Assembly: GCA_018822665.1 (NCBI GenBank)
Contig: JAHJJX010000029.1
Span: 1-64,000 of the forward strand
DNA from: a bacterium
GTDB taxonomy: Bacteria; Campylobacterota; Campylobacteria; Campylobacterales; Sulfurimonadaceae
Direction: 5' to 3'
DNA length: 64,000 bases
Position numbers and translations under genes: made by a program. Under the pieces are notes generated by a model. The model did not search any database, had not been told where the DNA came from, and saw only the letters and a program-made list of their open reading frames with translations. Every line of letters begins with the position of its first letter. The first letter of the stretch is position 1. Shown here piece by piece: positions 1 through 64,000 of the stretch.

Positions 1-98
1 AGGGAAACGCCTGGCTCCATTCCGAACCCAGAAGCTAAGCCTCTCATCGCTGATAATACTGATCCTTGCAGGATTGGAAACGTAGGTCGCTGCCTAGT
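1..98 (+). rRNA. rrf: 5S ribosomal RNA, 3' part (5' end outside window)
   Basis: The first bases read as the body of a bacterial 5S rRNA: the CCATTCCGAACCCAGAAG segment of the loop B/helix III region, the GGATTGGAAACGTAGGTCG helix IV/V region, and a closing strand GCTGCCTAG. The 5' 15-20 nt lie before base 1. The exact 3' end (about 98) is inferred from the end of the closing helix. It is probably the last gene of an rRNA operon entering from the left. Confidence 0.9.
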
Positions 99-125
99 TA
101 ATCAATTTTTAACTTCAATTCTCTT

Positions 126-242
126 TTTAATCAAACTTGAGAATCAAACTTTTTTATTCAAACACAACTCCCTCTTATTTAAACAACACTCTTTTATTTA
201 AACAAAACCTATCTATTCAAATATTATCCCTTTCTTATCAAA
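126..242. repeat. AT-rich degenerate direct repeat, about 20-bp period
   Basis: After the 5S gene the sequence repeats TATTCAAA/TATTTAAA-type units at about 155, 176, 195 and 214, with a weaker TTATCAAA at 235. Two related AATCAAAC units stand at about 128 and 142. From 155 the spacing is 19-21 bp, about two helical turns, and the units are separated by C-rich bits. No gene is seen here. Function unknown. Confidence 0.5.
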
Positions 243-272
243 CCTTCTTAGCAACTCTCTTGAAATAATTCT

Positions 273-283
273 GGCATGTGGAA
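273..283 (+). repeat. GGCATGTGGAA dispersed motif, copy 1
   Basis: Exact copy in the gap between the 5S rRNA and ung, upstream of the ung -10 element. See the first finding. Confidence 0.9.
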
Positions 284-312
284 ATATGTGTAGGTTTTTA
301 TGGGGATTTTTA

Positions 313-318
313 TATAAT
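313..318 (+). promoter_or_regulatory. Candidate -10 box of ung
   Basis: A perfect TATAAT lies 28 bases before the ung start codon, in a T-rich context typical of sigma-70 promoters in this phylum, where -35 boxes are weak. No clear -35 is visible. Confidence 0.5.
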
Positions 319-345
319 ACCTGAAATAAATAAGTTGGTAACATT

Positions 346-1017
346 ATGGTTTTAAATGATAAATGGACTAAGTTTTTACGTGATGAATTAAATAAAGATT
401 ATTTTATTAAACTAAAGACTCATATAGATAATGAATATACGATAAGAACAATTTTTCCAAAATATAATGATATTTTCAGTGCATTTAATCTACTTTCTCC
501 ATGTGATGTAAAAGTTGTCATAATAGGGCAAGATCCTTATCATGGAGTAGATCAGGCTAATGGGCTTGCCTTTTCCGTTTGTGATGAGTGTAAAATTCCT
601 CCTTCTCTTTTAAATATTTTTAAAGAACTTAAGGAGGATATTGGTTGCAATATTCCGGCATGTGGAAATCTTAGTAAATGGGTGACAGAGGGTGTATTGC
701 TTATTAATAGTGTCTTGACGGTTGTTGAATCAAATGCAAATTCTCATAAAGATTTAGGTTGGGAAATTTTTACAGACAGTATAATCAAAAAACTCTCTCA
801 CGAGTATGAACATATCGTCTTTATATTATGGGGTAATCCATCTCAAAAAAAAGCTTTGTTTATAGATGAAAATAAACATTTTATTATCAAATCACCACAT
901 CCTTCACCTTTATCTTCTTACAGAGGATTTTTTGGTTCTAAGCCTTTTTCCAAAACGAATGAATATCTAAAGCTTCATCATAAAAAAGAGATTGATTGGT
1001 GTCTCAATGAGCTATAA
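346..1017 (+). CDS. ung: Uracil-DNA glycosylase
   Basis: Removes uracil from DNA, the first step of base excision repair of deaminated cytosine. The 223-residue length fits family 1 UDG. The water-activating motif GQDPYHG is at residues 61-67 (catalytic Asp63), and the DNA-intercalation loop HPSPLSSYRGFFG with its catalytic His lies near the C terminus. The start codon is the first ATG after a TATAAT box; the ribosome site is weak. The gene converges on the EEP phosphatase gene and overlaps its end by 14 bp. It contains one exact copy of the dispersed 11-mer (657-667), where it codes PACGN. Confidence 0.96.
   Translation: MVLNDKWTKFLRDELNKDYFIKLKTHIDNEYTIRTIFPKYNDIFSAFNLLSPCDVKVVIIGQDPYHGVDQANGLAFSVCDECKIPPSLLNIFKELKEDIGCNIPACGNLSKWVTEGVLLINSVLTVVESNANSHKDLGWEIFTDSIIKKLSHEYEHIVFILWGNPSQKKALFIDENKHFIIKSPHPSPLSSYRGFFGSKPFSKTNEYLKLHHKKEIDWCLNEL
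657..667 (+). repeat. GGCATGTGGAA dispersed motif, copy 2
   Basis: Exact copy inside ung, read as codons for PACGN. Confidence 0.9.
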
Positions 1018-2011
1018 TAAACTGAGCTACTACAGGTAGATGGTCCGAGTAACCTTTTCCCTTGTGAATTTGCGGCTTTTTTTTCGTCATTTTCCATCTA
1101 TATATTTGTTTTCCATTAAATAAATATTCTGGTTTGAAACTCGCTATGCTTTCTTGTTTATAATACATACCTTTTTTATTGAGAAGGGATTGAGAGATTA
1201 TTATATTGTCAAGAGCTTCTTTTTTGCCTCTATAGATATAGCTGTATCTGTCATTTTCTTCGGTATCGTACCAAGTATTATAAAAATTATCTTTTTCGTA
1301 TTTTACATTACTTGTTTTTTGAGTTTGATGTATAGTTTTGAGTATATGATTAATTGCAGTTTTGCCATGAGTATCATTTAATTTTCTATTTTTTTCAAAT
1401 TTTTTATATTCTTCATAATCAGAGTTAAAGTCGCCTAGGAGAATAATATTTTTGTCATATCCAAGCTGTTTTATGCGATTCAGCAGAGCTTTTGCTGAAA
1501 TAATTCTCATGCTTTCCCCTCCATTTTTTGCTTTCCAATGATTTGTAAATATATGTATATCTTGATTATTAACAGAGAATTTTGTTTCTAAAATATTTCT
1601 ATACTGTAGTGATGAAGTTACGCTAATTTCTTTTGAGTAGATAAAGGGTATTTTGCTGAGTATGGCTACTTTGACTGTTGTATTTTTTTTATCTGCTAAA
1701 GAATAGTATTGGTAATATAAGCCATTTTGTTTAAGAGTAAATCTTAAATCTTTTAAAGCTTCAAGTGATTCTACCTCTTGGAGAGCAATAATGTCCGCAT
1801 TTATATCTTTTATTACTTTTGCTATATTTTGTAATTTAATTTTATAATTTTTTGCGTTCCAATTTGAAGATGTGTTAGGAAAAAACTCTTCATATTCATA
1901 TCCGCTCCTTTGTAAATCAAATAAATTTTCTACATTATAAGAAGCAATTGTCAAAATTTTTTCTCCAAAAACTAAAGTAATACAAAAAACTAACAGAATA
2001 AATATTTTCAC
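1004..2011 (-). CDS. Endonuclease/exonuclease/phosphatase family protein, exported
   Basis: A 335-residue EEP-fold metal-dependent phosphodiesterase/phosphatase. Visible family motifs in order are YNVENLFD (N-terminal Asn), LQEVES (metal-binding Glu), GDFNSDY (Asp/Asn pair) and the terminal SDHLPV (catalytic His). A short hydrophobic N terminus (KIFILLVFCITLVFG) suggests export to the periplasm. The start is GTG: the M3 peptidase stop and this start share a base (TAGTG), so the two genes are translationally linked. The substrate (nucleic acid, phospholipid or sugar phosphate) cannot be read from the sequence. Confidence 0.85.
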   Translation of the reverse strand: MKIFILLVFCITLVFGEKILTIASYNVENLFDLQRSGYEYEEFFPNTSSNWNAKNYKIKLQNIAKVIKDINADIIALQEVESLEALKDLRFTLKQNGLYYQYYSLADKKNTTVKVAILSKIPFIYSKEISVTSSLQYRNILETKFSVNNQDIHIFTNHWKAKNGGESMRIISAKALLNRIKQLGYDKNIILLGDFNSDYEEYKKFEKNRKLNDTHGKTAINHILKTIHQTQKTSNVKYEKDNFYNTWYDTEENDRYSYIYRGKKEALDNIIISQSLLNKKGMYYKQESIASFKPEYLFNGKQIYRWKMTKKKPQIHKGKGYSDHLPVVAQFIIAH

Positions 2012-3960
2012 TAACGAATGCCATTAAGTCTTAATAAGTTAGTTGGATTTGGCTCTCTTTGCATTAGCTCATAAAATAATACTTCCATACTTTTTGAACC
2101 TCCGCCACTAAGAACAATATCTAGATATTTTTTAGCTGTTTTTGAATCAAATATTCCTTCATCAACAACACAAAAAAAGGCATCCGCACTTAAAACTTCA
2201 GCCCATTTGTAACTGTAGTACCCAGCGGCATATCCGCCGGAAAAGATATGTGAAAAGCCATTTTGAAATTTATTGTAAGAAGGCGTTTTGATAAGTGCAG
2301 TTTCCTTTCTTAGACTGTCAATTAAATTTTGAATCGCATCTCCTTGATATACTTTTGTATGAAGAGTAAAATCAAAAATTGAAAATTCCAGCTGCCTTAA
2401 CATACCCATAGCCGATAAAAAGTTTTTACTTCTCACTAATTTATCTATCATCGCATCTGATATAGTTTCACCCGTTTCATGATGTGAGGCAAATAATTTT
2501 AATACATGCGGCTCATAAGCAAAATTTTCTAAAAATTGTGACGGAAATTCAACGGCATCCCATTCAACTCCATGAACGCCGCTTACTTCATATTCATCAA
2601 CTGCACTAAGCATATGATGAATTGCATGTCCCATTTCATGAAAGAATGTAACTACGTCATCATGTCTGAGCAGAGATGGATTCTCATGTGAAGAAGCTGG
2701 AAAATTGCAAACTATAAATGCAGATGCCAGATGTTCATTTGTTTTGTCGTCTTTACTGTGAGTTTGCCAGTTATGCATCCATGCACCGCCGCTTTTACCT
2801 TTTCTCGATTCTAAATCAAGGTAGAGTCTAGCTTTTAATTTTTCATTGAGATATAAATCATAAGAAGATGCTTTTTCGTTCCAAAGTTTTTCATCTGTTT
2901 TGATAAACTCAATACCGAAAAGTTTATTTAAAAATTCAAAGGTTCCATGAATAACACTTTTTTGCTCAAAATATGGGCGATATAACTCTTCATCTAAATC
3001 ATACTGTTCCCTTTTTAGTATTTCACTATAGTAGGCAGTATCAAAGCTTTGCAGAGGTTTGATACTCATTTTTTGAAGAGTTGCTAATTCTTCTTGTGCC
3101 TGTTTTTTGGACTTTTTTGCAAGTGTATGTAAAAAATCAAGCACAATATGCTCATCTTTAGCCATTTTGCTAGCCAGTGAATATGAAGCATAATTAGAAA
3201 ATCCAAGCAACTTACTCATCTCATCTCTCAGCAGCAATAGTTCATCAATAATCTGTGAATTCTGCGGAGCTCTCGTTACATACGCTTTATAAAGTTCTTC
3301 TCTGATTTTTTCATTTTTGCCATAGGTCATATAAGCTATGTATGAAGGCATTTGAAGAGTAAATCTGTATTTTGTAATTCCATCCTCTTCAAATTTTGCA
3401 TTTTTTATGTCACTTTCGGGTAGACCTTCTATATCTTTTTTATCACAAATAATGTATTCGTAAGCATTTGTTGCATCTAAAATATTTTGAGAGAAATTAT
3501 TGGATAATTCGCTTTTTTTTATATTAATTTCTTGAAGCCTTGCTTTTGTTTTTTTATCTAAATGTGCACCGCTGAGTTCAAAATTTAAAATATTGAGCTC
3601 TAAAACTCTTTTTTTTTCATGATTTAGGGTTGCTTTTTCATTTTCAAGTATCTTTTTATATGCTAAATAGATATCTAGATTTTGTGATAGTTTTGTTGAA
3701 TATTCTGTAATAATCGGCAAAGAATTTGCGTATACTTCTTGTGTTTTGTCAGAATTATTTACGGAGTTAATATGCGAAAGAGGAGTGAAAAATTGATCTA
3801 AGCTTTCTTCCATTATTTGCATTGGCTTCACAAAATTTATATAAGTCTTGTCGCTGATAGTTAATAGTTTATCAATATTATTATCGTTGTTTTCCAATCT
3901 TCTAGATAGATCTTCTATGAAATTATCTAAATCGATTTTAAATTCTAAAAATGTTGGCAT
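2011..3960 (-). CDS. M3 family oligopeptidase (oligopeptidase A/PrlC-like)
   Basis: Cytoplasmic zinc metallopeptidase that degrades short peptides, including cleaved signal peptides in characterised relatives. The 649 residues contain the zinc signature FFHEMGHAIHH at about 437-447, followed by the downstream Glu region. There is no signal peptide. The start codon sits inside a copy of the dispersed 11-mer: on the coding strand a ribosome site AAGGAA runs into TTCCACATGCC, whose ATG begins the protein (MPTFLEF). The next gene downstream shares one base with its stop. prlC is a possible symbol but the subfamily was not checked. Confidence 0.9.
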   Translation of the reverse strand: MPTFLEFKIDLDNFIEDLSRRLENNDNNIDKLLTISDKTYINFVKPMQIMEESLDQFFTPLSHINSVNNSDKTQEVYANSLPIITEYSTKLSQNLDIYLAYKKILENEKATLNHEKKRVLELNILNFELSGAHLDKKTKARLQEINIKKSELSNNFSQNILDATNAYEYIICDKKDIEGLPESDIKNAKFEEDGITKYRFTLQMPSYIAYMTYGKNEKIREELYKAYVTRAPQNSQIIDELLLLRDEMSKLLGFSNYASYSLASKMAKDEHIVLDFLHTLAKKSKKQAQEELATLQKMSIKPLQSFDTAYYSEILKREQYDLDEELYRPYFEQKSVIHGTFEFLNKLFGIEFIKTDEKLWNEKASSYDLYLNEKLKARLYLDLESRKGKSGGAWMHNWQTHSKDDKTNEHLASAFIVCNFPASSHENPSLLRHDDVVTFFHEMGHAIHHMLSAVDEYEVSGVHGVEWDAVEFPSQFLENFAYEPHVLKLFASHHETGETISDAMIDKLVRSKNFLSAMGMLRQLEFSIFDFTLHTKVYQGDAIQNLIDSLRKETALIKTPSYNKFQNGFSHIFSGGYAAGYYSYKWAEVLSADAFFCVVDEGIFDSKTAKKYLDIVLSGGGSKSMEVLFYELMQREPNPTNLLRLNGIR

Positions 3961-3966
3961 GTGGAA
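3956..3966 (+). repeat. GGCATGTGGAA dispersed motif, copy 3, across a start codon
   Basis: Exact copy covering the start codon and ribosome-site spacer of the M3 peptidase gene on the opposite strand. Its flanks closely match those of the 41445 copy. Confidence 0.9.
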
Positions 3967-3974
3967 ATTCCTTT

Positions 3975-5081
3975 TTAATCTTCTTCTCTTTTAAGTTTTA
4001 TTGCACCGAACTTTTCTATTAAAAAAGCATCATATTTATCTGAGTATTTTAAAAGTCTGTCAATCGCAATTTTACCTTCTTTTAGTGTTAATGAGGAGTC
4101 TATAATTAAATACGAGATGTAAATACTGTTTTCATTTATGGAAAATTGCAAATAGGAGAGTTTCTTATTTTCTTCAAGTAGATAATCATAGAGTTCGTTT
4201 ATATTGCTTTGTGGAATTCTGCAAAGTTGAGAATCTCCTATTATTACTCCGTTTTCATAGTAATTTATTTCCACTCTTGCGCTTCCATGGTCAACTCTCC
4301 ATGAAACTTGTGAGCGTCTTGCAAGTGTTACATTAATATCTAAAGAAGTTAAAATGTCTTCTAAAAGTTTTGTTGCTCCGGTAGGTTTGTATCCCTTTCT
4401 TCTTAATTTTGCTACTTCAAGTTTGGTTCCACATGCCGGACAATAATCATTGATAATATCTTTTTCATTAATATAATTTTTACAAGAGGGGCATTTAATG
4501 ATATTTGTTTTTGCTAATTTTTTATAGCCTTGTATAGCCTCTTCAACATAAAAATAGGGTAGAGCAAAGCCTACATTATTTGAGTTTTGTATGATAAAAG
4601 TATTGACGCCGATGACCATTCCATTTTCGTTTAGAAGCGGTCCTCCGCTGTTGCCTGGATTGATTGCAGCATCCATCTGAATATATTCTAACTCACCTTG
4701 AAGTCTGGATGCTTTTGAAACTATACCTTCTGTCGCAGTGTAATTGAGACCGTATGGATGGCCGATGGCTATGGCAATATCCCCGTCTAGAACAATTTTT
4801 GTTGCTAATTTCAATGGATTTTTCGGCATGATGGATGCTTTGTCCGTTGTTATAAAATCTGTACTTATAAAGGCTATGTCATAATTAGGGTCATCATAAA
4901 CAACTTTTGCAATACATCTTTTAATCTTTTTAGATGAGATAACAACCTCTTTTAAACCACTTGCAACATGGGAGTTCGTAATGATTAAATCATCAATTAA
5001 AAAGCCGCTTCCGCTTCCATAAGGTGTCATAATTTGTATAATGCTGTCAAGATATGTATCTAATATTAGCTGAGTATTCAT
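3975..5081 (-). CDS. Trypsin-like (S1C) serine protease with zinc ribbon
   Basis: 368 residues with a trypsin-like protease domain. The triad is visible as His38 (ITNSHVA), Asp68 (NYDIAF) and Ser145 (NPGNSGGPL). A four-cysteine zinc ribbon follows (CPSC at 197-200, CPAC at 214-217). A 130-residue alpha/beta C-terminal domain (about 235-368) resembles the YbjN/secretion-chaperone fold by eye only. No signal peptide or membrane segment is seen, unlike DegP/DegQ, so a cytoplasmic location is inferred. Five bases separate it from the upstream unknown gene, so they form an operon. The second half of the zinc ribbon (PACGT) is encoded by a copy of the dispersed 11-mer. Confidence 0.85.
   Translation of the reverse strand: MNTQLILDTYLDSIIQIMTPYGSGSGFLIDDLIITNSHVASGLKEVVISSKKIKRCIAKVVYDDPNYDIAFISTDFITTDKASIMPKNPLKLATKIVLDGDIAIAIGHPYGLNYTATEGIVSKASRLQGELEYIQMDAAINPGNSGGPLLNENGMVIGVNTFIIQNSNNVGFALPYFYVEEAIQGYKKLAKTNIIKCPSCKNYINEKDIINDYCPACGTKLEVAKLRRKGYKPTGATKLLEDILTSLDINVTLARRSQVSWRVDHGSARVEINYYENGVIIGDSQLCRIPQSNINELYDYLLEENKKLSYLQFSINENSIYISYLIIDSSLTLKEGKIAIDRLLKYSDKYDAFLIEKFGAIKLKREED
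4427..4437 (-). repeat. GGCATGTGGAA dispersed motif, copy 4
   Basis: Exact copy on the minus strand inside the protease gene, coding PACGT of its zinc ribbon. Confidence 0.9.
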
Positions 5082-5086
5082 ATCTA

Positions 5087-6400
5087 TTACACCTCTTCAA
5101 AGTTTAGATGTTTGAGTTGCACGTAAAAGCTATTGCTAAACTCATTAAGCGATGAAAAATCAAGTTCATTCCCAAAGGGCTTAAGTGCTTTAAATCGATT
5201 TTGATAAGGAATAATTATCTCTTCAATTTTGGAGATGATTTGTCTTTTTGAAAAAGAAGATGTTTCTTCACGGTAAAGCAATGGATAGCCAAGAGCATTA
5301 AAAAAACTAGGATTTTGAATTTCTACAAGTGTGTGAAGTAAAGCTTTTGTAACGGGGTGTAACCCATAATTATATAAAATATAAAATCCTATATAATTAT
5401 AAATAATGGGGATTATTTGATAATATCTGTTGTTTTTGTACCATCTGATTTTTATAAGAGACTCATTGATGAAGGCATTTATCTCTTCATAAGATGTTTT
5501 GTCGGTTGGATTAAAAGTGTACTTTGAATTATAAAACTGAGTGCAAAACTCATTAAAACTAATCTTTTTGAGAGTGTCTATATATTGTCTTAATTCTTCA
5601 TTTTTTGATTCAGTTGTAGAATCTTCCTCACCAAAATACTCTTGAACTTTTTTAGTGAGGTTTTGAGAGATTTCAAATTTTGGTACCAAAAGGTAGTCTA
5701 TTTTAAATAAAAGAGAGAGATATGAAAAAGCTTGCATACCTGCGTTGTCATTGGAGTGGAATGCATCTACTTTATTGTTAATCTCATTTATCCATTGATG
5801 CAAAAAATCATATTTTATTTTCAATTCATTTTCGTCAAGTTCTTGCAGATGTTGTATATCTTCAAGAACAGTATTTGGAAATTCGCATCGCATATATTCT
5901 TTATCATAATCTGCATTTAAGGCTATTTCTCTAAGTGGATAAAAGATTTTTTGAGGAGTCATTGTGATATTGTCGTGATAGAGTTTTAGTTTAATATATT
6001 GCTCATCACTGAAATAGCAGGCATACGTAAGTTGATAATTTCTTTCTAAAATGTATCTTTTTAAAGCTACATGTGCCAAATCTTTTTTCATCATAATTAC
6101 TTCAGCAGAAAGATGTTCCTTCGTTACATAACCTACAACTTTTGCGCTGCCTTGGTAAATTTCAAATTTTAGCTTATCCTCTTCTTTGTAGGTAATTATA
6201 TTTTGATTTGGGGCATCTTTTGAAAAATTCTCAAGGGATTTGAAAAAATATTCATAAGTATTTATAATATCATTTTTTTCAAAAGCTTCATAGGATTTGT
6301 TAAATAGTTCATTTTCATAGGGAGAGATACTCGCATTGATTCCTCTTCCAAAAGGGTGTTGTAATTCAGGTTTGGTGTCAAAAAAATGTAGCAAATTCAA
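5087..6400 (-). CDS. Uncharacterised protein, partner of zinc-ribbon protease
   Basis: 437 residues that I do not recognise. No signal peptide is seen. The N-terminal third is mixed alpha/beta and contains HPFGRG and NTYEYFFKSLENF segments; the rest is rich in aromatic and helical stretches (LHQWINEINNKV, YYQIIPIIYNYIGFYILYN). It is probably a soluble or peripherally bound protein. It is the first gene of a leftward operon with the trypsin-like protease (5-bp gap), so a substrate, regulator or adaptor role for that protease is plausible but only from context. The ATG start at 6400 is supported by the downstream reading frame only. Confidence 0.7.
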   Translation of the reverse strand: MNLLHFFDTKPELQHPFGRGINASISPYENELFNKSYEAFEKNDIINTYEYFFKSLENFSKDAPNQNIITYKEEDKLKFEIYQGSAKVVGYVTKEHLSAEVIMMKKDLAHVALKRYILERNYQLTYACYFSDEQYIKLKLYHDNITMTPQKIFYPLREIALNADYDKEYMRCEFPNTVLEDIQHLQELDENELKIKYDFLHQWINEINNKVDAFHSNDNAGMQAFSYLSLLFKIDYLLVPKFEISQNLTKKVQEYFGEEDSTTESKNEELRQYIDTLKKISFNEFCTQFYNSKYTFNPTDKTSYEEINAFINESLIKIRWYKNNRYYQIIPIIYNYIGFYILYNYGLHPVTKALLHTLVEIQNPSFFNALGYPLLYREETSSFSKRQIISKIEEIIIPYQNRFKALKPFGNELDFSSLNEFSNSFYVQLKHLNFEEV

Positions 6401-6516
6401 TTTTGTTTATCCAGATAAGTAATATAAAATGTATTGTTATTATTATAATGAATCCACCCTTAGAAATTAGCTTGATAGGATTCCAAATAACTTCCCAAGA
6501 AAGATAATTATGTTGA

Positions 6517-7335
<819 letters not shown>

Positions 7336-7420
7336 TTTATGCCTTTAAAAGAGGCTGGCTTGAGTCAAGTAGAAAGAAAATAGAGTTCTTTTACGGACAA
7401 TAATACAGTAAGGATAAAAA

Positions 7421-7642
7421 ATGAGAGTTGAAGAATTAACAGCAAAAGTTTTACAAAATAATCCAAATATGGACCGTTATCAGTTAGCGTTGGCAGTGTC
7501 AAAAAGATGTGATGAACTATTAAATGGTGCTGTAAGCAAGTTAAATGTTAATAACAAAAAAATTAAAGCTGCTGATTTAGCTTTAATGGAATTAGTGGAA
7601 GGTCTTATAGTAGTGAAAGGCTTTGTGGATATAGGCGAGTAA
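7421..7642 (+). CDS. rpoZ: RNA polymerase omega subunit
   Basis: 73-residue omega subunit, which helps assemble the beta' subunit into RNA polymerase. The N-terminal MRVEELTAKVLQ and the DRYQLALAVSKRCDELL helix correspond to the conserved ALVVAKRARQL region of omega proteins. An AAGGA ribosome site lies 6-7 bases before the ATG. It sits between pyrH and spoT, its standard position in Campylobacterota. In other bacteria omega contributes to the ppGpp response, so co-transcription with spoT is functionally sensible. Confidence 0.92.
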   Translation: MRVEELTAKVLQNNPNMDRYQLALAVSKRCDELLNGAVSKLNVNNKKIKAADLALMELVEGLIVVKGFVDIGE

Positions 7643-7646
7643 ACAT

Positions 7647-9803
7647 TTGAGCCTGAGTCGAGTAGATATTGAAAAAGTTAAACATCTACATGATGTTGAC
7701 TCAGCCATACAGTACCTTTTTTCTCATATCGCTCCTAGCGAATCTTTAAAAAAAGCTCTAGAATATTCTACACAAGCCCATGCGGGACAACGTAGAAAAA
7801 GTGGAGAGCCATATATAATCCACCCCATTTTGGTAGCTAGCATTGTTTCATCTATAACAAATGATGAATCAATGACGATTGCCGCTCTTTTACATGATAT
7901 TGTAGAAGATACTTCAACGAATATTAATGATGTCTCAGAAATATTTGGAACTGATGTAGCTCATCTTGTAGAAGGCTTAACAAAGATAGACTCCATCCGA
8001 GACTCAGAATTAATCCCGTCAAGTTCCAATGAAAGACTGGTCGTATCTGCGCTTTCATTTCGGAAGATGTTGCTAGCGAGCATAGAGGATGTGCGTGTTC
8101 TAGTTGTTAAACTTTGCGACAGACTGCACAACATGCTGACTTTGGATGCTCTTCCTGCGCATAAACAACTAAGAATATCAGAAGAAACATTGGTTGTTTA
8201 TGCTCCTATAGCACAGCGACTTGGTATCTCTTTTTTAAAAAATATATTAGAAGACTTAAGTTTTTCATATCTTTTCAAAGAAGAGAAGCATCATATAGAT
8301 AATTATTTGGATTCAAACTATCATGCTATTGAAATGAAGTTGAATGATTTTAAAGAGTCTATTTATAAAATTTTGGTTACAAATGGCTTTTGTGAAGATG
8401 ACTTTGAAATACTAAGTCGTGTAAAACATAGATATTCTATATATTTGAAGATGCAAAGAAAAGGTATTGGAATTGATGAGGTGCTTGATCTTTTAGCCGT
8501 TAGAATTTTAACTCAAGATGCTGTAAAGTGCTATAATATTTTAGGTCTTATCCACTTAAATTTTCAACCCCTTTCATCTAGATTTAAAGATTATATTGCT
8601 GTGCCTAAAGACAATGGATATCAAACTATTCATACAAGCGTTTTTTACAACACCGCAATTTTTGAAGTACAAATTAGAACATACGATATGCATAAAACAG
8701 CTGAGCTTGGTGTTGCAGCTCACTGGAAATATAAAAATGGCGGCAATGACAATATTAAACTTGATTGGCTGCATAATCTGGAATACCAAAATGAATCCGT
8801 GGAAGACTTTTATGCGTTGATTAAAGATGATTTGTATACGGATGATATTGTAGTTTTTTCACCAAAAGGGCAACCGTTTACATTACCACGTAGTGCTGTT
8901 GTGCTTGATTATGCCTATTCTGTGCATACAGAAGTTGGGAATAAAGCCGAATCGGCTTTGGTGAATAAATCCAAAGCCTCTTTGCTTAGCGAATTGCATA
9001 ACGGGGATATCGTAAGCATAAATACTTATGATGATATTATCACGCGATGCAGTTGGATAGATGCTGTTAAAACTTCTAAAGCAAGAACAAATATGAGGCT
9101 CAATTGTAATGCAAGAATAAGGGATATTAATATAAAATCAAGTACCAATATTGTTGCAACAGCTATGAATTTAAATCATTCAAGGGTTGAAGAGTGGTTT
9201 GAAACATACAACGGCGACAATCGCTCAAGCATATCGTCCGATATTGATCGGTTTCGTGATGTGATTTACAAATATACCCAAGAAATCAGTAAGAACAGCC
9301 GGTTTAAAAGTTTTTTATCCAGACACAGGTTTAAATTAAAATCAAGTGTATTTTCGGGAGTGGAAATATTTAGTATTGCGAGCGTTAATGATGTTGTATT
9401 TGATTATTGTTGTCATCCAAAATTTGGTGATGAGGTTGTAGCTTTTTTAGAAAAAGGAAAAGTGCATGTGCATCATAAAATGTGTAAATATGCAAGTAAA
9501 AAAATAGATGCGCATGAACCTATGGTTTTTGTCAGATGGGAAAAACAAAATATTTATCATTACCATTCTATAATTTCACTTCATAATGAAAAAGGTGCTT
9601 TAGCAAATTTTTTAACATTTTTGGTAAAACTAAATATAGATATAAGCTCCATCGAATTAGGTAAAAAAAGTAATGACTATATAAAGTATTGTGAGCTTAG
9701 TTTTGAATCGACGGAGTCTGATGTGAATATTCTGCGTTCTAAATTGGAACAAAAAATAAAAGTAATCCATCTCATACGAACTGATGATGCTTATAAAAAT
9801 TAA
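7647..9803 (+). CDS. spoT: RelA/SpoT bifunctional (p)ppGpp synthetase/hydrolase
   Basis: 718-residue stringent-response enzyme that makes and degrades (p)ppGpp. Domains in order: HD hydrolase ([16 protein letters not shown] ... LLHDIVEDT, about 45-80), synthetase ([17 protein letters not shown] ... [11 protein letters not shown], about 255-350), TGS ([16 protein letters not shown], about 405), and a C-terminal ACT-like region ([17 protein letters not shown]). Both catalytic regions look intact, as expected for the single Rel/SpoT enzyme of this phylum. The start is TTG, four bases after the rpoZ stop, preceded by AGGCGAG. Confidence 0.95.
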
Positions 9804-9820
9804 TGAAAGAAAGAGAAAAT

Positions 9821-11020
9821 ATGTTAAAAGAAGCTTTGAGAGAAATACAAAGAGGCAGTGCGGAAATTATTGACAACCAAAGAATAGAAAAGTTGTTGAG
9901 TGCGTACTTTAATGAAGGAAAATCTTATACGGTAAAAGCCGGATTTGATCCTACCGCACCTGACTTGCATCTCGGGCATACCGTGCTTTTGCAAAAACTT
10001 GCAACATTTCAAAAGTATGGAGCTACAATACAGTTTCTCATAGGTGACTTTACAGCTCAGATTGGTGATCCTACCGGTAAAAGCGCCACGAGAAAAACTT
10101 TAAGTGCCACTCAGATTCAAGAAAATGCAAAAAGCTATAAAGAGCAGGTATTTAAAATTTTAGATTCTGAAAAAACAGAAGTTGTTTTTAATTCAGAATG
10201 GATAAATCCTCTTGGCGCATCAGGTATGCTTTCTTTAACAACAACATATAATGTAGCAAGAATGCTTGAGCGCGATGATTTTGATAAAAGATATAGAAGT
10301 GGAACATCTATTTCTATAAGCGAATTTATCTATCCTTTGCTGCAAGGTTATGACAGTGTTCATCTTCAAAGCGACATAGAAATAGGCGGAACCGACCAAA
10401 AATTCAACCTTTTAATGGGGCGTCATCTTCAGCGTGCCTATGAGATAGGAAAAGAGCAGTCCGTTTTAATGATGCCTATTCTTGAAGGTCTTGACGGTGT
10501 GCAAAAGATGAGTAAATCATTGAATAACTACATCGGCGTTGCGGATGAACCTAACGATATGTTTGGAAAAGTTTTAAGTATTTCTGATGAGCTCATGTGG
10601 AGATATTATGAACTGTTAAGTTCAAAAACTTTAGATGAAATTTCTATGCTAAAAATTGGTGTTAACAATGGAACTATACACCCAAAAAAAGTTAAAGAAG
10701 ATTTGGCATCGGAAATTACTGCGAGGTTTCACTCACAAGATGAAGCCAAAAATGCTAAAATTGAATTTGACAATGTTCACTCGAAAAGTCAAATTCCAAC
10801 AGAGATTGATGAATTTAATTTAGATGGACCAATCTGGATAGCTAAAGCTTTAGTAGAATGCAATATTTCTCCATCTACTTCACAGTCGAGAAGAGATATT
10901 AAGCAAGGTGCTGTTAAAATAGATCAGGAAAAAGTGTTTGACGAACAATTACAACTAGAAGCGGGTGAATATGTCCTGCAGGTTGGAAAAAGAAAATTTG
11001 CAAAAGTAAGGGTAAGCTAA
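9821..11020 (+). CDS. tyrS: Tyrosyl-tRNA synthetase
   Basis: Charges tRNA-Tyr. Class I synthetase signatures are visible: PDLHLGHTV (HIGH box) and KMSKSLNN (KMSKS). A C-terminal S4-like RNA-binding domain includes [14 protein letters not shown]. The TyrZ-like KMSKS spacing and 399-residue length are normal. The track starts at 9803 (ATG overlapping the spoT stop). The ATG at 9821 ([12 protein letters not shown]) aligns better with related proteins and follows a purine-rich AAAGAGAAAA, so I prefer it; either leaves it coupled to spoT. Confidence 0.95.
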
Positions 11021-12111
11021 TGAGCTTTGAGTCTTTAAAAATTGGTAAATATGTTATAGAAAAGCCGATAGTTCAGGGTGGAATGGGTGTCGGAATCAGT
11101 TGGGATAAGCTAGCTGGAAGTGTTTCTAAAGAGGGTGGTTTAGGTGTAATCAGTGCGGTTGGAACCGGCTATTATGAAAACAAAAAATATGCTACAAAAT
11201 TGGTAGCAGGCAGACCGCTTGATGCACTTGGTTTCTACTCAAAAGACGGCTTTGACGCAATAATAAAAAATGCAAGAAAGATATGCGGCGATAAACCGCT
11301 TGCTGCAAATATTTTATATGCTATTAATGACTATGGCCGTGTTGTTAGGGATGCTTGTGAGGCTGGAATCGATATCATTATAACAGGTGCAGGACTCCCT
11401 ACGAATATGCCTGAATTTACCGAAGGGTATCCAGATGTTGCACTTGTACCAATAGTCTCATCTGCGAAAGCTCTTAAAATCATTTGTAAAAGATGGCAAA
11501 AAAGATATAACAGACTTCCAGATGCCGTTGTGCTTGAGGGACCAAAAAGTGGCGGGCATCAAGGTTTTACTTACGAACAGTGTTCGATGGAAGAAAATCA
11601 ATTGGAAAACCTTGTGAAGCCGGTTGTTGAGGAAGCTGCATTATGGGGTGATATACCAGTTATAGCTGCCGGCGGTGTTTGGGACAAAAAAGATATTGAA
11701 GAGATGATAGCTTTGGGTGCAAAGGGTGTTCAAATGGGAACCCGTTTTATTGGGACATTCGAGTGTGATGCGCATGAAAATCTTAAGCAGGTTTTATTGG
11801 ATGCTAAAAAAGAAGATATCCAGCTCATGGCTTCACCTGTTGGATATCCAGCACAAGGCGTTAGAACCAATCTTACAAGGCTTGTAGAAAAAAGAGAGGG
11901 TCCTGCTATTAAGTGTATCTCTAATTGTGTTGCACCGTGTAATCGCGGCGTGGAAGCAAAAGAGGTTGGTTTTTGTATAGCCGACAGATTAAGTGATGCT
12001 TTCGAGGGTAATCTTGAGACCGGTTTATTTTTCTCAGGTACCAATGGATATAGATTGGATGAAATAATTTCCGTAAAAGAGTTGATTAGAAAATTAACAG
12101 AGGGCGAATAG
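11020..12111 (+). CDS. NAD(P)H-dependent flavin oxidoreductase (FabK / nitronate monooxygenase family)
   Basis: 363-residue FMN-binding TIM-barrel protein. Conserved pieces are QGGMGVGIS near the N terminus, EGPKSGGHQG (FMN/active-site loop with His), IPVIAAGGVW and GAKGVQMGTRFIGT (phosphate-binding half). Relatives act as enoyl-ACP reductase II or as nitronate monooxygenase, and sequence alone does not decide. The C-terminal cysteines (KCISNCVAPC) are an extra feature. It overlaps the tyrS stop by one base and is followed closely by the amidase gene, the same order as in Campylobacter. Confidence 0.88.
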   Translation: MSFESLKIGKYVIEKPIVQGGMGVGISWDKLAGSVSKEGGLGVISAVGTGYYENKKYATKLVAGRPLDALGFYSKDGFDAIIKNARKICGDKPLAANILYAINDYGRVVRDACEAGIDIIITGAGLPTNMPEFTEGYPDVALVPIVSSAKALKIICKRWQKRYNRLPDAVVLEGPKSGGHQGFTYEQCSMEENQLENLVKPVVEEAALWGDIPVIAAGGVWDKKDIEEMIALGAKGVQMGTRFIGTFECDAHENLKQVLLDAKKEDIQLMASPVGYPAQGVRTNLTRLVEKREGPAIKCISNCVAPCNRGVEAKEVGFCIADRLSDAFEGNLETGLFFSGTNGYRLDEIISVKELIRKLTEGE

Positions 12112-12118
12112 ATAGCGA

Positions 12119-13510
12119 ATGATTCGTTGGTGGACATTAGTTTTTATTTTTTCAATATCTCTTCATGCTTTATCAGACAGTGAAGTTTTAAAACGAGCTG
12201 ACGGTTTTATGCAAACCGGAACTAAGAGTGATCAGTTTCGTGCATATAATGATTATAAAAATTTGTACCTTCGTGCAATTATGTCGAATGATGACAAACT
12301 AAGATTTCACTCTTTGCAGGGTATTGTAAGCAGTGGAAGAAAGCTTCATATAGATGTTTCCCAATATTCAAAAGAGCTTTCATCAGATGATTTTACGCAT
12401 TCCTATCAGCAGCCCATATCTAAGTCTATCAGCAAAACAAAAGATAATGAAAATATTAAAGTTACGTCTTCTAATAAACTTGAATCAGTTTTATGGAAAG
12501 ATGAAAGATTAGTATTAAAATTTGACAATGAATTAGCACTAAAGCAGATAAACTATTTTACACTTTATGATTCAAAAAATCAAAAATATAAATATGTTTT
12601 TGATATACATGCTTCCATGCTGAGTAAATCTAAAAATCTTAGAAAAGATGGAATAACCAGAATAAAAGTTGCTCAATATGATTCAAGTACTATCCGTCTT
12701 GTTATAGAAAATAATGAGAAACTTGACGTGAAGTTTAAAAATGAAAATAATGAATTAATTATTAATATTGAATTTATATCTCAATCATCCACGGATGAGG
12801 CTGAAAAAATTGTTACTCCTACTAGAGTTGATAGAAATAAAATAATAGTAATTGATGCAGGGCATGGCGGAAAAGACCCAGGAGCAGTTGGCTATAAAAG
12901 ATATAGAGAAAAAGTCATTGTCCTTCAAATCGCACAAGAACTCAGTGATATTTTGAGGGTGCGCGGCTATCAAGTTTATATGACGAGAAATAGTGATACA
13001 TATACAAAATTAAGCTATAGAACCGAGTATGCAAATGAGAAAAATGCAGATATATTCGTTTCTATACATGCAAATGCAGCTCCTGAAAAAAATGCAGACA
13101 AAGCGCAAGGAATAGAGTGTTACTTTTTATCACCGTCTCGTTCAGATAGGGCAACAAGTGTTGCGGAAAAAGAAAACTCTGCTGATATGAGCGATATGAA
13201 TAAATACGGAAAAGAGAGTTTTTTAAATTTTTTAAATCACCATAAAATTTTAGCATCAAACAAGTTGGCTATAGATTTGCAAAGAGGAATGCTATCATCT
13301 GCAAATAAATTATATTCGAATGTGCATGATGGTGGAGTAAGAGAGGGGCCTTTTTGGGTTTTGGTAGGAGCACAAATGCCGGCTGTCTTAGTCGAAGTAG
13401 GTTTTATTACACATAAAACAGAAGCAATCAGATTAGTAGATTCAGAATATCAAAATAAATTAGCGCTTGGGATGGCTGATGGAATAGAGAGATATTTTAA
13501 AAATAACTAA
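12119..13510 (+). CDS. amiA: N-acetylmuramoyl-L-alanine amidase (AmiA/AmiC type)
   Basis: Periplasmic zinc amidase that cuts the amide between muramic acid and the stem peptide, needed for daughter-cell separation. The 463 residues comprise an N-terminal signal peptide (WWTLVFIFSISLHALS), a middle AMIN-like domain (about 115-225) and a C-terminal Amidase_3 domain from about 240. In that domain are the zinc ligands VIDAGHGGKDPGA (His), YREK (Glu) and SIHANA (His), with the catalytic Glu in VEVGFI. It ends the pyrH operon and overlaps the convergent DHH gene by 4 bp. Confidence 0.93.
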   Translation: MIRWWTLVFIFSISLHALSDSEVLKRADGFMQTGTKSDQFRAYNDYKNLYLRAIMSNDDKLRFHSLQGIVSSGRKLHIDVSQYSKELSSDDFTHSYQQPISKSISKTKDNENIKVTSSNKLESVLWKDERLVLKFDNELALKQINYFTLYDSKNQKYKYVFDIHASMLSKSKNLRKDGITRIKVAQYDSSTIRLVIENNEKLDVKFKNENNELIINIEFISQSSTDEAEKIVTPTRVDRNKIIVIDAGHGGKDPGAVGYKRYREKVIVLQIAQELSDILRVRGYQVYMTRNSDTYTKLSYRTEYANEKNADIFVSIHANAAPEKNADKAQGIECYFLSPSRSDRATSVAEKENSADMSDMNKYGKESFLNFLNHHKILASNKLAIDLQRGMLSSANKLYSNVHDGGVREGPFWVLVGAQMPAVLVEVGFITHKTEAIRLVDSEYQNKLALGMADGIERYFKNN

Positions 13511-14583
13511 TCTTCTCTTTTATATTCCAAATCACCGGCAACAGATTCTTTATCGTTAATTATTTTTTCTATTTGTATTTTAACTTTGTCATAACGAAAT
13601 TGTTCTTTAAATCCAACAATTCTTCCACCCGCAGCGTTTGGATGGCCACCACCGTTTGTCCACTCTTTTGAAATTTGTGAAACACTCACTTGATTGTTTG
13701 CTCTGAGGCTCATTGCCCCGCGAAAGCTTACATCCACAATAAAATCATACTCCGGATAAGCCACTAAAAATCCATTTCCGATAATAGATGTATTTCCGAC
13801 TCCATAACTCAAAAAACCACGATACCCTTTGTAATATATTGTCATTTCATTTCTTTTCGTGCCCAGAAGTTCTACAATAAATCTTGTCGCTAAATTGTCT
13901 AGAGTATCATTATTTTCTTTTTTAAAAAAAGTTTTTTTAAGCGAGTGAATTTTTTCATCGAGTAAAATAGGTGCATCATCTTCATCTATAAGTTTCGTTG
14001 CCTCATGAAGCAAGGACAATTTGTATTCTCTATCTTCATGGTTAAACATAACTCTATTGAGCTCTCTTGTTTCAGTTACAAGCCTCATACAAACTTTTCC
14101 ATATTCAAAGTTTGCATATTCCTCCTGTTTCCATAAATCAACCGCATTTACAATGTCTACATATTTGCGCATCCAAGAGGGTTCATTAATATTAAAATGT
14201 TCTTTTGCATAATCATATGTAATTTTAGTTGCAGATCTTGATACATCAAGATAATACCACTCATATTTATTTGCACTCTCCTCACCGCTTCCGTGGTGAT
14301 CTAGCAGAGTTAATTTTATATTATGACTATGATTATTAAGTTTAATCACTTCATTATTAAGCCATTTTGATTCATCATTGCTAAGATTCAAATCTGTAAT
14401 TAAAATAACTATCTTTCCCTTATCATGCTTTATATTTTCCAGTATTTCATTTAATCTTTCTTTTACTTCCGCACCATAATTTGCATTATAGTTAAATATT
14501 TTATATGGTGTATATCGCATAATAAGCTGGCAGCTGTACCCATCTAAATCAATATGTGATAAGTGGTGAATTGTTTCTTGCAT
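13507..14583 (-). CDS. DHH/DHHA1 family phosphoesterase (NrnB-like)
   Basis: 358-residue phosphoesterase of the DHH superfamily, which in characterised relatives hydrolyses short RNAs or cyclic dinucleotide products. Motifs: HLSHIDLDGYSCQL (motif I), LITDL (motif II), LLDHHGSG (DHH motif) and NGGGHPNAAGG (DHHA1 substrate-binding loop). The protein is soluble with no signal peptide. Its 3' end overlaps amiA by 4 bp. Which substrate is used is not deducible; NrnB-type nanoRNase is the closest guess. Confidence 0.88.
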   Translation of the reverse strand: MQETIHHLSHIDLDGYSCQLIMRYTPYKIFNYNANYGAEVKERLNEILENIKHDKGKIVILITDLNLSNDESKWLNNEVIKLNNHSHNIKLTLLDHHGSGEESANKYEWYYLDVSRSATKITYDYAKEHFNINEPSWMRKYVDIVNAVDLWKQEEYANFEYGKVCMRLVTETRELNRVMFNHEDREYKLSLLHEATKLIDEDDAPILLDEKIHSLKKTFFKKENNDTLDNLATRFIVELLGTKRNEMTIYYKGYRGFLSYGVGNTSIIGNGFLVAYPEYDFIVDVSFRGAMSLRANNQVSVSQISKEWTNGGGHPNAAGGRIVGFKEQFRYDKVKIQIEKIINDKESVAGDLEYKRED

Positions 14584-14642
14584 TTTTTTCCTTAATTTAG
14601 AGTACCTACGAAAAAATTATAGCTTTTTTATAAGTACGTATC

Positions 14643-16811
14643 TTATTCTATTGAGATTGAACCCATAACTTCAAATGTTGCACTAGAGTCTATCTCGGCA
14701 TGTGAAAGTGTTACCACATCTAAAGAAAATCTTTCAAAAATTTCTGCGACGGCACGACGGAGCTGAGGATCGACTATGATGACAACCGGAGAAATTCCTT
14801 TTTGTAATAATTCAGCAGCTTTTTTACTCGTTGCCTGAATCAGTTTATTTATTTCACCCACATTTAAAAGAAGACTTCTTGTCCCGTCTTGTTCCCTTGA
14901 TTTTTCTAACATCATCTGTTCGGATGATGTGTCAAAAGTTAAGAGTCTGATAACCCCGTCATCGGATGAATACATTTGCGTTATTATTCGAGATAATTTT
15001 GCTCGAACTTGTTCTGTGATTAAATCAACATTTTTTGTAAACTCTGCTATGTCGGCAATAGTTTCCAAAATAGTGAGCATATCTTTCAAAGGTATTTTTT
15101 CATGCAAAAGAGCCTTGAAAATTCTTTGAATCAAGCCAATACTTGCAACTTTTAATACATCTTCAATAATAACCGGAAAATCAGCTTTAATTTTATTAAC
15201 AAGAGTTTGAACTTCTTGTCTTGTTAGCAAGTCTTCAGCATTTCTTTTAATAAGTTCACTCATATGTGTGGAAATTACGGTTGCTGGATCAACTACAGTG
15301 TATCCGTTTATTATAGCATCTTCTTTTTGTTCTGCCAAAATCCACATAGCATCTAATCCAAAGGCCGGCTCTTTTGTCGGTTCACCTTTAATCTCTCCTG
15401 TGGCCATTCCGCTATCCATTGCTAAAAATTTATCCGGCATAATTTTCCCTTCACCGATAGAGATGCCTTTGAGTAAAATTTGATACTGGTTTGGTTGGAG
15501 ATGCAGATTATCGCGTATCCTAACTTGCGGCATCAAAAATCCAAAATCCGAGGCTATCTTTCTTCTCATTGAACGAATTCTCTCTAGTAAATCTCCGCCT
15601 TGGGAATTGTCTGCTAGACGTATAAGCTGATAACCAAGCGTTAGCTCAAGCATTTCCACTTTTAAGATATCTTCTAGTGCAGATTCTTCTTCTTTTGCAA
15701 TCTCTTCATTTGTTTTCTTTGGTTTTATGGCTGAGCGTTCTTTTTCTTGTTGTTCTTTTGTTTTTTGACCTAAAATATTTTCAACATCAAGTATGCTTAA
15801 TTCACCTCTTTCATATTTATAAATAGAATAGCCAAGCAACGCAAAGATAATACCAACAAGCCCCATAGAAGCGGTTGGAAGCCCGGGAACAAGAGCAAAT
15901 AAAATCATAATGAATCCGACTATCATCATAATTTTTGCATTTCCCATCATTTGATTAATCGTGCCCTCAGCAAAGTTGTCACCATCGCTTGAAGAACGGG
16001 TAATCATAATGCCGGTGGCTGTTGAGATGATAAGTGCAGGGATTTGGCCGACTAAACCATCTCCAATTGTCAAAAGAGTAAAGGTTGAAGCACTATCACC
16101 AACACTCATTCCGTGCTGAAACACCCCTATTAAAAATCCGCCTATGATGTTAATAAGGGTAATGATAATACCGGCTACCGCATCCCCTTTTACAAATTTA
16201 CTAGACCCGTCCATTGCTCCGTAAAAATTTGCGTCCTGCAAAATTTCAGCTCTTCTTTTTTTGGCTTGTGCATCATCAATGAGTCCCGCATTTAAGTCAG
16301 CATCAACAGCCATCTGTTTCCCCGGCATGGAGTCGAGCACAAAACGAGCTGCGACTTCCGCAACTCTGGTTGAACCTTTTGTAACAACCATAAAATTGAT
16401 AAGCACTAAGATAGAAAAAAGGATAATACCTATGACATAATTTCCGCCAACAACAAAATTGCCAAAACTGCTGATAATATCGCTAACGGCATCCGGACCT
16501 TCATGTCCATGGCTTAAAATCATTCTTGTTGTTGCTATATTTAAAGATAATCTGAAAAGAGTAACAATAAGTATAAGTGTTGGAAAAGTTGTTAAATCGG
16601 TTGGCTTTGGAACGTAAAGTGATATTAGCAAGATTAAAACAGCAATAGCCATTGAAATAGTTAGTAAAATATCAAGCATACCCGAAGGCAGAGGAACGAT
16701 AATAATTGCCAAAATAGCCATAACAAAGATGACAACACTTAAATCTTTTTGCCCGAGAAGGAAGTTTAAGCTTGTGCCGACTTGTTGTTTAAAGGTAAGT
16801 TTTCTTGCCAA
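14643..16811 (-). CDS. flhA: Flagellar biosynthesis protein FlhA
   Basis: 722-residue inner-membrane component of the flagellar type III export gate. About eight hydrophobic segments occupy the first 330 residues, with the conserved FHIPEP-family patch between them ([20 protein letters not shown]). A linker rich in K/E follows (about 355-385), then the cytoplasmic domain that binds export substrates and chaperones. The start is TTG, four bases after the Rrf2 regulator stop, with AGAAG as ribosome site. The Rrf2-flhA arrangement next to rpsO is conserved in Campylobacter. A one-mismatch copy of the dispersed motif lies near the 3' end. Confidence 0.97.
14697..14707 (+). repeat. Dispersed motif, one-mismatch copy (GGCATGTGAAA)
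   Basis: One substitution from GGCATGTGGAA, inside flhA near its 3' end (codes SHAE on the opposite strand). Confidence 0.6.
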
Positions 16812-16815
16812 CTTC

Positions 16816-17220
16816 TTACTCTTCTAAGATATCTGCTAGGGTTAAGTCTGCTAAAAATGTATCTATTTTTCCCTGAAGTTTATTCAAAAAAGGCCAGATA
16901 GAACAAATATTTGCCTTTTCGGAGGGGCAGTTATTTATAGAAGGTGCACAATCAAATACTGCGGGAGCTTTACCTTCCACGGAAGACATGACATTTAACA
17001 TATTTATTTCTCTTGGGTGCAAAGCAAGGCTGAAGCCTCCGTTAACACCCTTGTAAGATTTTAAAATATTACTTTTTGCAAGTGCCTGCAAAATTTTTGC
17101 CAAAAAGCTTTTGGAGATTGAAAGTTCACGGGATAAGGTTTCACTATCCATAGGTGAATTTGCTTTGGATAAAACAATAAGAGATAAAATCGCATATTCA
17201 CTAGCGCGTGTTATTAGCAT
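16816..17220 (-). CDS. Rrf2 family transcriptional regulator
   Basis: 134-residue winged-helix regulator. The N-terminal [17 protein letters not shown] and the [30 protein letters not shown] wing are typical of Rrf2. Three cysteines at residues 91, 98 and 106 (C-X6-C-X7-C) match the iron-sulfur ligand set of IscR/NsrR-type members, so a redox- or NO-sensing [Fe-S] repressor is likely. It lies 4 bp upstream of flhA and is co-transcribed with it. It is divergent from rpsO, so the 179-bp gap is a possible autoregulatory target. Confidence 0.9.
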
Positions 17221-17399
17221 TTAGGTTACTTTGGATTAATTTTCGTAGATTATATCCAAAGAACTTGAAATTTCTATTGATTAAAGCAGCGCTCTATTTA
17301 AATATCAAATAAAATAAAGGATAATTTGGATAAAATTTCGCTTCAACTTTATGTAAACGTACATATATGTTAGATTATGATACCCATCAGGAGGCTATT

Positions 17400-17675
17400 A
17401 TGGCTTTAGATTCGGCTAAAAAATTAGAGATTATTGCAAAATATGGTCGCAAAGAGAATGATACTGGTTCAAGTGAAGTTCAAATTGCATTATTAACTAC
17501 GCGTATTGCAGAGTTAACAGAACACCTTAAGAGTTTTAAAAAAGACCATGCTTCAAGATTGGGCCTTTTAAAATTAGTAGGTCAGCGTCGTCGTTTAATG
17601 GGTTATTTCAAACGTACGAATAAAGAAGCTTACCTTAAATTAGTACAAGATTTAGGTATTCGCGACAATATCTAA
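17400..17675 (+). CDS. rpsO: 30S ribosomal protein S15
   Basis: 91-residue S15, an early-binding protein of the 30S platform that contacts 16S rRNA helix 22. The body shows the diagnostic [25 protein letters not shown] and [15 protein letters not shown]. The track begins at 17367, but the ATG at 17400 follows a strong GGAGG six bases away and gives the standard length. A strong intrinsic terminator follows the stop, so it is a single-gene transcript unless read-through occurs. Confidence 0.97.
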
Positions 17676-17693
17676 AGTCAACACTTTTTCTTT

Positions 17694-17720
17694 AAAAAAA
17701 GTCCTTTTTGGACTTTTTTT
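17694..17720 (+). terminator. Rho-independent terminator after rpsO
   Basis: Stem AAAAAAAGTCC / GGACTTTTTTT with a five-T loop, ending in seven T. The symmetry of the A and T tracts lets it work for kdsB on the other strand as well. Confidence 0.85.
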
Positions 17721-17771
17721 GCGTAGAGTAATCTACACCTACTTTCAAATCAATCTATACATTTCAAAAAA

Positions 17772-18488
17772 CTAAAGAAAAATTTCTATAGCTCTTTTTA
17801 AATCTTCCGGAGTATCTATCCCAAAACCGGTACTTGCAACCTTAACCATGGTTATTTTTTTTCCATGATAGATTGCACGGAGTTGTTCGAGTTTTTCTAT
17901 GTCTTCTATAGGGGCATCACTCAAATTACAAAATTCTTTTAAACTTTTTTTACTAAAGCCATAAATTCCTATGTGTCCAAAATATGTGGCTTCCCCGCCA
18001 CGGTTGTACGGTATGCAGGCGCGAGAAAAATAGATTGCATTATCGTCATGGTCTAAAACAACTTTCACAAGATTGGGATCTTGGGCTGATTCTGCATTGA
18101 TTGCATTGTAACAACTTCCCATGATAAACGGCTCATTGTTTTTTTGAAGAGATTTTAATTTTGATAGAAGGGACTCAACAACCTCCGGTTCAATAAAAGG
18201 CTCATCCGCTTGAACATTGATGATGAGCTCATCATCAGGCAGTTTGAGTATATTGGCGCACTCATTGATTCTGTCTGTTCCGCTTTTGTGTGTTGTGGAA
18301 GTAAGCATCGCTTCTATTCCATATTCTCGGCATGTACTGATTATAAGTTCATCGTCTGCAGCAACTACGACTCTGTCTAAGTGGGCTACTGCTTTTGCAG
18401 TTCTTACAACCATAGGCAAACCGCCAATATCGGCTAATACTTTTTGAGGAAATCTTGTTGATGCTAATCGCGCTGGAATAATTATCAT
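17772..18488 (-). CDS. kdsB: 3-deoxy-manno-octulosonate cytidylyltransferase
   Basis: Activates KDO with CTP to give CMP-KDO for lipopolysaccharide inner-core synthesis. The 238 residues start with the nucleotide-binding IIPARLASTRFPQKVLADI. They continue with VVVAADDELI and the metal-binding NVQADEPFI; the end carries the LEQLRAIYHGKKI helix typical of KdsB. It is transcribed away from trmN6; the two -10 boxes overlap as mirror images. Confidence 0.95.
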   Translation of the reverse strand: MIIIPARLASTRFPQKVLADIGGLPMVVRTAKAVAHLDRVVVAADDELIISTCREYGIEAMLTSTTHKSGTDRINECANILKLPDDELIINVQADEPFIEPEVVESLLSKLKSLQKNNEPFIMGSCYNAINAESAQDPNLVKVVLDHDDNAIYFSRACIPYNRGGEATYFGHIGIYGFSKKSLKEFCNLSDAPIEDIEKLEQLRAIYHGKKITMVKVASTGFGIDTPEDLKRAIEIFL

Positions 18489-18503
18489 TTAAACCCTTTA
18501 AGA

Positions 18504-18521
18504 TATAATTACGCAATTATA
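18504..18521. promoter_or_regulatory. Mirror-image divergent -10 boxes of kdsB and trmN6
   Basis: The sequence TATAATT-ACGC-AATTATA is a perfect 7-bp inverted repeat around ACGC. Read rightward it gives TATAAT 28 bp before the trmN6 start; read leftward it gives TATAAT 28 bp before the kdsB start. RNA polymerase bound at one -10 would cover the other. Confidence 0.6.
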
Positions 18522-18537
18522 CTCAAAAAGGTGTTGG

Positions 18538-19233
18538 ATGCTACTTTATCAGCCCGAAGATGGTTATTGTTACAATAGCGATTCTGTCTTTTTATATGAT
18601 TTTATATCATCTTTTAAACCTCGTGGTAAAGTACTTGATGTCGGTGCAGGTTGTGGAGTCGTAGGGCTTTTAGTTGCCAGAGATAATCCAAAAGTTGAAC
18701 TCGAAGCAGTTGAAAAGCAAGAAGCTTTTGTACATTATGCAATCACAAATGCACGAGTAAACAAGATAGATTACAAGATGCATCCAAGTGACTTTTTAAA
18801 ACTTGATGAGGCAACAAAGTATAATTATATTATCTCAAATCCACCTTTTTATCATGAAGGTGTTTCTCGAAGTGAAAATGAAATGTTGCTCAATGCAAGA
18901 TATAATATTAATTTACCATTAAGAGATTTTTTTAAAAAGGTTTCTCGTCTTTTAAAGCCGAATTCTCATTTCATATTTTGTTATGATGCGTCTCAATTTG
19001 GCTTGATATGTGCTGAACTTGAGAGAGTAAAGTTAAGAGTGGTTGATGCGCAGTTTGTGCATCCTAAAATAGATAAAAAGGCATCTTTGGTGATGTTACA
19101 TGTTAGAAACGGCTCAAAATCATTAATGAAAGTATGGCCGCCATTTATAAGTTTTGATGGTAATGAATTTTCAAAAATGGCACAAATAATTTATAAAAAA
19201 GCTTCAACACAGAGTATTAAATGTCAGATTTAG
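18538..19233 (+). CDS. tRNA1(Val) (adenine-N6)-methyltransferase-like protein (TrmN6/YfiC family)
   Basis: 231-residue SAM-dependent methyltransferase. The N terminus LYQPEDGYCYNSDSVFLYDF matches the QPKDGYRFSIDSVLLADF signature of TrmN6-type enzymes. The SAM loop is VLDVGAGCGVVGLLVA and the amino-group methylation motif is NPPFY. Modification of a purine amino group in tRNA is likely; the exact site is inferred from the family. It leads a four-gene overlapping operon with the YkgJ protein, a TPR lipoprotein and trpC, as in Campylobacter. Confidence 0.85.
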   Translation: MLLYQPEDGYCYNSDSVFLYDFISSFKPRGKVLDVGAGCGVVGLLVARDNPKVELEAVEKQEAFVHYAITNARVNKIDYKMHPSDFLKLDEATKYNYIISNPPFYHEGVSRSENEMLLNARYNINLPLRDFFKKVSRLLKPNSHFIFCYDASQFGLICAELERVKLRVVDAQFVHPKIDKKASLVMLHVRNGSKSLMKVWPPFISFDGNEFSKMAQIIYKKASTQSIKCQI

Positions 19234-19601
19234 TAAAAAAAGAGGGATTCCCATATTCCTTTAATTCATCTGCATGTTCCACATGCCAAGGAAAATGTTG
19301 TACCGGCGAGAGCGGGTATGTTTATGTGAATAAAGAAGAGATAGAAAATATCGCCAATTTAATAGATTTTGAAGTTGAAGATTTTATGGATCATTATCTT
19401 ATTAAAAATGGGTACAGATACTCATTGCGAGAGATAAATGTTAACGGCTCCCATGAATGTATATTTTATGACAGTGAATCCAACGGATGTATCATTTATC
19501 AAGCGCGACCTTCTCAGTGTATCACGTTTCCATTTTGGGATTATTATAAAAATAGAGTGGATGAATTGAAGCAAGAATGCCCGGGTATCGTAGATGTATA
19601 G
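19221..19601 (+). CDS. YkgJ family cysteine-cluster protein
   Basis: 126-residue cytoplasmic protein with the CXXCXXXCC cluster (CSTCQGKCC) near residues 13-21 and further cysteines (CIIYQARPSQC, CP) that together form the putative zinc/iron chelating domain of the YkgJ/CxxCxxCC family. Biochemical function is unknown in the family. It overlaps the methyltransferase by 13 bp and the lipoprotein by 8 bp. The first part of the cluster (STCQ) is encoded by a minus-oriented copy of the dispersed 11-mer. Confidence 0.88.
   Translation: MSDLVKKEGFPYSFNSSACSTCQGKCCTGESGYVYVNKEEIENIANLIDFEVEDFMDHYLIKNGYRYSLREINVNGSHECIFYDSESNGCIIYQARPSQCITFPFWDYYKNRVDELKQECPGIVDV
19277..19287 (-). repeat. GGCATGTGGAA dispersed motif, copy 6
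   Basis: Exact copy on the minus strand within the YkgJ-family gene, where the plus strand codes STCQ. Confidence 0.9.
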
Positions 19602-20874
19602 GATTTTATTTCTTTTCATTTTAGTACTTTTTTTTGGCGGCTGCGTAGGAAGTACGCCAAAAGTAATACAGGCAAATCAAAAAGTATTTGAAGATGAAGA
19701 TGCGTATATTCTTTTTGCATTAAGAGCAGAGCAGTTAAAAGAGCATAAGGCATCTGCAAGCATCTTTAACACGCTTTATGAAAAATCTGGGAAAAAAGAG
19801 TATATTTACCGTTCTTTGCAAAATGATTTGGTTGCGGGAGATAATGAAAACGTCGTAAAAAGAATCGATGAGATTACAAAAGGCGCGTTAGATGATTTTA
19901 TTCTCATGAGACTCAAAATTGTCGCATTGGCAGGACTTGAAATGCTTGAAAAAGCTAAAAATCTTGCTCTGTCTTTGGTGGAGTCTTCCCATGAAGTAGA
20001 TGACTACATCTTAGTGAGTGATATTTATGTAAAAGAAAAAAAATTCGATACCGCTCTTAAATATTTAGAGAGTGCGTATGCAAAAAACTATAATGAAAAA
20101 ATTCTTGATAAGATGTCCATTATTTTGTATGTTAATTTACAAAGAAAAAGTGAAGCAATAGCCCAGCTGGAAACACATGCTCGCATGCATAGCTGTTCGG
20201 TTCTTATTTGTTCAAGACTCATCGGATTTTACAGCAATGAAAACGATATAGAGGGGCTGTTGTCAGTCTATTTAAGACTTTATGAACTGGAATCAAACGA
20301 AGAGATAGCAAAAAAAATTATTCAAATTTATCAATATAAAAAAGAGTACATACAATTGATGGATTTTTTGGAACAAAGCAATACAGACGATGCTTTACTT
20401 TTGCAACTCTATACAAGTGCTAAAAACTATAAAAAAGCAGCAGATTTGGCCGATAAACTTTATACATTTACAGGTGAAATAAATTATTTAGGGCAAAGCG
20501 CAATTTTTGAATATGAAAGCAGTGTAGATAAAAATGACGGGTCAATGCATACGAGAGTATTGGAAAAATTGAAAAAAGTTTTGCTTCAGGAAGAAAATTC
20601 ACTTTATCTCAATTATTATGGATATATAATGATAGACCATAATATTGATGTAAAGTCAGGTATTGAATATATTCAAAGAGCTTTAAACTTTGAGCCAAAT
20701 TCAGCCTATTATCTAGATTCTCTTGCGTGGGGATATTATAAACTTGGAAACTGTGTGAAAGCTAAAAAAATAATGGATAAGGTTGTAAAGCTTGAGGGCG
20801 GAAACGACAAAGAGGTCGTGTCTCATATTGAGAGTATCGATAACTGTTTAAAACTTAAAAAAGGTAAAAAATGA
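19594..20874 (+). CDS. TPR-repeat lipoprotein
   Basis: 426 residues. A lipoprotein signal peptide ends in LFFGGC, with the lipidated Cys at about residue 17. Helical pairs follow throughout ([26 protein letters not shown] and [29 protein letters not shown] are clear TPR units). It is probably periplasmic-facing and membrane-anchored, mediating protein contacts. It overlaps both neighbours (8 bp with the YkgJ gene, 4 bp with trpC). The orthologous lipoprotein holds the same place in Campylobacter; its role is unknown to me. Confidence 0.85.
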
Positions 20875-21656
20875 TTTTAGATGACATTATAAAAAAAACC
20901 AAAGAGGATTTACTCAAAAGGGAAAAAGAGTTTTCATTGGACTGGTTAGGTCGTTCGTTAGCGTTTAATGCAAGAGCTCCAAGAGATGTTATTCCGTATT
21001 TAAAAGCAACAGAAGAAGACCCGTATAGAATTATTGCGGAAGTTAAAAAAGCTTCTCCTTCCAAAGGTGTTATTCGTGAAAATTTTGACCCCCTTGCCAT
21101 AGCTCAAAGCTATGAAAGGGGAGGGGCTAGTGCCATCTCTGTTTTAACCGAACCACATTTTTTTCAAGGTTCATTGGATTACCTTGGGGGCATTAGAAGA
21201 TATGTAGGCATTCCACTTTTGAGAAAGGATTTTATCGTTTCAAAATATCAGATTTTAGAAGCTATGGTTCACGGGGCTGATTTTATTTTGCTCATCGCTG
21301 CCGCACTGAGTAAAAAAGACTTAAAAGATTTGCTGAATTATACAAGACACTTGGGAATGGAAGCTTTGGTTGAGGTGCATGATAAGTCAGACCTTATAAA
21401 AGCAATCTATGCTGGGAGTGATATTATAGGGATAAATCATAGAAATTTACAAACTTTCGAGATGAATATGAACTTATGTTATGAGTTGATTCCTATGATT
21501 CCAAACGGAAAAATTATTGTAGCCGAGAGCGGAATTTATGAGCATGGACAGCTGGAAGATTTATCTAAGGCAGGAGTAGATGCATTTTTGGTCGGTGAAT
21601 CTTTGATGAGGCAAGACAATGAAGAAGAGGCTCTTAAAAAATTAAAATTCGGTTGA
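20871..21656 (+). CDS. trpC: Indole-3-glycerol phosphate synthase
   Basis: Closes the indole ring in tryptophan synthesis, converting CdRP to indole-3-glycerol phosphate. The 261-residue (beta/alpha)8 protein shows the catalytic Lys segment [31 protein letters not shown] and VAESGI. It starts at an ATGA overlap with the lipoprotein gene. It is separated from other trp genes here, as usual in Campylobacterota. A hairpin made of two inverted copies of the dispersed motif lies 46 bp past the stop. Confidence 0.96.
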
Positions 21657-21702
21657 TAGGAACTTTAGAAGTTTCTAAAAGTATTTTTTCGTTTGAATTA
21701 CG

Positions 21703-21713
21703 GGCATGTGGAA
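21703..21713 (+). repeat. GGCATGTGGAA dispersed motif, copy 7 (left arm of inverted pair)
   Basis: Exact copy between the convergent trpC and yqeY genes; the left arm of a hairpin. Confidence 0.9.
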
Positions 21714-21716
21714 GTG

Positions 21717-21727
21717 TTCCACATGTC
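21717..21727 (-). repeat. Dispersed motif, one-mismatch copy (right arm)
   Basis: TTCCACATGTC, one base from the exact reverse complement, inverted relative to the copy at 21703. Confidence 0.75.
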
Positions 21728-21744
21728 GAAGAATCGGAGGCAGT

Positions 21745-22188
21745 TTAGGCTAAAAGTGTTTTTACACATTCATTGATTCTTTTTCCATCCGCGCGGCCAG
21801 CTAATTCTTTTGAGGCGACGGCCATGATTTTACCCATATCCTTAACACTTAGCGCCCCTACTTTTTTGATAATTTCATGAAGGGCGGAGGTAAGTTCTTC
21901 ATCCGTTAATTGCAGAGGAAGATAAGGGGTGTATACTTTTATCTCATTGAGTTCGATTTGTAATAAATCATCTCTGCCGGCATCTCTGTATTGTGTTGCG
22001 GCATCATCTCTTCTTTTTATTTGAGTTTGAATAATTTTTATTATATCATCATCGTTTAATTCTTTTCTCTCATCCACTTCTATCTGCTTAAAAGCACTTG
22101 TTAATAAACGAAGAGCATCTCTTTTTTTTGTATCTTTTGCTTTCATAGCATCTTTTATATCTTGATTGATTATTTCTCTTAAAGACAT
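21745..22188 (-). CDS. yqeY: GatB/YqeY domain protein
   Basis: 147-residue cytoplasmic helical protein of the YqeY family, homologous to the tail domain of GatB. The N terminus INQDIKDAMKAKDTKKRDALRLL and the IQTQIKRRDDAATQYRDAGRDDL helix are characteristic, as is the LADKELAGRADGKRINE-like C terminus. Family members are thought to interact with tRNA or the amidotransferase, but no activity is firmly known. It is divergent from flgH, whose sigma-54 promoter begins 13 bp from this gene's start. Confidence 0.9.
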   Translation of the reverse strand: MSLREIINQDIKDAMKAKDTKKRDALRLLTSAFKQIEVDERKELNDDDIIKIIQTQIKRRDDAATQYRDAGRDDLLQIELNEIKVYTPYLPLQLTDEELTSALHEIIKKVGALSVKDMGKIMAVASKELAGRADGKRINECVKTLLA

Positions 22189-22200
22189 GAATTATATTCC

Positions 22201-22218
22201 TTGGAACTATTTTTGCTA
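22201..22218 (+). promoter_or_regulatory. Sigma-54 (RpoN) promoter of flgH
   Basis: TTGGAAC-N5-TTGCTA matches the Campylobacter RpoN consensus TTGGAAC-N5-TTGCTT with the GG and GC elements correctly spaced. It lies 42 bp before the flgH ATG. RpoN with the FlgSR two-component system drives rod/ring/hook genes in this phylum. Confidence 0.85.
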
Positions 22219-22259
22219 GTATTATATCTGAATAAGATACTACTATCAAAGAGAAGGCA

Positions 22260-22982
22260 ATGCTAAAACTTTTTTTAATATTTTTAACATCTTTATATGC
22301 TATACTTTTTTTCACGGGATGTACAGCTAACTTAACTGATCCGGAAATAGACTTTGAGCCTCCGGTCTATGTAGAACAAATGCCCTCTTATGAGGACATC
22401 AACGACTTTGTTTCAACGGGCAGTATCTTTGGTCAAGGCGACAATCCGCTCTTTTCAGACCATAAGGCTATGCATGTAAACGACATCGTCAGAGTGGTAA
22501 TTTCTGAAACGACAAAAAGCTCGAGCACAGGAGCAAAGCAGTTAAGTGAAGCCGATAGTACAAACTTGGGCGGCGGTGTTTTTGCGACAGGCGGACTTAA
22601 CCCCGCGATGCAGGCAAATACTGCAAACTTGTCAGGTTTAACAAATGTAGGCTTTTCCAGTGCGACAACCAATTCCTTTAAAGGAGCCGGAAGCGCTACA
22701 AAAGATGCATCATTTACTACTACGGTTTCAGCCAGAATAGTAAAAGTGTTGCAAAATGGAAATTATTTTATTTCAGGTAAAAGAGAGATATTGGTTGATG
22801 ACCAAAAGCAGGTTATTCAAATAAGCGGTGTTATCCGCCCTTATGACATAGATCAATACAACAAGATAGACTCTGCTCAAATGAGTGAAGCAAAAATACT
22901 TTATAAAACACAGGGAGATGTGGATCGTGCAACAAAACAAGGTTGGGGAACCAAAATTATTCAAGCTATTTGGCCATTTTAG
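22260..22982 (+). CDS. flgH: Flagellar L-ring protein FlgH
   Basis: 240-residue outer-membrane lipoprotein forming the L ring around the flagellar rod. The lipobox is FFTGC (Cys about residue 21). The conserved body includes GSIFGQGDNPLFSDHKAMHVNDIV, the VKVLQNGNYFISGKREILV strand and ISGVIRPYDI. A sigma-54 promoter stands directly upstream. The 3' end overlaps the start of the transglutaminase-like gene by about 56 bp. Confidence 0.95.
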   Translation: MLKLFLIFLTSLYAILFFTGCTANLTDPEIDFEPPVYVEQMPSYEDINDFVSTGSIFGQGDNPLFSDHKAMHVNDIVRVVISETTKSSSTGAKQLSEADSTNLGGGVFATGGLNPAMQANTANLSGLTNVGFSSATTNSFKGAGSATKDASFTTTVSARIVKVLQNGNYFISGKREILVDDQKQVIQISGVIRPYDIDQYNKIDSAQMSEAKILYKTQGDVDRATKQGWGTKIIQAIWPF

Positions 22983-24468
22983 TTTAGTACTTTTGCTGAG
23001 TGCTTCGGCATTAAATGCGCAAACTTTTGAAGATTTTAAGCGTTCAGAAGCGGAATCTTTTCAAAAATATAAAGATGAAAGAGATAATGAATTTAACAAT
23101 TACTTAAAAGCAGAATGGAAAGCATATAGAGTAGAGCAGGGAGTTGACTTATATGAAAAGCCTAAACCAAAAGAAATCACTCCCGCACAACCGATTCAAA
23201 TTAAAAGTGTCGGTCCAAAAATAAGTATAAAAGTCAAAGAAATACAATATATTAAACCAGAGAGCGTAAAAAAAATTCAACCACAAGAAGAGCCTCTTCG
23301 TAGTGTCTCAGAACCTCAGGCAGAAAAACCAGATATTGAAATAGCAAAGGAAGTTGAAGAACCCGTAAGAGTTACGAAAAAAGATATAAATTTTGAATTC
23401 TTTGGTTCATCCTTAGCGTTTAATATTCCTGATGGCATGAAGAGTGCAAGATTTTATCCGCAGAATCAAAAAGGGATAACAAACTTTTTTGAAAGTGCTG
23501 CTTTGAGTGAATATGAAGAATTTATTAAAGAGATACAACAGGTAAGCAAAACCATGAATTTAAATGATTGGGGTGTTTATTTACTTGTTATACAAGTCTC
23601 TGATAAAGTTTTTTCAAATCCGGATGATTCTAAACTTTTAAGTTGGTTTCTATTTAATAAGCTGGGTTATGCCGTAAAAGTGGGATTAGCTGACAACCAC
23701 GTAGTTGTAATGCACTACTCCAAAAAAACTATATATTCGACTCCAAACTATAGTTTTGATGCAAAGAAATTTTATGTTGTCTCAAACTATGCCAAGGGAA
23801 GTGTCGGGCAACTTTTTTCATACAAACAAAATTATCCAGGCGCTAATAAACCTATGGATTTATCTCTCCTAGAGCTTCCAAATTTTGAATTGGATATTAA
23901 AAGTAAAACTTTATCGTTTGTGCAGTACGGAAAAACATACAATGTGCCTTATGAATACAACCAAAATCTTATAGATTTTATGGCGACGTATCCCCAAGCC
24001 GATTATGAAACATTCTTCAATGCACCTATAGAAGACAGAACGTATACAAGTATCGCAACAGCAATTAAAGAGCATGTAGATGGTAAGCAGGCAAGTGATG
24101 CTATGAATTTTGTTCTTAATTTTGTTCAAAATTCTTTTGCTTATCAAAGAGATAATCAGCAATTTGGAAGAGAAAAAGTAATGTTTGCTCAAGAAACACT
24201 CTATTTTGATAAATCAGATTGTGAAGATAGAGCAGTACTGTTCTCTTATCTTATTAAGGAGTTATTTGGAGTAGGTGTGCTGGGAGTGAAATACAAAGAC
24301 CACATGGCAACTGCCCTTTATATTCCAATGGAGGGGGATTATGTGGAAGCCGGCTCGAGAAAATTTGTTGTAGCCGACCCAACGTACATAAATGCCAGCA
24401 TAGGACAAAGTATGCCTAAGTACAAGCCTCAAAGACCGGAGAGCTTTATCGTTATTAAAAATAATTAG
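22927..24468 (+). CDS. Periplasmic transglutaminase-like protein
   Basis: About 513 residues. The C-terminal third carries a transglutaminase/cysteine-protease-like core: Cys in KSDCEDRAVLF, His in YKDHMATAL and Asp in VVADPTYI. The middle is beta-rich and unrecognised; the N-terminal 170 residues are charged (K/E/P-rich linker). A signal peptide KLFGHFSLVLLLSASALNA spans the flgH stop, so translation must begin inside flgH. The track start (22885) is unlikely. GTG at 22927 with AGGGAG nine bases upstream is my choice; ATG at 22918 is an alternative. Co-expression with flgH suggests a wall- or flagellum-related role, by context only. Confidence 0.75.
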   Translation: MQQNKVGEPKLFKLFGHFSLVLLLSASALNAQTFEDFKRSEAESFQKYKDERDNEFNNYLKAEWKAYRVEQGVDLYEKPKPKEITPAQPIQIKSVGPKISIKVKEIQYIKPESVKKIQPQEEPLRSVSEPQAEKPDIEIAKEVEEPVRVTKKDINFEFFGSSLAFNIPDGMKSARFYPQNQKGITNFFESAALSEYEEFIKEIQQVSKTMNLNDWGVYLLVIQVSDKVFSNPDDSKLLSWFLFNKLGYAVKVGLADNHVVVMHYSKKTIYSTPNYSFDAKKFYVVSNYAKGSVGQLFSYKQNYPGANKPMDLSLLELPNFELDIKSKTLSFVQYGKTYNVPYEYNQNLIDFMATYPQADYETFFNAPIEDRTYTSIATAIKEHVDGKQASDAMNFVLNFVQNSFAYQRDNQQFGREKVMFAQETLYFDKSDCEDRAVLFSYLIKELFGVGVLGVKYKDHMATALYIPMEGDYVEAGSRKFVVADPTYINASIGQSMPKYKPQRPESFIVIKNN

Positions 24469-24491
24469 CAAAGAGCAAAGAAGAGAGAACT

Positions 24492-27182
24492 TTATTTTAA
24501 TAATAAAGTTTTAAAACTCTCTTCGTTTACTGCTCTGCTAAAATAAAATCCCTGGTACTGCTGTACATTGTTATCTTGTATAAATTTGAGTTCGGACTCA
24601 TTTTCTATACCTTCGGCAACGATATTCATATTGAAAGTTTTTGCCATATTGATTATCATTTTGACTAGCTCCTGATTCGATTCTTCTGCTAAATTTTGAA
24701 TAAAGCTTTTGTCAATTTTGAGAGTATTGACGGGTAGTTTTTGCAGATAGGTAATCGATGAATAACCTGTTCCAAAATCATCTATTGAAAATTTGATTCC
24801 AAATGCTTGCAGGTTTTTAATTTTGCCCACAACCAAATCAAAATCTTTTATAATGGCTGTTTCAGTTATCTCTAATTCAATTCTCGATGGATTTACCCCA
24901 TTTTTTGAAATAATGGATATCACTTCTTTTTCAAAATTTGGGTGGAGTATCTCTTTGGAATTAATGTTTACAGCGAGACAACCGCTAAAGATATCTAAAT
25001 TAGATTTCAAAAAATTGCAGGCAGTCTCAAGTGCAAGCGTTGAAAATTTATGTATCACTCCTATCTGTTCGGACATTTCTATAAATGAATCCGGATATAA
25101 AAGACCTTTTTGAGGGTGTCTCCAGCGTATGAGCATTTCTGCCCCTCTTATTTTTCCTGAAAATGTATCTACCTTCGGCTGATAAAAAAATACAAAATCA
25201 TTGTTAATTATGGAATTTTTAATCTCTTTTTCAAGTTTTGTAAACTGTTTTAATTCAATTTCAATAGTGTTGTCGAAAAATACGAACTGATTTTTACCTT
25301 GTTTTTTCGCCTTGTAGAGTGCTTTATCTGCATGTATGAGCATATCATTTATACTCGTATCATTGTCCGGAAAAAATATTATGCCGATACTCAAGCTTAT
25401 TTCCATTCTATGGGTATGGATTGTAAATTCTCGAGAAATTTCTTGTAAAATTTTTTTACAAACTTCCTGTACCGCTTTTGCGGCTTCTGCTTCATTGTTG
25501 TTTAAGTTTAAAAGGATTATTCCAAATTCGTCACCGCTTATTCTCGCGATGATATCCTCTTTCCTGAGAGTATTTGTAATACGCTTGGAAACTTCTATTA
25601 TGAGCATGTCTCCGATATTATGACCAAAACTATCATTGATATTTTTAAAATCATCCAAATCTATAAATAAAAATGCATGTAGAAAATTGTGTCGTTTTGC
25701 TCTTATGAATTCTTCATTCAATTTTTGCATAAGAGCTTTTCTGTTGAATAAATTTGTCAAGAAGTCATGGTTTGCTTGGTACTCCGCATTTTGTTGAGCA
25801 TTTTTTATATCTGAAATATCGATAAACTGACCTATATAGTTTGTAGTAATATTGTTTTCATCTTTTATGGCATTAATAGATAAAATTTCTGGAAAAATTT
25901 CTCCATTTTTTCTTTTATTATAGAGTTCTCCTTTCCATTGTCCATACGTAATCAGCTCTTGCCACATACGTTGATAAAAGGCATCATTTTGTTTAGAAGA
26001 CTTTAAAATTCTGGGATTCTGTCCTATTACTTCGGAAGCTTTATATCCTGTAATTAATGTGAACGCTTCATTCACTTTTACAATATTTCCATTTAAGTCG
26101 GTGATTGTAATGGCTTCTTGTGTTTCAAACGCATACGAAGTTATTCTAAGTTTTTCTATAAAGGCTTCTTCTCTGCTGATTAGTTTTTTCAAAATGTATG
26201 TTAAAAATATAAGAGCTATGAATGATATAATCCATAAAAAAGAGGTGATGTAGAGAGATTTGAGAGAATTGTCATAGAGAATATTTGCATTGCGGGCATA
26301 TAAGGCCAATAATTGCCCTGAAATTTTGGCAAGCATATTGATGTAGCGTGTACTCGCTTCAAAACACTTGTCTGCCTCATCGCTTTGTATAGTTTTTTCA
26401 AGGATGCCTGTTCTGCAATATTGCAAATTACTTTTTATATTTTCATGATAGTTATCATTGTATATAACACCGGCGTCCATGGAAGCATTTATAAAAAAAT
26501 CTTCAATTAAATCATTTTGTTTTAATTGAAGTTGTTTGATATTTTCTATATATGCATCATCAAAAGTTTTAGATAGTATTTGATGATAGGAGAATGCACG
26601 TTCCTGCCCAGCATACTCCTTTAATTCTTGTAGCGTTTCTATGCTTTTAGCGTCGCTTTGGATATGATTAAATGTTGCACGAAGTACCCTCATTGCCAAG
26701 ATGAGTTGCGTATTTGTGTTGTTGTATTGATGAATCATATCTTTAAAGGGAATGGATAAATTTAAAACTTCTTGTCTTGTATTTTTTATTTTTTGCAGGT
26801 TCAGCATTATTGCGCTCATGAGCGGTTTAGCTTTTTCGCTTACAAATTTTTCGAGCAACTTTCTTTCATTTGATTTTGATTTGATGATATTGAGAAGTTG
26901 CTCGTATGCAATATCCGTTTTTGCATACTGTTCGAGCAGTTTGTTTTCAGAGACAGAATCACTTGTTTTTGCAAGATAACCGGAACTTAATCCTCTCTCA
27001 AGCTGTAAATTGTGTAATAAAGAACTCAAAACTTCTGTCACTTTTGATGATAATTTAAAAGCTGTAATATTATTTAACTGTTTATACTCATTCATAAGAG
27101 AGATATAAGAAAAATAGATAAGCGCAAGCGCAGGTATAGAAAATATTAACAAAACTTTGAATTTTAGGGATTTACTTTTCAT
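24492..27182 (-). CDS. NIT-PAS-GGDEF-EAL cyclic-di-GMP signalling protein
   Basis: 896-residue membrane receptor. TM1 is at about 9-29. A periplasmic all-helical nitrate/nitrite-sensing-like (NIT) domain follows (signature LLHNLQLERGLSSGYLA). TM2 is at about 310-332 (ITSFLWIISFIALIFLTYIL). PAS is at about 345-460 (ITDLNGNIVKVNEAFTLITGY). GGDEF is at about 470-635, with active site ARISGDEFGI (SGDEF variant). EAL is at about 655-890 as EMLIRW, with LEITE, IDDFGTGYSS and LKIDKSF present. The phosphodiesterase residues look intact, and SGDEF variants can still be active. Monocistronic, divergent from a lipoprotein gene. Confidence 0.9.
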   Translation of the reverse strand: MKSKSLKFKVLLIFSIPALALIYFSYISLMNEYKQLNNITAFKLSSKVTEVLSSLLHNLQLERGLSSGYLAKTSDSVSENKLLEQYAKTDIAYEQLLNIIKSKSNERKLLEKFVSEKAKPLMSAIMLNLQKIKNTRQEVLNLSIPFKDMIHQYNNTNTQLILAMRVLRATFNHIQSDAKSIETLQELKEYAGQERAFSYHQILSKTFDDAYIENIKQLQLKQNDLIEDFFINASMDAGVIYNDNYHENIKSNLQYCRTGILEKTIQSDEADKCFEASTRYINMLAKISGQLLALYARNANILYDNSLKSLYITSFLWIISFIALIFLTYILKKLISREEAFIEKLRITSYAFETQEAITITDLNGNIVKVNEAFTLITGYKASEVIGQNPRILKSSKQNDAFYQRMWQELITYGQWKGELYNKRKNGEIFPEILSINAIKDENNITTNYIGQFIDISDIKNAQQNAEYQANHDFLTNLFNRKALMQKLNEEFIRAKRHNFLHAFLFIDLDDFKNINDSFGHNIGDMLIIEVSKRITNTLRKEDIIARISGDEFGIILLNLNNNEAEAAKAVQEVCKKILQEISREFTIHTHRMEISLSIGIIFFPDNDTSINDMLIHADKALYKAKKQGKNQFVFFDNTIEIELKQFTKLEKEIKNSIINNDFVFFYQPKVDTFSGKIRGAEMLIRWRHPQKGLLYPDSFIEMSEQIGVIHKFSTLALETACNFLKSNLDIFSGCLAVNINSKEILHPNFEKEVISIISKNGVNPSRIELEITETAIIKDFDLVVGKIKNLQAFGIKFSIDDFGTGYSSITYLQKLPVNTLKIDKSFIQNLAEESNQELVKMIINMAKTFNMNIVAEGIENESELKFIQDNNVQQYQGFYFSRAVNEESFKTLLLK

Positions 27183-27280
27183 ATTGCATTCTAGTTACTT
27201 TATAGTTAAAGAAAATTTAAACTGTCTCTTAATCATTTAAAATACTTCATTTGAAGTTATCAATAGTGGCTCGATTGCTT

Positions 27281-27291
27281 GGCATGTGGAA
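27281..27291 (+). repeat. GGCATGTGGAA dispersed motif, copy 8
   Basis: Exact copy in the gap between the divergent GGDEF-EAL and lipoprotein genes. Confidence 0.9.
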
Positions 27292-27370
27292 CTGATTTTG
27301 TGTATGCCGATGTTTCATTATTAAGTATCGATTATGTACAATTCGTGTAATTTTAAAAGGAGTGCTTATT

Positions 27371-27937
27371 GTGAAAAATTTATTATACTTAGTTGTTATC
27401 GCATTATTTATGGGAGGATGTTCCTATAAAAATGAAGCTATCAACCTTCAATCGTACAAAGCTGATTATGCCGGAGAAGTCTCAAAAGAGAATAAAACTG
27501 TTTTTCTGGCATTTGTAAAAGATACACGAATAGATAGACGAAGCCTTGGATATCATATTAAAAATGGTGAAAAACTAGCAGCGCTTTACAGCGATGAAAG
27601 TTTTGCTGATAAATACAAGGAAGGGCTTGGATACGCACTTAATATTGCGGAATTCAAAACGGATGTTGATGAGAAAAATGCCGCTTTAATTATGGAAGTC
27701 TACATTAAAAACATAGACTTCATCTATTCCGATAAAAGCTTTGATGAAAATCTTAAAGGTGAAATAGAAATAGAAGTGATTATTAAAAAGGGAGAGGAAG
27801 TCATAACTCAAAACTTTCGACAAACAGGCGGAAAGTGGATTGCACCATCGTATAATTCAAAAGATATCGAGCCTTTTTTATACACGCTTTTTTCAGACAG
27901 TATCAACGATATCGTTTCAAAATTAACACGTTTTTAA
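27371..27937 (+). CDS. YajG-like lipoprotein
   Basis: 188-residue lipoprotein; signal peptide NLLYLVVIALFMGGC with a GGC lipobox. The VFLAFVKDTRIDRRSLGYHI stretch resembles the conserved core of YajG-type outer-membrane lipoproteins, a family of unknown function. The track starts at 27362 (GTG), but AAGGAG at 27356-27361 fits the GTG at 27371 with an 8-base spacer. Monocistronic; a hairpin follows the stop. Confidence 0.65.
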   Translation: MKNLLYLVVIALFMGGCSYKNEAINLQSYKADYAGEVSKENKTVFLAFVKDTRIDRRSLGYHIKNGEKLAALYSDESFADKYKEGLGYALNIAEFKTDVDEKNAALIMEVYIKNIDFIYSDKSFDENLKGEIEIEVIIKKGEEVITQNFRQTGGKWIAPSYNSKDIEPFLYTLFSDSINDIVSKLTRF

Positions 27938-27956
27938 AAGATTGTATCTTGAGGAG

Positions 27957-27977
27957 ATTCCGGAGAATATCCGGAAT
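27957..27977. terminator. Hairpin between convergent lipoprotein and valS genes
   Basis: Perfect 8-bp stem ATTCCGGA / TCCGGAAT with a GAATA loop in the 49-bp gap. No T tract follows immediately, so terminator function is a guess from position. Confidence 0.45.
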
Positions 27978-27986
27978 GGTGAGGTT

Positions 27987-30614
27987 CTATTTTTGAAGCG
28001 AGCGGAGTTGCTCTAAAACTTTTTCTTGTTTAGCTTTTGCATCAGCGAGTGCTTCTCGATTTTTAGCAAGTACGTCTTCAGGCGCATTTGCTACGAATCT
28101 TTCATTGTTTAACATTCCTCCGAGTTTGTCTATCTCTTTTTGCAATTTCTCATCCTGTTTTTCAAGTTTTGAGATGATTGAGCTTAAATCAATAGAGTCT
28201 CTCGGAATAAAAGTCTCACATGTATCCGCAATATCACTGACCGCATTGTCAATTTTTGTGTCTGTGAACTCTAAAACTTCAACCTTCGCAAGTCGAGTGA
28301 TAAAGGGAAGCATCATCTCTTTGTCTTTGACTGAAATACCGTCTATTTTTACATAGGCTTTTTCAATTTTTTGGTTGGCTAAATCAACTAAAACTTTGGC
28401 GCGTCTGATAGATACGATAGCATCCATAATAATTTCAAATTTCTTTTCGTCTTTCTCGCGCTTTTTGGTTTTAGTAGGAAATTTCATGACCATGATAGAT
28501 TCGGCATTTTCCAAGGAAGTTCCCGATAGCTCATGATGCAGATATTCCGTGATAAAGGGCATAAAGGGGTGTAAAAGTTTCATAGCCTCTTTATAAATCG
28601 CTCCAAGTTCCACTATGGAAGCTTTGTCTGCTTTACTTAGCTCAATTCCCCAGTCACAAAACTCATTCCATAAAAAGCGATACATTACAGTTGCGGCATC
28701 ATTAAATCTGTATTCATCAAGAAAGGCACGAACCTCTTTTGTAGCAAGATTTAAACGAGATACCATATACTTTCCAAGGTCAGTCGTCATGCAAAAACTT
28801 TGCATATCAGGGAATGTGTCTACATTCATCTGTAAGTATTTTGATGCATTGTAGAGTTTATTTGTAAAGTTACGGTTGAGTTCAAGTTTCTCTGTACTCA
28901 TCCTAATATCACGACCCTGCGCAGCACTTATTGCAAGAGTAAAACGAAGTACATCGGCGCTGTATTTGTTTACCATATCCAGAGGGTCGATTACATTGCC
29001 TTTGGACTTGCTCATCTTGTCCCCTTTTTCATCGCGGACAAGAGCATGAAGGTAGATGTGGTTAAATGGAAGTTGTCCGTTGAAACTCTCGCCCATCATC
29101 ATCATTCTAGCTACCCAGAAGAAGAGGATATCAAAACCTGTAATGAGCAATGAGTTTGGATAGAAATCCTTCATATCATTGGAATGAAAAAGTTTATCCA
29201 TTTCCGTATCGCCGTTACCCCATCCTAAAGTTGAAAAAGGCCATAAAGCAGAGCTGAACCATGTATCTAAAACATCAGGGTCCTGAGTCAGATTCTTGGA
29301 TGCACATTTTGGACACGAGGAAGGATTTTCATCTTGGGTTGCAAACTCATGCTCACAATCTCCGCAGTAAAAGACAGGAATTTGGTGTCCCCACCAAAGT
29401 TGACGGGAAATACACCAGTCTCTTAAGTCACCCATCCAAGAGTTGTAAGAGTTTATCCAGTGAGGCGGGAAGAATTTTGCTTCCCCATTGTTTGTTTTCT
29501 CAATGGATTTTTTTGCAACTTCGCTTCGTACAAACCATTGTTTTGAGATGTACGGTTCTACGATATTTTTACATCTGTAGCAATGTCCAACCTGATGCTT
29601 ATGGTCTTCTATTTTAACCATAAACCCTTCTTCTTCAAGTCTTTTGACGATGATAGCGCGCGCTTGAAGTCTTTCTAAACCTTTAAACTCGCCGGCATAG
29701 TCATTTAAAATACCCTTCTCATCAAAGATAGTTATGAACTCCAAATCGTGTCTTTTGCCAACTTCATAATCGTTTTGGTCGTGGGCAGGAGTAACTTTAA
29801 CCACACCCGTTCCAAAATCCATAGCCACATGCGTATCAGCGATGATGGTAACTTCTCTATCGAGCAGCGGAAGACGGATTTTTTTGCCGATTAAAGCTTT
29901 ATAACGCTCATCCTCAGGATGAACCATAACTGCTGTATCTCCGAAGTAAGTTTCAGGTCTGGTAGTTGCAACTTCCACATGCCCGCTGCCATCGGCAAAA
30001 GGGTATTTAATGTGGTAAAACTTTCCATCATGGTCTTCATGTTCAACTTCGATGTCACTTAAAGCACCATCATGCGTGCACCAGTTTACCATGTAGTTCC
30101 CACGAACAATAAGCCCTTGATTGTAAAGATGGACAAAGGCTTCTTTGACAGATTTTTGAAGTCCCTCATCCATGGTAAAACGCTCACGTTCCCAAGCCGG
30201 AGATACCCCCATTTTACGAAGCTGGTCTGTCATGATTCCCGCAGATTCCGCCTTCCATGCCCAAGCACGTTCCAAAAACTTCTCACGGCCTAATTCTTCT
30301 TTGGTTGTACCTTCTGCCAAAAGTTGTTTTTCAACTACATTTTGCGTAGCAATTCCTGCATGGTCGGTTCCCGGTTGCCAGAGAGTTTTATAGCCGTCCA
30401 TTCTTTTGTAGCGGGTGATAATATCTTGAAGCGTAAAGGTAAGCGCATGACCTATATGCAATCTGCCTGTAACATTCGGCGGAGGCATCATTATAGAGAA
30501 GTTTTTCCCCTCTTCTTGAATGGCTTTATTGCCATCAATCTCAAAATACTTTCTATCTTCCCATAGTTTATAATATTTATTTTCTATTTTTTGTGGTTCG
30601 TAGCTGTTTGACAT
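27987..30614 (-). CDS. valS: Valyl-tRNA synthetase
   Basis: 875-residue class I synthetase charging tRNA-Val. HIGH box as GRLHIGHAL near residue 50, a large CP1 editing domain with TTRPET and the GTGVVKVTPAHDQNDYEVG segment, a zinc-finger-like CGDCEHEF ... CPKC, the KMSKS box (DKMSKSKGNVIDP, about 530) and a C-terminal coiled coil (SIISKLEKQDEKLQKEIDKLGGML). It has its own promoter (TATAATCGCG) upstream. One dispersed motif copy codes GHVEV. Confidence 0.97.
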   Translation of the reverse strand: MSNSYEPQKIENKYYKLWEDRKYFEIDGNKAIQEEGKNFSIMMPPPNVTGRLHIGHALTFTLQDIITRYKRMDGYKTLWQPGTDHAGIATQNVVEKQLLAEGTTKEELGREKFLERAWAWKAESAGIMTDQLRKMGVSPAWERERFTMDEGLQKSVKEAFVHLYNQGLIVRGNYMVNWCTHDGALSDIEVEHEDHDGKFYHIKYPFADGSGHVEVATTRPETYFGDTAVMVHPEDERYKALIGKKIRLPLLDREVTIIADTHVAMDFGTGVVKVTPAHDQNDYEVGKRHDLEFITIFDEKGILNDYAGEFKGLERLQARAIIVKRLEEEGFMVKIEDHKHQVGHCYRCKNIVEPYISKQWFVRSEVAKKSIEKTNNGEAKFFPPHWINSYNSWMGDLRDWCISRQLWWGHQIPVFYCGDCEHEFATQDENPSSCPKCASKNLTQDPDVLDTWFSSALWPFSTLGWGNGDTEMDKLFHSNDMKDFYPNSLLITGFDILFFWVARMMMMGESFNGQLPFNHIYLHALVRDEKGDKMSKSKGNVIDPLDMVNKYSADVLRFTLAISAAQGRDIRMSTEKLELNRNFTNKLYNASKYLQMNVDTFPDMQSFCMTTDLGKYMVSRLNLATKEVRAFLDEYRFNDAATVMYRFLWNEFCDWGIELSKADKASIVELGAIYKEAMKLLHPFMPFITEYLHHELSGTSLENAESIMVMKFPTKTKKREKDEKKFEIIMDAIVSIRRAKVLVDLANQKIEKAYVKIDGISVKDKEMMLPFITRLAKVEVLEFTDTKIDNAVSDIADTCETFIPRDSIDLSSIISKLEKQDEKLQKEIDKLGGMLNNERFVANAPEDVLAKNREALADAKAKQEKVLEQLRSLQK
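29973..29983 (-). repeat. GGCATGTGGAA dispersed motif, copy 9
   Basis: Exact copy on the minus (coding) strand of valS, coding GHVEV. Confidence 0.9.
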
Positions 30615-30651
30615 ATGAATCGCCTTGTGAAGTTCTCTTGAAAATTTCGCG

Positions 30652-30657
30652 ATTATA
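30652..30657 (-). promoter_or_regulatory. Candidate -10 box of valS
   Basis: TATAAT followed by CGCG on the minus strand, 37 bases before the valS ATG. Confidence 0.5.
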
Positions 30658-30752
30658 ACTAAAAAGAGGTGAGGGTTTGCTTATGTAATATCACGCGATA
30701 TATGGAGAGTTATACACACATTCGTACACTCTGTTGAATTTTTTCAAGACAA

Positions 30753-30762
30753 TTAACGTTAA
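30753..30762. promoter_or_regulatory. Palindrome upstream of the LuxR-type regulator
   Basis: TTAACGTTAA is a perfect 10-bp palindrome about 80 bp before the regulator gene and upstream of a run of TATAATA -10-like sequence. It could be an autoregulatory operator; nothing in the sequence proves it. Confidence 0.3.
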
Positions 30763-30839
30763 ATTAACATACGCACAATATAATAATATAATATTTGAAC
30801 TAAATAGTTATAAAGTTTCAAATGCAAGGATAATTACTC

Positions 30840-31610
30840 ATGAAACTAGATGAAGTTGAATTATTGGAAAAAATCGTATTTATACAGTCTTGCATTATTG
30901 AAGGGCATAATGTCAAGGCTATTTTACGTAAAGAAACTTCCTCTTTTAAAGAAAAAAGCGGGGCGGATGTTATAGCCCTGTGTATGGAAAATGAAAATTA
31001 TGTCAACATAGAATTAGTTCTAGAAGAGAAAAAACGATTTCTTAATTTGATGCGAAAGTATAAGCTCATGCCAAGACATATGGTACTGAGTAACTTTATG
31101 AAACAGTGCAATTCACGTTTTACGGGCTCGAAAAAATTTCTCACCATAGAAACACTTTATGATATTTTTCAAGGAACTCTTTCTAAGGCAAAATCACTTG
31201 CTTTTGAGCAAGAGATGAGCTTCAAAGAAGCCAAGATTTTTCCTTTACATAACAGACTTGGAAAAAAAATAGGTTTTGTTGTTTATTTTTTCGTTAAAGA
31301 TAAAAAGCCTTTGTATGATAATTTACCTGATTTAACGAGAGTTTTTGAAACATTAATTCTTCCTTTTTATGACAGCAACTTACGTTCTATGCATTCAAAA
31401 TGTGTGCAGGTAGATAGCAGAATGGGGATTTTAACAGAAAAAGAGAAGCAAATTGCTCATCGGGTTTTACATGGCAAAACCCATAAAGTGATAGCCTCGG
31501 AACTCGGCATTTCAATTAATACACTTAAGACGCATATGAAAAATATTTTTAGTAAATACGGAATAAACTCTAAAATGGAATTGCATAATAAAATTTTGGG
31601 AAATTTCTAA
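30840..31610 (+). CDS. LuxR-family response regulator-like transcription factor
   Basis: 256 residues. The C-terminal 65 residues form a LuxR/FixJ HTH: LTEKEKQIAHRVLHGKTHKVIASELGISINTLKTHMKNIFSKYG. The N-terminal 180 residues match no receiver or autoinducer domain that I recognise; the FKEAKIFPLHNRLGKKIGFVVYFF stretch looks like a PAS/GAF-like ligand domain, by impression only. It faces the leftward block of secreted and outer-membrane genes, and controlling that block is a context-based guess. Confidence 0.8.
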   Translation: MKLDEVELLEKIVFIQSCIIEGHNVKAILRKETSSFKEKSGADVIALCMENENYVNIELVLEEKKRFLNLMRKYKLMPRHMVLSNFMKQCNSRFTGSKKFLTIETLYDIFQGTLSKAKSLAFEQEMSFKEAKIFPLHNRLGKKIGFVVYFFVKDKKPLYDNLPDLTRVFETLILPFYDSNLRSMHSKCVQVDSRMGILTEKEKQIAHRVLHGKTHKVIASELGISINTLKTHMKNIFSKYGINSKMELHNKILGNF

Positions 31611-31622
31611 AAATATTTTGCG

Positions 31623-32033
31623 TTATTTTTTTCGACCTGCTTTATAGTCGATTTTCCACTCTTCGTTGAACTTTGAAAAATACATTTTTTTTGAATAACC
31701 GTCTTGGGCATAGCCGAGAGTGATGCGGTTTGTGCCTTTTGGCTCAAATGAAGTTATTTCAAGTTGATGCTCCCTTGAATTATTGAGTAAGTCTGCGCAA
31801 AGCATTGTTTCTACGCTCTTTAAAGATTGGGCATCATTTTCAATATTTTTGAGTAAAGTTTGAAAATCAGCCTCCCTAAAAGCACGCTTGAAACCCAATG
31901 ATTGCAAGGTAATCATATAAGACTCTCTTGTCATAAGATGCGAGAGTGACTTCAAATCTCCAAATTTCAGAGCATCATAAAAAAGTAAAAGAGACCTATG
32001 CAGAGTCTCTTTGGTGTTTTTGTTAATTTCCAA
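31623..32033 (-). CDS. Small NTF2-like protein, uncharacterised
   Basis: 136 residues, no signal peptide. The pattern of an N-terminal helix pair followed by strands (LEITSFEPKGTNRITLGYAQDG ... KMYFSKFNEEWKID) suggests an NTF2/SnoaL-like cone fold, a weak inference. It follows the DUF2202 gene by 24 bp and is probably co-transcribed with it. No catalytic residues can be assigned. Confidence 0.6.
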   Translation of the reverse strand: MEINKNTKETLHRSLLLFYDALKFGDLKSLSHLMTRESYMITLQSLGFKRAFREADFQTLLKNIENDAQSLKSVETMLCADLLNNSREHQLEITSFEPKGTNRITLGYAQDGYSKKMYFSKFNEEWKIDYKAGRKK

Positions 32034-32057
32034 TAGAATTACCTTTCGCAGAGAGTC

Positions 32058-32642
32058 TTAGGATTCTCTTGCTATCGCTTTTTCAAAAGCATCTAAGTGA
32101 TTGAGACTTCCCTCTTTTAAGTTGCTATATGTATTAACAACATCCAAAGGCATCCCCTCAGCTGCTTTTTCAAGATCATCAATATCTGTAATTTCGATTA
32201 AACGGCCAACCTTGAGTGCTTCAAGTAAAGAGACCTGACCTAACTCAATACATTGATTATATAACTCTTGCATACTTAAAAGTTCAAACTGTCCAATATA
32301 ATTATCATCAAGCGAAAGGTTCACTCCTGTTGTGTCAATTCCATAACGCTCGCAAAGAACTTGGGCAAAAAGGATATGTTCTTGTTCTGAAATCTGAATA
32401 TTCGCGAATGTACTCTCTTCTGTATATATCTTCCCTAAGGTAATATAAACATCCCTTGCAACTTTTTCCTCTTGGAATATAAAGAAAAGAGTGTCTTTTT
32501 GTTCCTCGCTTAACTCGACTGTAACACTCGAAGTAGTTTTCTTACCTCGCGCCGCAAATGCCGAAGAAGCGGCTACAACCGCACCTACACCTACTATTTT
32601 CATAAAACTTCTACGCTGAGCGTTTGTAATTATTGATCTCAT
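32058..32642 (-). CDS. Tat-exported DUF2202 protein (ferritin-like)
   Basis: 194 residues from the ATG at 32642, which has AGAGGT seven bases upstream; the 38-residue longer track ORF lacks that. The N terminus has a twin-arginine signal (QRRSFMK followed by VGVGAVVAASSAFA). The mature part shows DUF2202 features: FIFQEEKVARDVYITLG and FANIQISEQEHILFAQVLCERYG, with Glu/His residues placed as in ferritin-like diiron helices. Tat export suggests folding, perhaps with metal, before translocation. It sits beside cytochrome and outer-membrane genes. Confidence 0.85.
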   Translation of the reverse strand: MRSIITNAQRRSFMKIVGVGAVVAASSAFAARGKKTTSSVTVELSEEQKDTLFFIFQEEKVARDVYITLGKIYTEESTFANIQISEQEHILFAQVLCERYGIDTTGVNLSLDDNYIGQFELLSMQELYNQCIELGQVSLLEALKVGRLIEITDIDDLEKAAEGMPLDVVNTYSNLKEGSLNHLDAFEKAIARES

Positions 32643-32749
32643 ATTCGTACCTCTTTGTTTTAAAATTAGATATGAGTATATTGTAAATGCGTTAGCAGAG
32701 TGTAAGTTTTGTTTGTAAAAAAAGCGGTCATGCAAATGAGAAAATAGAA

Positions 32750-32782
32750 GCAAAAAAATAGGGCGCCGGGGAAACCCCGGCC
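32750..32782 (-). terminator. Rho-independent terminator after the Q/N-rich protein gene
   Basis: On the minus strand a GC-rich stem GCCGGGG / CCCCGGC with a 3-nt loop is followed by CCCTATTTTTTT. It ends the transcript of the 32795-33172 gene and separates it from the DUF2202 gene. Confidence 0.8.
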
Positions 32783-32794
32783 AAAACGTGTTGC

Positions 32795-33172
32795 TTAACG
32801 ACGACCGCTGCCGTTTCCGCTCCCACGGGTGTTATCTGATTGGTTGGAGCCAAAGCTTTTTTCTTTTTTGCCAGGACTAGAAGTGATACTACCTTCTTGC
32901 ATTGTGGCTGCGCCGCTTTGGTTTTGATATCGGTGCTGATTTTGGTTTTGCTCACCACTGGGTGCATTATCTTTGTATTGTTTTTGATACTGATTCTGGC
33001 TCTTATCCTGATAATTTTCTTGGGTCTTCACCTGTTTTTTTGGTTGAACCTCACCGCTGTTTTGAGTCTGCTCACTCAGCTGGTTATATAAGGGAGCGGG
33101 AACACTGTCCGCCGCCATGACACCGACACTTAAGAGTAAACATGCAGAGAAACTAAGTAGTAAATTTTTCAT
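32795..33172 (-). CDS. Secreted Q/N-rich low-complexity protein
   Basis: 125 residues with a clean Sec signal peptide (MKNLLLSFSACLLLSVGVMA). The mature chain is almost entirely low-complexity: Q/N/K-rich repeats such as NQYQKQYKDNAPSGEQNQNQ, then a G/S/R-rich tail ending GSGNGSGRR. Probably disordered in the periplasm or outside the cell. No family recognised. A strong terminator follows. The composition is unlike its neighbours. A role as a metal- or polymer-binding accessory to the nearby outer-membrane cytochromes is speculation. Confidence 0.7.
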   Translation of the reverse strand: MKNLLLSFSACLLLSVGVMAADSVPAPLYNQLSEQTQNSGEVQPKKQVKTQENYQDKSQNQYQKQYKDNAPSGEQNQNQHRYQNQSGAATMQEGSITSSPGKKEKSFGSNQSDNTRGSGNGSGRR

Positions 33173-33252
33173 TTTTCATCCTTTATTTTATATACAAGAA
33201 GTATAAGACAACTCTGTTAGCGGAGCGTTAGTTTAGAGAGTGCAATACTTAC

Positions 33253-34572
33253 TTAAAAAGCAAGGATTGCAGTCAGATAAACATCATAATAGTTGTCGAC
33301 TAAACCATTTTGAGGACGATTATATGTACACTCTGCATCAAAAGTAATATTTTGACGTAAAAGATAGTTGAATCCTAAAGAAAAAGCATTGTAGTCATAA
33401 TCTTTGATAAAGCCACCTGCAATAGCTTGAGTGTTTTCATTGATATAATTGAGGTAGGCAAATTTAAGACCAAAATTTGGAGAAACTGGATTCATTTGAA
33501 ACTCTACAGATTTGGCTTTATTCCCGGTTTGTTGCATACTAGGACTTGTAAGTAGATTTATCGGTTTAATATCAACACGATTATCGATAACATAACTGAT
33601 AGTCGCCATCATCATGACATTGTCTACTTTTCCTGTCATCTCAAAATCAAAACCATATCCCTCTTTATGAATATTGACAAGGGTTGCCCCTGTGTTAATT
33701 AGCCCTCCGTTTAAGCTTTGATTGCTTGCTTTGGCATCTCCATAGAGCCCAAAAGCGCCAATCATAAAGCTCCAATCATTTAGAGGCAGTGTGTACGCTA
33801 CCCTTGCAAAAGGAATTAAACTTTTTCCGGCATCGATACCTTCGTTATTTTGAGCCGGCACACTGGCTCCAACACTTGCAAAGAGATTGTCATCGCCATA
33901 ATAGAGCTGTAAACCTGTTGCTGGACCATTGCCGATTCCCGTTGCTTGGGCTGCATTGGTGCCATGAGAATTTTCAAACTGTTTCAGCGGTGCATTGAGA
34001 CCGGTATTGAAGTTCTCCATTCCAGAAAAAATACCATTGTTTTGTGTAGAATAAAGAGATACGCCCGTGTATCCATTGAGGGCTTCGTAGGCTAAAACAA
34101 CTTTTCCGCCAAAGAGGACATCATTCTCTTTGGATGGATCACCCGTTAAAGAAACAAGACCTCCAACATTTTCTGCCATGCGCCCTCCAAAGTAGAGACC
34201 GGAAGTTTCAAATACTTGCAGTTCTCCGCGCTGTGTTCCTATGATATCGGTATTCCCTGTATTTAACTTTTGGGTAGTTTGAACGTAGCGTGCTTTTAAA
34301 ACAGCGGAAACATTTAAAGTTGCAGGCAGACCAAGTGCAATTTCAGAGCCCTCGACCAAGGACTGCGTTTCACTTTTGGCATTGTAAAGCGTGTACCCAG
34401 AAAGAGCAAAATTACGGCCGTGATTATTCAACTTTTGCATATTCTGAACATGGCAGCTCATACAATCCTGACCAGTTTGACGAGAGAATCCAGGCAAAGC
34501 ATTGGCTGATTCCGGAAGCATAAAAAGTAAAACACTTGAAAATAAAAGTAAGTTCTTCATGGATGATTTCAT
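33253..34572 (-). CDS. Outer-membrane monoheme cytochrome fused to beta-barrel (Cyc2-like), copy B
   Basis: 439 residues. A signal peptide (cleavage near ANA|LPGF) is followed by GFSRQTGQDCMSCHVQNMQKLNNHGRNFALSGYTL, with a single c-heme site CMSCH at residues 37-41. The remaining 390 residues alternate short amphipathic strands and end in ...YLTAILAF with the terminal Phe of outer-membrane barrels. The RQTG-X2-C-X2-CH-...-L-X3-GR-F-...-GYT signature is, as I recall, that of Cyc2, the iron-oxidising fused cytochrome-porin. Its paralogue lies 15 bp upstream. The electron donor is unknown. Confidence 0.8.
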   Translation of the reverse strand: MKSSMKNLLLFSSVLLFMLPESANALPGFSRQTGQDCMSCHVQNMQKLNNHGRNFALSGYTLYNAKSETQSLVEGSEIALGLPATLNVSAVLKARYVQTTQKLNTGNTDIIGTQRGELQVFETSGLYFGGRMAENVGGLVSLTGDPSKENDVLFGGKVVLAYEALNGYTGVSLYSTQNNGIFSGMENFNTGLNAPLKQFENSHGTNAAQATGIGNGPATGLQLYYGDDNLFASVGASVPAQNNEGIDAGKSLIPFARVAYTLPLNDWSFMIGAFGLYGDAKASNQSLNGGLINTGATLVNIHKEGYGFDFEMTGKVDNVMMMATISYVIDNRVDIKPINLLTSPSMQQTGNKAKSVEFQMNPVSPNFGLKFAYLNYINENTQAIAGGFIKDYDYNAFSLGFNYLLRQNITFDAECTYNRPQNGLVDNYYDVYLTAILAF

Positions 34573-34587
34573 TAGATACCCCTGTTT

Positions 34588-35955
34588 TTAAAATGAGATT
34601 GTTAGCACTGTTAAAATATCAGCGTAATCTTTAATATCTTGTTTTTTCGGTTGAACCATAGACCCTTCCATGGTCAACATAATATTTTGGCGGAATGAAT
34701 AATCAAAACCGAGTGTGTACGCATTTTTGTCTTTGACATCAATTTTGTCGGGCTGGTAAGTATGAGGACCCTTGTCATCGACACTCATAAAGGCTATTTT
34801 GATACCGAGTGAATCTATCGGATACATTTCTAATTCAAGAGAGGAAGCTTCCATAGCCGAATCCGCAGGATCTCCGTAGATACTATCTTGTGGATTTATT
34901 GTAGAGATATAGTTCATCATAGAAGGACGATCTAAGGTGGTGTTGTTTTTAAGCACTGCATTGATTGTCAAAATAGTGTCCATTGATAAAACTTCCCCCT
35001 CTAATTGCAAATCAATACCATACGCTTCTTTTTTTGTTTTTACAAGAACTTGAGGCACCAAACCGGAGAGTGAAGGTTCATACACTGTATTGCTGGCCTT
35101 TGCTGAGCCATTAATACCATAAGCCCCGATGATGAGCCTTAGGTTTCCAATCGGCTGTTCGTAAGCAAGGCGCGCAAAAGGAATTAAATATTTTCCAATG
35201 TCGATTCCGTCACTGTTATGTATAGGTACATAGGCTCCAAGTGTTGCAAATAAGTTTTCACCTGAATAAAAAACCTGTAATCCGGTAGCCGCTCCGCTTG
35301 CCAAGTCGGCAGCCTGCGCCGCATTTGTGAGTTTATGATTTTCAAACTGGCGAAGCGGTTTGTAAAGTCCCGTGTTGTAAGTTTCCATACCGGTAAAGGG
35401 ACCATAGTTATTAGTGGAAAAAATAGAAAGACCCGCGTAGCCTTGCCCCATTTCATAGGATGCTGCGACTTTACCGCCGATAATAGCTTTGCCCTCTTTT
35501 TCGCGGAACTCTATAACTGTACCGATATTATCGGCCACGCGGCCGGCAAGATTGATAGTCGAAGTTTTGAAGATTTCATATACGCCTCGATTATTACTGA
35601 GATAATCTCCATTTTTTGCTTCTAAAACATCACCATTTCCGTTTACAACATCATAACCTTTGTCAAACCTGGCTTTGAGCATGAGAGACATATTGAGTAC
35701 AGAGGGAAGACTAAGACCGACATCATCACCGACGAGGAGAGATTGCGGACCGCTTTTTGTACTCATAGTATAAGCTGAATGGGCGAACTGACGCCCAAAA
35801 CTATTGAGTTTTGTTTGATTGCCTGCGTGACACATCATACATTCCAATCCTGTTTGCCTAGAAAAGGCAGGAATAGCATGCGCACTCTCAAGAAAAACAA
35901 ATAAAACTAAAAAATAAAAAAGCGGGGAATAGGGTTGTATTCGCTTCATAATCAC
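34588..35955 (-). CDS. Outer-membrane monoheme cytochrome fused to beta-barrel (Cyc2-like), copy A
   Basis: 455 residues, a diverged paralogue of the next gene. The signal peptide ends at SAHA|IPAF, then FSRQTGLECMMCHAGNQTKLNSFGRQFAHSAYTM, with heme site CMMCH at residues 39-43. The long strand-rich body shares block after block with copy B (GLYKPLRQFENHKLTNAAQAADLASGAATGLQ against GLNAPLKQFENSHGTNAAQATGIGNGPATGLQ) and ends in ...LTVLTISF. Secreted to the outer membrane. It is the first gene of the pair and divergent from a small periplasmic cytochrome c gene (164-bp gap). Confidence 0.8.
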   Translation of the reverse strand: MIMKRIQPYSPLFYFLVLFVFLESAHAIPAFSRQTGLECMMCHAGNQTKLNSFGRQFAHSAYTMSTKSGPQSLLVGDDVGLSLPSVLNMSLMLKARFDKGYDVVNGNGDVLEAKNGDYLSNNRGVYEIFKTSTINLAGRVADNIGTVIEFREKEGKAIIGGKVAASYEMGQGYAGLSIFSTNNYGPFTGMETYNTGLYKPLRQFENHKLTNAAQAADLASGAATGLQVFYSGENLFATLGAYVPIHNSDGIDIGKYLIPFARLAYEQPIGNLRLIIGAYGINGSAKASNTVYEPSLSGLVPQVLVKTKKEAYGIDLQLEGEVLSMDTILTINAVLKNNTTLDRPSMMNYISTINPQDSIYGDPADSAMEASSLELEMYPIDSLGIKIAFMSVDDKGPHTYQPDKIDVKDKNAYTLGFDYSFRQNIMLTMEGSMVQPKKQDIKDYADILTVLTISF

Positions 35956-36119
35956 TCTTTTGCGTAAGATTATATGCTAATTATACAATACAAAAAAATA
36001 AAATCAATCACACTAAAAGGTGAATTATTTAATTTTCTTGAATAATAAAAATTAAATTACATTTTAAGTTTAACTAATATAGACTTATACAAAAATATAA
36101 TAAGTGAAGGATTCAAAAA

Positions 36120-36419
36120 ATGAGAAAGATAGTTGCTGTGTTGGTGTTGAGTTCTTTGTCGTTGTTGGCTTTTGATAATGAGAAAATATATAAAGAATGC
36201 AGTATGTGTCATGGTAAAAACGGTGACAAAACAGCCCTCAACAGCTCTCCGCAGCTCTCTTCTTTAAGTGAGGAAGAATTAACTGTAAAACTTAAAAGGA
36301 TATTGGACGGTACGAGTGAAATTTCTAAGAAATATCTTTCTTTGCATAAAATGAAACTAAAATCAGTGAGTGAGGATGATGTTGCGGGATTTGCAAGCCA
36401 TATCCACAATCTAAAATAA
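36120..36419 (+). CDS. Small periplasmic cytochrome c
   Basis: 99 residues: signal peptide (KIVAVLVLSSLSLLAF), heme site CSMCH at 27-31, and a likely axial Met in LHKMKLKS near residue 75, the cytochrome c553 layout. A soluble electron carrier in the periplasm. It is divergent from the Cyc2-like pair and could be the partner that takes electrons from the outer-membrane cytochromes; this is inference from neighbourhood. Confidence 0.85.
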   Translation: MRKIVAVLVLSSLSLLAFDNEKIYKECSMCHGKNGDKTALNSSPQLSSLSEEELTVKLKRILDGTSEISKKYLSLHKMKLKSVSEDDVAGFASHIHNLK

Positions 36420-36501
36420 TTAAAAAAAATATTTTTAAAATAGTATGCAAATGTAAGAGCTCGGAGAAGTTTTCTTTAATCTTTAGAAAATAAAATGCGG
36501 G

Positions 36502-36507
36502 TATAAT
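36502..36507 (+). promoter_or_regulatory. Candidate -10 box of the helicase gene
   Basis: TATAATCACGC, 33 bp before the TTG start. Confidence 0.5.
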
Positions 36508-36539
36508 CACGCTCTTAAATTTTTTGCATAGGAGTACGT

Positions 36540-38624
36540 TTGCCTCTTTCTCGTTTAAATCAAGAACAGTATGCCGCTGCTACTTCCTTTCATTCACAAA
36601 ATCTTATCATCGCATCTGCGGGAACGGGAAAAACTTCCACAATAGTAGGAAGAATCGCGCATCTCTTAGGTGCAGGTGTAAAACCGCATGAAATTTTACT
36701 CCTTACTTTTACAAATAAAGCTGCCGCAGAGATGGTAGAACGTGTTGCTTCTTTTTTTGGAAACGAGGTGGCTTCAAAAATAGATGCCGGAACTTTTCAT
36801 GCGGTGAGTTACAGATGGCTGAAAAAACAAGATAAAAAAGTAGTTTTAAAACAACAACGGGAATTGAAAACACTTTTTAGAAGTGTCTATGAAAAACGCT
36901 CCTTTATGCACATCGATGCAGAGACTACCCCTTATGGGGGAAATTATCTTTATGATTTATACTCTTTTTATCAAAATACGGAACTAGAAAATAATTTTGA
37001 GAGCTGGATAATAGAAAAATATCCTGAGCATGATTTGTTTGCGATGATTTATGCAGATATAGTGGATGAGTTTGAAACACTTAAAAAAGAGTACGGATTT
37101 TTGAACTTTAATGATTTGCTTATAAATTTTAGAGATTTGTGTAAAAGTAAAGAACTGGGTTATAAAGAGGTTCTGGTTGATGAGTATCAAGATACAAATG
37201 CACTTCAGGGAACGCTTATAGAAGCTATGAATCCGCCCTCACTGTTTTGTGTCGGGGATTATGACCAGAGTATTTATGCTTTTAACGGTGCGGATATTTC
37301 CATTATAGGTTCATTTTCCACGAAGTTTCCACATGCCAAGGTGCATACCCTTACAAAAAATTACCGTTCAACGCTTGCGATACTTTCTTTGGCAACAAAG
37401 GTGATTGAGCATAATGACAGAATCTATCCAAAGCAGTTGGAAGTTACAAGAAATAAAGAGGCACAGGCACCAAAACTTCTGGCGTATGATGAGTTGTTTG
37501 ACCAATACCATGCAATGGCCGCACAGATACGAGACTCGCAAACACCAAGAGAAGAGATAGCTGTCATCTACAGAAACAACTCCTCGGCGGACGGGATAGA
37601 GGTAGGATTAAGAGAGTTAAATATACCGTGCAAAAGAAAAGGGGGAACAAGTTTTTTTGATTCTAAAGAAGTGAAATCTGTTCTTGACCTTTATACGCTT
37701 CTTGTAAATGAATCGGATATGATGGCTTTTATCCACCTGTTTGAGTATGCAAGGGGAATAGGAAGCGCAATGGCAAAAGAGATGTATATTGCTTTAAAAA
37801 CTCTTGGCCACGGCTCTATATTTTATGGATTGTATGCTCCCGATGTATCGATTAGCAATCCTTTTGAGAAAAGAAAACTTAATCATCAGTTAGGTCTTTT
37901 TGATGATTTCTTGGAATTAGGAGCCGTAGGAAAATTTGCAAAGCTTGGTTTTGAAGACAAGTTTATGAAAAACCCAATTTTAAAGCATCCAAAACTCTCA
38001 AAAGACGGAGCGGTTTTTTTACACGATTTTTATTGTTTGTACAGAGATTTAAAAGGGATAAAACAGCCCCGCAGTATTATAAAAAAGATAGTAGCATCTG
38101 CTTTGTTTAAGCATATTGTTGAACTTTTGGCCGCTAAAAGAGCAACACTCAAAGATGGAAGTATTGATGAAAAGCTTCAAGAGGGGGCACGCACCAACAT
38201 AGCCAGAAAAGGATTATTGCTAGAAGAATTGTCCAAGCCTTACAGTGAACACGAAAGATTTTTGAATGCCATGATTTTAGGTTCTCAGGATTTAACGCAG
38301 GGAGAGGGGGTGAATCTGCTCAGTGTCCATGCTTCAAAAGGTTTGGAATATAAAGAGGTCTATGTGGTTGATTTAATGGATGGAAGATTTCCAAACAGAA
38401 AACTGATGCAAAGAGGCGGTTCTTTGGACGAAGAAAGACGTTTATTTTACGTGGCAGTGACAAGAGCAAAAGACATTTTGTATCTAAGCTTTGCAAAGTT
38501 CGATAAGATAAAAAAGATGGACTTCGTGCCATCTTTGTTTTTGTATGAGGCAGGGCTAGTCCCCAAAGATGAAGCTTACAGGGCCTTAGTTTTAAAAGAG
38601 GCAGAAAAAGAAGATAAAGAATAA
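36540..38624 (+). CDS. UvrD/Rep/PcrA-type ATP-dependent DNA helicase
   Basis: 694-residue superfamily 1A helicase moving 3'-5' on DNA. Motifs: LNQEQYAAA (Q motif), IIASAGTGKTSTI (Walker A, about residues 23-35), TFTNKAAAEM (Ia), LVDEYQDTN (Walker B), VGDYDQSIYAFNGA (III), LTKNYRST (IV), VNLLSVHASKGLEYKEVYVV (V) and EERRLFYVAVTRAKD (VI). Start is TTG with AGGAG nine bases upstream; no better start is seen. Which of UvrD, Rep or PcrA it replaces is not decidable here. One dispersed motif copy codes FPHAK. Confidence 0.93.
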   Translation: MPLSRLNQEQYAAATSFHSQNLIIASAGTGKTSTIVGRIAHLLGAGVKPHEILLLTFTNKAAAEMVERVASFFGNEVASKIDAGTFHAVSYRWLKKQDKKVVLKQQRELKTLFRSVYEKRSFMHIDAETTPYGGNYLYDLYSFYQNTELENNFESWIIEKYPEHDLFAMIYADIVDEFETLKKEYGFLNFNDLLINFRDLCKSKELGYKEVLVDEYQDTNALQGTLIEAMNPPSLFCVGDYDQSIYAFNGADISIIGSFSTKFPHAKVHTLTKNYRSTLAILSLATKVIEHNDRIYPKQLEVTRNKEAQAPKLLAYDELFDQYHAMAAQIRDSQTPREEIAVIYRNNSSADGIEVGLRELNIPCKRKGGTSFFDSKEVKSVLDLYTLLVNESDMMAFIHLFEYARGIGSAMAKEMYIALKTLGHGSIFYGLYAPDVSISNPFEKRKLNHQLGLFDDFLELGAVGKFAKLGFEDKFMKNPILKHPKLSKDGAVFLHDFYCLYRDLKGIKQPRSIIKKIVASALFKHIVELLAAKRATLKDGSIDEKLQEGARTNIARKGLLLEELSKPYSEHERFLNAMILGSQDLTQGEGVNLLSVHASKGLEYKEVYVVDLMDGRFPNRKLMQRGGSLDEERRLFYVAVTRAKDILYLSFAKFDKIKKMDFVPSLFLYEAGLVPKDEAYRALVLKEAEKEDKE
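37327..37337 (-). repeat. GGCATGTGGAA dispersed motif, copy 10
   Basis: Exact copy on the minus strand inside the helicase gene, whose coding strand reads FPHAK. Confidence 0.9.
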
Positions 38625-38627
38625 TTT

Positions 38628-39065
38628 TTAATATGTCAGTATATTGCCTCTGTCTTTTTCAGATATTTCAACGAGATATAAATTGATAAAGTTAAAATAA
38701 TTAAAGATTTCAGGTTCTATGGCATTCACGGAACTAAAAACTTTAATATCTTTGAGCACATTGTATTCAATATGATTGATAAGTGAAAAGCTATGCTCTA
38801 CATCCGTAAAAGGCAAAAATACAAAATTAAAATAAGAATCTTTAATTTGAATAATATTTCTTATATCACTTAATCTTATATGTTCTATTATTAAATTGGA
38901 TATATCATGTTCTGAATACAATAAGATTAAAGTAATCGGCACATTGTATCTCTTAACATTGTAGGTACATTCGTCAATTAAAGGTTGTAACTCTGCAACT
39001 AGCAAGTCCGTCACTGCTTTTTGTGTCATTTTGGTTTTTAAAAAATCATTTGTTACATCTGTCAT
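38628..39065 (-). CDS. Uncharacterised protein, possibly a degenerate GGDEF-like domain
   Basis: 145 residues from the ATG at 39065, preceded by GAAAGGGAAAA; the track's TTG at 39080 lies inside that ribosome site. The pattern ECTYNVKRYNVPITLILLYSEHD ... IIQIKDSYFNFVFLPFTDVEHSFSLINHIEYNVL mirrors the alternating strands and helices of a GGDEF domain, but the GGDEF loop itself and the metal aspartates are missing. If related it would be inactive, perhaps a binding module. It ends a leftward run with EI24, DUF3137 and LemA genes. Confidence 0.5.
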   Translation of the reverse strand: MTDVTNDFLKTKMTQKAVTDLLVAELQPLIDECTYNVKRYNVPITLILLYSEHDISNLIIEHIRLSDIRNIIQIKDSYFNFVFLPFTDVEHSFSLINHIEYNVLKDIKVFSSVNAIEPEIFNYFNFINLYLVEISEKDRGNILTY

Positions 39066-39104
39066 AATTTTCCCTTTCAATAATTCAACTATAACATTAT
39101 ATAA

Positions 39105-39890
39105 TTAATCGGCTCTCATTTTTCTAATTTCTATAAAATAAGTATGTCCCAAATATATTACGTAAAAAACAGCGCCAAAAAATATGGCAAAGGGAATAAG
39201 GGAAACAAGATAAAGCGCTAAAGTTTTCATTCTCAGTGTATTTGCATTCAGGTATTTTATCTTTTTATCCTCTTCTCTTGTACAAATATTTGAAGAAATA
39301 TCATACGTCATCACCTTATGAAAGAAATAATACAGAGGAAAATTTAATGCAATGATGTTTAAAAGCGGAATAAAGTAAAGAGGTATGAAAACTAAAAAAA
39401 GTAAAAACATTACAAATGTCCACTTGATAATTAAGAAGAGTGCCTCAATGATGCTTGAATGTCCAAGAAGCTCCACATCCTGATAGTGTCTGCGTTGAAG
39501 CTCTTTTAAAACCATAGGTGTTAAAAAACCAATAACCAAGACAGCTACGAAAATTGACACATAAAGCATAAAAAAACCGCCAATGGCATAAACTAAAAAG
39601 CTTACTATCCATGAAGTAACGGCATAACTCATTAAAAATTTTATAATGGCATCGCCTTGGAGTTGTGCGGTAAAACTCTCCGTATGCTCTATGGCGTTTT
39701 GAAGAGTTGTTTGTGAAGTTTGCACTTCAAGCGTACCGAGTTGCTCGAGTCCGATACCGGCTATTATAAAAAATATAAGATACATAGCCAAGACGCTGAT
39801 TACAAATGGAAGTATGGAGAATTTGAGCATTTTAGCACTAAAAAAATCTTGAATGCTACGCGTCAATATCTCTTTTTCACTCTCAATCAT
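39105..39890 (-). CDS. EI24 domain integral membrane protein
   Basis: 261 residues with about six hydrophobic segments (SILPFVISVLAMYLIFFIIAG, SWIVSFLVYAIGGFFMLYVSIFVAVLVIGFL, WTFVMFLLFLVFIPLYFIPLLNIIAL, MKTLALYLVSLIPFAIFFGAVFYVIYLG). The overall layout and NFPLYYFFHKVMTYD resemble the EI24/CysZ family. CysZ is a sulfate channel, but EI24 members in this phylum have no proven substrate. It is 24 bp after the DUF3137 gene, in the LemA cluster. Confidence 0.8.
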   Translation of the reverse strand: MIESEKEILTRSIQDFFSAKMLKFSILPFVISVLAMYLIFFIIAGIGLEQLGTLEVQTSQTTLQNAIEHTESFTAQLQGDAIIKFLMSYAVTSWIVSFLVYAIGGFFMLYVSIFVAVLVIGFLTPMVLKELQRRHYQDVELLGHSSIIEALFLIIKWTFVMFLLFLVFIPLYFIPLLNIIALNFPLYYFFHKVMTYDISSNICTREEDKKIKYLNANTLRMKTLALYLVSLIPFAIFFGAVFYVIYLGHTYFIEIRKMRAD

Positions 39891-39914
39891 AATGCTTCAT
39901 TCCAGCAGATTCTC

Positions 39915-40880
39915 TCATTTTTTACTCCATATTTTTCTGTTTAGTTTTAACTCTTCAACGATGCCTAGCGCTAAGTGCAGTGTTTTTACATATTCCATAG
40001 CTATTTTATACTCTAAAAGTGAACGAAAAACAGACGGCTCAAATAAATCTTTGTCATAGTAGATTGCTATATGGATGGCATCACCTATAAATGAAACATA
40101 TACCGGATGTTCGGATTTCTTTTTAAACTCCAAGAGTCTTTGCATGAGTGAATGTGAAAGTATATATCTTGCTTCAATCTGGTCGCTTGAATAAACAACA
40201 AACTCTTTTTCAAATGCGCTATTATCCATTTTAACCAATTCTTCTCTTGCACCGTTTTTTGATTGCAGCCAGTGTCCGATGAGGTCTCCGAAAGTATTTT
40301 GTGCACTGTCGGGGAGCACTATTGTTTTAGCATCAAAATTTTTATTGAATTCAGCAACGATAAAAATACCTTTAAAAATAGTACTCCAACTCTCTCTTCC
40401 TTTGGAATCTTTATGTCTTTTTTGTGCATGAACATCTGAAAATTCTATTTTCGTTCCGTCCATTTCCCCTTTAACATAATCATTTCCGCTCATTCTATCG
40501 GGTCTTGAGGTAAAAAGCTCTGACTTTTCAAAAAGAAACTGTGGAATATATTCGTTGCTGGAATAATGCAGTTTTTCATCTATGGCGTGGATAAGAGGCT
40601 GTATAATTTTATCTTTAAACTCTTGCGTATAATCTTTTATAAGAAACTTATAGATAATAGCTCCGATTCCGATATATGCGAAACCGACAAAGAGAATAAA
40701 ATTTAGATTTTGCAGTAAATCATTGAGAAAAATAAAACATATTACAGCTACAAAAAGTGTATAAAGGGAGCCTATTAGAAGGATTCTGTAACGTAAATGC
40801 TCTCTATCTTTTTCTAACTTTTTTAAAACAGGATAGAGATTTTTATAATAAAAATCGGTGAGCTCGCTTGCACTTTTCAT
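39915..40880 (-). CDS. DUF3137 family membrane protein
   Basis: 321 residues. Two adjacent TM helices at about 28-75 (YRILLIGSLYTLFVAVICFIFLN, LNFILFVGFAYIGIGAIIYKFL) precede a large cytoplasmic domain. That domain includes GNDYVKGEMDGTKIEFSDVHAQ and STIFKGIFIVAEFNKNF, the recurring core of DUF3137 proteins, which typically stand next to lemA as here (14-bp gap). Function unknown; a shared envelope-associated role with LemA is inferred from the conserved pairing. Confidence 0.85.
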   Translation of the reverse strand: MKSASELTDFYYKNLYPVLKKLEKDREHLRYRILLIGSLYTLFVAVICFIFLNDLLQNLNFILFVGFAYIGIGAIIYKFLIKDYTQEFKDKIIQPLIHAIDEKLHYSSNEYIPQFLFEKSELFTSRPDRMSGNDYVKGEMDGTKIEFSDVHAQKRHKDSKGRESWSTIFKGIFIVAEFNKNFDAKTIVLPDSAQNTFGDLIGHWLQSKNGAREELVKMDNSAFEKEFVVYSSDQIEARYILSHSLMQRLLEFKKKSEHPVYVSFIGDAIHIAIYYDKDLFEPSVFRSLLEYKIAMEYVKTLHLALGIVEELKLNRKIWSKK

Positions 40881-40894
40881 TTAAAAATACGCCC

Positions 40895-41449
40895 TTAGCT
40901 AAAAAGCTCTTTGACATTTATATTGTTTCTTTGTGTTTCATGTATTTCAAATACTTCTTTTCTTGTGTAGTTCATTGCAGAAGCCATAAAATTTGTGGGA
41001 ATCATCTCTATTGCATTGTTGTAATCTGTGACAGCTTGATTGTAGGCGCGCCTTGCCGCTGAAATTTGCTCCTCTGTTTCATTGAGAGAGTGCTGAAGAT
41101 GCATTACATTTTCATTTGCTTTAAGCTGCGGATAATTTTCAACCGCAACCATAATGGAACCAAGGGCAGAACTTACTTTTGCATCAAGAGCTATTTTTTG
41201 CGCATCAGAAAGATTTGGTTTATTTGCATCTGCGCGAAGCTTCGTAATCTCTTGTAAAAGCGACTTTTCATGCTCCATATATTTACTCACGCTTGCCACA
41301 AGATTTGGGATGAGGTCATACCTTTTTTTGAGAACGGTATCTACACCTGCAAAAATATTTTCAACCTGATTCTTCTTCGAGACAAGCGAGTTGTACATTA
41401 AAATTAAAATGAGAGCTACTACGGCTGCGACTATGAGCAATGTTGGCAT
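40895..41449 (-). CDS. lemA: LemA family protein
   Basis: 184 residues: one N-terminal TM helix (TLLIVAAVVALILILMYNSLV), then the LemA helical bundle with NQVENIFAGVDTVLKKRYDLIPNLVASVSKYMEHE and the TRRAYN-like ARRAYNQAVTDYNNAIEMIPTNF stretch. Envelope protein of unknown biochemical role. The start codon lies inside a one-mismatch copy of the dispersed 11-mer, with AAGGATC upstream as ribosome site, closely resembling the M3 peptidase start region at 3960. Confidence 0.92.
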   Translation of the reverse strand: MPTLLIVAAVVALILILMYNSLVSKKNQVENIFAGVDTVLKKRYDLIPNLVASVSKYMEHEKSLLQEITKLRADANKPNLSDAQKIALDAKVSSALGSIMVAVENYPQLKANENVMHLQHSLNETEEQISAARRAYNQAVTDYNNAIEMIPTNFMASAMNYTRKEVFEIHETQRNNINVKELFS

Positions 41450-41455
41450 GTGGAG
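41445..41455 (+). repeat. Dispersed motif, one-mismatch copy (GGCATGTGGAG), across a start codon
   Basis: Covers the lemA start codon. The flanks (TGTT before, ATCCTTTTTT after) closely match the copy at 3956. Confidence 0.75.
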
Positions 41456-41487
41456 ATCCTTTTTTTATTATTATAATATTTTTATTT

Positions 41488-42261
41488 TTAAAAGTTATAC
41501 TTGAGAGTATATATAAATCCGTCTTGATATCCATTGTATCCAAGTTTATATAAGGCATAGCGGTATTGTATTCCTGATGTAAAATCTTCGCTCGGATGCC
41601 ACCAGACACTCAGCGCTCCTTGAATACCATAAGATTTTCCATCCCCCACGGGAGAGCCGTCGCTTGCTAAATAGTGTTCTTTTACTCTTGCAAACTCCAT
41701 TTCATGCCATTGTGAAACAGACATGTTTTCACTGTTTTTTTTAAATTTATAGTTGAGCAGCCATCCTGCCATATAGCCGTTCATGCCGCTATAGTAAGTA
41801 CTTTGCTGATAATGGGGAGCTAAAAATGGCTGAAATAAAAGAGCATCTGTTTGTATTTTATAGGAGATGCCTGCTATAAAGTTAGACACATAATAAGATT
41901 GAGAGTACAGGTTGTAGTCTTGCGCATACAAATACCAATTGCTCTTTGCGATTTGAACATCAAGCACAGGTTTAAAAACATACCTTCTATCGTTCATAGG
42001 AGTTTCATTCTCCGTATGCGTTGGATTTTCTATATCTGTAAACATATAAACATTGCCCCATTCAAATCCTACCCCGCCCTCGAATTCTAAATAAGCAAAA
42101 CTTTTTTGAAAAGACCTTTCCTGCGTTGCTTGAGTCCAACTAAGGTAGTTGATGCTGAGGTTTGAGAATGAATATTTTGTTTGAAAAAGACTATCGCTCC
42201 GGGCACTTGCTAAAGAAAAGAAGAGAAATAAATAAATAAATTTTTTTTGTAAATGAGGCAT
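41488..42261 (-). CDS. OmpK/Tsx-like outer-membrane channel
   Basis: 257 residues with a short signal peptide (FIYLFLFFSLASA). The strand pattern SINYLSWTQ ... AYLEFEGGVGFEWGNVYMFTDIENP matches the nucleoside-specific channel family Tsx/OmpK, and the chain ends IYTLKYNF with the barrel's terminal Phe. Likely a 12-strand outer-membrane channel, nucleosides being the substrate in the family. It is divergent from a nucleoside deoxyribosyltransferase gene, which supports a nucleoside link. Confidence 0.75.
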   Translation of the reverse strand: MPHLQKKFIYLFLFFSLASARSDSLFQTKYSFSNLSINYLSWTQATQERSFQKSFAYLEFEGGVGFEWGNVYMFTDIENPTHTENETPMNDRRYVFKPVLDVQIAKSNWYLYAQDYNLYSQSYYVSNFIAGISYKIQTDALLFQPFLAPHYQQSTYYSGMNGYMAGWLLNYKFKKNSENMSVSQWHEMEFARVKEHYLASDGSPVGDGKSYGIQGALSVWWHPSEDFTSGIQYRYALYKLGYNGYQDGFIYTLKYNF

Positions 42262-42348
42262 AAACGCTCCAGCTTCGTTTTTCGTATAGATTTTAGTATA
42301 TTGTGTCTTAAAAGAGCTTAGGTCAATACATTTTTAATTAAATAAGGC

Positions 42349-42354
42349 TATAAT
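42349..42354 (+). promoter_or_regulatory. Candidate -10 box of the deoxyribosyltransferase/kinase operon
   Basis: GCTATAATC, 34 bases before the ATG at 42389, in the gap between divergent genes. Confidence 0.5.
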
Positions 42355-42388
42355 CATTTTTAATAAAATTAAACCTAAAAGTATAAGT

Positions 42389-42889
42389 ATGAAAAAGATA
42401 TATATCGCCGGACCGGATGTATTTGAAACAGATTCTGTTGAGATTGGAAGAAAATATTCTGTTCTTTGTCTAAGATATGGTTATGAAGGACTCTATCCTT
42501 TGGATAATATCATTAATTTTAATCAGGATAAAAACAAGATAGCGCAGGATATCTTCAAAGCAAATGAAGAACTGATAAAAAAAGCAGATATAGTTGTGGC
42601 AAATCTCAACTCATTTCGGGGAAAAGAAGCGGATAGCGGGACGGTTTGGGAGTGTGGATATGCGTATGGGCTTGGCAAGAAAGTTTATGGATATATGGAT
42701 TCCACTCTCTCTTATATCAATCATTTTAATGAAAATGAGAAAATGTTTAACGGTGATATTTATGTTGATAATGACGCAAAAATAATAGAAGATTTTGATT
42801 ACCCCCTCAACTTGATGATAGCATGTTCGGCACTTCGTATTATTGAGGGTGGCTTTGAAGATGTATTAAAAAGTATAAATGAAGTATAA
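42389..42889 (+). CDS. Nucleoside 2-deoxyribosyltransferase
   Basis: 166-residue enzyme that swaps bases between deoxyribonucleosides, a salvage activity. The family start KKIYIAGPDVF, the catalytic-region VVANLNSFRGKEADSGTVWECGYAYGLGKKVYGY (Asp and Glu of DSG-X3-E) and the 150-170 residue length all fit. Soluble. It is followed with no gap by a sensor histidine kinase gene and faces a Tsx-like channel gene. Confidence 0.88.
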   Translation: MKKIYIAGPDVFETDSVEIGRKYSVLCLRYGYEGLYPLDNIINFNQDKNKIAQDIFKANEELIKKADIVVANLNSFRGKEADSGTVWECGYAYGLGKKVYGYMDSTLSYINHFNENEKMFNGDIYVDNDAKIIEDFDYPLNLMIACSALRIIEGGFEDVLKSINEV

Positions 42890-45484
42890 ATGAAATATAT
42901 ATTTACACTTTTTATTTTTATGGCAACTCTTGCATTTGCCGACACTCTCTCACGAGAAAATGCAGAAGCTACTGTACATCTCGATAAGGTTTCGCTCCAA
43001 TTGCATTGGAAATACCAGTTTGAATTTGCAGGATTCATAGCAGCGAAAGAGAAAGGATTTTATGAAGAGGCAGGGCTTGATGTTGAGCTCAAGGAATACG
43101 TGCACGGTATGAACGTTGTAGAGGAAGTTTTAAGTAAAAAATCTAATTACGGTATCTATAACTCAAATATTTTACTTGGATATTTAAACAATCAGCCTCT
43201 GCTCCTGCTTTCATCGTACTTTAAAAGGTCTGCTCTCATTTTAATTACAAAACCAGGCATAAAATCTCCGACGGATTTAGTCGGTAAAACTATTATGTCC
43301 AGCGGTGAAGATGATTTTAATATCAATTTTAAATCTTTATTTGACATATATGATATAAATACGGGTACTTTGAAATTTGTGGAGCATACATACAGTGTGG
43401 ATGATTTTGCCGCAAGCGACTTGGACGCTATGACTGCCTTCATCTCCGATCAGCCCTATTGTCTCAATAAGCTGGGGGTTAAATACAATATTATCAATCC
43501 TAGTGATTATGGAACATTTAATCTTCAACTTGAACTTTTCACATCACAAGAAGAGGCCCTAAGCAATTTTTCAAGAACTAAAAAATTCAGAGATGCAAGC
43601 ATAAAAGGGTGGCAATACGCTTTTACCCACCAAGAAGAGATAATAGAAATTATTTACAATAAATATTCCAAAAAAAATTCTAAAGATTTTTTGAAAAATG
43701 AAGCAAAAGAGATTCGAAAGCTGATTCTTCCCTTTACTTATAGCATAGGCTCCATAGATAAAAACTATTTAAGCAGACAACTGGAAATTTTTAAACAAAA
43801 TTACCATCTAAAAAATGATAAGACGGTCGATGATTTTATTTTTGATGAGAGCGTAAAAGATAATCAGCTTGAACTCACAGAGGGTGAACTCGAATATTTA
43901 AAATCGCACAAAATTATCAATGTTTGTCTGCAGTATAATCAATTCCCTTATGATGGCTATGAAAACAAAGCACATACAGGGATTATGTCCAGCATATTCA
44001 ACATCATATCGGAAAATTTAAATGTGGAATTTAGAGCCGTTACCACTACATCCCATAATGATTTAATGTCAAAAGTGCTAAATAAAAAGTGTGAAATCCT
44101 TTCTATCTTGCCCACACAAAGCAAGCATTTTCCAAATATTATTGCAACAAAGCCTTTTGTTAAAAGTCATTTTACATTGATAAGCGAACTTGATAAATCT
44201 TTTATACAAAATCCAATGCAGCTAAAAGATAAATTGTTGCTTGTACAGTTTCCGATATATAAAGATTACTTAATCCATCTCTACCCCTATTTAACAATAG
44301 AAGTTGAAGAAGATGTGAATAAATTAATGAAAAAAATATTTGACGGCACTGCGTATGCTTCTCTAGAAGTCGATGAAAAAGCTGACTATCTGGTAGATAA
44401 ATATGGTTATGGCAAGTTGAAAATCAATGGATTTTTAGCAAAAGACAAACCAATACCCGGAAGCATCGGTGTTCAAAAAGATGAAGCTGTTCTTTTTTCG
44501 ATTATGCAAAAAGCCTTAGAAAATATTTCCGAACAAAGAATTGAAACGATTATCAACAGCTGGAGGCTGACGAGATACCAAAATCGTACGGATTATCATC
44601 TGGTCATAAAAATTTTGATGGTAGTAGGTTTTATTATTTTACTAATGGCATATTATCAAAGAAAACTTCAGCATTTTAATATTGAACTTGAAAAACAGGT
44701 AAAAGAAAAAACCCGTGAGCTTCAAGAAATAAACGAATCTCTTGAGCATACTGTTCAAGAAAAAGTGGAAGAGTTGATTCAAAAAGACAAGATATTGACA
44801 GTTCAATCAAAACAGGCGGTTATGGGAGAGATGATTAGCATGATAGCGCATCAATGGAGACAACCGCTCTCGACCATTACTCTGCAAATATCAAATTTAC
44901 AAATAAAAAGAATGATGGGGGAAGCTGTTGATGACGTAAAAGTTGAAGATACGCTCAATAAAATAAGCGATACAATCATGTATCTCTCCGATACAGTAGA
45001 TGATTTTCAGACATATTTTCGCACAGATAAAACATCTACAAGAGTAGAAGTTCACGAGGTTTTGGAAAAGGTTGCAAATTTTGTTTTGCCGCGAATACAA
45101 AATATAAACTTGGAAATAAAAAAAGAAGAAGAAATTTATGTGGATGTTTACATCAATGAACTTATGCAAGTGATTATAAACATCGTCAATAATGCGATAG
45201 ATTCTTTTGAGGGGATACAAAGAGAGAATAAGAAGATTACTTTATATGCGCAATCCAAAGATGAAAATGTTTGCATCTGTGTTGAAGACAATGGAAGCGG
45301 AATTTTAGAGCAGGACTTAAATAAACTCTTTGAACCGTATTTTAGTACGAAAGGAAAAAATGGAACAGGACTTGGACTGTATATGTCTCAAATGATTATT
45401 GAAAAACAGTTCAACGGGAAAATCAACGTTCAAAGTTCACAAGAGGGAAGCCTTTTTATTGTTGAAATACATAAAAGTGTTTAA
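42890..45484 (+). CDS. Sensor histidine kinase with two periplasmic substrate-binding domains
   Basis: 864 residues. Signal sequence (IFTLFIFMATLAFA); an NMT1/THI5-like binding domain at about 25-270 (SLQLHWKYQFEFAGFIAAKEKGFYEEAGLDVEL); a second SBP_bac_3-like domain at about 335-555; a TM helix (VIKILMVVGFIILLMAYY, about 572-590) and a coiled coil. The kinase core begins with the phospho-His motif MISMIAHQWRQPL and ends with the N box (NNAIDSF), VEDNGSGI and GTGLGLYMSQ. It starts on the base after the previous stop; its 3' end overlaps the convergent flavoprotein gene by 4 bp. No response regulator adjoins it. THI5-like domains bind pyrimidine-type ligands in known cases. Confidence 0.88.
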   Translation: MKYIFTLFIFMATLAFADTLSRENAEATVHLDKVSLQLHWKYQFEFAGFIAAKEKGFYEEAGLDVELKEYVHGMNVVEEVLSKKSNYGIYNSNILLGYLNNQPLLLLSSYFKRSALILITKPGIKSPTDLVGKTIMSSGEDDFNINFKSLFDIYDINTGTLKFVEHTYSVDDFAASDLDAMTAFISDQPYCLNKLGVKYNIINPSDYGTFNLQLELFTSQEEALSNFSRTKKFRDASIKGWQYAFTHQEEIIEIIYNKYSKKNSKDFLKNEAKEIRKLILPFTYSIGSIDKNYLSRQLEIFKQNYHLKNDKTVDDFIFDESVKDNQLELTEGELEYLKSHKIINVCLQYNQFPYDGYENKAHTGIMSSIFNIISENLNVEFRAVTTTSHNDLMSKVLNKKCEILSILPTQSKHFPNIIATKPFVKSHFTLISELDKSFIQNPMQLKDKLLLVQFPIYKDYLIHLYPYLTIEVEEDVNKLMKKIFDGTAYASLEVDEKADYLVDKYGYGKLKINGFLAKDKPIPGSIGVQKDEAVLFSIMQKALENISEQRIETIINSWRLTRYQNRTDYHLVIKILMVVGFIILLMAYYQRKLQHFNIELEKQVKEKTRELQEINESLEHTVQEKVEELIQKDKILTVQSKQAVMGEMISMIAHQWRQPLSTITLQISNLQIKRMMGEAVDDVKVEDTLNKISDTIMYLSDTVDDFQTYFRTDKTSTRVEVHEVLEKVANFVLPRIQNINLEIKKEEEIYVDVYINELMQVIINIVNNAIDSFEGIQRENKKITLYAQSKDENVCICVEDNGSGILEQDLNKLFEPYFSTKGKNGTGLGLYMSQMIIEKQFNGKINVQSSQEGSLFIVEIHKSV

Positions 45485-46668
45485 TGTGTTATAGCCTGCG
45501 CCGCCGCGTATCCGCTTGCCCAGGCAAAGGCAAAATTGTATCCGCCCCTGCGCCCGAGCACATCTAAAACTTCTCCGCAAAAGTAAAGATTTTTTTGTTT
45601 GAGAGATTCCATGGTTTTTGGATTAATTTCACGTACATCCACTCCGCCTCCGCCCACTTCGGCATGGCGAAAACCGTGCGTAGCGCTCACTTCAAATCTC
45701 CAGTTTAGCATTGCATTTGCTATTTTTTTAGCGAGTTTTGTATGTATCTCCTCTGCTTTGAGGGCATGTGGAATTTTTAAATCTTCTAAAAGAAAATGAG
45801 CAATTTTTATAGGAATCATTCCTGCTAAAATATCCGTTACTGAAAATTTCGGCATATTTTTAGCGAGGTTGCTCATATGAGCCGAGAGCTTTTGGGCGTT
45901 GAAGGCAGGAAGCAAATTAATAGAGATGCCGACATGCTCAAAGTTCATTAAAGCCATACTGGCCCTTTGGGAGAGATCCAAAACGGCAAAACCGGAGACC
46001 CCATAGTTTGTAAAGAGAATATCGCCTTGGCATGTGGAATCTTTTTTATGGTTTATAAGCAGAGTAACTTCCCCATACATTTTAGCACCGGACATCTTGT
46101 GTGCAATTGTAGAATCAAGATGAAGCTGCACCAAAGAGGGGTAGGTCGGAATAATGTTATGCCCAAACTCTTTTGCAAAGCTAAGTCCGTCCTCGTTTCC
46201 TCCAAGATGACTTGCCGCCTGCGAGCCTGTTGCAACAACAACGACATCGTATTTTGCAAGTAAAGTTTTTATCTCTGTGATTTTTGTGTCGGTATGTATT
46301 TTTACTCCAAGAATTTTGGCATAGTTAAGTAAAAGTGAAGCAACACTTTTTGCTTCATTGCTAAGAGGATAAACTCTGCCGTCCTCTTTTACATCAAGTA
46401 AAAGGCCAATTTCAGAAGCAAACTTCTCAAACTCTTTAAAGCCAAAATTCTCAAGGGAGGACTGAACAAAGGAGGGATGATTGCTAAAGAAATCATTGGG
46501 GCTGATTTCTCGGTTTGTAATATTGCAACGGCCGTTGCCCGAGACCAAAATTTTCTTTGCACATTTGTCATTTTGTTCATAAACATCCACATCCAGCGAA
46601 GCTTTTGCACAAAAAATTGCACAAAGAAGACCCGAAGCACCAGCACCGATAATCGCAACTTTTTTCAT
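45481..46668 (-). CDS. BaiN/HI0933-type NAD(P)/FAD-dependent oxidoreductase
   Basis: 395-residue flavoprotein. N-terminal FAD loop VAIIGAGASGLLCAIFCAK, the family block KKILVSGNGRCNITN, VVVATGSQA and the C-terminal FCGEVLDVLGRRGGYNFAFAWASGYAA. Cytoplasmic; physiological substrate unknown in most bacteria. It contains two exact dispersed motif copies 260 bp apart, coding IPHA and STCQ. It lies one base downstream of mutS2 on the same strand. Confidence 0.9.
   Translation of the reverse strand: MKKVAIIGAGASGLLCAIFCAKASLDVDVYEQNDKCAKKILVSGNGRCNITNREISPNDFFSNHPSFVQSSLENFGFKEFEKFASEIGLLLDVKEDGRVYPLSNEAKSVASLLLNYAKILGVKIHTDTKITEIKTLLAKYDVVVVATGSQAASHLGGNEDGLSFAKEFGHNIIPTYPSLVQLHLDSTIAHKMSGAKMYGEVTLLINHKKDSTCQGDILFTNYGVSGFAVLDLSQRASMALMNFEHVGISINLLPAFNAQKLSAHMSNLAKNMPKFSVTDILAGMIPIKIAHFLLEDLKIPHALKAEEIHTKLAKKIANAMLNWRFEVSATHGFRHAEVGGGGVDVREINPKTMESLKQKNLYFCGEVLDVLGRRGGYNFAFAWASGYAAAQAITH
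45763..45773 (+). repeat. GGCATGTGGAA dispersed motif, copy 11
   Basis: Exact copy in the flavoprotein gene; the opposite (coding) strand reads IPHAL. Confidence 0.9.
46031..46041 (+). repeat. GGCATGTGGAA dispersed motif, copy 12
   Basis: Exact copy in the flavoprotein gene; the coding strand reads STCQ, the same peptide as in the YkgJ gene. Confidence 0.9.
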
Positions 46669-46669
46669 A

Positions 46670-48895
46670 TCAGAGACTCACAACTTTGGCGCCGAATCCG
46701 CCTAAATGCTGTGGAGCATCTTCAAACTTTTTAACTTTAGGGTGGGCTGTTAAAAAGTTTTTTACAGCATAAGAGAGTTTTCCCGTTCCTATGCCGTGGT
46801 ACACGATAACTTCATCCCAGCCTGAAATAAGGGCATCCGAAATAAACTTATCTAACACTTCTTCAGCTTCTTCAGCCCGCATGCCATGGAGGTCGCATTT
46901 TAATCCGGCTCTTTTTTCTACATTGACTTTAAGGTCCGTTTTTGATTTTTGTTTGAGTATCTCGGTATGTTTGAGTTGCGCGGTTTTGACACGAAGCCGC
47001 ATCCCCTCAACTTCTATCATCGCATCTTTTTTATCCGTTAAAGAGATAATAATTCCTTTTTTGGAATGGTACTTGACAGCGTCCCCGATTTTAAATTCCA
47101 CATGCCGGACTAAAGGCTCTTTATTTGGAGGGGGAAGTTGTTTATTTGCTTTGTTCATGGCTCTGTGAATTGAAGCACTGTCCCCGGCTTTTGCGGCTGT
47201 TTTTGCTTCACTGATGGCAATCTCGTAACTTCTTTTGAGTGCTTCTTTTTGCTCTTGGAGTTCCAAAAATATCGCTTCTCTTTCTTCTTTTAAAGCCAAC
47301 TCTTTTTTTCTTAAATCGTCTAGCTTTTCATCCACTTTTATATGTTTTTGTTTGAGTTCGCGCTCAAGTTGCGAGCCTCTTTCAATGAGAAGATTGAGCT
47401 TTTCGCTATTGTCGCCATAAACGTTTTTTGCTTCATTGACGATAGCGTTGGAAATTCCGTATCTGCTGGCTGTTTCAAAAGCGTAACTTTTGCCGATAAT
47501 TCCCTGCATAAACTCATAGGTGGGAAGTCTTAGCTTTTCATCGTAAATTGCCGCCATAAGCTCTACATCGTCACGGTCTGCCATAAGAGCGGCAAGTCTT
47601 TTGTGGTGCGTTGTCACCACCACCTTTTGCCCTCTTTTGATTAAGTCATCCAAAATCACCTTAAAAAGTGCCGCTGCTTCATCGCTGTCTGTTCCGAGTT
47701 CTATCTCATCCACTCCCACTAAAGCGGATTTATATTCAAAAATTTTTGAAAATTCCTGCATTCTTCCCGCAAAAGTCGAGATATCATTTTTGACATTTTG
47801 AGGGTCATCAATAACGGCTAAAATACTTTTGAATGAACCTATGTGGGATGTATGCTCATTTAGCTTCATAGGTATAATATATTTTGCCATGAAAGCAGAT
47901 GCCAAGATGGACTTTAAAAGCATTGTTTTACCGCCGGCATTCACCCCTGTAATCATGAGTATATTTTTACTAAAATTCACATGGATAGGTTTCGCGTGTT
48001 GCAGAGCAGGGTGAATAAAACCGTTCAATACGATATGAGAATCATTTTTTGATTTTACAAGTTGCAGATTTTTGCTTCTTGCAAATAAGACTCTTGCCTG
48101 ATAATTGTCAAACTTATCAAACTCTTTGTCAATAAAGGCGATAAATGGCTGAATCTCAGCCAGTTTTTCTGAAAAACTTTTGGCATAAGAGTAAAAAATG
48201 CTCTCCCGCTCTTGCTGGATATATCTGATTTTTTCTTTTGTTTTTAAGATATTATCGGGAGAGACATAAAAAAAACCGCCGCTGCTTCTGGCAATGACTG
48301 CTCCTTTGAGAACATGGTTGAAACCGCCGCGAACCAAAAGACACTCCTCGTCATTGATAAAGTGAACCTGCGTATCGACAAGATATCCTGTTATCTTTGA
48401 GCTTGAGATAAGCCTTTTAAGTGAACCGCTCATCTCATTTTTATATTCTTTAATTCTCTGACTTAATCCAAAAAGAGTTTCATCAAGGGCTTCATTAAAC
48501 AAACCGTCTTGGTTAAAATACTCTTCAATCTCTATAAATCTCTCATCAATGATTATCTTATGCATCCACTCACCGATGATTCCTTCTAATGCACGATTTT
48601 TAAAATATCTGAAATATCTCACTACTTTCACAATTTCAAATATTTGTTCAAAATTTAAAACACCTCTTTTTTTGAGATGTGCTTTTATATTTGAAAAATC
48701 CGCAGTTTTTTGAGGTGCTTTAAACTCTATGGTATCGAGTGCTTTTATGTAGCGAAAGTGGAGTTCTTGGTCTCCTTCTATGTAAAGAGGGGTGTCTCTT
48801 GAGAAAAAATGTTTAAAGGAGTTTATATGATCATTTAAATCGAGTTGTTCAATAAGCAACTCGATTTTAGATTTATTAGAAGGAGCTACTCGCAC
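46670..48895 (-). CDS. mutS2: MutS2 family ATPase/endonuclease with Smr domain
   Basis: 741 residues. It lacks the MutS mismatch-recognition domain. The core has the Walker A TGVNAGGKTMLLKS, the LVGVDEIELGTDSDEAAAL Walker B/signature region and VVTTHHKRLA. A K/E-rich coiled coil (about 500-570) leads to the C-terminal Smr nuclease domain CDLHGMRAEEAEEVLDKF ... VYHGIGTGKL. In relatives it suppresses recombination or rescues collided ribosomes. Start is GTG, overlapping the previous gene by 10 bp. murC-membrane protein-mutS2 order matches Campylobacter. One motif copy codes RHVEF. Confidence 0.94.
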   Translation of the reverse strand: MRVAPSNKSKIELLIEQLDLNDHINSFKHFFSRDTPLYIEGDQELHFRYIKALDTIEFKAPQKTADFSNIKAHLKKRGVLNFEQIFEIVKVVRYFRYFKNRALEGIIGEWMHKIIIDERFIEIEEYFNQDGLFNEALDETLFGLSQRIKEYKNEMSGSLKRLISSSKITGYLVDTQVHFINDEECLLVRGGFNHVLKGAVIARSSGGFFYVSPDNILKTKEKIRYIQQERESIFYSYAKSFSEKLAEIQPFIAFIDKEFDKFDNYQARVLFARSKNLQLVKSKNDSHIVLNGFIHPALQHAKPIHVNFSKNILMITGVNAGGKTMLLKSILASAFMAKYIIPMKLNEHTSHIGSFKSILAVIDDPQNVKNDISTFAGRMQEFSKIFEYKSALVGVDEIELGTDSDEAAALFKVILDDLIKRGQKVVVTTHHKRLAALMADRDDVELMAAIYDEKLRLPTYEFMQGIIGKSYAFETASRYGISNAIVNEAKNVYGDNSEKLNLLIERGSQLERELKQKHIKVDEKLDDLRKKELALKEEREAIFLELQEQKEALKRSYEIAISEAKTAAKAGDSASIHRAMNKANKQLPPPNKEPLVRHVEFKIGDAVKYHSKKGIIISLTDKKDAMIEVEGMRLRVKTAQLKHTEILKQKSKTDLKVNVEKRAGLKCDLHGMRAEEAEEVLDKFISDALISGWDEVIVYHGIGTGKLSYAVKNFLTAHPKVKKFEDAPQHLGGFGAKVVSL
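47096..47106 (-). repeat. GGCATGTGGAA dispersed motif, copy 13
   Basis: Exact copy on the coding strand of mutS2, coding RHVEF. Confidence 0.9.
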
Positions 48896-49215
48896 TGTGA
48901 TGCACTAATCATCTGGTTAAAATAAGGAGTGTTTGCTTTGCCTATAAAAGTGTAGGTTCCGATACTGAGGGTATAATTTGTGCTGTTTACGTCTTGGCCT
49001 GGGCATTGAACAGTTTTATTTTGCTCAAATTTTCGTACAACATTCAACATCTTTTCTCTTTGCGAATCACTGTATGCGTTAAAGGCGATAGCACCGAGAA
49101 TAATGGAAAAAAATACACCCGTTACTACGGCTTTTTGAGATTTTGTTAATTCTGTAAAATAATGCAGGGCTAAAAAGAAAAATCCTACAATTACAAGACC
49201 TGCTATATATGCCAT
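48886..49215 (-). CDS. Small membrane protein between murC and mutS2
   Basis: 109 residues: two TM helices (AYIAGLVIVGFFFLALHYF, AVVTGVFFSIILGAIAFNAY), then a short soluble tail with two cysteines (VQCPGQDVNS ... ISASQCE) that could form a disulfide outside the cytoplasm. No known family recognised, but an equivalent small membrane protein occupies this position in Campylobacter. It overlaps murC by one base and mutS2 by ten, so translation is coupled. Confidence 0.8.
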   Translation of the reverse strand: MAYIAGLVIVGFFFLALHYFTELTKSQKAVVTGVFFSIILGAIAFNAYSDSQREKMLNVVRKFEQNKTVQCPGQDVNSTNYTLSIGTYTFIGKANTPYFNQMISASQCE

Positions 49216-50543
49216 TAAAGAGTTCCTCTTATTTGATACGTTATATCTCCTGCGCCGAAACTGATAATTAAACCATTGTCTACGGTTCGGAGAACTTGTT
49301 TGTCTTTGACTATGGATATTTTATTGTCAGTTCTTTGGATGCTATCGGCCATGGTCAGATTATATTGTTTGAATTTTTCTTTAAAGTCAATATCTCTAGT
49401 AGCTTCACCTGCCGACCAAACAGGTAAAATGATAAGTTCCTGTGCGCCCTCAAAACACTTGATAAATTCTTCTAAATTATCAATAGTACGAGAATATTTA
49501 TGTGGCTGCCAAATAGCCGTAATTTTATCAAAACCTTTGAGAAGCGCATATTCTTTGACAGATTGGAAGGTGGCTTTTATCTCTGTAGGATGGTGCCCGT
49601 AGTCATCAATAATAACACTGTTCTCCTCCAAGCCTACGATATCAAAGCGTTTTTTAATCCCTTTGAATGTGAGTAAATTAGCGCGTATTTCTTCTATGTC
49701 CATACTGTCATTGGCTGCAAGTATAGCCAAAGAAGCATCTATGGCGATATGTTTGCCAAATCCCCATACATCAAAACTTCCCAAATCTTTGAGGGTAAAT
49801 CTTGTGTGCGGCTCATCCTCTATAAGGATAAACTCTATCTCCGTAATATCCGTGTTTGGATAAAGCCAGGTTGCCTCGATTTCCCCTACTAATTTACTTA
49901 AAAACGGGTCTTCGGCATTTAATACACGAAGCGTTGCCGAATTGATAAAAGTACGGTAGGAATCATAAAATAATTCATAGTTATAATCATAGTATTCCAT
50001 GTGCTCCGGTTCGGCATTGATAACTATGGAGCAGTATGGATTGGAGTTTATAAAACTGCCGTCACTCTCATCCGCTTCAAAAAGCATAACATCTGTTGTC
50101 GCATCGTATCTTACATTTGAACCGAAGGCTTTTGATTCTGCACCGATAATCGCAGAGCCCTGCATAATGGCCGTGAGAATTGCCGTTGTTGTGCTTTTGC
50201 CATGTGCTCCTGCAACAGAGTAGACTTTTTTGTCATCCAAGATTTGCAGAAGCGCCTCGCGGCGGGCTAATACTTCTATCTCTTTTGTTTTTGCTTCAAT
50301 TATTTCCGGATTGTCGGGACGGATAATTGCAGAGTGCACTATGAGATCTTGATCCGTGACAGCATCCGCGGCATGTGGAACTGTGACTTTTATTCCCAGT
50401 TTTTTCAGCTTTTGAGTGATAACCGTGTCAGAAATATCAGAGCCGCTTACTTCATGCCCTTTATAATGCATGTACTGTGCGAGTCCTGAAATACCGATGC
50501 CGCCAATTCCAATAAAATGAATTTTGATTTTTTGAGTTATCAT
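49215..50543 (-). CDS. murC: UDP-N-acetylmuramate--L-alanine ligase
   Basis: Adds the first amino acid (L-Ala) of the peptidoglycan stem to UDP-MurNAc using ATP, in the cytoplasm. 442 residues with HFIGIGGIGISGLAQYMHYKGHEVSGSD (UDP-binding), the ATP loop SVAGAHGKSTTTAIL, FEADESDGSF and DDYGHHPTEI. Starts at an ATGA overlap with the preceding small gene. One motif copy codes VPHAA. Confidence 0.96.
   Translation of the reverse strand: MITQKIKIHFIGIGGIGISGLAQYMHYKGHEVSGSDISDTVITQKLKKLGIKVTVPHAADAVTDQDLIVHSAIIRPDNPEIIEAKTKEIEVLARREALLQILDDKKVYSVAGAHGKSTTTAILTAIMQGSAIIGAESKAFGSNVRYDATTDVMLFEADESDGSFINSNPYCSIVINAEPEHMEYYDYNYELFYDSYRTFINSATLRVLNAEDPFLSKLVGEIEATWLYPNTDITEIEFILIEDEPHTRFTLKDLGSFDVWGFGKHIAIDASLAILAANDSMDIEEIRANLLTFKGIKKRFDIVGLEENSVIIDDYGHHPTEIKATFQSVKEYALLKGFDKITAIWQPHKYSRTIDNLEEFIKCFEGAQELIILPVWSAGEATRDIDFKEKFKQYNLTMADSIQRTDNKISIVKDKQVLRTVDNGLIISFGAGDITYQIRGTL
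50370..50380 (+). repeat. GGCATGTGGAA dispersed motif, copy 14
   Basis: Exact copy in murC; the coding strand reads VPHAA. Confidence 0.9.
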
Positions 50544-51052
50544 GCAGTTGCTCCCCCGTCTATTTGGGATTTTTCTAGCAATTTTTGTGCCTCTTTTGTA
50601 AAGCAGCTTACATAAAAAGTACCGGCATTCTGAGTCTCGTCAATATCTGCAATGCGGGAAAGAAAATCGTCTAAAGAAAGATTTTCACTCGAGGCAATCC
50701 AATGGAGTTTAAGTGCGCTTGAAAATTTTTCATCATTGCTTAATCCGCTAAGAACTTCAAATAAAGCGCTGGCATCTGAAAGTTTATCTGCACTGTAATG
50801 TTCGATAGCATATTCGTAAAGTGCCCTTAATGTGGCAAAGTCCTGAACTTCATTCATATCCATAACTCTGTGTGCTTCAAGAGCATCTGTTAATCTTTCA
50901 AGGGCCAAATCAAGAATGTTGGCATAAAAACCATAGAGAGATTCTTCATCAAAGGAGTCAAATGCTTTTTGTTCCAACACATAAAGTGAGGCCAAATCTG
51001 CATTTTGCTGCGCTTTTAAAACTTCTGCTTTTAAATTTTCTATTGTATTCAT
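50540..51052 (-). CDS. Uncharacterised helical protein between dapC-like gene and murC
   Basis: 170 residues, acidic and almost entirely helical (ENLKAEVLKAQQNADLASLYVLEQKAF, ALERLTDALEAHRVMDMNEV). No signal peptide or recognised motif. The track starts at 51061, but the ATG at 51052 forms an ATGA overlap with the aminotransferase stop, as its own stop does with the murC start, so I prefer it. The tight coupling to cell-wall genes is the only clue to its role. Confidence 0.75.
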   Translation of the reverse strand: MNTIENLKAEVLKAQQNADLASLYVLEQKAFDSFDEESLYGFYANILDLALERLTDALEAHRVMDMNEVQDFATLRALYEYAIEHYSADKLSDASALFEVLSGLSNDEKFSSALKLHWIASSENLSLDDFLSRIADIDETQNAGTFYVSCFTKEAQKLLEKSQIDGGATA

Positions 51053-52185
51053 GCTAAACATTCCTTGATTCTATTGAGGGCATCTTTTGTATTTGTTTCA
51101 TTTTCGACTAAAGCTATGCGGATAAAGTTTTTTCCGGGATTGTATCCGTTTTTGTCATCTCTTGCCAAGTATTCTCCCGGAAGCACTTTTACATTGTACT
51201 CTTTGTAGAGTTTTTTTGTAAATTCCAAAGGATTTTTTACTTTCAACCAGACGTAAAACGTGGCATGTGGAATCTCCACGCCAAGAATTTCTTGTGCTAG
51301 CTCAAAGTTTCTTTTGTAAACTTTTCGTGAGACTTCAACATGGGCTTCATCGCTCCAAGCTTCGGCTGCAGCGCTTTGAAGAGGAAGAGGAGAAGCACAT
51401 CCGACATAGGTTCTGTAGTCCATGTATTGTTTTAAAATAGCTGCATCACCGGCTATGAAACCAGAACGAAGTCCCGGAGCAGAGGAGCGTTTGGATATAG
51501 AATTGATGACTATAACATTTTTAAAATCTGTATTTCCTACATGTGTAGAAGCTTCGAGAAGTGAAGGAATAGGTTTGTCTGTGAAGATTTCGCTGTAACA
51601 TTCATCATTGAGCAAAACAAAATTATGTTTTAAGCTCAGCTTCACCCAGGTTCCAAGCTCGTCAATGCTGAGTGTTGAAGATGTAGGATTATTCGGAAAG
51701 TTGAGTATCACAAGGTCACAGGTGCGTAACTCATCTTCGTTTATTTCAGGTTTAAACTTGTTTTGTTCATTTAAATTCATAAGAATCATTTTGGCTCTTG
51801 AAGCGATTGCCGCACCTTCATATATCTGATAAAAAGGGTTTGGAAAAGCCATAACGGGTTCTGTTTTGTCAAAAAGTAAAAACTGGGGGAAGTTAAACAA
51901 TACTTCCCTTGTCCCAAAAGTTGGAATGATTTGCGCATTGCTCAGTTTGGTGTTGAATCTTTTTAATATGAATTCTCTTTGGGCTTCTCTTAGATTGTCT
52001 TCACCCGCTGTTTTAGGGTATTTTCTCAACAAAGAAGAATTTTTGCAAAGTGATTTTTGTATAAAATCAGGAGTTTCAAACTGGGGTTCGCCGATGGTTA
52101 AAGCACATGGGGCGTATGCAGCATTTGGAGTGATATCCGAGAGTAAATTATTTAGTTTTTCAAATGGATAGGGTTCAAAGTTCAT
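51049..52185 (-). CDS. Succinyldiaminopimelate aminotransferase-like (DapC)
   Basis: 378-residue class I/II PLP aminotransferase. The PLP lysine is in NSISKRSSAPGLRSGF (about residue 235) and the phosphate-binding Arg follows; NFPNNPTSSTL is the family's NPxNPTG-like motif. The opening ALTIGEPQFETPDFIQKSL resembles DapC of related bacteria, which makes N-succinyl-LL-diaminopimelate for lysine and peptidoglycan. Being upstream of murC supports this. One motif copy codes IPHAT. Confidence 0.8.
   Translation of the reverse strand: MNFEPYPFEKLNNLLSDITPNAAYAPCALTIGEPQFETPDFIQKSLCKNSSLLRKYPKTAGEDNLREAQREFILKRFNTKLSNAQIIPTFGTREVLFNFPQFLLFDKTEPVMAFPNPFYQIYEGAAIASRAKMILMNLNEQNKFKPEINEDELRTCDLVILNFPNNPTSSTLSIDELGTWVKLSLKHNFVLLNDECYSEIFTDKPIPSLLEASTHVGNTDFKNVIVINSISKRSSAPGLRSGFIAGDAAILKQYMDYRTYVGCASPLPLQSAAAEAWSDEAHVEVSRKVYKRNFELAQEILGVEIPHATFYVWLKVKNPLEFTKKLYKEYNVKVLPGEYLARDDKNGYNPGKNFIRIALVENETNTKDALNRIKECLA
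51262..51272 (+). repeat. GGCATGTGGAA dispersed motif, copy 15
   Basis: Exact copy in the aminotransferase gene; the coding strand reads IPHAT. Confidence 0.9.
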
Positions 52186-52259
52186 TGTTTATTTCTGCCT
52201 TATAAAAATCGTGTTATTATATCTTAATTGTCGTTTGTCTAGAGAAAAAGAGGTGTGTG

Positions 52260-53144
52260 ATGCGAATAATTTTAACCCTGCTATTTCTGGCGGTTTTGGC
52301 TTTGAGTTTAACTCTAAGTCTCGATGAAAGCGCGATGAATCTACATGATGAATCTTTTGAAAGAGCGATGATAGCGTTTGGTTTAGCAAAAGGCCTGAAT
52401 GCGATTATCTCGCTTATTCAGGGCACACAACTGTCTCTGACACCTGTCGGCGTAGGTATGACCTTTAGTGTCGGGGAAGTTTTGGACCCCCTCAATGATA
52501 TGGTTGAGCGATTCTCATGGGTTATGCTTGGAGCTACTGTATCATTAGGAATTCAAAAAATAGTTTTAATTTTAAGCACGAAACTGTTTTTGCAAGTTGC
52601 TTTATTTTTGAGTGTCGGGACAGTGTTGTTTTTTATGTGGATGAAAAAGTTAAAAACACATGGTTTTTTTATCCTTAGCATTAGAATCGTTTTATTTCTT
52701 TTTATTTTAAGATTCGGTGCTATTGCCTTTGTATATTCCTCTGAACTTTTTTATAATTCTATTCTTCAGACAGAATTTGCAACATCCAGTGCAGTTTTGG
52801 AAAAGACCAAAGACAAACTCGAGGAGATGCAAAGCAAAAACAATAAAATAGTTGAGTCAAAAAAAGATAGTGCATGGTATGAATTGGATGTTCGCACAAA
52901 ATACGAGGAGTTGAAATCACAACTCAACATTCAACAGCAGTTAAAATCTCTCGAAGAGAGCATGGAGAGTGCATCAAGAAAAATAATCAATTTAATAACT
53001 ATTTTCGTGGTTCAAAGCATATTAATGCCATTATTGTTTTTATGGCTTTTATTTGCAAGCATACGATGGATATTCAGAATGGAAATGGACGCAGAGCACA
53101 TCTTTCGCATGTTAAATAAAACGCAAAAAAGCAGTAGAATATAA
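52260..53144 (+). CDS. Uncharacterised integral membrane protein
   Basis: 294 residues. Hydrophobic segments: N terminus (ILTLLFLAVLALSLTLSL), about 80-130, a double segment near 135-165 (FFILSIRIVLFLFILRFGAIAFVY), then a charged coiled-coil stretch (AVLEKTKDKLEEMQSKNNKIVESKKDS ... LKSLEESMESASRKI) that is probably periplasmic, and a last TM (IFVVQSILMPLLFLWLLFASIRWIF). ATG at 52260 with AGAGG upstream; the track's GTG one codon earlier is less likely. No family recognised. Confidence 0.7.
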   Translation: MRIILTLLFLAVLALSLTLSLDESAMNLHDESFERAMIAFGLAKGLNAIISLIQGTQLSLTPVGVGMTFSVGEVLDPLNDMVERFSWVMLGATVSLGIQKIVLILSTKLFLQVALFLSVGTVLFFMWMKKLKTHGFFILSIRIVLFLFILRFGAIAFVYSSELFYNSILQTEFATSSAVLEKTKDKLEEMQSKNNKIVESKKDSAWYELDVRTKYEELKSQLNIQQQLKSLEESMESASRKIINLITIFVVQSILMPLLFLWLLFASIRWIFRMEMDAEHIFRMLNKTQKSSRI

Positions 53145-53167
53145 AACACGAATTATAAAGGAAAATA

Positions 53168-53602
53168 ATGAAAGTATCGCTAAGCATAGTTTTAGCTCTC
53201 CTTATTCTAGGATGCGGCGAAGATGTTAAGAAAGAGCCTCTCAGCGCTGTTCAAAATGCTCAAGAAATGCCAAAAGAGGAGCGTGTTAAAGAACTTAAAG
53301 AGAGAATCGTCGAACCTGTTCAAGCAGCGACAATCCAAAGAACCATTGCTCCGACTCCTCTAAAAACAGGGGAAACAATTTATAAGGCATGTGGAAACTG
53401 TCATGGAGCAAATGCCCAAAAAGCGGCTTTAAATAAATCTCAAATCATTCAAGGTTGGAATGCTGAAAAAATTGCCGATGCCTTGAATGGGTATAAAGAG
53501 GGAAGTTATGGCGGAGCTATGAAAGCAGTTATGAATACGCAGGCTTCTAAGTTAAGTGATTCAGAGATTCATCTTGTTTCTGAGTATATTTCAAAGTTAT
53601 AA
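53168..53602 (+). CDS. Cytochrome c lipoprotein
   Basis: 144 residues. Lipoprotein signal LSIVLALLILGC (lipidated Cys16), a flexible acidic linker to about 65, and a class I cytochrome c domain with heme site CGNCH at residues 75-79; a Met (MKAVMNTQASKLS) is the likely sixth ligand. A membrane-tethered periplasmic electron carrier. The first half of the heme site (KACGN) is encoded by an exact copy of the dispersed 11-mer. Confidence 0.88.
   Translation: MKVSLSIVLALLILGCGEDVKKEPLSAVQNAQEMPKEERVKELKERIVEPVQAATIQRTIAPTPLKTGETIYKACGNCHGANAQKAALNKSQIIQGWNAEKIADALNGYKEGSYGGAMKAVMNTQASKLSDSEIHLVSEYISKL
53386..53396 (+). repeat. GGCATGTGGAA dispersed motif, copy 16
   Basis: Exact copy coding KACGN at the heme site of the cytochrome c lipoprotein. 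Confidence 0.9.
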
Positions 53603-53643
53603 ATATTTCTGCTGCCCAAGAAGCGGAATAAGGAGTGATTTTT

Positions 53644-54405
53644 TTATAAATCGCTCACGCACCTAAAGAAGCTTTTGTTATTTGTTTTGCTTGTCGCAAC
53701 CGTGCCAATGCTGAAACCGACGACATAAGCTTCATTGTCGTTGAATGTATCATCGCTCCAATAATATTTTTTCTGCATATTTGAAAATATTTCCTGATTT
53801 ACAGATGGTTTTATATAGTTGTAGTTGACTATGGAATAGAGTTCATTGAGGGTTGGAAGTCTCCAAACTCTTGAATAGAGTGTTTTGTATTCGCAAACTT
53901 CTTGAGCTTCTTCATGAGGACGCTTGAGGTGACGATTGTCTTGTGTGAGAGGTTCCCACAAAATATCATTTTTTGCGTCTATGACACCTTGATCCGTAAT
54001 TTGAAGCTCTTGTTGATTTTGTGCAGTTTTTGGCAGATTTGTGCATATTGTATGGGCATTGATAAATTTCGGAGTAGGTGTAATATCTCCATCTTGGAGG
54101 TAAAAAGCAAAGGCAGGTATCTCTTTGTCCACTATAAAAGATTCGTCGCTACTTGTTTGCGTACTTGTTTCCCTTGCTTCAACAAGGTTTGTGATGGACC
54201 AGTAGCGTTTATCTTTTCCAAAGAGCTCTGTTTCTCCCCGCAGAGGAAAAAGTTCCCAAATTTCAGGAAGCCTCCACTCTTTTGCAAGATTTTTGCATTC
54301 ACTAACGGCGCTAAGATAGCTGTACTGTTTGTCTAATTCTCTGTAATTTTCATTTGCAAAAAGGCTCAAGAGCAAGAATGTGGACAATGTTAATATTTTA
54401 ATCAT
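53644..54405 (-). CDS. Periplasmic DUF1566 (Lcl-type) protein
   Basis: 253 residues with a signal peptide (KILTLSTFLLLSLFA). Two DUF1566-like units are visible: SECKNLAKEWRLPEIWELFPL near the N terminus and EVCEYKTLYSRVWRLPTLNELYSIVNY near residue 175; the WRLPT-X2-EL signature is diagnostic. Each has a Cys before the WRLP block. Role unknown; related domains occur in extracellular and adhesin-like proteins. It is one base away from the ThiF-type gene on the same strand. Confidence 0.8.
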   Translation of the reverse strand: MIKILTLSTFLLLSLFANENYRELDKQYSYLSAVSECKNLAKEWRLPEIWELFPLRGETELFGKDKRYWSITNLVEARETSTQTSSDESFIVDKEIPAFAFYLQDGDITPTPKFINAHTICTNLPKTAQNQQELQITDQGVIDAKNDILWEPLTQDNRHLKRPHEEAQEVCEYKTLYSRVWRLPTLNELYSIVNYNYIKPSVNQEIFSNMQKKYYWSDDTFNDNEAYVVGFSIGTVATSKTNNKSFFRCVSDL

Positions 54406-54406
54406 C

Positions 54407-55078
54407 TTATGCCTTTGGAAGCCCGAATTTTTGGGTAATTAACTCACCGTCGTTATTGAAATAAAGATAATACAATATATCTTTTTTAATGCGGAGCCCT
54501 GCTAAATATCTTAGTGCCAAATTTGCTTGAAGCGAGGCGATGTGCATAACAATCGGTGCCGCAATTCCGGCGGGAGTTTTTGTAGTTATTTTAAAAACAT
54601 CGTTAAAAGAGGATTCATTGAAAAAACAAACCTGACCGTTAAAAGCCTCTACGCTTCCATAAACCCAGGGAAGTTTTTTACTTTTTGCATAGGTATTGAT
54701 ATCTCCGCGGCTTGGAAGATTATCGGTCGCATCTATAATCAAATCCACTGCTATATTCTTTTGTGTCCATGCATTGAAGTCACATTCATGCGCAATCGCT
54801 TTGACAAAAGGGCATCGGGCTTCTATGAGCTGCGCATTTAATACAGCTTTGTTTTTACCTTCATCTCCTGTCTTAAAAGCGATTTGGCGGTGAATATTAT
54901 GAAGGCTTACTTCATCAAAATCTATCATGTGAATTTCACCGATACCGCTCGCACCCAGAGCAAAGGCTAAAGAGCTTCCAAGACCTCCTGCGCCGATTAT
55001 AGCTATCTTTTTTGTTTGAAGAAGAGTTTGTGTTTCTTCTCCCCAAAGTTGCACCTGACGGTGAAAATATTTCATCAT
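54407..55078 (-). CDS. ThiF/MoeB-type E1-like adenylyltransferase
   Basis: 223 residues from the ATG at 55078, preceded by AAAGGC; the longer track ORF starts in non-conserved sequence. N terminus RQVQLWGEETQTLLQ, nucleotide loop IAIIGAGGLGSSLAFALG, DFDEVSLHNIHRQ and the catalytic DATDNLPSR. It would adenylate the C terminus of a ThiS/MoaD-like sulfur-carrier protein. The zinc-binding CXXC pairs and C-terminal rhodanese domain of some relatives are absent. No carrier protein gene is adjacent. Confidence 0.82.
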   Translation of the reverse strand: MMKYFHRQVQLWGEETQTLLQTKKIAIIGAGGLGSSLAFALGASGIGEIHMIDFDEVSLHNIHRQIAFKTGDEGKNKAVLNAQLIEARCPFVKAIAHECDFNAWTQKNIAVDLIIDATDNLPSRGDINTYAKSKKLPWVYGSVEAFNGQVCFFNESSFNDVFKITTKTPAGIAAPIVMHIASLQANLALRYLAGLRIKKDILYYLYFNNDGELITQKFGLPKA

Positions 55079-55145
55079 AATAAAGCCTTTATCAAAAAAA
55101 ATTAGTATATCATAAAAAAATATATTCAAAAAGGGAGGTTTTGTT

Positions 55146-55937
55146 TTAAACTCTTTTATGAAGTATTTCTTTAAATCCCCATGTGCGGCGAGCTTGAATT
55201 ACTTCGCCGTGATTCATGTCTACTATCATAAGTTCCTCTTTATTTCCCAAATGCTCCAGCAACTCTCCATTTGGCGAGGCTAAAATAGAATCTCCGTAAA
55301 ATTGCCAGCTCAACTCTTCGTCTTTGTATTCACCAATTCTGTTTGCTCTTAAAATATAACAATTGTGCGTAAATGCACGAGAAAGTATCAGGTGTTTCCA
55401 TCTGTCGTAAGATTTAAATGTGGACACGCTTGGAAGTAAAACACAATCAATATTTTTATTTGATAATTGCATCCATAATTCATCAAAATGAAGTTCAAAG
55501 CCGCTCATAACAGCAAACTTAAATCCATCTACTTTAAAAATCAAGGGTGCTTGCAAGGCTTCTGCTTCGTTTGAAAAGAATTTTTCTTCATTCCAGTGCG
55601 GGTAATTTATAAGAAGCTGCTGTTGGTAATACGAGGTGGAATTTGGTGCGAATTTAGCTATGGTTTTGTACACTTTTTGTTTCTTGACAATGATAAGGGG
55701 AGCGACAATGGTTATAAAGTAAGTGGAAGATAAATCTTTGAGGACTTTGATTTGATGTTGAGCCTGCTCTTGTATCATGGAAACAGACAAACTTTCCAGC
55801 TCTTTAAAAAAAGGGTTTAAAATATACTCACCCAAGAGCAGTACTTTTACATTTTTTTTATGGGCAATTCTGACATAATTAAAAAGCTTCGTACTGCTCA
55901 TACCCTGAGCGCTAAGTTGTAAAACGGCAGCTCTCAT
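55146..55937 (-). CDS. Nitrilase-superfamily protein lacking catalytic Lys and Cys
   Basis: 263 residues with the carbon-nitrogen hydrolase fold pattern (AAVLQLSAQGMSSTKLFNYVRIA; VLLLGEY; SFKSYDRWKHLILSRAFTHNCYILRANR). The Glu of the triad is present (Glu37). The usual Lys position falls in YYQQQLLIN, and the usual catalytic Cys segment (ICYDLRFPEL-like) reads VMSGFELHFDELW, with Gly for Cys. By my alignment it is therefore a pseudoenzyme or uses different chemistry. It starts immediately after xseB, so the two are co-translated. Confidence 0.75.
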   Translation of the reverse strand: MRAAVLQLSAQGMSSTKLFNYVRIAHKKNVKVLLLGEYILNPFFKELESLSVSMIQEQAQHQIKVLKDLSSTYFITIVAPLIIVKKQKVYKTIAKFAPNSTSYYQQQLLINYPHWNEEKFFSNEAEALQAPLIFKVDGFKFAVMSGFELHFDELWMQLSNKNIDCVLLPSVSTFKSYDRWKHLILSRAFTHNCYILRANRIGEYKDEELSWQFYGDSILASPNGELLEHLGNKEELMIVDMNHGEVIQARRTWGFKEILHKRV

Positions 55938-56123
55938 CTATTTGCTTTTGATTTCATTTATCTTCATCTGCGCATCTTCTAACATTTTTTGGGCTTCGCT
56001 TAGCTCATTCATACCTTTTTCGTATGCTTTTACGCTCTCTTGGAGTGTGATTTCAGGATTCATAAGGGTTTCTAAAATCTTTTTAGCACCTTCGAGTTTT
56101 GTTTCAAAATTTTCTTTAGCCAT
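55938..56123 (-). CDS. xseB: Exodeoxyribonuclease VII small subunit
   Basis: 61 residues, short but in range for XseB. The body FETKLEGAKKILETLMNPEITLQESVKAYEKGMNELSEAQKMLEDAQMKI is the standard two-helix XseB domain. It combines with XseA to degrade single-stranded DNA. It overlaps the metX 3' end by 8 bp and abuts the nitrilase-like gene. xseA is not in the window. Confidence 0.93.
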   Translation of the reverse strand: MAKENFETKLEGAKKILETLMNPEITLQESVKAYEKGMNELSEAQKMLEDAQMKINEIKSK

Positions 56124-57222
56124 TTAAAGCATCCTTTATATAGTCTTCAAACTTCTCAATCTCAACCAAAAAAGCGTCATGACCATAATCACTCTTTATC
56201 TCTAAATAGTGATTATTTTTGTTTTTTAGATTTGTAAGAACATCATCTATCTCTTTCATCTCAAAACTTTTAAAAAGCAAATCATTACTAAAGCTAATCA
56301 GGTGCAGTTCTGCTTGCACTTTGCTCATTGCTTCTTCGAGCGAATCGAATCCTCTGGATAAATCAAAAATATTTATAGCTTTTGTAATGTAGAGATAAGA
56401 TAAGGGGTCAAACCATTTTGTGAAATTATAGCCGTTATATTCTAAGTACGATTCCACTTGAAATTTTCCAAAAAGCTCATATAGCCCATCATCTCTTTTG
56501 TATTCCCTGCCGAATTTTCTAGCCATGGATTCATGCGACAAAAAGCTGATATGCCCGGCCATTCTTCCAATGGCCATGCCTGATAAGCCTTGTTCTTTAA
56601 TGATTTCAGGGTCATAATAACCTTGCTTAAAATCAGGGTCTTTGAGTATAGCTTCTTGGGCTACCTTGTTAAAGGCAATGGCCCAAGGCTGTGTGGCATG
56701 CGTTGTGGCCATTGCTATAATTTTATTGGAAAAATTAGGGTAATGCACAGCAAATTGAAGTGCTTGCATCCCACCCATAGAACCGCCTATAATTGCGTGT
56801 ACTCTGTGAATGTCCAGCTTATCGCAGAGTATCCGTTGTGCTTTTATCATATCTTTTATAGTTACAACGGGGAATTTATAACGGTAGGGTTCATGATGCG
56901 GATGCATAGAGCTCATGGGTCCGGTTGAACCAAAACAGCTTCCTATAACATTCGTGCAAATGACAAAAAAAGTATCGGTATCTACCGCTTTTCCCGGACC
57001 TATAAGTCCGTCCCACCAGCCAGGTTTATTCTCATTTTCATAAAATCCCGCACAATGGTGAGAACCTGTAAGGGCATGACAAATCATAACAACATTGCTT
57101 TTGTCATCATTGAGAGTTCCGTATGTTTCATAAATAATATCATAGGGCTCTAAAATACGACCACTCTCCAAATAAAGCGGATTGGTGAAATGCTCAGTAT
57201 GTGTTTGCAGATTTAGTGGCAA
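56116..57222 (-). CDS. metX: Homoserine O-acetyltransferase
   Basis: Acylates homoserine, committing it to methionine. 368-residue alpha/beta hydrolase: nucleophile elbow GGSMGGMQALQFA (Ser about 147), oxyanion region ICHALTGSHH, and SDYGHDAFLVE with the terminal Asp/His. It lies in the same direction as metY, 219 bp downstream of it. The upstream region shares an exact 13-mer with metY (57254-57266). Confidence 0.95.
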   Translation of the reverse strand: MPLNLQTHTEHFTNPLYLESGRILEPYDIIYETYGTLNDDKSNVVMICHALTGSHHCAGFYENENKPGWWDGLIGPGKAVDTDTFFVICTNVIGSCFGSTGPMSSMHPHHEPYRYKFPVVTIKDMIKAQRILCDKLDIHRVHAIIGGSMGGMQALQFAVHYPNFSNKIIAMATTHATQPWAIAFNKVAQEAILKDPDFKQGYYDPEIIKEQGLSGMAIGRMAGHISFLSHESMARKFGREYKRDDGLYELFGKFQVESYLEYNGYNFTKWFDPLSYLYITKAINIFDLSRGFDSLEEAMSKVQAELHLISFSNDLLFKSFEMKEIDDVLTNLKNKNNHYLEIKSDYGHDAFLVEIEKFEDYIKDALNG

Positions 57223-57253
57223 CTTTGCGACTCTCCAGTGAAATAATTTTGTT

Positions 57254-57266
57254 ATTTTAGCGAAAA
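57254..57266 (-). promoter_or_regulatory. Shared 13-mer upstream of metX
   Basis: ATTTTAGCGAAAA on the plus strand (TTTTCGCTAAAAT in the transcription direction) begins 32 bp before the metX start and is repeated exactly before metY. It includes a TAAAAT -10-like box, so it could be a shared promoter, an operator, or both. Confidence 0.45.
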
Positions 57267-57375
57267 TGACTTAATACTAATGAAATCATGTTTAAACTCT
57301 TTAGTAAATTGTTGCGTTTTTAAAGATGTGTATTAAAATTTCAGATATTTTATAAGAAGTGTTTTTATAGACTTC

Positions 57376-57413
57376 ACCGATTGTTAAGCAAAGTAAGTTG
57401 CTTTTTCATCGGT
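57376..57413. repeat. Two-step hairpin between metY and metX
   Basis: ACCGAT ... AAGCAA-loop-TTGCTT ... ATCGGT: two nested 6-bp stems with 4-nt asymmetry-free internal loops and a 6-nt apical loop. It may be the end of the metY transcript or a leader structure for metX; no T tract follows. Confidence 0.5.
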
Positions 57414-57441
57414 TCACTCATGAAGCTAAGAAGCTCTTTGT

Positions 57442-58707
57442 TTAAGCCTCGAGAGCCTGTTTCATATCCGCTATCAAATCTTTGATAGATTCTAATCCGC
57501 AAGAGATTCTGATAAGTCCTGATGGAACTCCACATGCCAAGAGTTCTGCTTCATTTAATTGCTGATGCGTTGTAGAAGCAGGGTGTGTGATGATAGATTT
57601 TGAGTCACCGATATTTACGACTAAAGAGTAAAGCTTTGTTGCATTTACGATTTTAGTTGCTTCTTCCAAACTTGCAACTTCAAAACTTAGAAGTCCTGAA
57701 CAAGCTCCATCTTCAAAATACTTTTGAGCATTTGCATAGTTTGAGTTGCTTTTAAGTCCTGGATAGTTTACTTTTTTAACTTTTGGATGCGACTCTAAAA
57801 ACTCGGCAAGTGCAAGAGCATTTTTGGAGTGTTCTCTCATTCTCAGTGAAAGCGTCTCCATCCCTTGTATAAAGAGCCATGCGTTAAACGGAGAGACAAC
57901 AGCACCCAAATCGCGAAGAAGTGAAAGGCGGGCGCGAAGTGTAAATGCCGGAAGTGGCACATCTACATAGACTAAACCGTGGTAAGAGTGGTCGGGCTCG
58001 TTGAAGTGAGCATAACGAGGATTACCTTTTAATTTTTCTAAAAGACCTTTTCTCTCTACTAAAATACCGCCGATAGCAAGACCTTGACCGGTCGTATATT
58101 TCGATGCACTGTGAACAGTGATATCTGCTCCATGCTCAAATGGGCGACATAAAACAGGAGTCGCAACCGTGTTATCCACAACTGTTAATATTCCATATTT
58201 ATTTGCTATTTTTGTAATAGCTTCTATGTCTGCTACGTCAATACTTGGATTTGTTAAAGATTCAAAAAATATTACCTTTGTTTTCTCATCCATTAATGCT
58301 TCAATCTGCTCAGGTTTATGTACATCGAAAAATCTCGCTTCGATTCCAAATCTTTTGAAGGTATGGGCATTCAGGGTTAAGCTTCCACCGTAGAGTTGTT
58401 TGGCACATACGATGTTGTCTCCGCATTCGGCAGCATTGGCTATAGCATAAAAAATAGCGCTCATTCCGCTTGAAGTAGCAAGGGCTGCTTCTCCGCCTTC
58501 AAGCTCGGTAAAACGTTTTTCAAAGACATCTGTCGTCGGATTATTGAGGCGAGTGTAGATATTCCCAAGTTCTTTTAATGCAAAAAGATTTGCAGCGTGT
58601 TCAACATCACGAAATTCATAAGCCGTTGTCATATAAATAGGAACTGCCATAGTCCCCTGAGAATCTTTTTCATAGCCTGCGTGTAGTGCTTTTGTCTGTA
58701 AATCCAT
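57442..58707 (-). CDS. metY: O-acetylhomoserine sulfhydrylase (Cys/Met metabolism PLP enzyme)
   Basis: 421-residue PLP enzyme that uses O-acetylhomoserine (from MetX) and sulfide to form homocysteine. Features: TKALHAGYEKDSQGTMAVPIYMTTAYEF, NPTTDVFEKRFTELEGG, VDNTVATPVLCRPFEHGADITVHSASKYTTGQG (PLP Lys) and TTHQQLNEAELLACGVPSGLIRISCGLE. Ribosome site AGGGGAT. A one-mismatch motif copy codes LACGV near the C terminus. Direct sulfhydrylation suits a sulfide-rich habitat. Confidence 0.94.
   Translation of the reverse strand: MDLQTKALHAGYEKDSQGTMAVPIYMTTAYEFRDVEHAANLFALKELGNIYTRLNNPTTDVFEKRFTELEGGEAALATSSGMSAIFYAIANAAECGDNIVCAKQLYGGSLTLNAHTFKRFGIEARFFDVHKPEQIEALMDEKTKVIFFESLTNPSIDVADIEAITKIANKYGILTVVDNTVATPVLCRPFEHGADITVHSASKYTTGQGLAIGGILVERKGLLEKLKGNPRYAHFNEPDHSYHGLVYVDVPLPAFTLRARLSLLRDLGAVVSPFNAWLFIQGMETLSLRMREHSKNALALAEFLESHPKVKKVNYPGLKSNSNYANAQKYFEDGACSGLLSFEVASLEEATKIVNATKLYSLVVNIGDSKSIITHPASTTHQQLNEAELLACGVPSGLIRISCGLESIKDLIADMKQALEA
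57528..57538 (-). repeat. Dispersed motif, one-mismatch copy (GGCATGTGGAG)
   Basis: On the coding strand of metY, coding LACGV; same variant as at 41445. Confidence 0.65.
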
Positions 58708-58745
58708 AGTATCCCCTAGCTCTTAACATATAAATTATTTTGATA

Positions 58746-58758
58746 ATTTTAGCGAAAA
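58746..58758 (-). promoter_or_regulatory. Shared 13-mer upstream of metY
   Basis: Exact second copy of ATTTTAGCGAAAA, 39 bp before the metY start; see the metX entry. Confidence 0.45.
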
Positions 58759-58855
58759 CGAATTAATGTAAAGTTATTGCAAATCAATTTGTAAATATGA
58801 ATTTGATGAATAACTTTATTATGTCGATATATGTACATTAAATAAAGGATTAACA

Positions 58856-59869
58856 ATGAAGATAAATCAATCTGAAGTTTCCTTTCTCTCTTCGCACGAA
58901 AAACATCATGAGATTGAAGAAAGGGAGAGTATAAATATCTGGAACTCGGAGGAAGATGCTCCTGAGCGCTTGCAAAGAGGCGATAGGCTTGAGCTATCGA
59001 AAGGCTTCAATGCGGCGCTCTATGAGAAGAAGGCGGATTCTCTTCAAGGAGAGTCTTCGGACATGCCCTTAGATTCTAAAATGATGAGTATCATACGTGC
59101 GCTTGAAGCGTTGATGGGAAAAAAAATAAATATCTCTTTTTACCGTGAGGCAGAGGCCTCGGGGAATGAATCAGCAGATAAAATCAGTGAAGTGGAACGT
59201 CTGGGATGGGGGATGGAATATAGCTACAGTCGTACAGAGACGCGTCAAGAAACATTAAACTTTTCAGCAACAGGGAGTGTAGACACCGAAGATGGCAGGA
59301 AGATAGATTTTAAATTGGCTCTTAGTATGCAAAAAAGTTCGGTCGCGCACGAGAGTATTTTCATGAAGGCCGGAGATGCTCTGATTGACCCGCTTGTACT
59401 TAATTTTGAAGGCAACAGTGTGAGCATGAGCAATATTAGGCACACCTTTGATTTAAACCTTGATGGGAAAAATGATGAATTTTCATTTGTAGGTAAAGGC
59501 AGCGGATTTTTAGCTCTAGACAAAAATGGGGATGGAAAAGTAAATGATGGAAGAGAACTGTTTGGACCGACACTTGGAAATGGTTTTGAAGAACTCTTAT
59601 CTTACGATTTAGACAACAATAGCTGGATTGATGAAAATGATGCAGTTTTTGAAAAACTTCGCATTTGGACAAAAGACGAAGAGGGCAAAGAACAGCTGTT
59701 TAGTCTCAAAGAAAAAGGTATCGGCGCGCTTTATCTTGAAAAAATTTCAACTCCGTTTGATCTTGAAAACTCTAGTAATACATTGCTGGCGAAAATGCGT
59801 GAGAGTTCTATTTATCTTAGTGAAAATGGCAGAGTCGGAACATTGCAGGAGATAGATTTAAAAATTTAA
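58856..59869 (+). CDS. EF-hand-like calcium-binding protein, uncharacterised
   Basis: 337 residues without a signal peptide. A charged, probably disordered N terminus (to about 85) and a middle beta-rich part are followed by two calcium-loop motifs: DLNLDGKNDEF / DKNGDGKVNDGRELFG (about 215-240) and DLDNNSWIDENDAVFEKLRIW (about 255-275). Similar blocks occur in many uncharacterised proteins of motile Proteobacteria. The Asp/Asn pattern fits EF-hand or dockerin-like loops. Possible roles are guesses; secretion by a non-Sec route cannot be excluded. Confidence 0.7.
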   Translation: MKINQSEVSFLSSHEKHHEIEERESINIWNSEEDAPERLQRGDRLELSKGFNAALYEKKADSLQGESSDMPLDSKMMSIIRALEALMGKKINISFYREAEASGNESADKISEVERLGWGMEYSYSRTETRQETLNFSATGSVDTEDGRKIDFKLALSMQKSSVAHESIFMKAGDALIDPLVLNFEGNSVSMSNIRHTFDLNLDGKNDEFSFVGKGSGFLALDKNGDGKVNDGRELFGPTLGNGFEELLSYDLDNNSWIDENDAVFEKLRIWTKDEEGKEQLFSLKEKGIGALYLEKISTPFDLENSSNTLLAKMRESSIYLSENGRVGTLQEIDLKI

Positions 59870-59896
59870 CAGAGATGGTTTTATGATGTGGCTCTT

Positions 59897-59907
59897 GGCA
59901 TGTGGAA
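59897..59907 (+). repeat. GGCATGTGGAA dispersed motif, copy 17
   Basis: Exact copy in the 40-bp gap between the ends of the convergent EF-hand-like and RDD genes. Confidence 0.9.
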
Positions 59908-59909
59908 GT

Positions 59910-60401
59910 TTAAATTGCTTCATCATAAATAACGACAGTTCCGGCAAGTAGGTCGTGAAGTCCTCTTTTGTCTTTCCTCCATGCTACCATGATAAAACCG
60001 ATTAAAAAAAGCAGGGTGGAGACGATATAGCCGAGCGAACGGGTTATTGCTTGTTTGTTGTTGATGTCTTGAAATGTTTGAGAATCAACTATCTTGATAT
60101 TTACAAGTTTTTTTCCTGGAGTGGCTCCCCGCCACCTTTTCCAAAAAATCATAGTGACTATTAAAACTGTAATTTCAAAAAGAAGTTCCCACTGAAGTGA
60201 GGTTTGCGGTTGCGTTGCGAGTGCTTTTTGGGCATTTCCGCTTAGGGCATAGGCCATATTTTGCTGGTACTGCGAAAAGTCAAACCAGTTTCCGTCACTT
60301 AAAAAATAAATAACTACTGCCACAGGCAGAGCTAAAAATAAAGTATCGAAGAATGAAGCAGTAAAGCGAATCCAAAAACCTGCATATCTTACTTCATTCA
60401 T
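59910..60401 (-). CDS. RDD family membrane protein
   Basis: 163 residues. YAGFWIRFTASFFDTLFLALPVAVVIYF carries the Arg and Asp-Asp-like positions of the RDD family. Further helices are LLFEITVLIVTMIFWKRW and YIVSTLLFLIGFIMVAW, and the signature GATPGKKLVNIKIVD is present. Inner-membrane protein of unknown transport or structural role. 18 bp downstream of guaB. Confidence 0.88.
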   Translation of the reverse strand: MNEVRYAGFWIRFTASFFDTLFLALPVAVVIYFLSDGNWFDFSQYQQNMAYALSGNAQKALATQPQTSLQWELLFEITVLIVTMIFWKRWRGATPGKKLVNIKIVDSQTFQDINNKQAITRSLGYIVSTLLFLIGFIMVAWRKDKRGLHDLLAGTVVIYDEAI

Positions 60402-60419
60402 AGGAACTATTTTTCTCGA

Positions 60420-61883
<1,464 letters not shown>

Positions 61884-61885
61884 TC

Positions 61886-61929
61886 AAAGCTATAATATAG
61901 GTATATTAAAATTTTTGGATTATAGCTTT
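61886..61929. repeat. Inverted repeat in the guaB promoter region
   Basis: AAAGCTATAAT (61886-61896) and ATTATAGCTTT (61919-61929) are perfect 11-bp inverted arms with a 22-bp AT-rich spacer, between the end of the secreted-protein gene and guaB. They could be an operator or the terminator of the upstream gene. Confidence 0.55.
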
Positions 61930-61964
61930 TTTGTAGTTAAAAAGAGGTAAAGCGACTTTAAGAA

Positions 61965-62534
61965 CTATTTTTTGTCAAAGTGATATATCGAACTAATCTT
62001 CTTTGGTTTTTTATCTTTAAAGCTTAAGTAAGAGCTTTTTAAGTGTTTTGCGTTGTTGGAGAGTTCATGTATAATTTGGTGCACATGGTCTTCATCTGAG
62101 AGACAAAGCTCTGTGCTCATGTCACAATCAAAAATAATTCTATTTTTTGTGCTTTTTTCTAGGTTTGCTATAAATTCTGGCTGATTTTGCTTGACACAAT
62201 AATGGGTAGCTTTTATTTGCTTGCACGCCATATCTTTACAATGGTACATTGTAACCATCTGCTTGGAGGTATTTGGCAAAAGGTCTTCTTGGATTGTACT
62301 GTTAGCACCGATGGACTTAAAGGCTATTCCTGTTGCATTCGTGCCGACGATTGGCATGACTGCCTCGTGTTTGTAGGAGTCTGTGCCTGTTTGTTTCTCG
62401 GCGGGTGATAATGTCCACTCACCGTTGAGCGATTCCATCCAGTCGTACACGTCAAAGGCATCTGCTTCTTGGGCGGCACCTGATGTCGTGAGAAAAATCG
62501 TTAATAAAACACTCGAGATATATTTTTTAAACAT
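61965..62534 (-). CDS. Uncharacterised secreted protein
   Basis: 189 residues: signal peptide (SSVLLTIFLTTSGAAQ), then a soluble domain containing MESLNGEWTLSPAEKQTGTDSYKHEAVMPIVGTNATGIAFKSIG and four cysteines (HCKDMACKQ, HYCVK, FDCD, LCLSDED) that could pair in the periplasm. The N-terminal WTLSP ... opening resembles small periplasmic beta-barrel domains, but I do not recognise a family. It lies between tRNA-Ala and guaB. Confidence 0.7.
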   Translation of the reverse strand: MFKKYISSVLLTIFLTTSGAAQEADAFDVYDWMESLNGEWTLSPAEKQTGTDSYKHEAVMPIVGTNATGIAFKSIGANSTIQEDLLPNTSKQMVTMYHCKDMACKQIKATHYCVKQNQPEFIANLEKSTKNRIIFDCDMSTELCLSDEDHVHQIIHELSNNAKHLKSSYLSFKDKKPKKISSIYHFDKK

Positions 62535-62630
62535 TTTGGTCCCTTGAAAATAATTGCATTACTATATCAAGACTTTATAAGAGAATTTGTTTATGTTGAG
62601 GTTGCAATAAGCTTGATAGTTTTAAAAAAA

Positions 62631-62706
62631 TGGTGGAGCATAGCGGGATCGAACCGCTTACCTCTTCACTGCCAGCGAAGCGCTCTCCCAGATGAGCTAA
62701 TGCCCC
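62631..62706 (-). tRNA. tRNA-Ala (GGC anticodon)
   Basis: 76-nt cloverleaf on the minus strand. Acceptor stem GGGGCAT / ATGCTCC with one G-T pair; D arm GCTCATCTGGGAGAGC; anticodon loop CTGGCAG (anticodon GGC) on stem CTTCG/TGAAG; T arm GCGGTTCGATCCCGC; encoded CCA end. The track ORF over it (62544-62756) is spurious. Confidence 0.95.
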
Positions 62707-62960
62707 AAGTTAATGGTTTGCAATTCTACTGTGTTATTTTTTTAAATAAGCTTTAACGTGCTTAAATATTTGAAATATAATCTGTCAGTATTTTTTTGAT
62801 GTAAGTGGATTGAAAAAAAGTTTCATCCATCTTAGGTGAGAATTTTTAAGGATATAAAGGGTTTGTATTGCAACTTTTTTTTCATATAAACGAATAATAA
62901 TATTTAGAAATGCTCTAGATTAAGTTTTATTATTATAGAATTTTTCAAAAATGATTTTAT

Positions 62961-63230
62961 ATGAAATATTATGAATTAATGTGCAGTATATATATTAAGG
63001 CGGACATAGCTTTAGAAATGTGTTTTGAGATTATTTCAAAATATATTAGTTTTAGCATGGTAAAAGGAAAACTTGAAGAGATTCATAACAAGGATGGATT
63101 TAAATATTATGTTTTTGGTAGATTTATGCCACTAGAAAAAAACAAGATTTATAAAAAAGATTCCACTTACAGCTTTAGTATCCGCTCACCCGATGAAGCC
63201 CTTATCGCCTCTCTCTCACAACTTGAACCG
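62961..63230 (+). pseudogene. Truncated cas6-like CRISPR endoribonuclease gene
   Basis: The first about 88 residues (MKYYELMCSIYIKADIALEMCFEIISKYISFSM ... GFKYYVFGRF ... YSFSIRSPDEALIASLSQ) resemble the N-terminal ferredoxin-like domain of Cas6 proteins from Campylobacterota, from memory. The frame then runs into a 25-bp inverted repeat and antisense transposase-like sequence, so the second domain and glycine-rich RNA-binding loop are missing. No CRISPR repeats or other cas genes are in the window. It is most likely a dead remnant. Confidence is moderate because identification is by eye. Confidence 0.5.
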
Positions 63231-63232
63231 AC

Positions 63233-63308
63233 ACATATGATGTATTTAAATTTTGCTGATGCAGTGTTTGTAGGAACTGCTTTAGCAAAATTTAAATACA
63301 TCATATGT
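63233..63308. repeat. Perfect 25-bp inverted repeat
   Basis: ACATATGATGTATTTAAATT... (63233-63257) is repeated in reverse at 63284-63308. After two mismatched positions a further GCAGT/ACTGC pairs, giving arms of about 33 bp and a short loop. The same peptide HMMYLNFA is readable from both strands. It breaks the cas6-like frame. Confidence 0.9.
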
Positions 63309-63406
63309 ACTGCTTGTAATCTCTCTTTTACAACAAGATTTGTTTCATTTTTTAGTGCTATATTTATATCTTCTTTTTCTTCACTAAAGATGTAGACTAT
63401 GAACAT
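63284..63406 (-). mobile_element. Fragment resembling a transposase N terminus
   Basis: On the minus strand, SEEKEDINIALKNETNLVVKERLQAVHMMYLNFA resembles the N-terminal helix-turn-helix lead of IS630-type transposases (A-L-K-X-ERLQA-V-X-LY pattern). The frame continues into the inverted repeat and then cas6-like antisense sequence, so only a fragment remains. Identification is by pattern only. Confidence 0.35.
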
Positions 63407-63613
63407 ATTATCCCAACTTTTTAGCTACCTTCTAGCAATTACCGATCTCTTAGTTTGTTTTTTGATGGGTGTATCTACAATCCTTAAGTCTAAAGATGAG
63501 TCATTAAATAACTGATAATATCTTATTTTTGAAAGCTTTTTTGGGCGAGGGCAAGCTATTGCTTTGGGAGAAGAAATTATGCTTGCTTGTTTATTTATAT
63601 GTAAGCTATGTCA

Positions 63614-64000
63614 TTAGTTGGCGTAGTTTATCTCTTTTTCCAAACCGAGTGCGCCATCAAAAAGCGTTTGTTCATCGTAAGCTTTTGCAATGAGCTGAAG
63701 TCCGACAGGCATGCCGTCTGCATTTTTATTTATCGGAAGGGAAAGGGCAGGGAGACCTGCAAGATTTACGCTGATGGTGTAGATGTCGCTCAGGTACATC
63801 TCCATCGGGTTTGAAAACTCTCCAAATTTGTTTGCAACACTTGGTGCTACAGGTGAGAGAATTAAATCTACATCATTGAATATTTTTGCATACTCATCTT
63901 TGATGAGGTGACGGACTTTTTGTGCTTTTACATAGTAGGCATCATAGTATCCGCTCGAAAGTACAAAGTTTCCAAGTAAAATACGGCGTTTGACTTCATT
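63614..64000 (-). CDS. gatA: Glu-tRNA(Gln) amidotransferase subunit A, C-terminal part
   Basis: The frame is open to the window edge (129 codons including stop, start outside). [30 protein letters not shown] and the terminal [32 protein letters not shown] are highly characteristic of GatA amidases, which supply ammonia to turn Glu-tRNA(Gln) into Gln-tRNA(Gln). The track lists only an internal Met fragment (63614-63805). Confidence 0.94.

Follow-up and report, generated by a model that had tools for sequence, protein, structure and literature searches.

Tandem Cyc2-like cytochrome-barrel fusions in Sulfurimonadaceae share an operator-like element with a choice-of-anchor O lipoprotein: a putative regulated system for electron uptake

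The window analyzed here, a stretch of 64,000 nucleotides from a Sulfurimonadaceae genome, contains two adjacent genes (cpA and cpB) that encode fusions of a single-heme cytochrome domain with a predicted 16-stranded barrel. The two genes belong to a module that is conserved in related genomes, and they share a palindromic element, at a nearly constant spacing from the -10 box, with the gene of a large choice-of-anchor O lipoprotein that accompanies them. On balance, we consider it fairly probable that cpA and cpB function as Cyc2-like conduits for electrons across the outer membrane, within a regulated uptake system. The features of the locus are collected in Table 1.

Table 1. Coordinates of the genes and promoter elements of the cpA-cpB module in the window.
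Feature	Position	Strand	Remarks
LuxR/GerE-type transcriptional regulator	30840-31610	+	convergent with operon; GerE 7.7e-13; EpsA-like
136-aa conserved protein	31623-32033	-	last operon gene; kept in related loci
DUF2202 ferritin-like protein, Tat-type signal RRSFMK	32058-32642	-	listed ORF to 32753; PF09968 E=7.5e-29
Small exported Q/N-rich protein, Gly-rich C terminus	32795-33172	-	a small protein is here in most loci
cpB, paralogous cytochrome-barrel fusion	33253-34572	-	15 bp downstream of cpA; 439 aa
cpA, Cyc2-like, predicted outer-membrane monoheme cytochrome-barrel fusion	34588-35949	-	operon gene 1; 455-aa ORF
cpA -10 box TATAAT	35980-35985	-	22 nt from palindrome; consensus match
Operator-like palindrome TCACACTAAAAGGTGA, 16 bp	36008-36023		cpA/cytochrome c intergenic region
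Monoheme periplasmic cytochrome c, 99 aa	36120-36419	+	divergent; Pfam Cytochrom_C above cut-off

Both ORFs are intact. That of cpA is open up to an in-frame GTG at 35955 (34588-35955, minus strand), and translation likely starts at the ATG at 35949 and not at this GTG. The two products align with 40% identity over 450 aa (E=1e-106) and, judged by their sequences, are true paralogues. By inspection, each begins with a Sec-type AxA signal peptide (ending AHA or ANA), followed by the block [IL]P[AG]FSRQTGxxCMxCH...KLNxxGRxF with only one heme motif (CxxCH, present as CMSCH and CMMCH in the pair), and each ends in Phe. An earlier note on this DNA had described two adjacent paralogues with a signal peptide, FSRQTG-x2-CxxCH, GR-x-F and a C-terminal Phe, and this description is borne out by the ORFs and their identity. 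Its barrel-like region also held when modelled: AlphaFold2 models, for which a family alignment of 29 rows was used, have 16 long strands in each protein, at moderate confidence (pLDDT 71 and 73.5, pTM 0.73 and 0.76 for cpA and cpB, respectively), and the best Foldseek matches of these models in the PDB are 16-stranded porins (V. cholerae OmpT, VhChiP, PorB, Omp32 and OprO/OprP; E 1e-11 to 1e-8). Since the heme domain was modelled with low confidence (block pLDDT of about 42-66) and without heme, its exact seat at the barrel should be taken as presumptive. The most conserved barrel segment, around GMExYNTGLYxPxRQFENxxxTNAAQA, is found between strands 5 and 6, the position of the inward-folded loop 3 in general porins, and may carry a functional meaning. 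No Pfam or NCBIfam model matches the fusions, and a sequence search of the PDB returned nothing useful for them.

The relation of these proteins to Cyc2 can be considered in light of the definition given by Keffer et al., namely an AxPxFAR[QK][TY] motif, one CxxCH, PxL four residues on, a minimum length of 365 aa and a barrel of 16 strands (PMC8406198). Both window proteins contain the single CxxCH, are at least 365 aa long with a signal peptide and are modelled as 16-stranded barrels. The first motif, however, reads ALPGFSRQT and AIPAFSRQT, with Ser in place of Ala in both proteins, and the position of PxL is occupied by QKL in cpB and TKL in cpA. As orthologues of the same genus keep FAR or PKL (FARQT in loci L032 and L035 for cpA and L034 for cpB; PKL in several cpA/cpB orthologues), we consider FSR and QKL/TKL to be changes at homologous positions. 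The resemblance to Cyc2 pointed out in the earlier note is borne out by the motif block, the single heme site, the 16-strand barrel and the linked cytochrome c; the strict FAR and PxL motifs of the published definition are not present.

In the careful tree, which comprised 66 rows with no named Mariprofundus, Gallionella or Leptospirillum reference among them, cpA and cpB fall in a 27-row clade (100/97) of Sulfurimonadaceae, Sulfurovaceae and two Pseudomonadota rows. In a genome scan with a closer alignment (A4), the broad 29-row alignment being too diverse for this purpose, the relatives of the pair that carry a name were MAGs of Sulfurimonas sp. and Sulfuricurvum sp., which puts the genome of the window in the Sulfurimonas/Sulfuricurvum group. 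The sister of this clade (16 rows, 97/91) contains FARQTGAACLSCHFQ-type fusions and several Campylobacterota fusions; the former occur in most genomes of one Pseudomonadota group, which we infer to be probably Gallionellaceae (Cluster 1). A Cluster 2/3-like clade, which includes named plasmid genes of Caballeronia, Paraburkholderia, Ideonella and Methylocystis, is separate from both (100/100). Because of the strict motif misses and this placement in the tree, we refer to cpA and cpB as Cyc2-like and not as Cyc2. The proteins are similar to Cyc2 of Acidithiobacillus, Mariprofundus and Gallionellaceae (Clusters 1-3) in the signal peptide, the AxPxFxRQT-CxxCH block, the 16-strand barrel, a length of over 400 aa and a linked periplasmic cytochrome c, but differ in having FSR for FAR and QKL/TKL for PxL, in forming a separate clade, in being a tandem pair, and in the co-regulated surface lipoprotein and ferritin-like protein of their system. 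To our knowledge, such partners have not been described for Cyc2.

Cyc2 homologues are already known in Campylobacterota. They were reported in 2025, within Cluster 1 and without evidence of function (PMC12442345), which weakens the earlier view that iron oxidation would be unexpected in a Sulfurimonas-like organism; Sulfurimonas pluma is without Cyc2 (PMC10066037). The reported proteins share the phylum and general architecture with those of the window. They are nested in Zetaproteobacteria sequences, whereas the window clade is, going by their description, sister to that group; the likeliest candidates for their counterparts here are other rows, e.g., L023 and L049.

Several other fusion loci were also noted. 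One genome that is probably Gallionellaceae contains two fusion copies of equal length with matching starts, ~2.2 kb apart (L158, G691:C314). Canonical FARQTG...FPxLT fusions of Sulfurimonadaceae (Cluster 2/3-like; L056, L059 and L060) are located in or beside a BtuF/FecCD-type ABC transporter operon, and another subclade (L042, L043, L045, L046 and L047) adjoins gyrA or lies close to it, in most cases together with genes for an ammonium transporter and P-II. A related subclade (L050:3202-10016, L051 and L055) adjoins a heavy-metal P-type ATPase, a possible copper link, and in L050 and L051 the neighbourhood also includes a multicopper oxidase and a DsbD-like protein.

The occurrence of cpA and cpB side by side is not a matter of chance, as six genomes of the genus, that of the window among them, carry the pair, with the same order in the other five. 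In these five, a divergent monoheme cytochrome c is also present, together with a LuxR/GerE-type regulator and the 136-aa protein nearby and, usually, the DUF2202 protein and the small exported protein; it should be considered that several neighbour genes were inferred from ORF calls without annotation and that the genome samples are draws and not complete sets. The divergent cytochrome c gene mentioned in the earlier note is present in the window, and its product is the presumed electron acceptor. Sulfurovum loci contain single fusions with homologues of the window cytochrome c, regulator, DUF2202 and 136-aa proteins, so that the association of the module spans Sulfurimonadaceae and Sulfurovaceae. 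In one further genome (G140; L041:6125-6745), cpA is cut to 206 aa and cpB is absent, with the cytochrome c, the operator and choice-of-anchor O kept; this is either a decaying locus or an assembly effect.

As the two genes are only 15 bp apart, in one operon behind one operator site, they are probably co-expressed. The suggestion that the duplication reflects two donors or conditions is not supported by this arrangement, and we rejected the idea of two genes serving two conditions on the grounds of the single operon and operator. The tree unites cpA with relatives present as single copies (95/81) and places cpB outside this group. The pair is, therefore, probably long-standing, and the duplication, as read from the tree, predates the sampled species.

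The DUF2202 family is one which we take to be ferritin-like. The window protein is well over the gathering cut-off of PF09968 (101 bits vs 22) and is homologous to MJ0754 (PDB 3q4o, E=1.6e-20), with which it shares the Pfam family and conserved E and ExxH positions in the alignment. Unlike MJ0754, it is predicted to be Tat-exported and is clustered with the presumed outer-membrane cytochromes. DUF2202 was found in 35 of 120 genomes of the genus, including members without fusions, which rules out that every DUF2202 gene belongs to the cpA/cpB system. In genomes without cpA (L166, L167, L168 and L173), a separate DUF2202 module was observed, which also comprises a two-component system and a further two small proteins that are exported. 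No function was found for DUF2202 in literature searches.

The cpA/cytochrome c intergenic regions contain a common imperfect palindrome, TCACACNNNNNGGTGA, which also precedes Sulfurovum fusion operons and, on other contigs, is located ~95-110 bp upstream of choice-of-anchor O genes. When 15 genomes (~35 Mb) were searched for TCACACNAWNRGGTGA, ten exact matches were obtained, of which five precede cpA and the other five choice-of-anchor O, with none elsewhere; no exact match was obtained in three genus genomes without cpA. It should be noted that the cpA matches are partly by construction, as the element was first seen there, while those before choice-of-anchor O are not. In nearly all promoters examined, the palindrome core is 22 nt from the -10 box, so that its centre would be near -41, where class II activators usually bind. 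No site with up to two mismatches was found before any of ~32 fusion loci outside the regulon. Within the regulon, the site is missing at G144 (cpA), L073 and L089, and degenerate, with two mismatches, at L083 and before choice-of-anchor O in the genome of the window (G000). As the LuxR-type gene and the site track each other, the LuxR-type protein is likely the regulator that acts at the palindrome.

The fusion is often adjoined, in relatives, by the gene of a large choice-of-anchor O lipoprotein (E=7.6e-209 in G141), the alternatives being choice-of-anchor F with a JDVT-CTERM tail and the MrtJ protease, or an exosortase. In the genome of the window, the choice-of-anchor O gene is unlinked, on another contig (G000:C34:8907-10856), and its product is far above the curated cut-off of the NF040591 choice-of-anchor O family (551.5 bits vs 125). 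The search for choice-of-anchor O covered 151 Sulfurimonadaceae genomes. It was found in eight of these, namely all seven with cpA (G000, G071, G097, G135, G140, G141 and G144) and G074, where it adjoins a fusion of the cpA subclade. The subclade is carried by 11 of the 151 genomes, and choice-of-anchor O is present in none of the 140 where the subclade was not found. If the genomes are treated as independent, which is not entirely true, the probability that these 11 would include all eight is ~3e-11. Two of the three subclade genomes that lack choice-of-anchor O contain choice-of-anchor F. In the phylum sample, choice-of-anchor O was present in 4 of 397 genomes, all with fusions, and in one genome of a distant family (G358) the two genes are adjacent. 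A search among known plasmids did not find choice-of-anchor O, and literature searches found no published function for choice-of-anchor proteins. The link between choice-of-anchor O and the cytochrome-porins is, therefore, one of co-occurrence, adjacency in relatives and a common operator.

We propose that cpA, cpB and choice-of-anchor O are most likely switched on together, with the LuxR-type protein as an activator bound near -41. In both fusions, heme would be attached to a small N-terminal c-type domain, located where a 16-stranded outer-membrane barrel opens to the periplasm. Electrons would move inward: a donor, either extracellular or within the barrel, would reduce the heme of cpA or cpB, and the periplasmic cytochrome c of the divergent gene would then pass the electrons on to the respiratory chain. 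The choice-of-anchor O lipoprotein may act as a partner outside the cell, where it would bind the donor or present it, and periplasmic iron may be bound by the Tat-exported DUF2202 protein. Because of the relation to Cyc2 and the ferritin-like partner, dissolved Fe(II) is favoured as the donor, and we consider it the likeliest, if somewhat short of an even chance, followed by reduced sulfur or sulfide minerals. Counting against this reading are the two divergent Cyc2 motif positions, the poorly modelled heme domain, the degenerate site before choice-of-anchor O in this genome and the missing one at cpA of G144, the DUF2202 genes in genus members without fusions, the copper-related genes beside a related subclade and the fact that the hosts are, by lineage, sulfur or hydrogen oxidisers.

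This lineage also bears on the donor. A donor in the form of reduced sulfur species or of metal-sulfide minerals at the cell surface, and not dissolved Fe(II), would agree with hosts that are sulfur oxidisers by lineage, with named carriers such as a Sulfuricurvum MAG that bears the label SulCav and a Sulfurovum MAG obtained in a thiosulfate bin, and with the unexplained overlap of Cyc2 with sulfur oxidisers (PMC12442345). Nonetheless, soluble sulfur species are handled by periplasmic Sox/Sqr, for which an outer-membrane heme is not needed, and the DUF2202 partner points to iron; we thus consider a sulfur donor rather improbable. The direction of transfer could also be the opposite, with the conduit reducing extracellular Mn(IV) or Fe(III), or feeding another cell or an electrode. 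Such export has a parallel in Ca. S. marisnigri, which couples sulfide oxidation to MnO2 reduction (PMC9122950; PMC11748539), yet the design with one heme in a narrow barrel is that of Cyc2, characterised for Fe2+ uptake at about +208 mV (PMC8406198), and the module is without a multiheme partner, making export quite unlikely. Least likely is a non-energetic role in metal detoxification, iron or heme acquisition, or redox sensing: although the operon includes a ferritin-like protein, the copper ATPase and multicopper oxidase beside the related subclade hint at metal homeostasis and canonical fusions adjoin FecCD/Btu-type ABC genes, the window module is without a transporter, its cytochrome c gene is kept across families and its operator is common to a large surface lipoprotein.

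For electron uptake through cpA and cpB, the common promoter switch and the strict partnership with the lipoprotein suggest a dedicated machine that takes electrons from outside the cell. That Cyc2-like porins and a surface lipoprotein (choice-of-anchor O, or F in relatives), in one LuxR-activated regulon, let Campylobacterota use Fe(II) or iron minerals as a donor is a tentative proposal, which we hold to be possible rather than probable. Cyc2 is usually treated as a stand-alone surface iron oxidase and as a marker gene. The lipoprotein partner and the operator provide a handle on the role of many Cyc2-like proteins outside the known iron oxidisers, and on whether iron or minerals serve as an electron source for Campylobacterota, which are dominant at many redox interfaces. 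They also place choice-of-anchor O/F proteins and exported DUF2202 proteins in a functional context for the first time.
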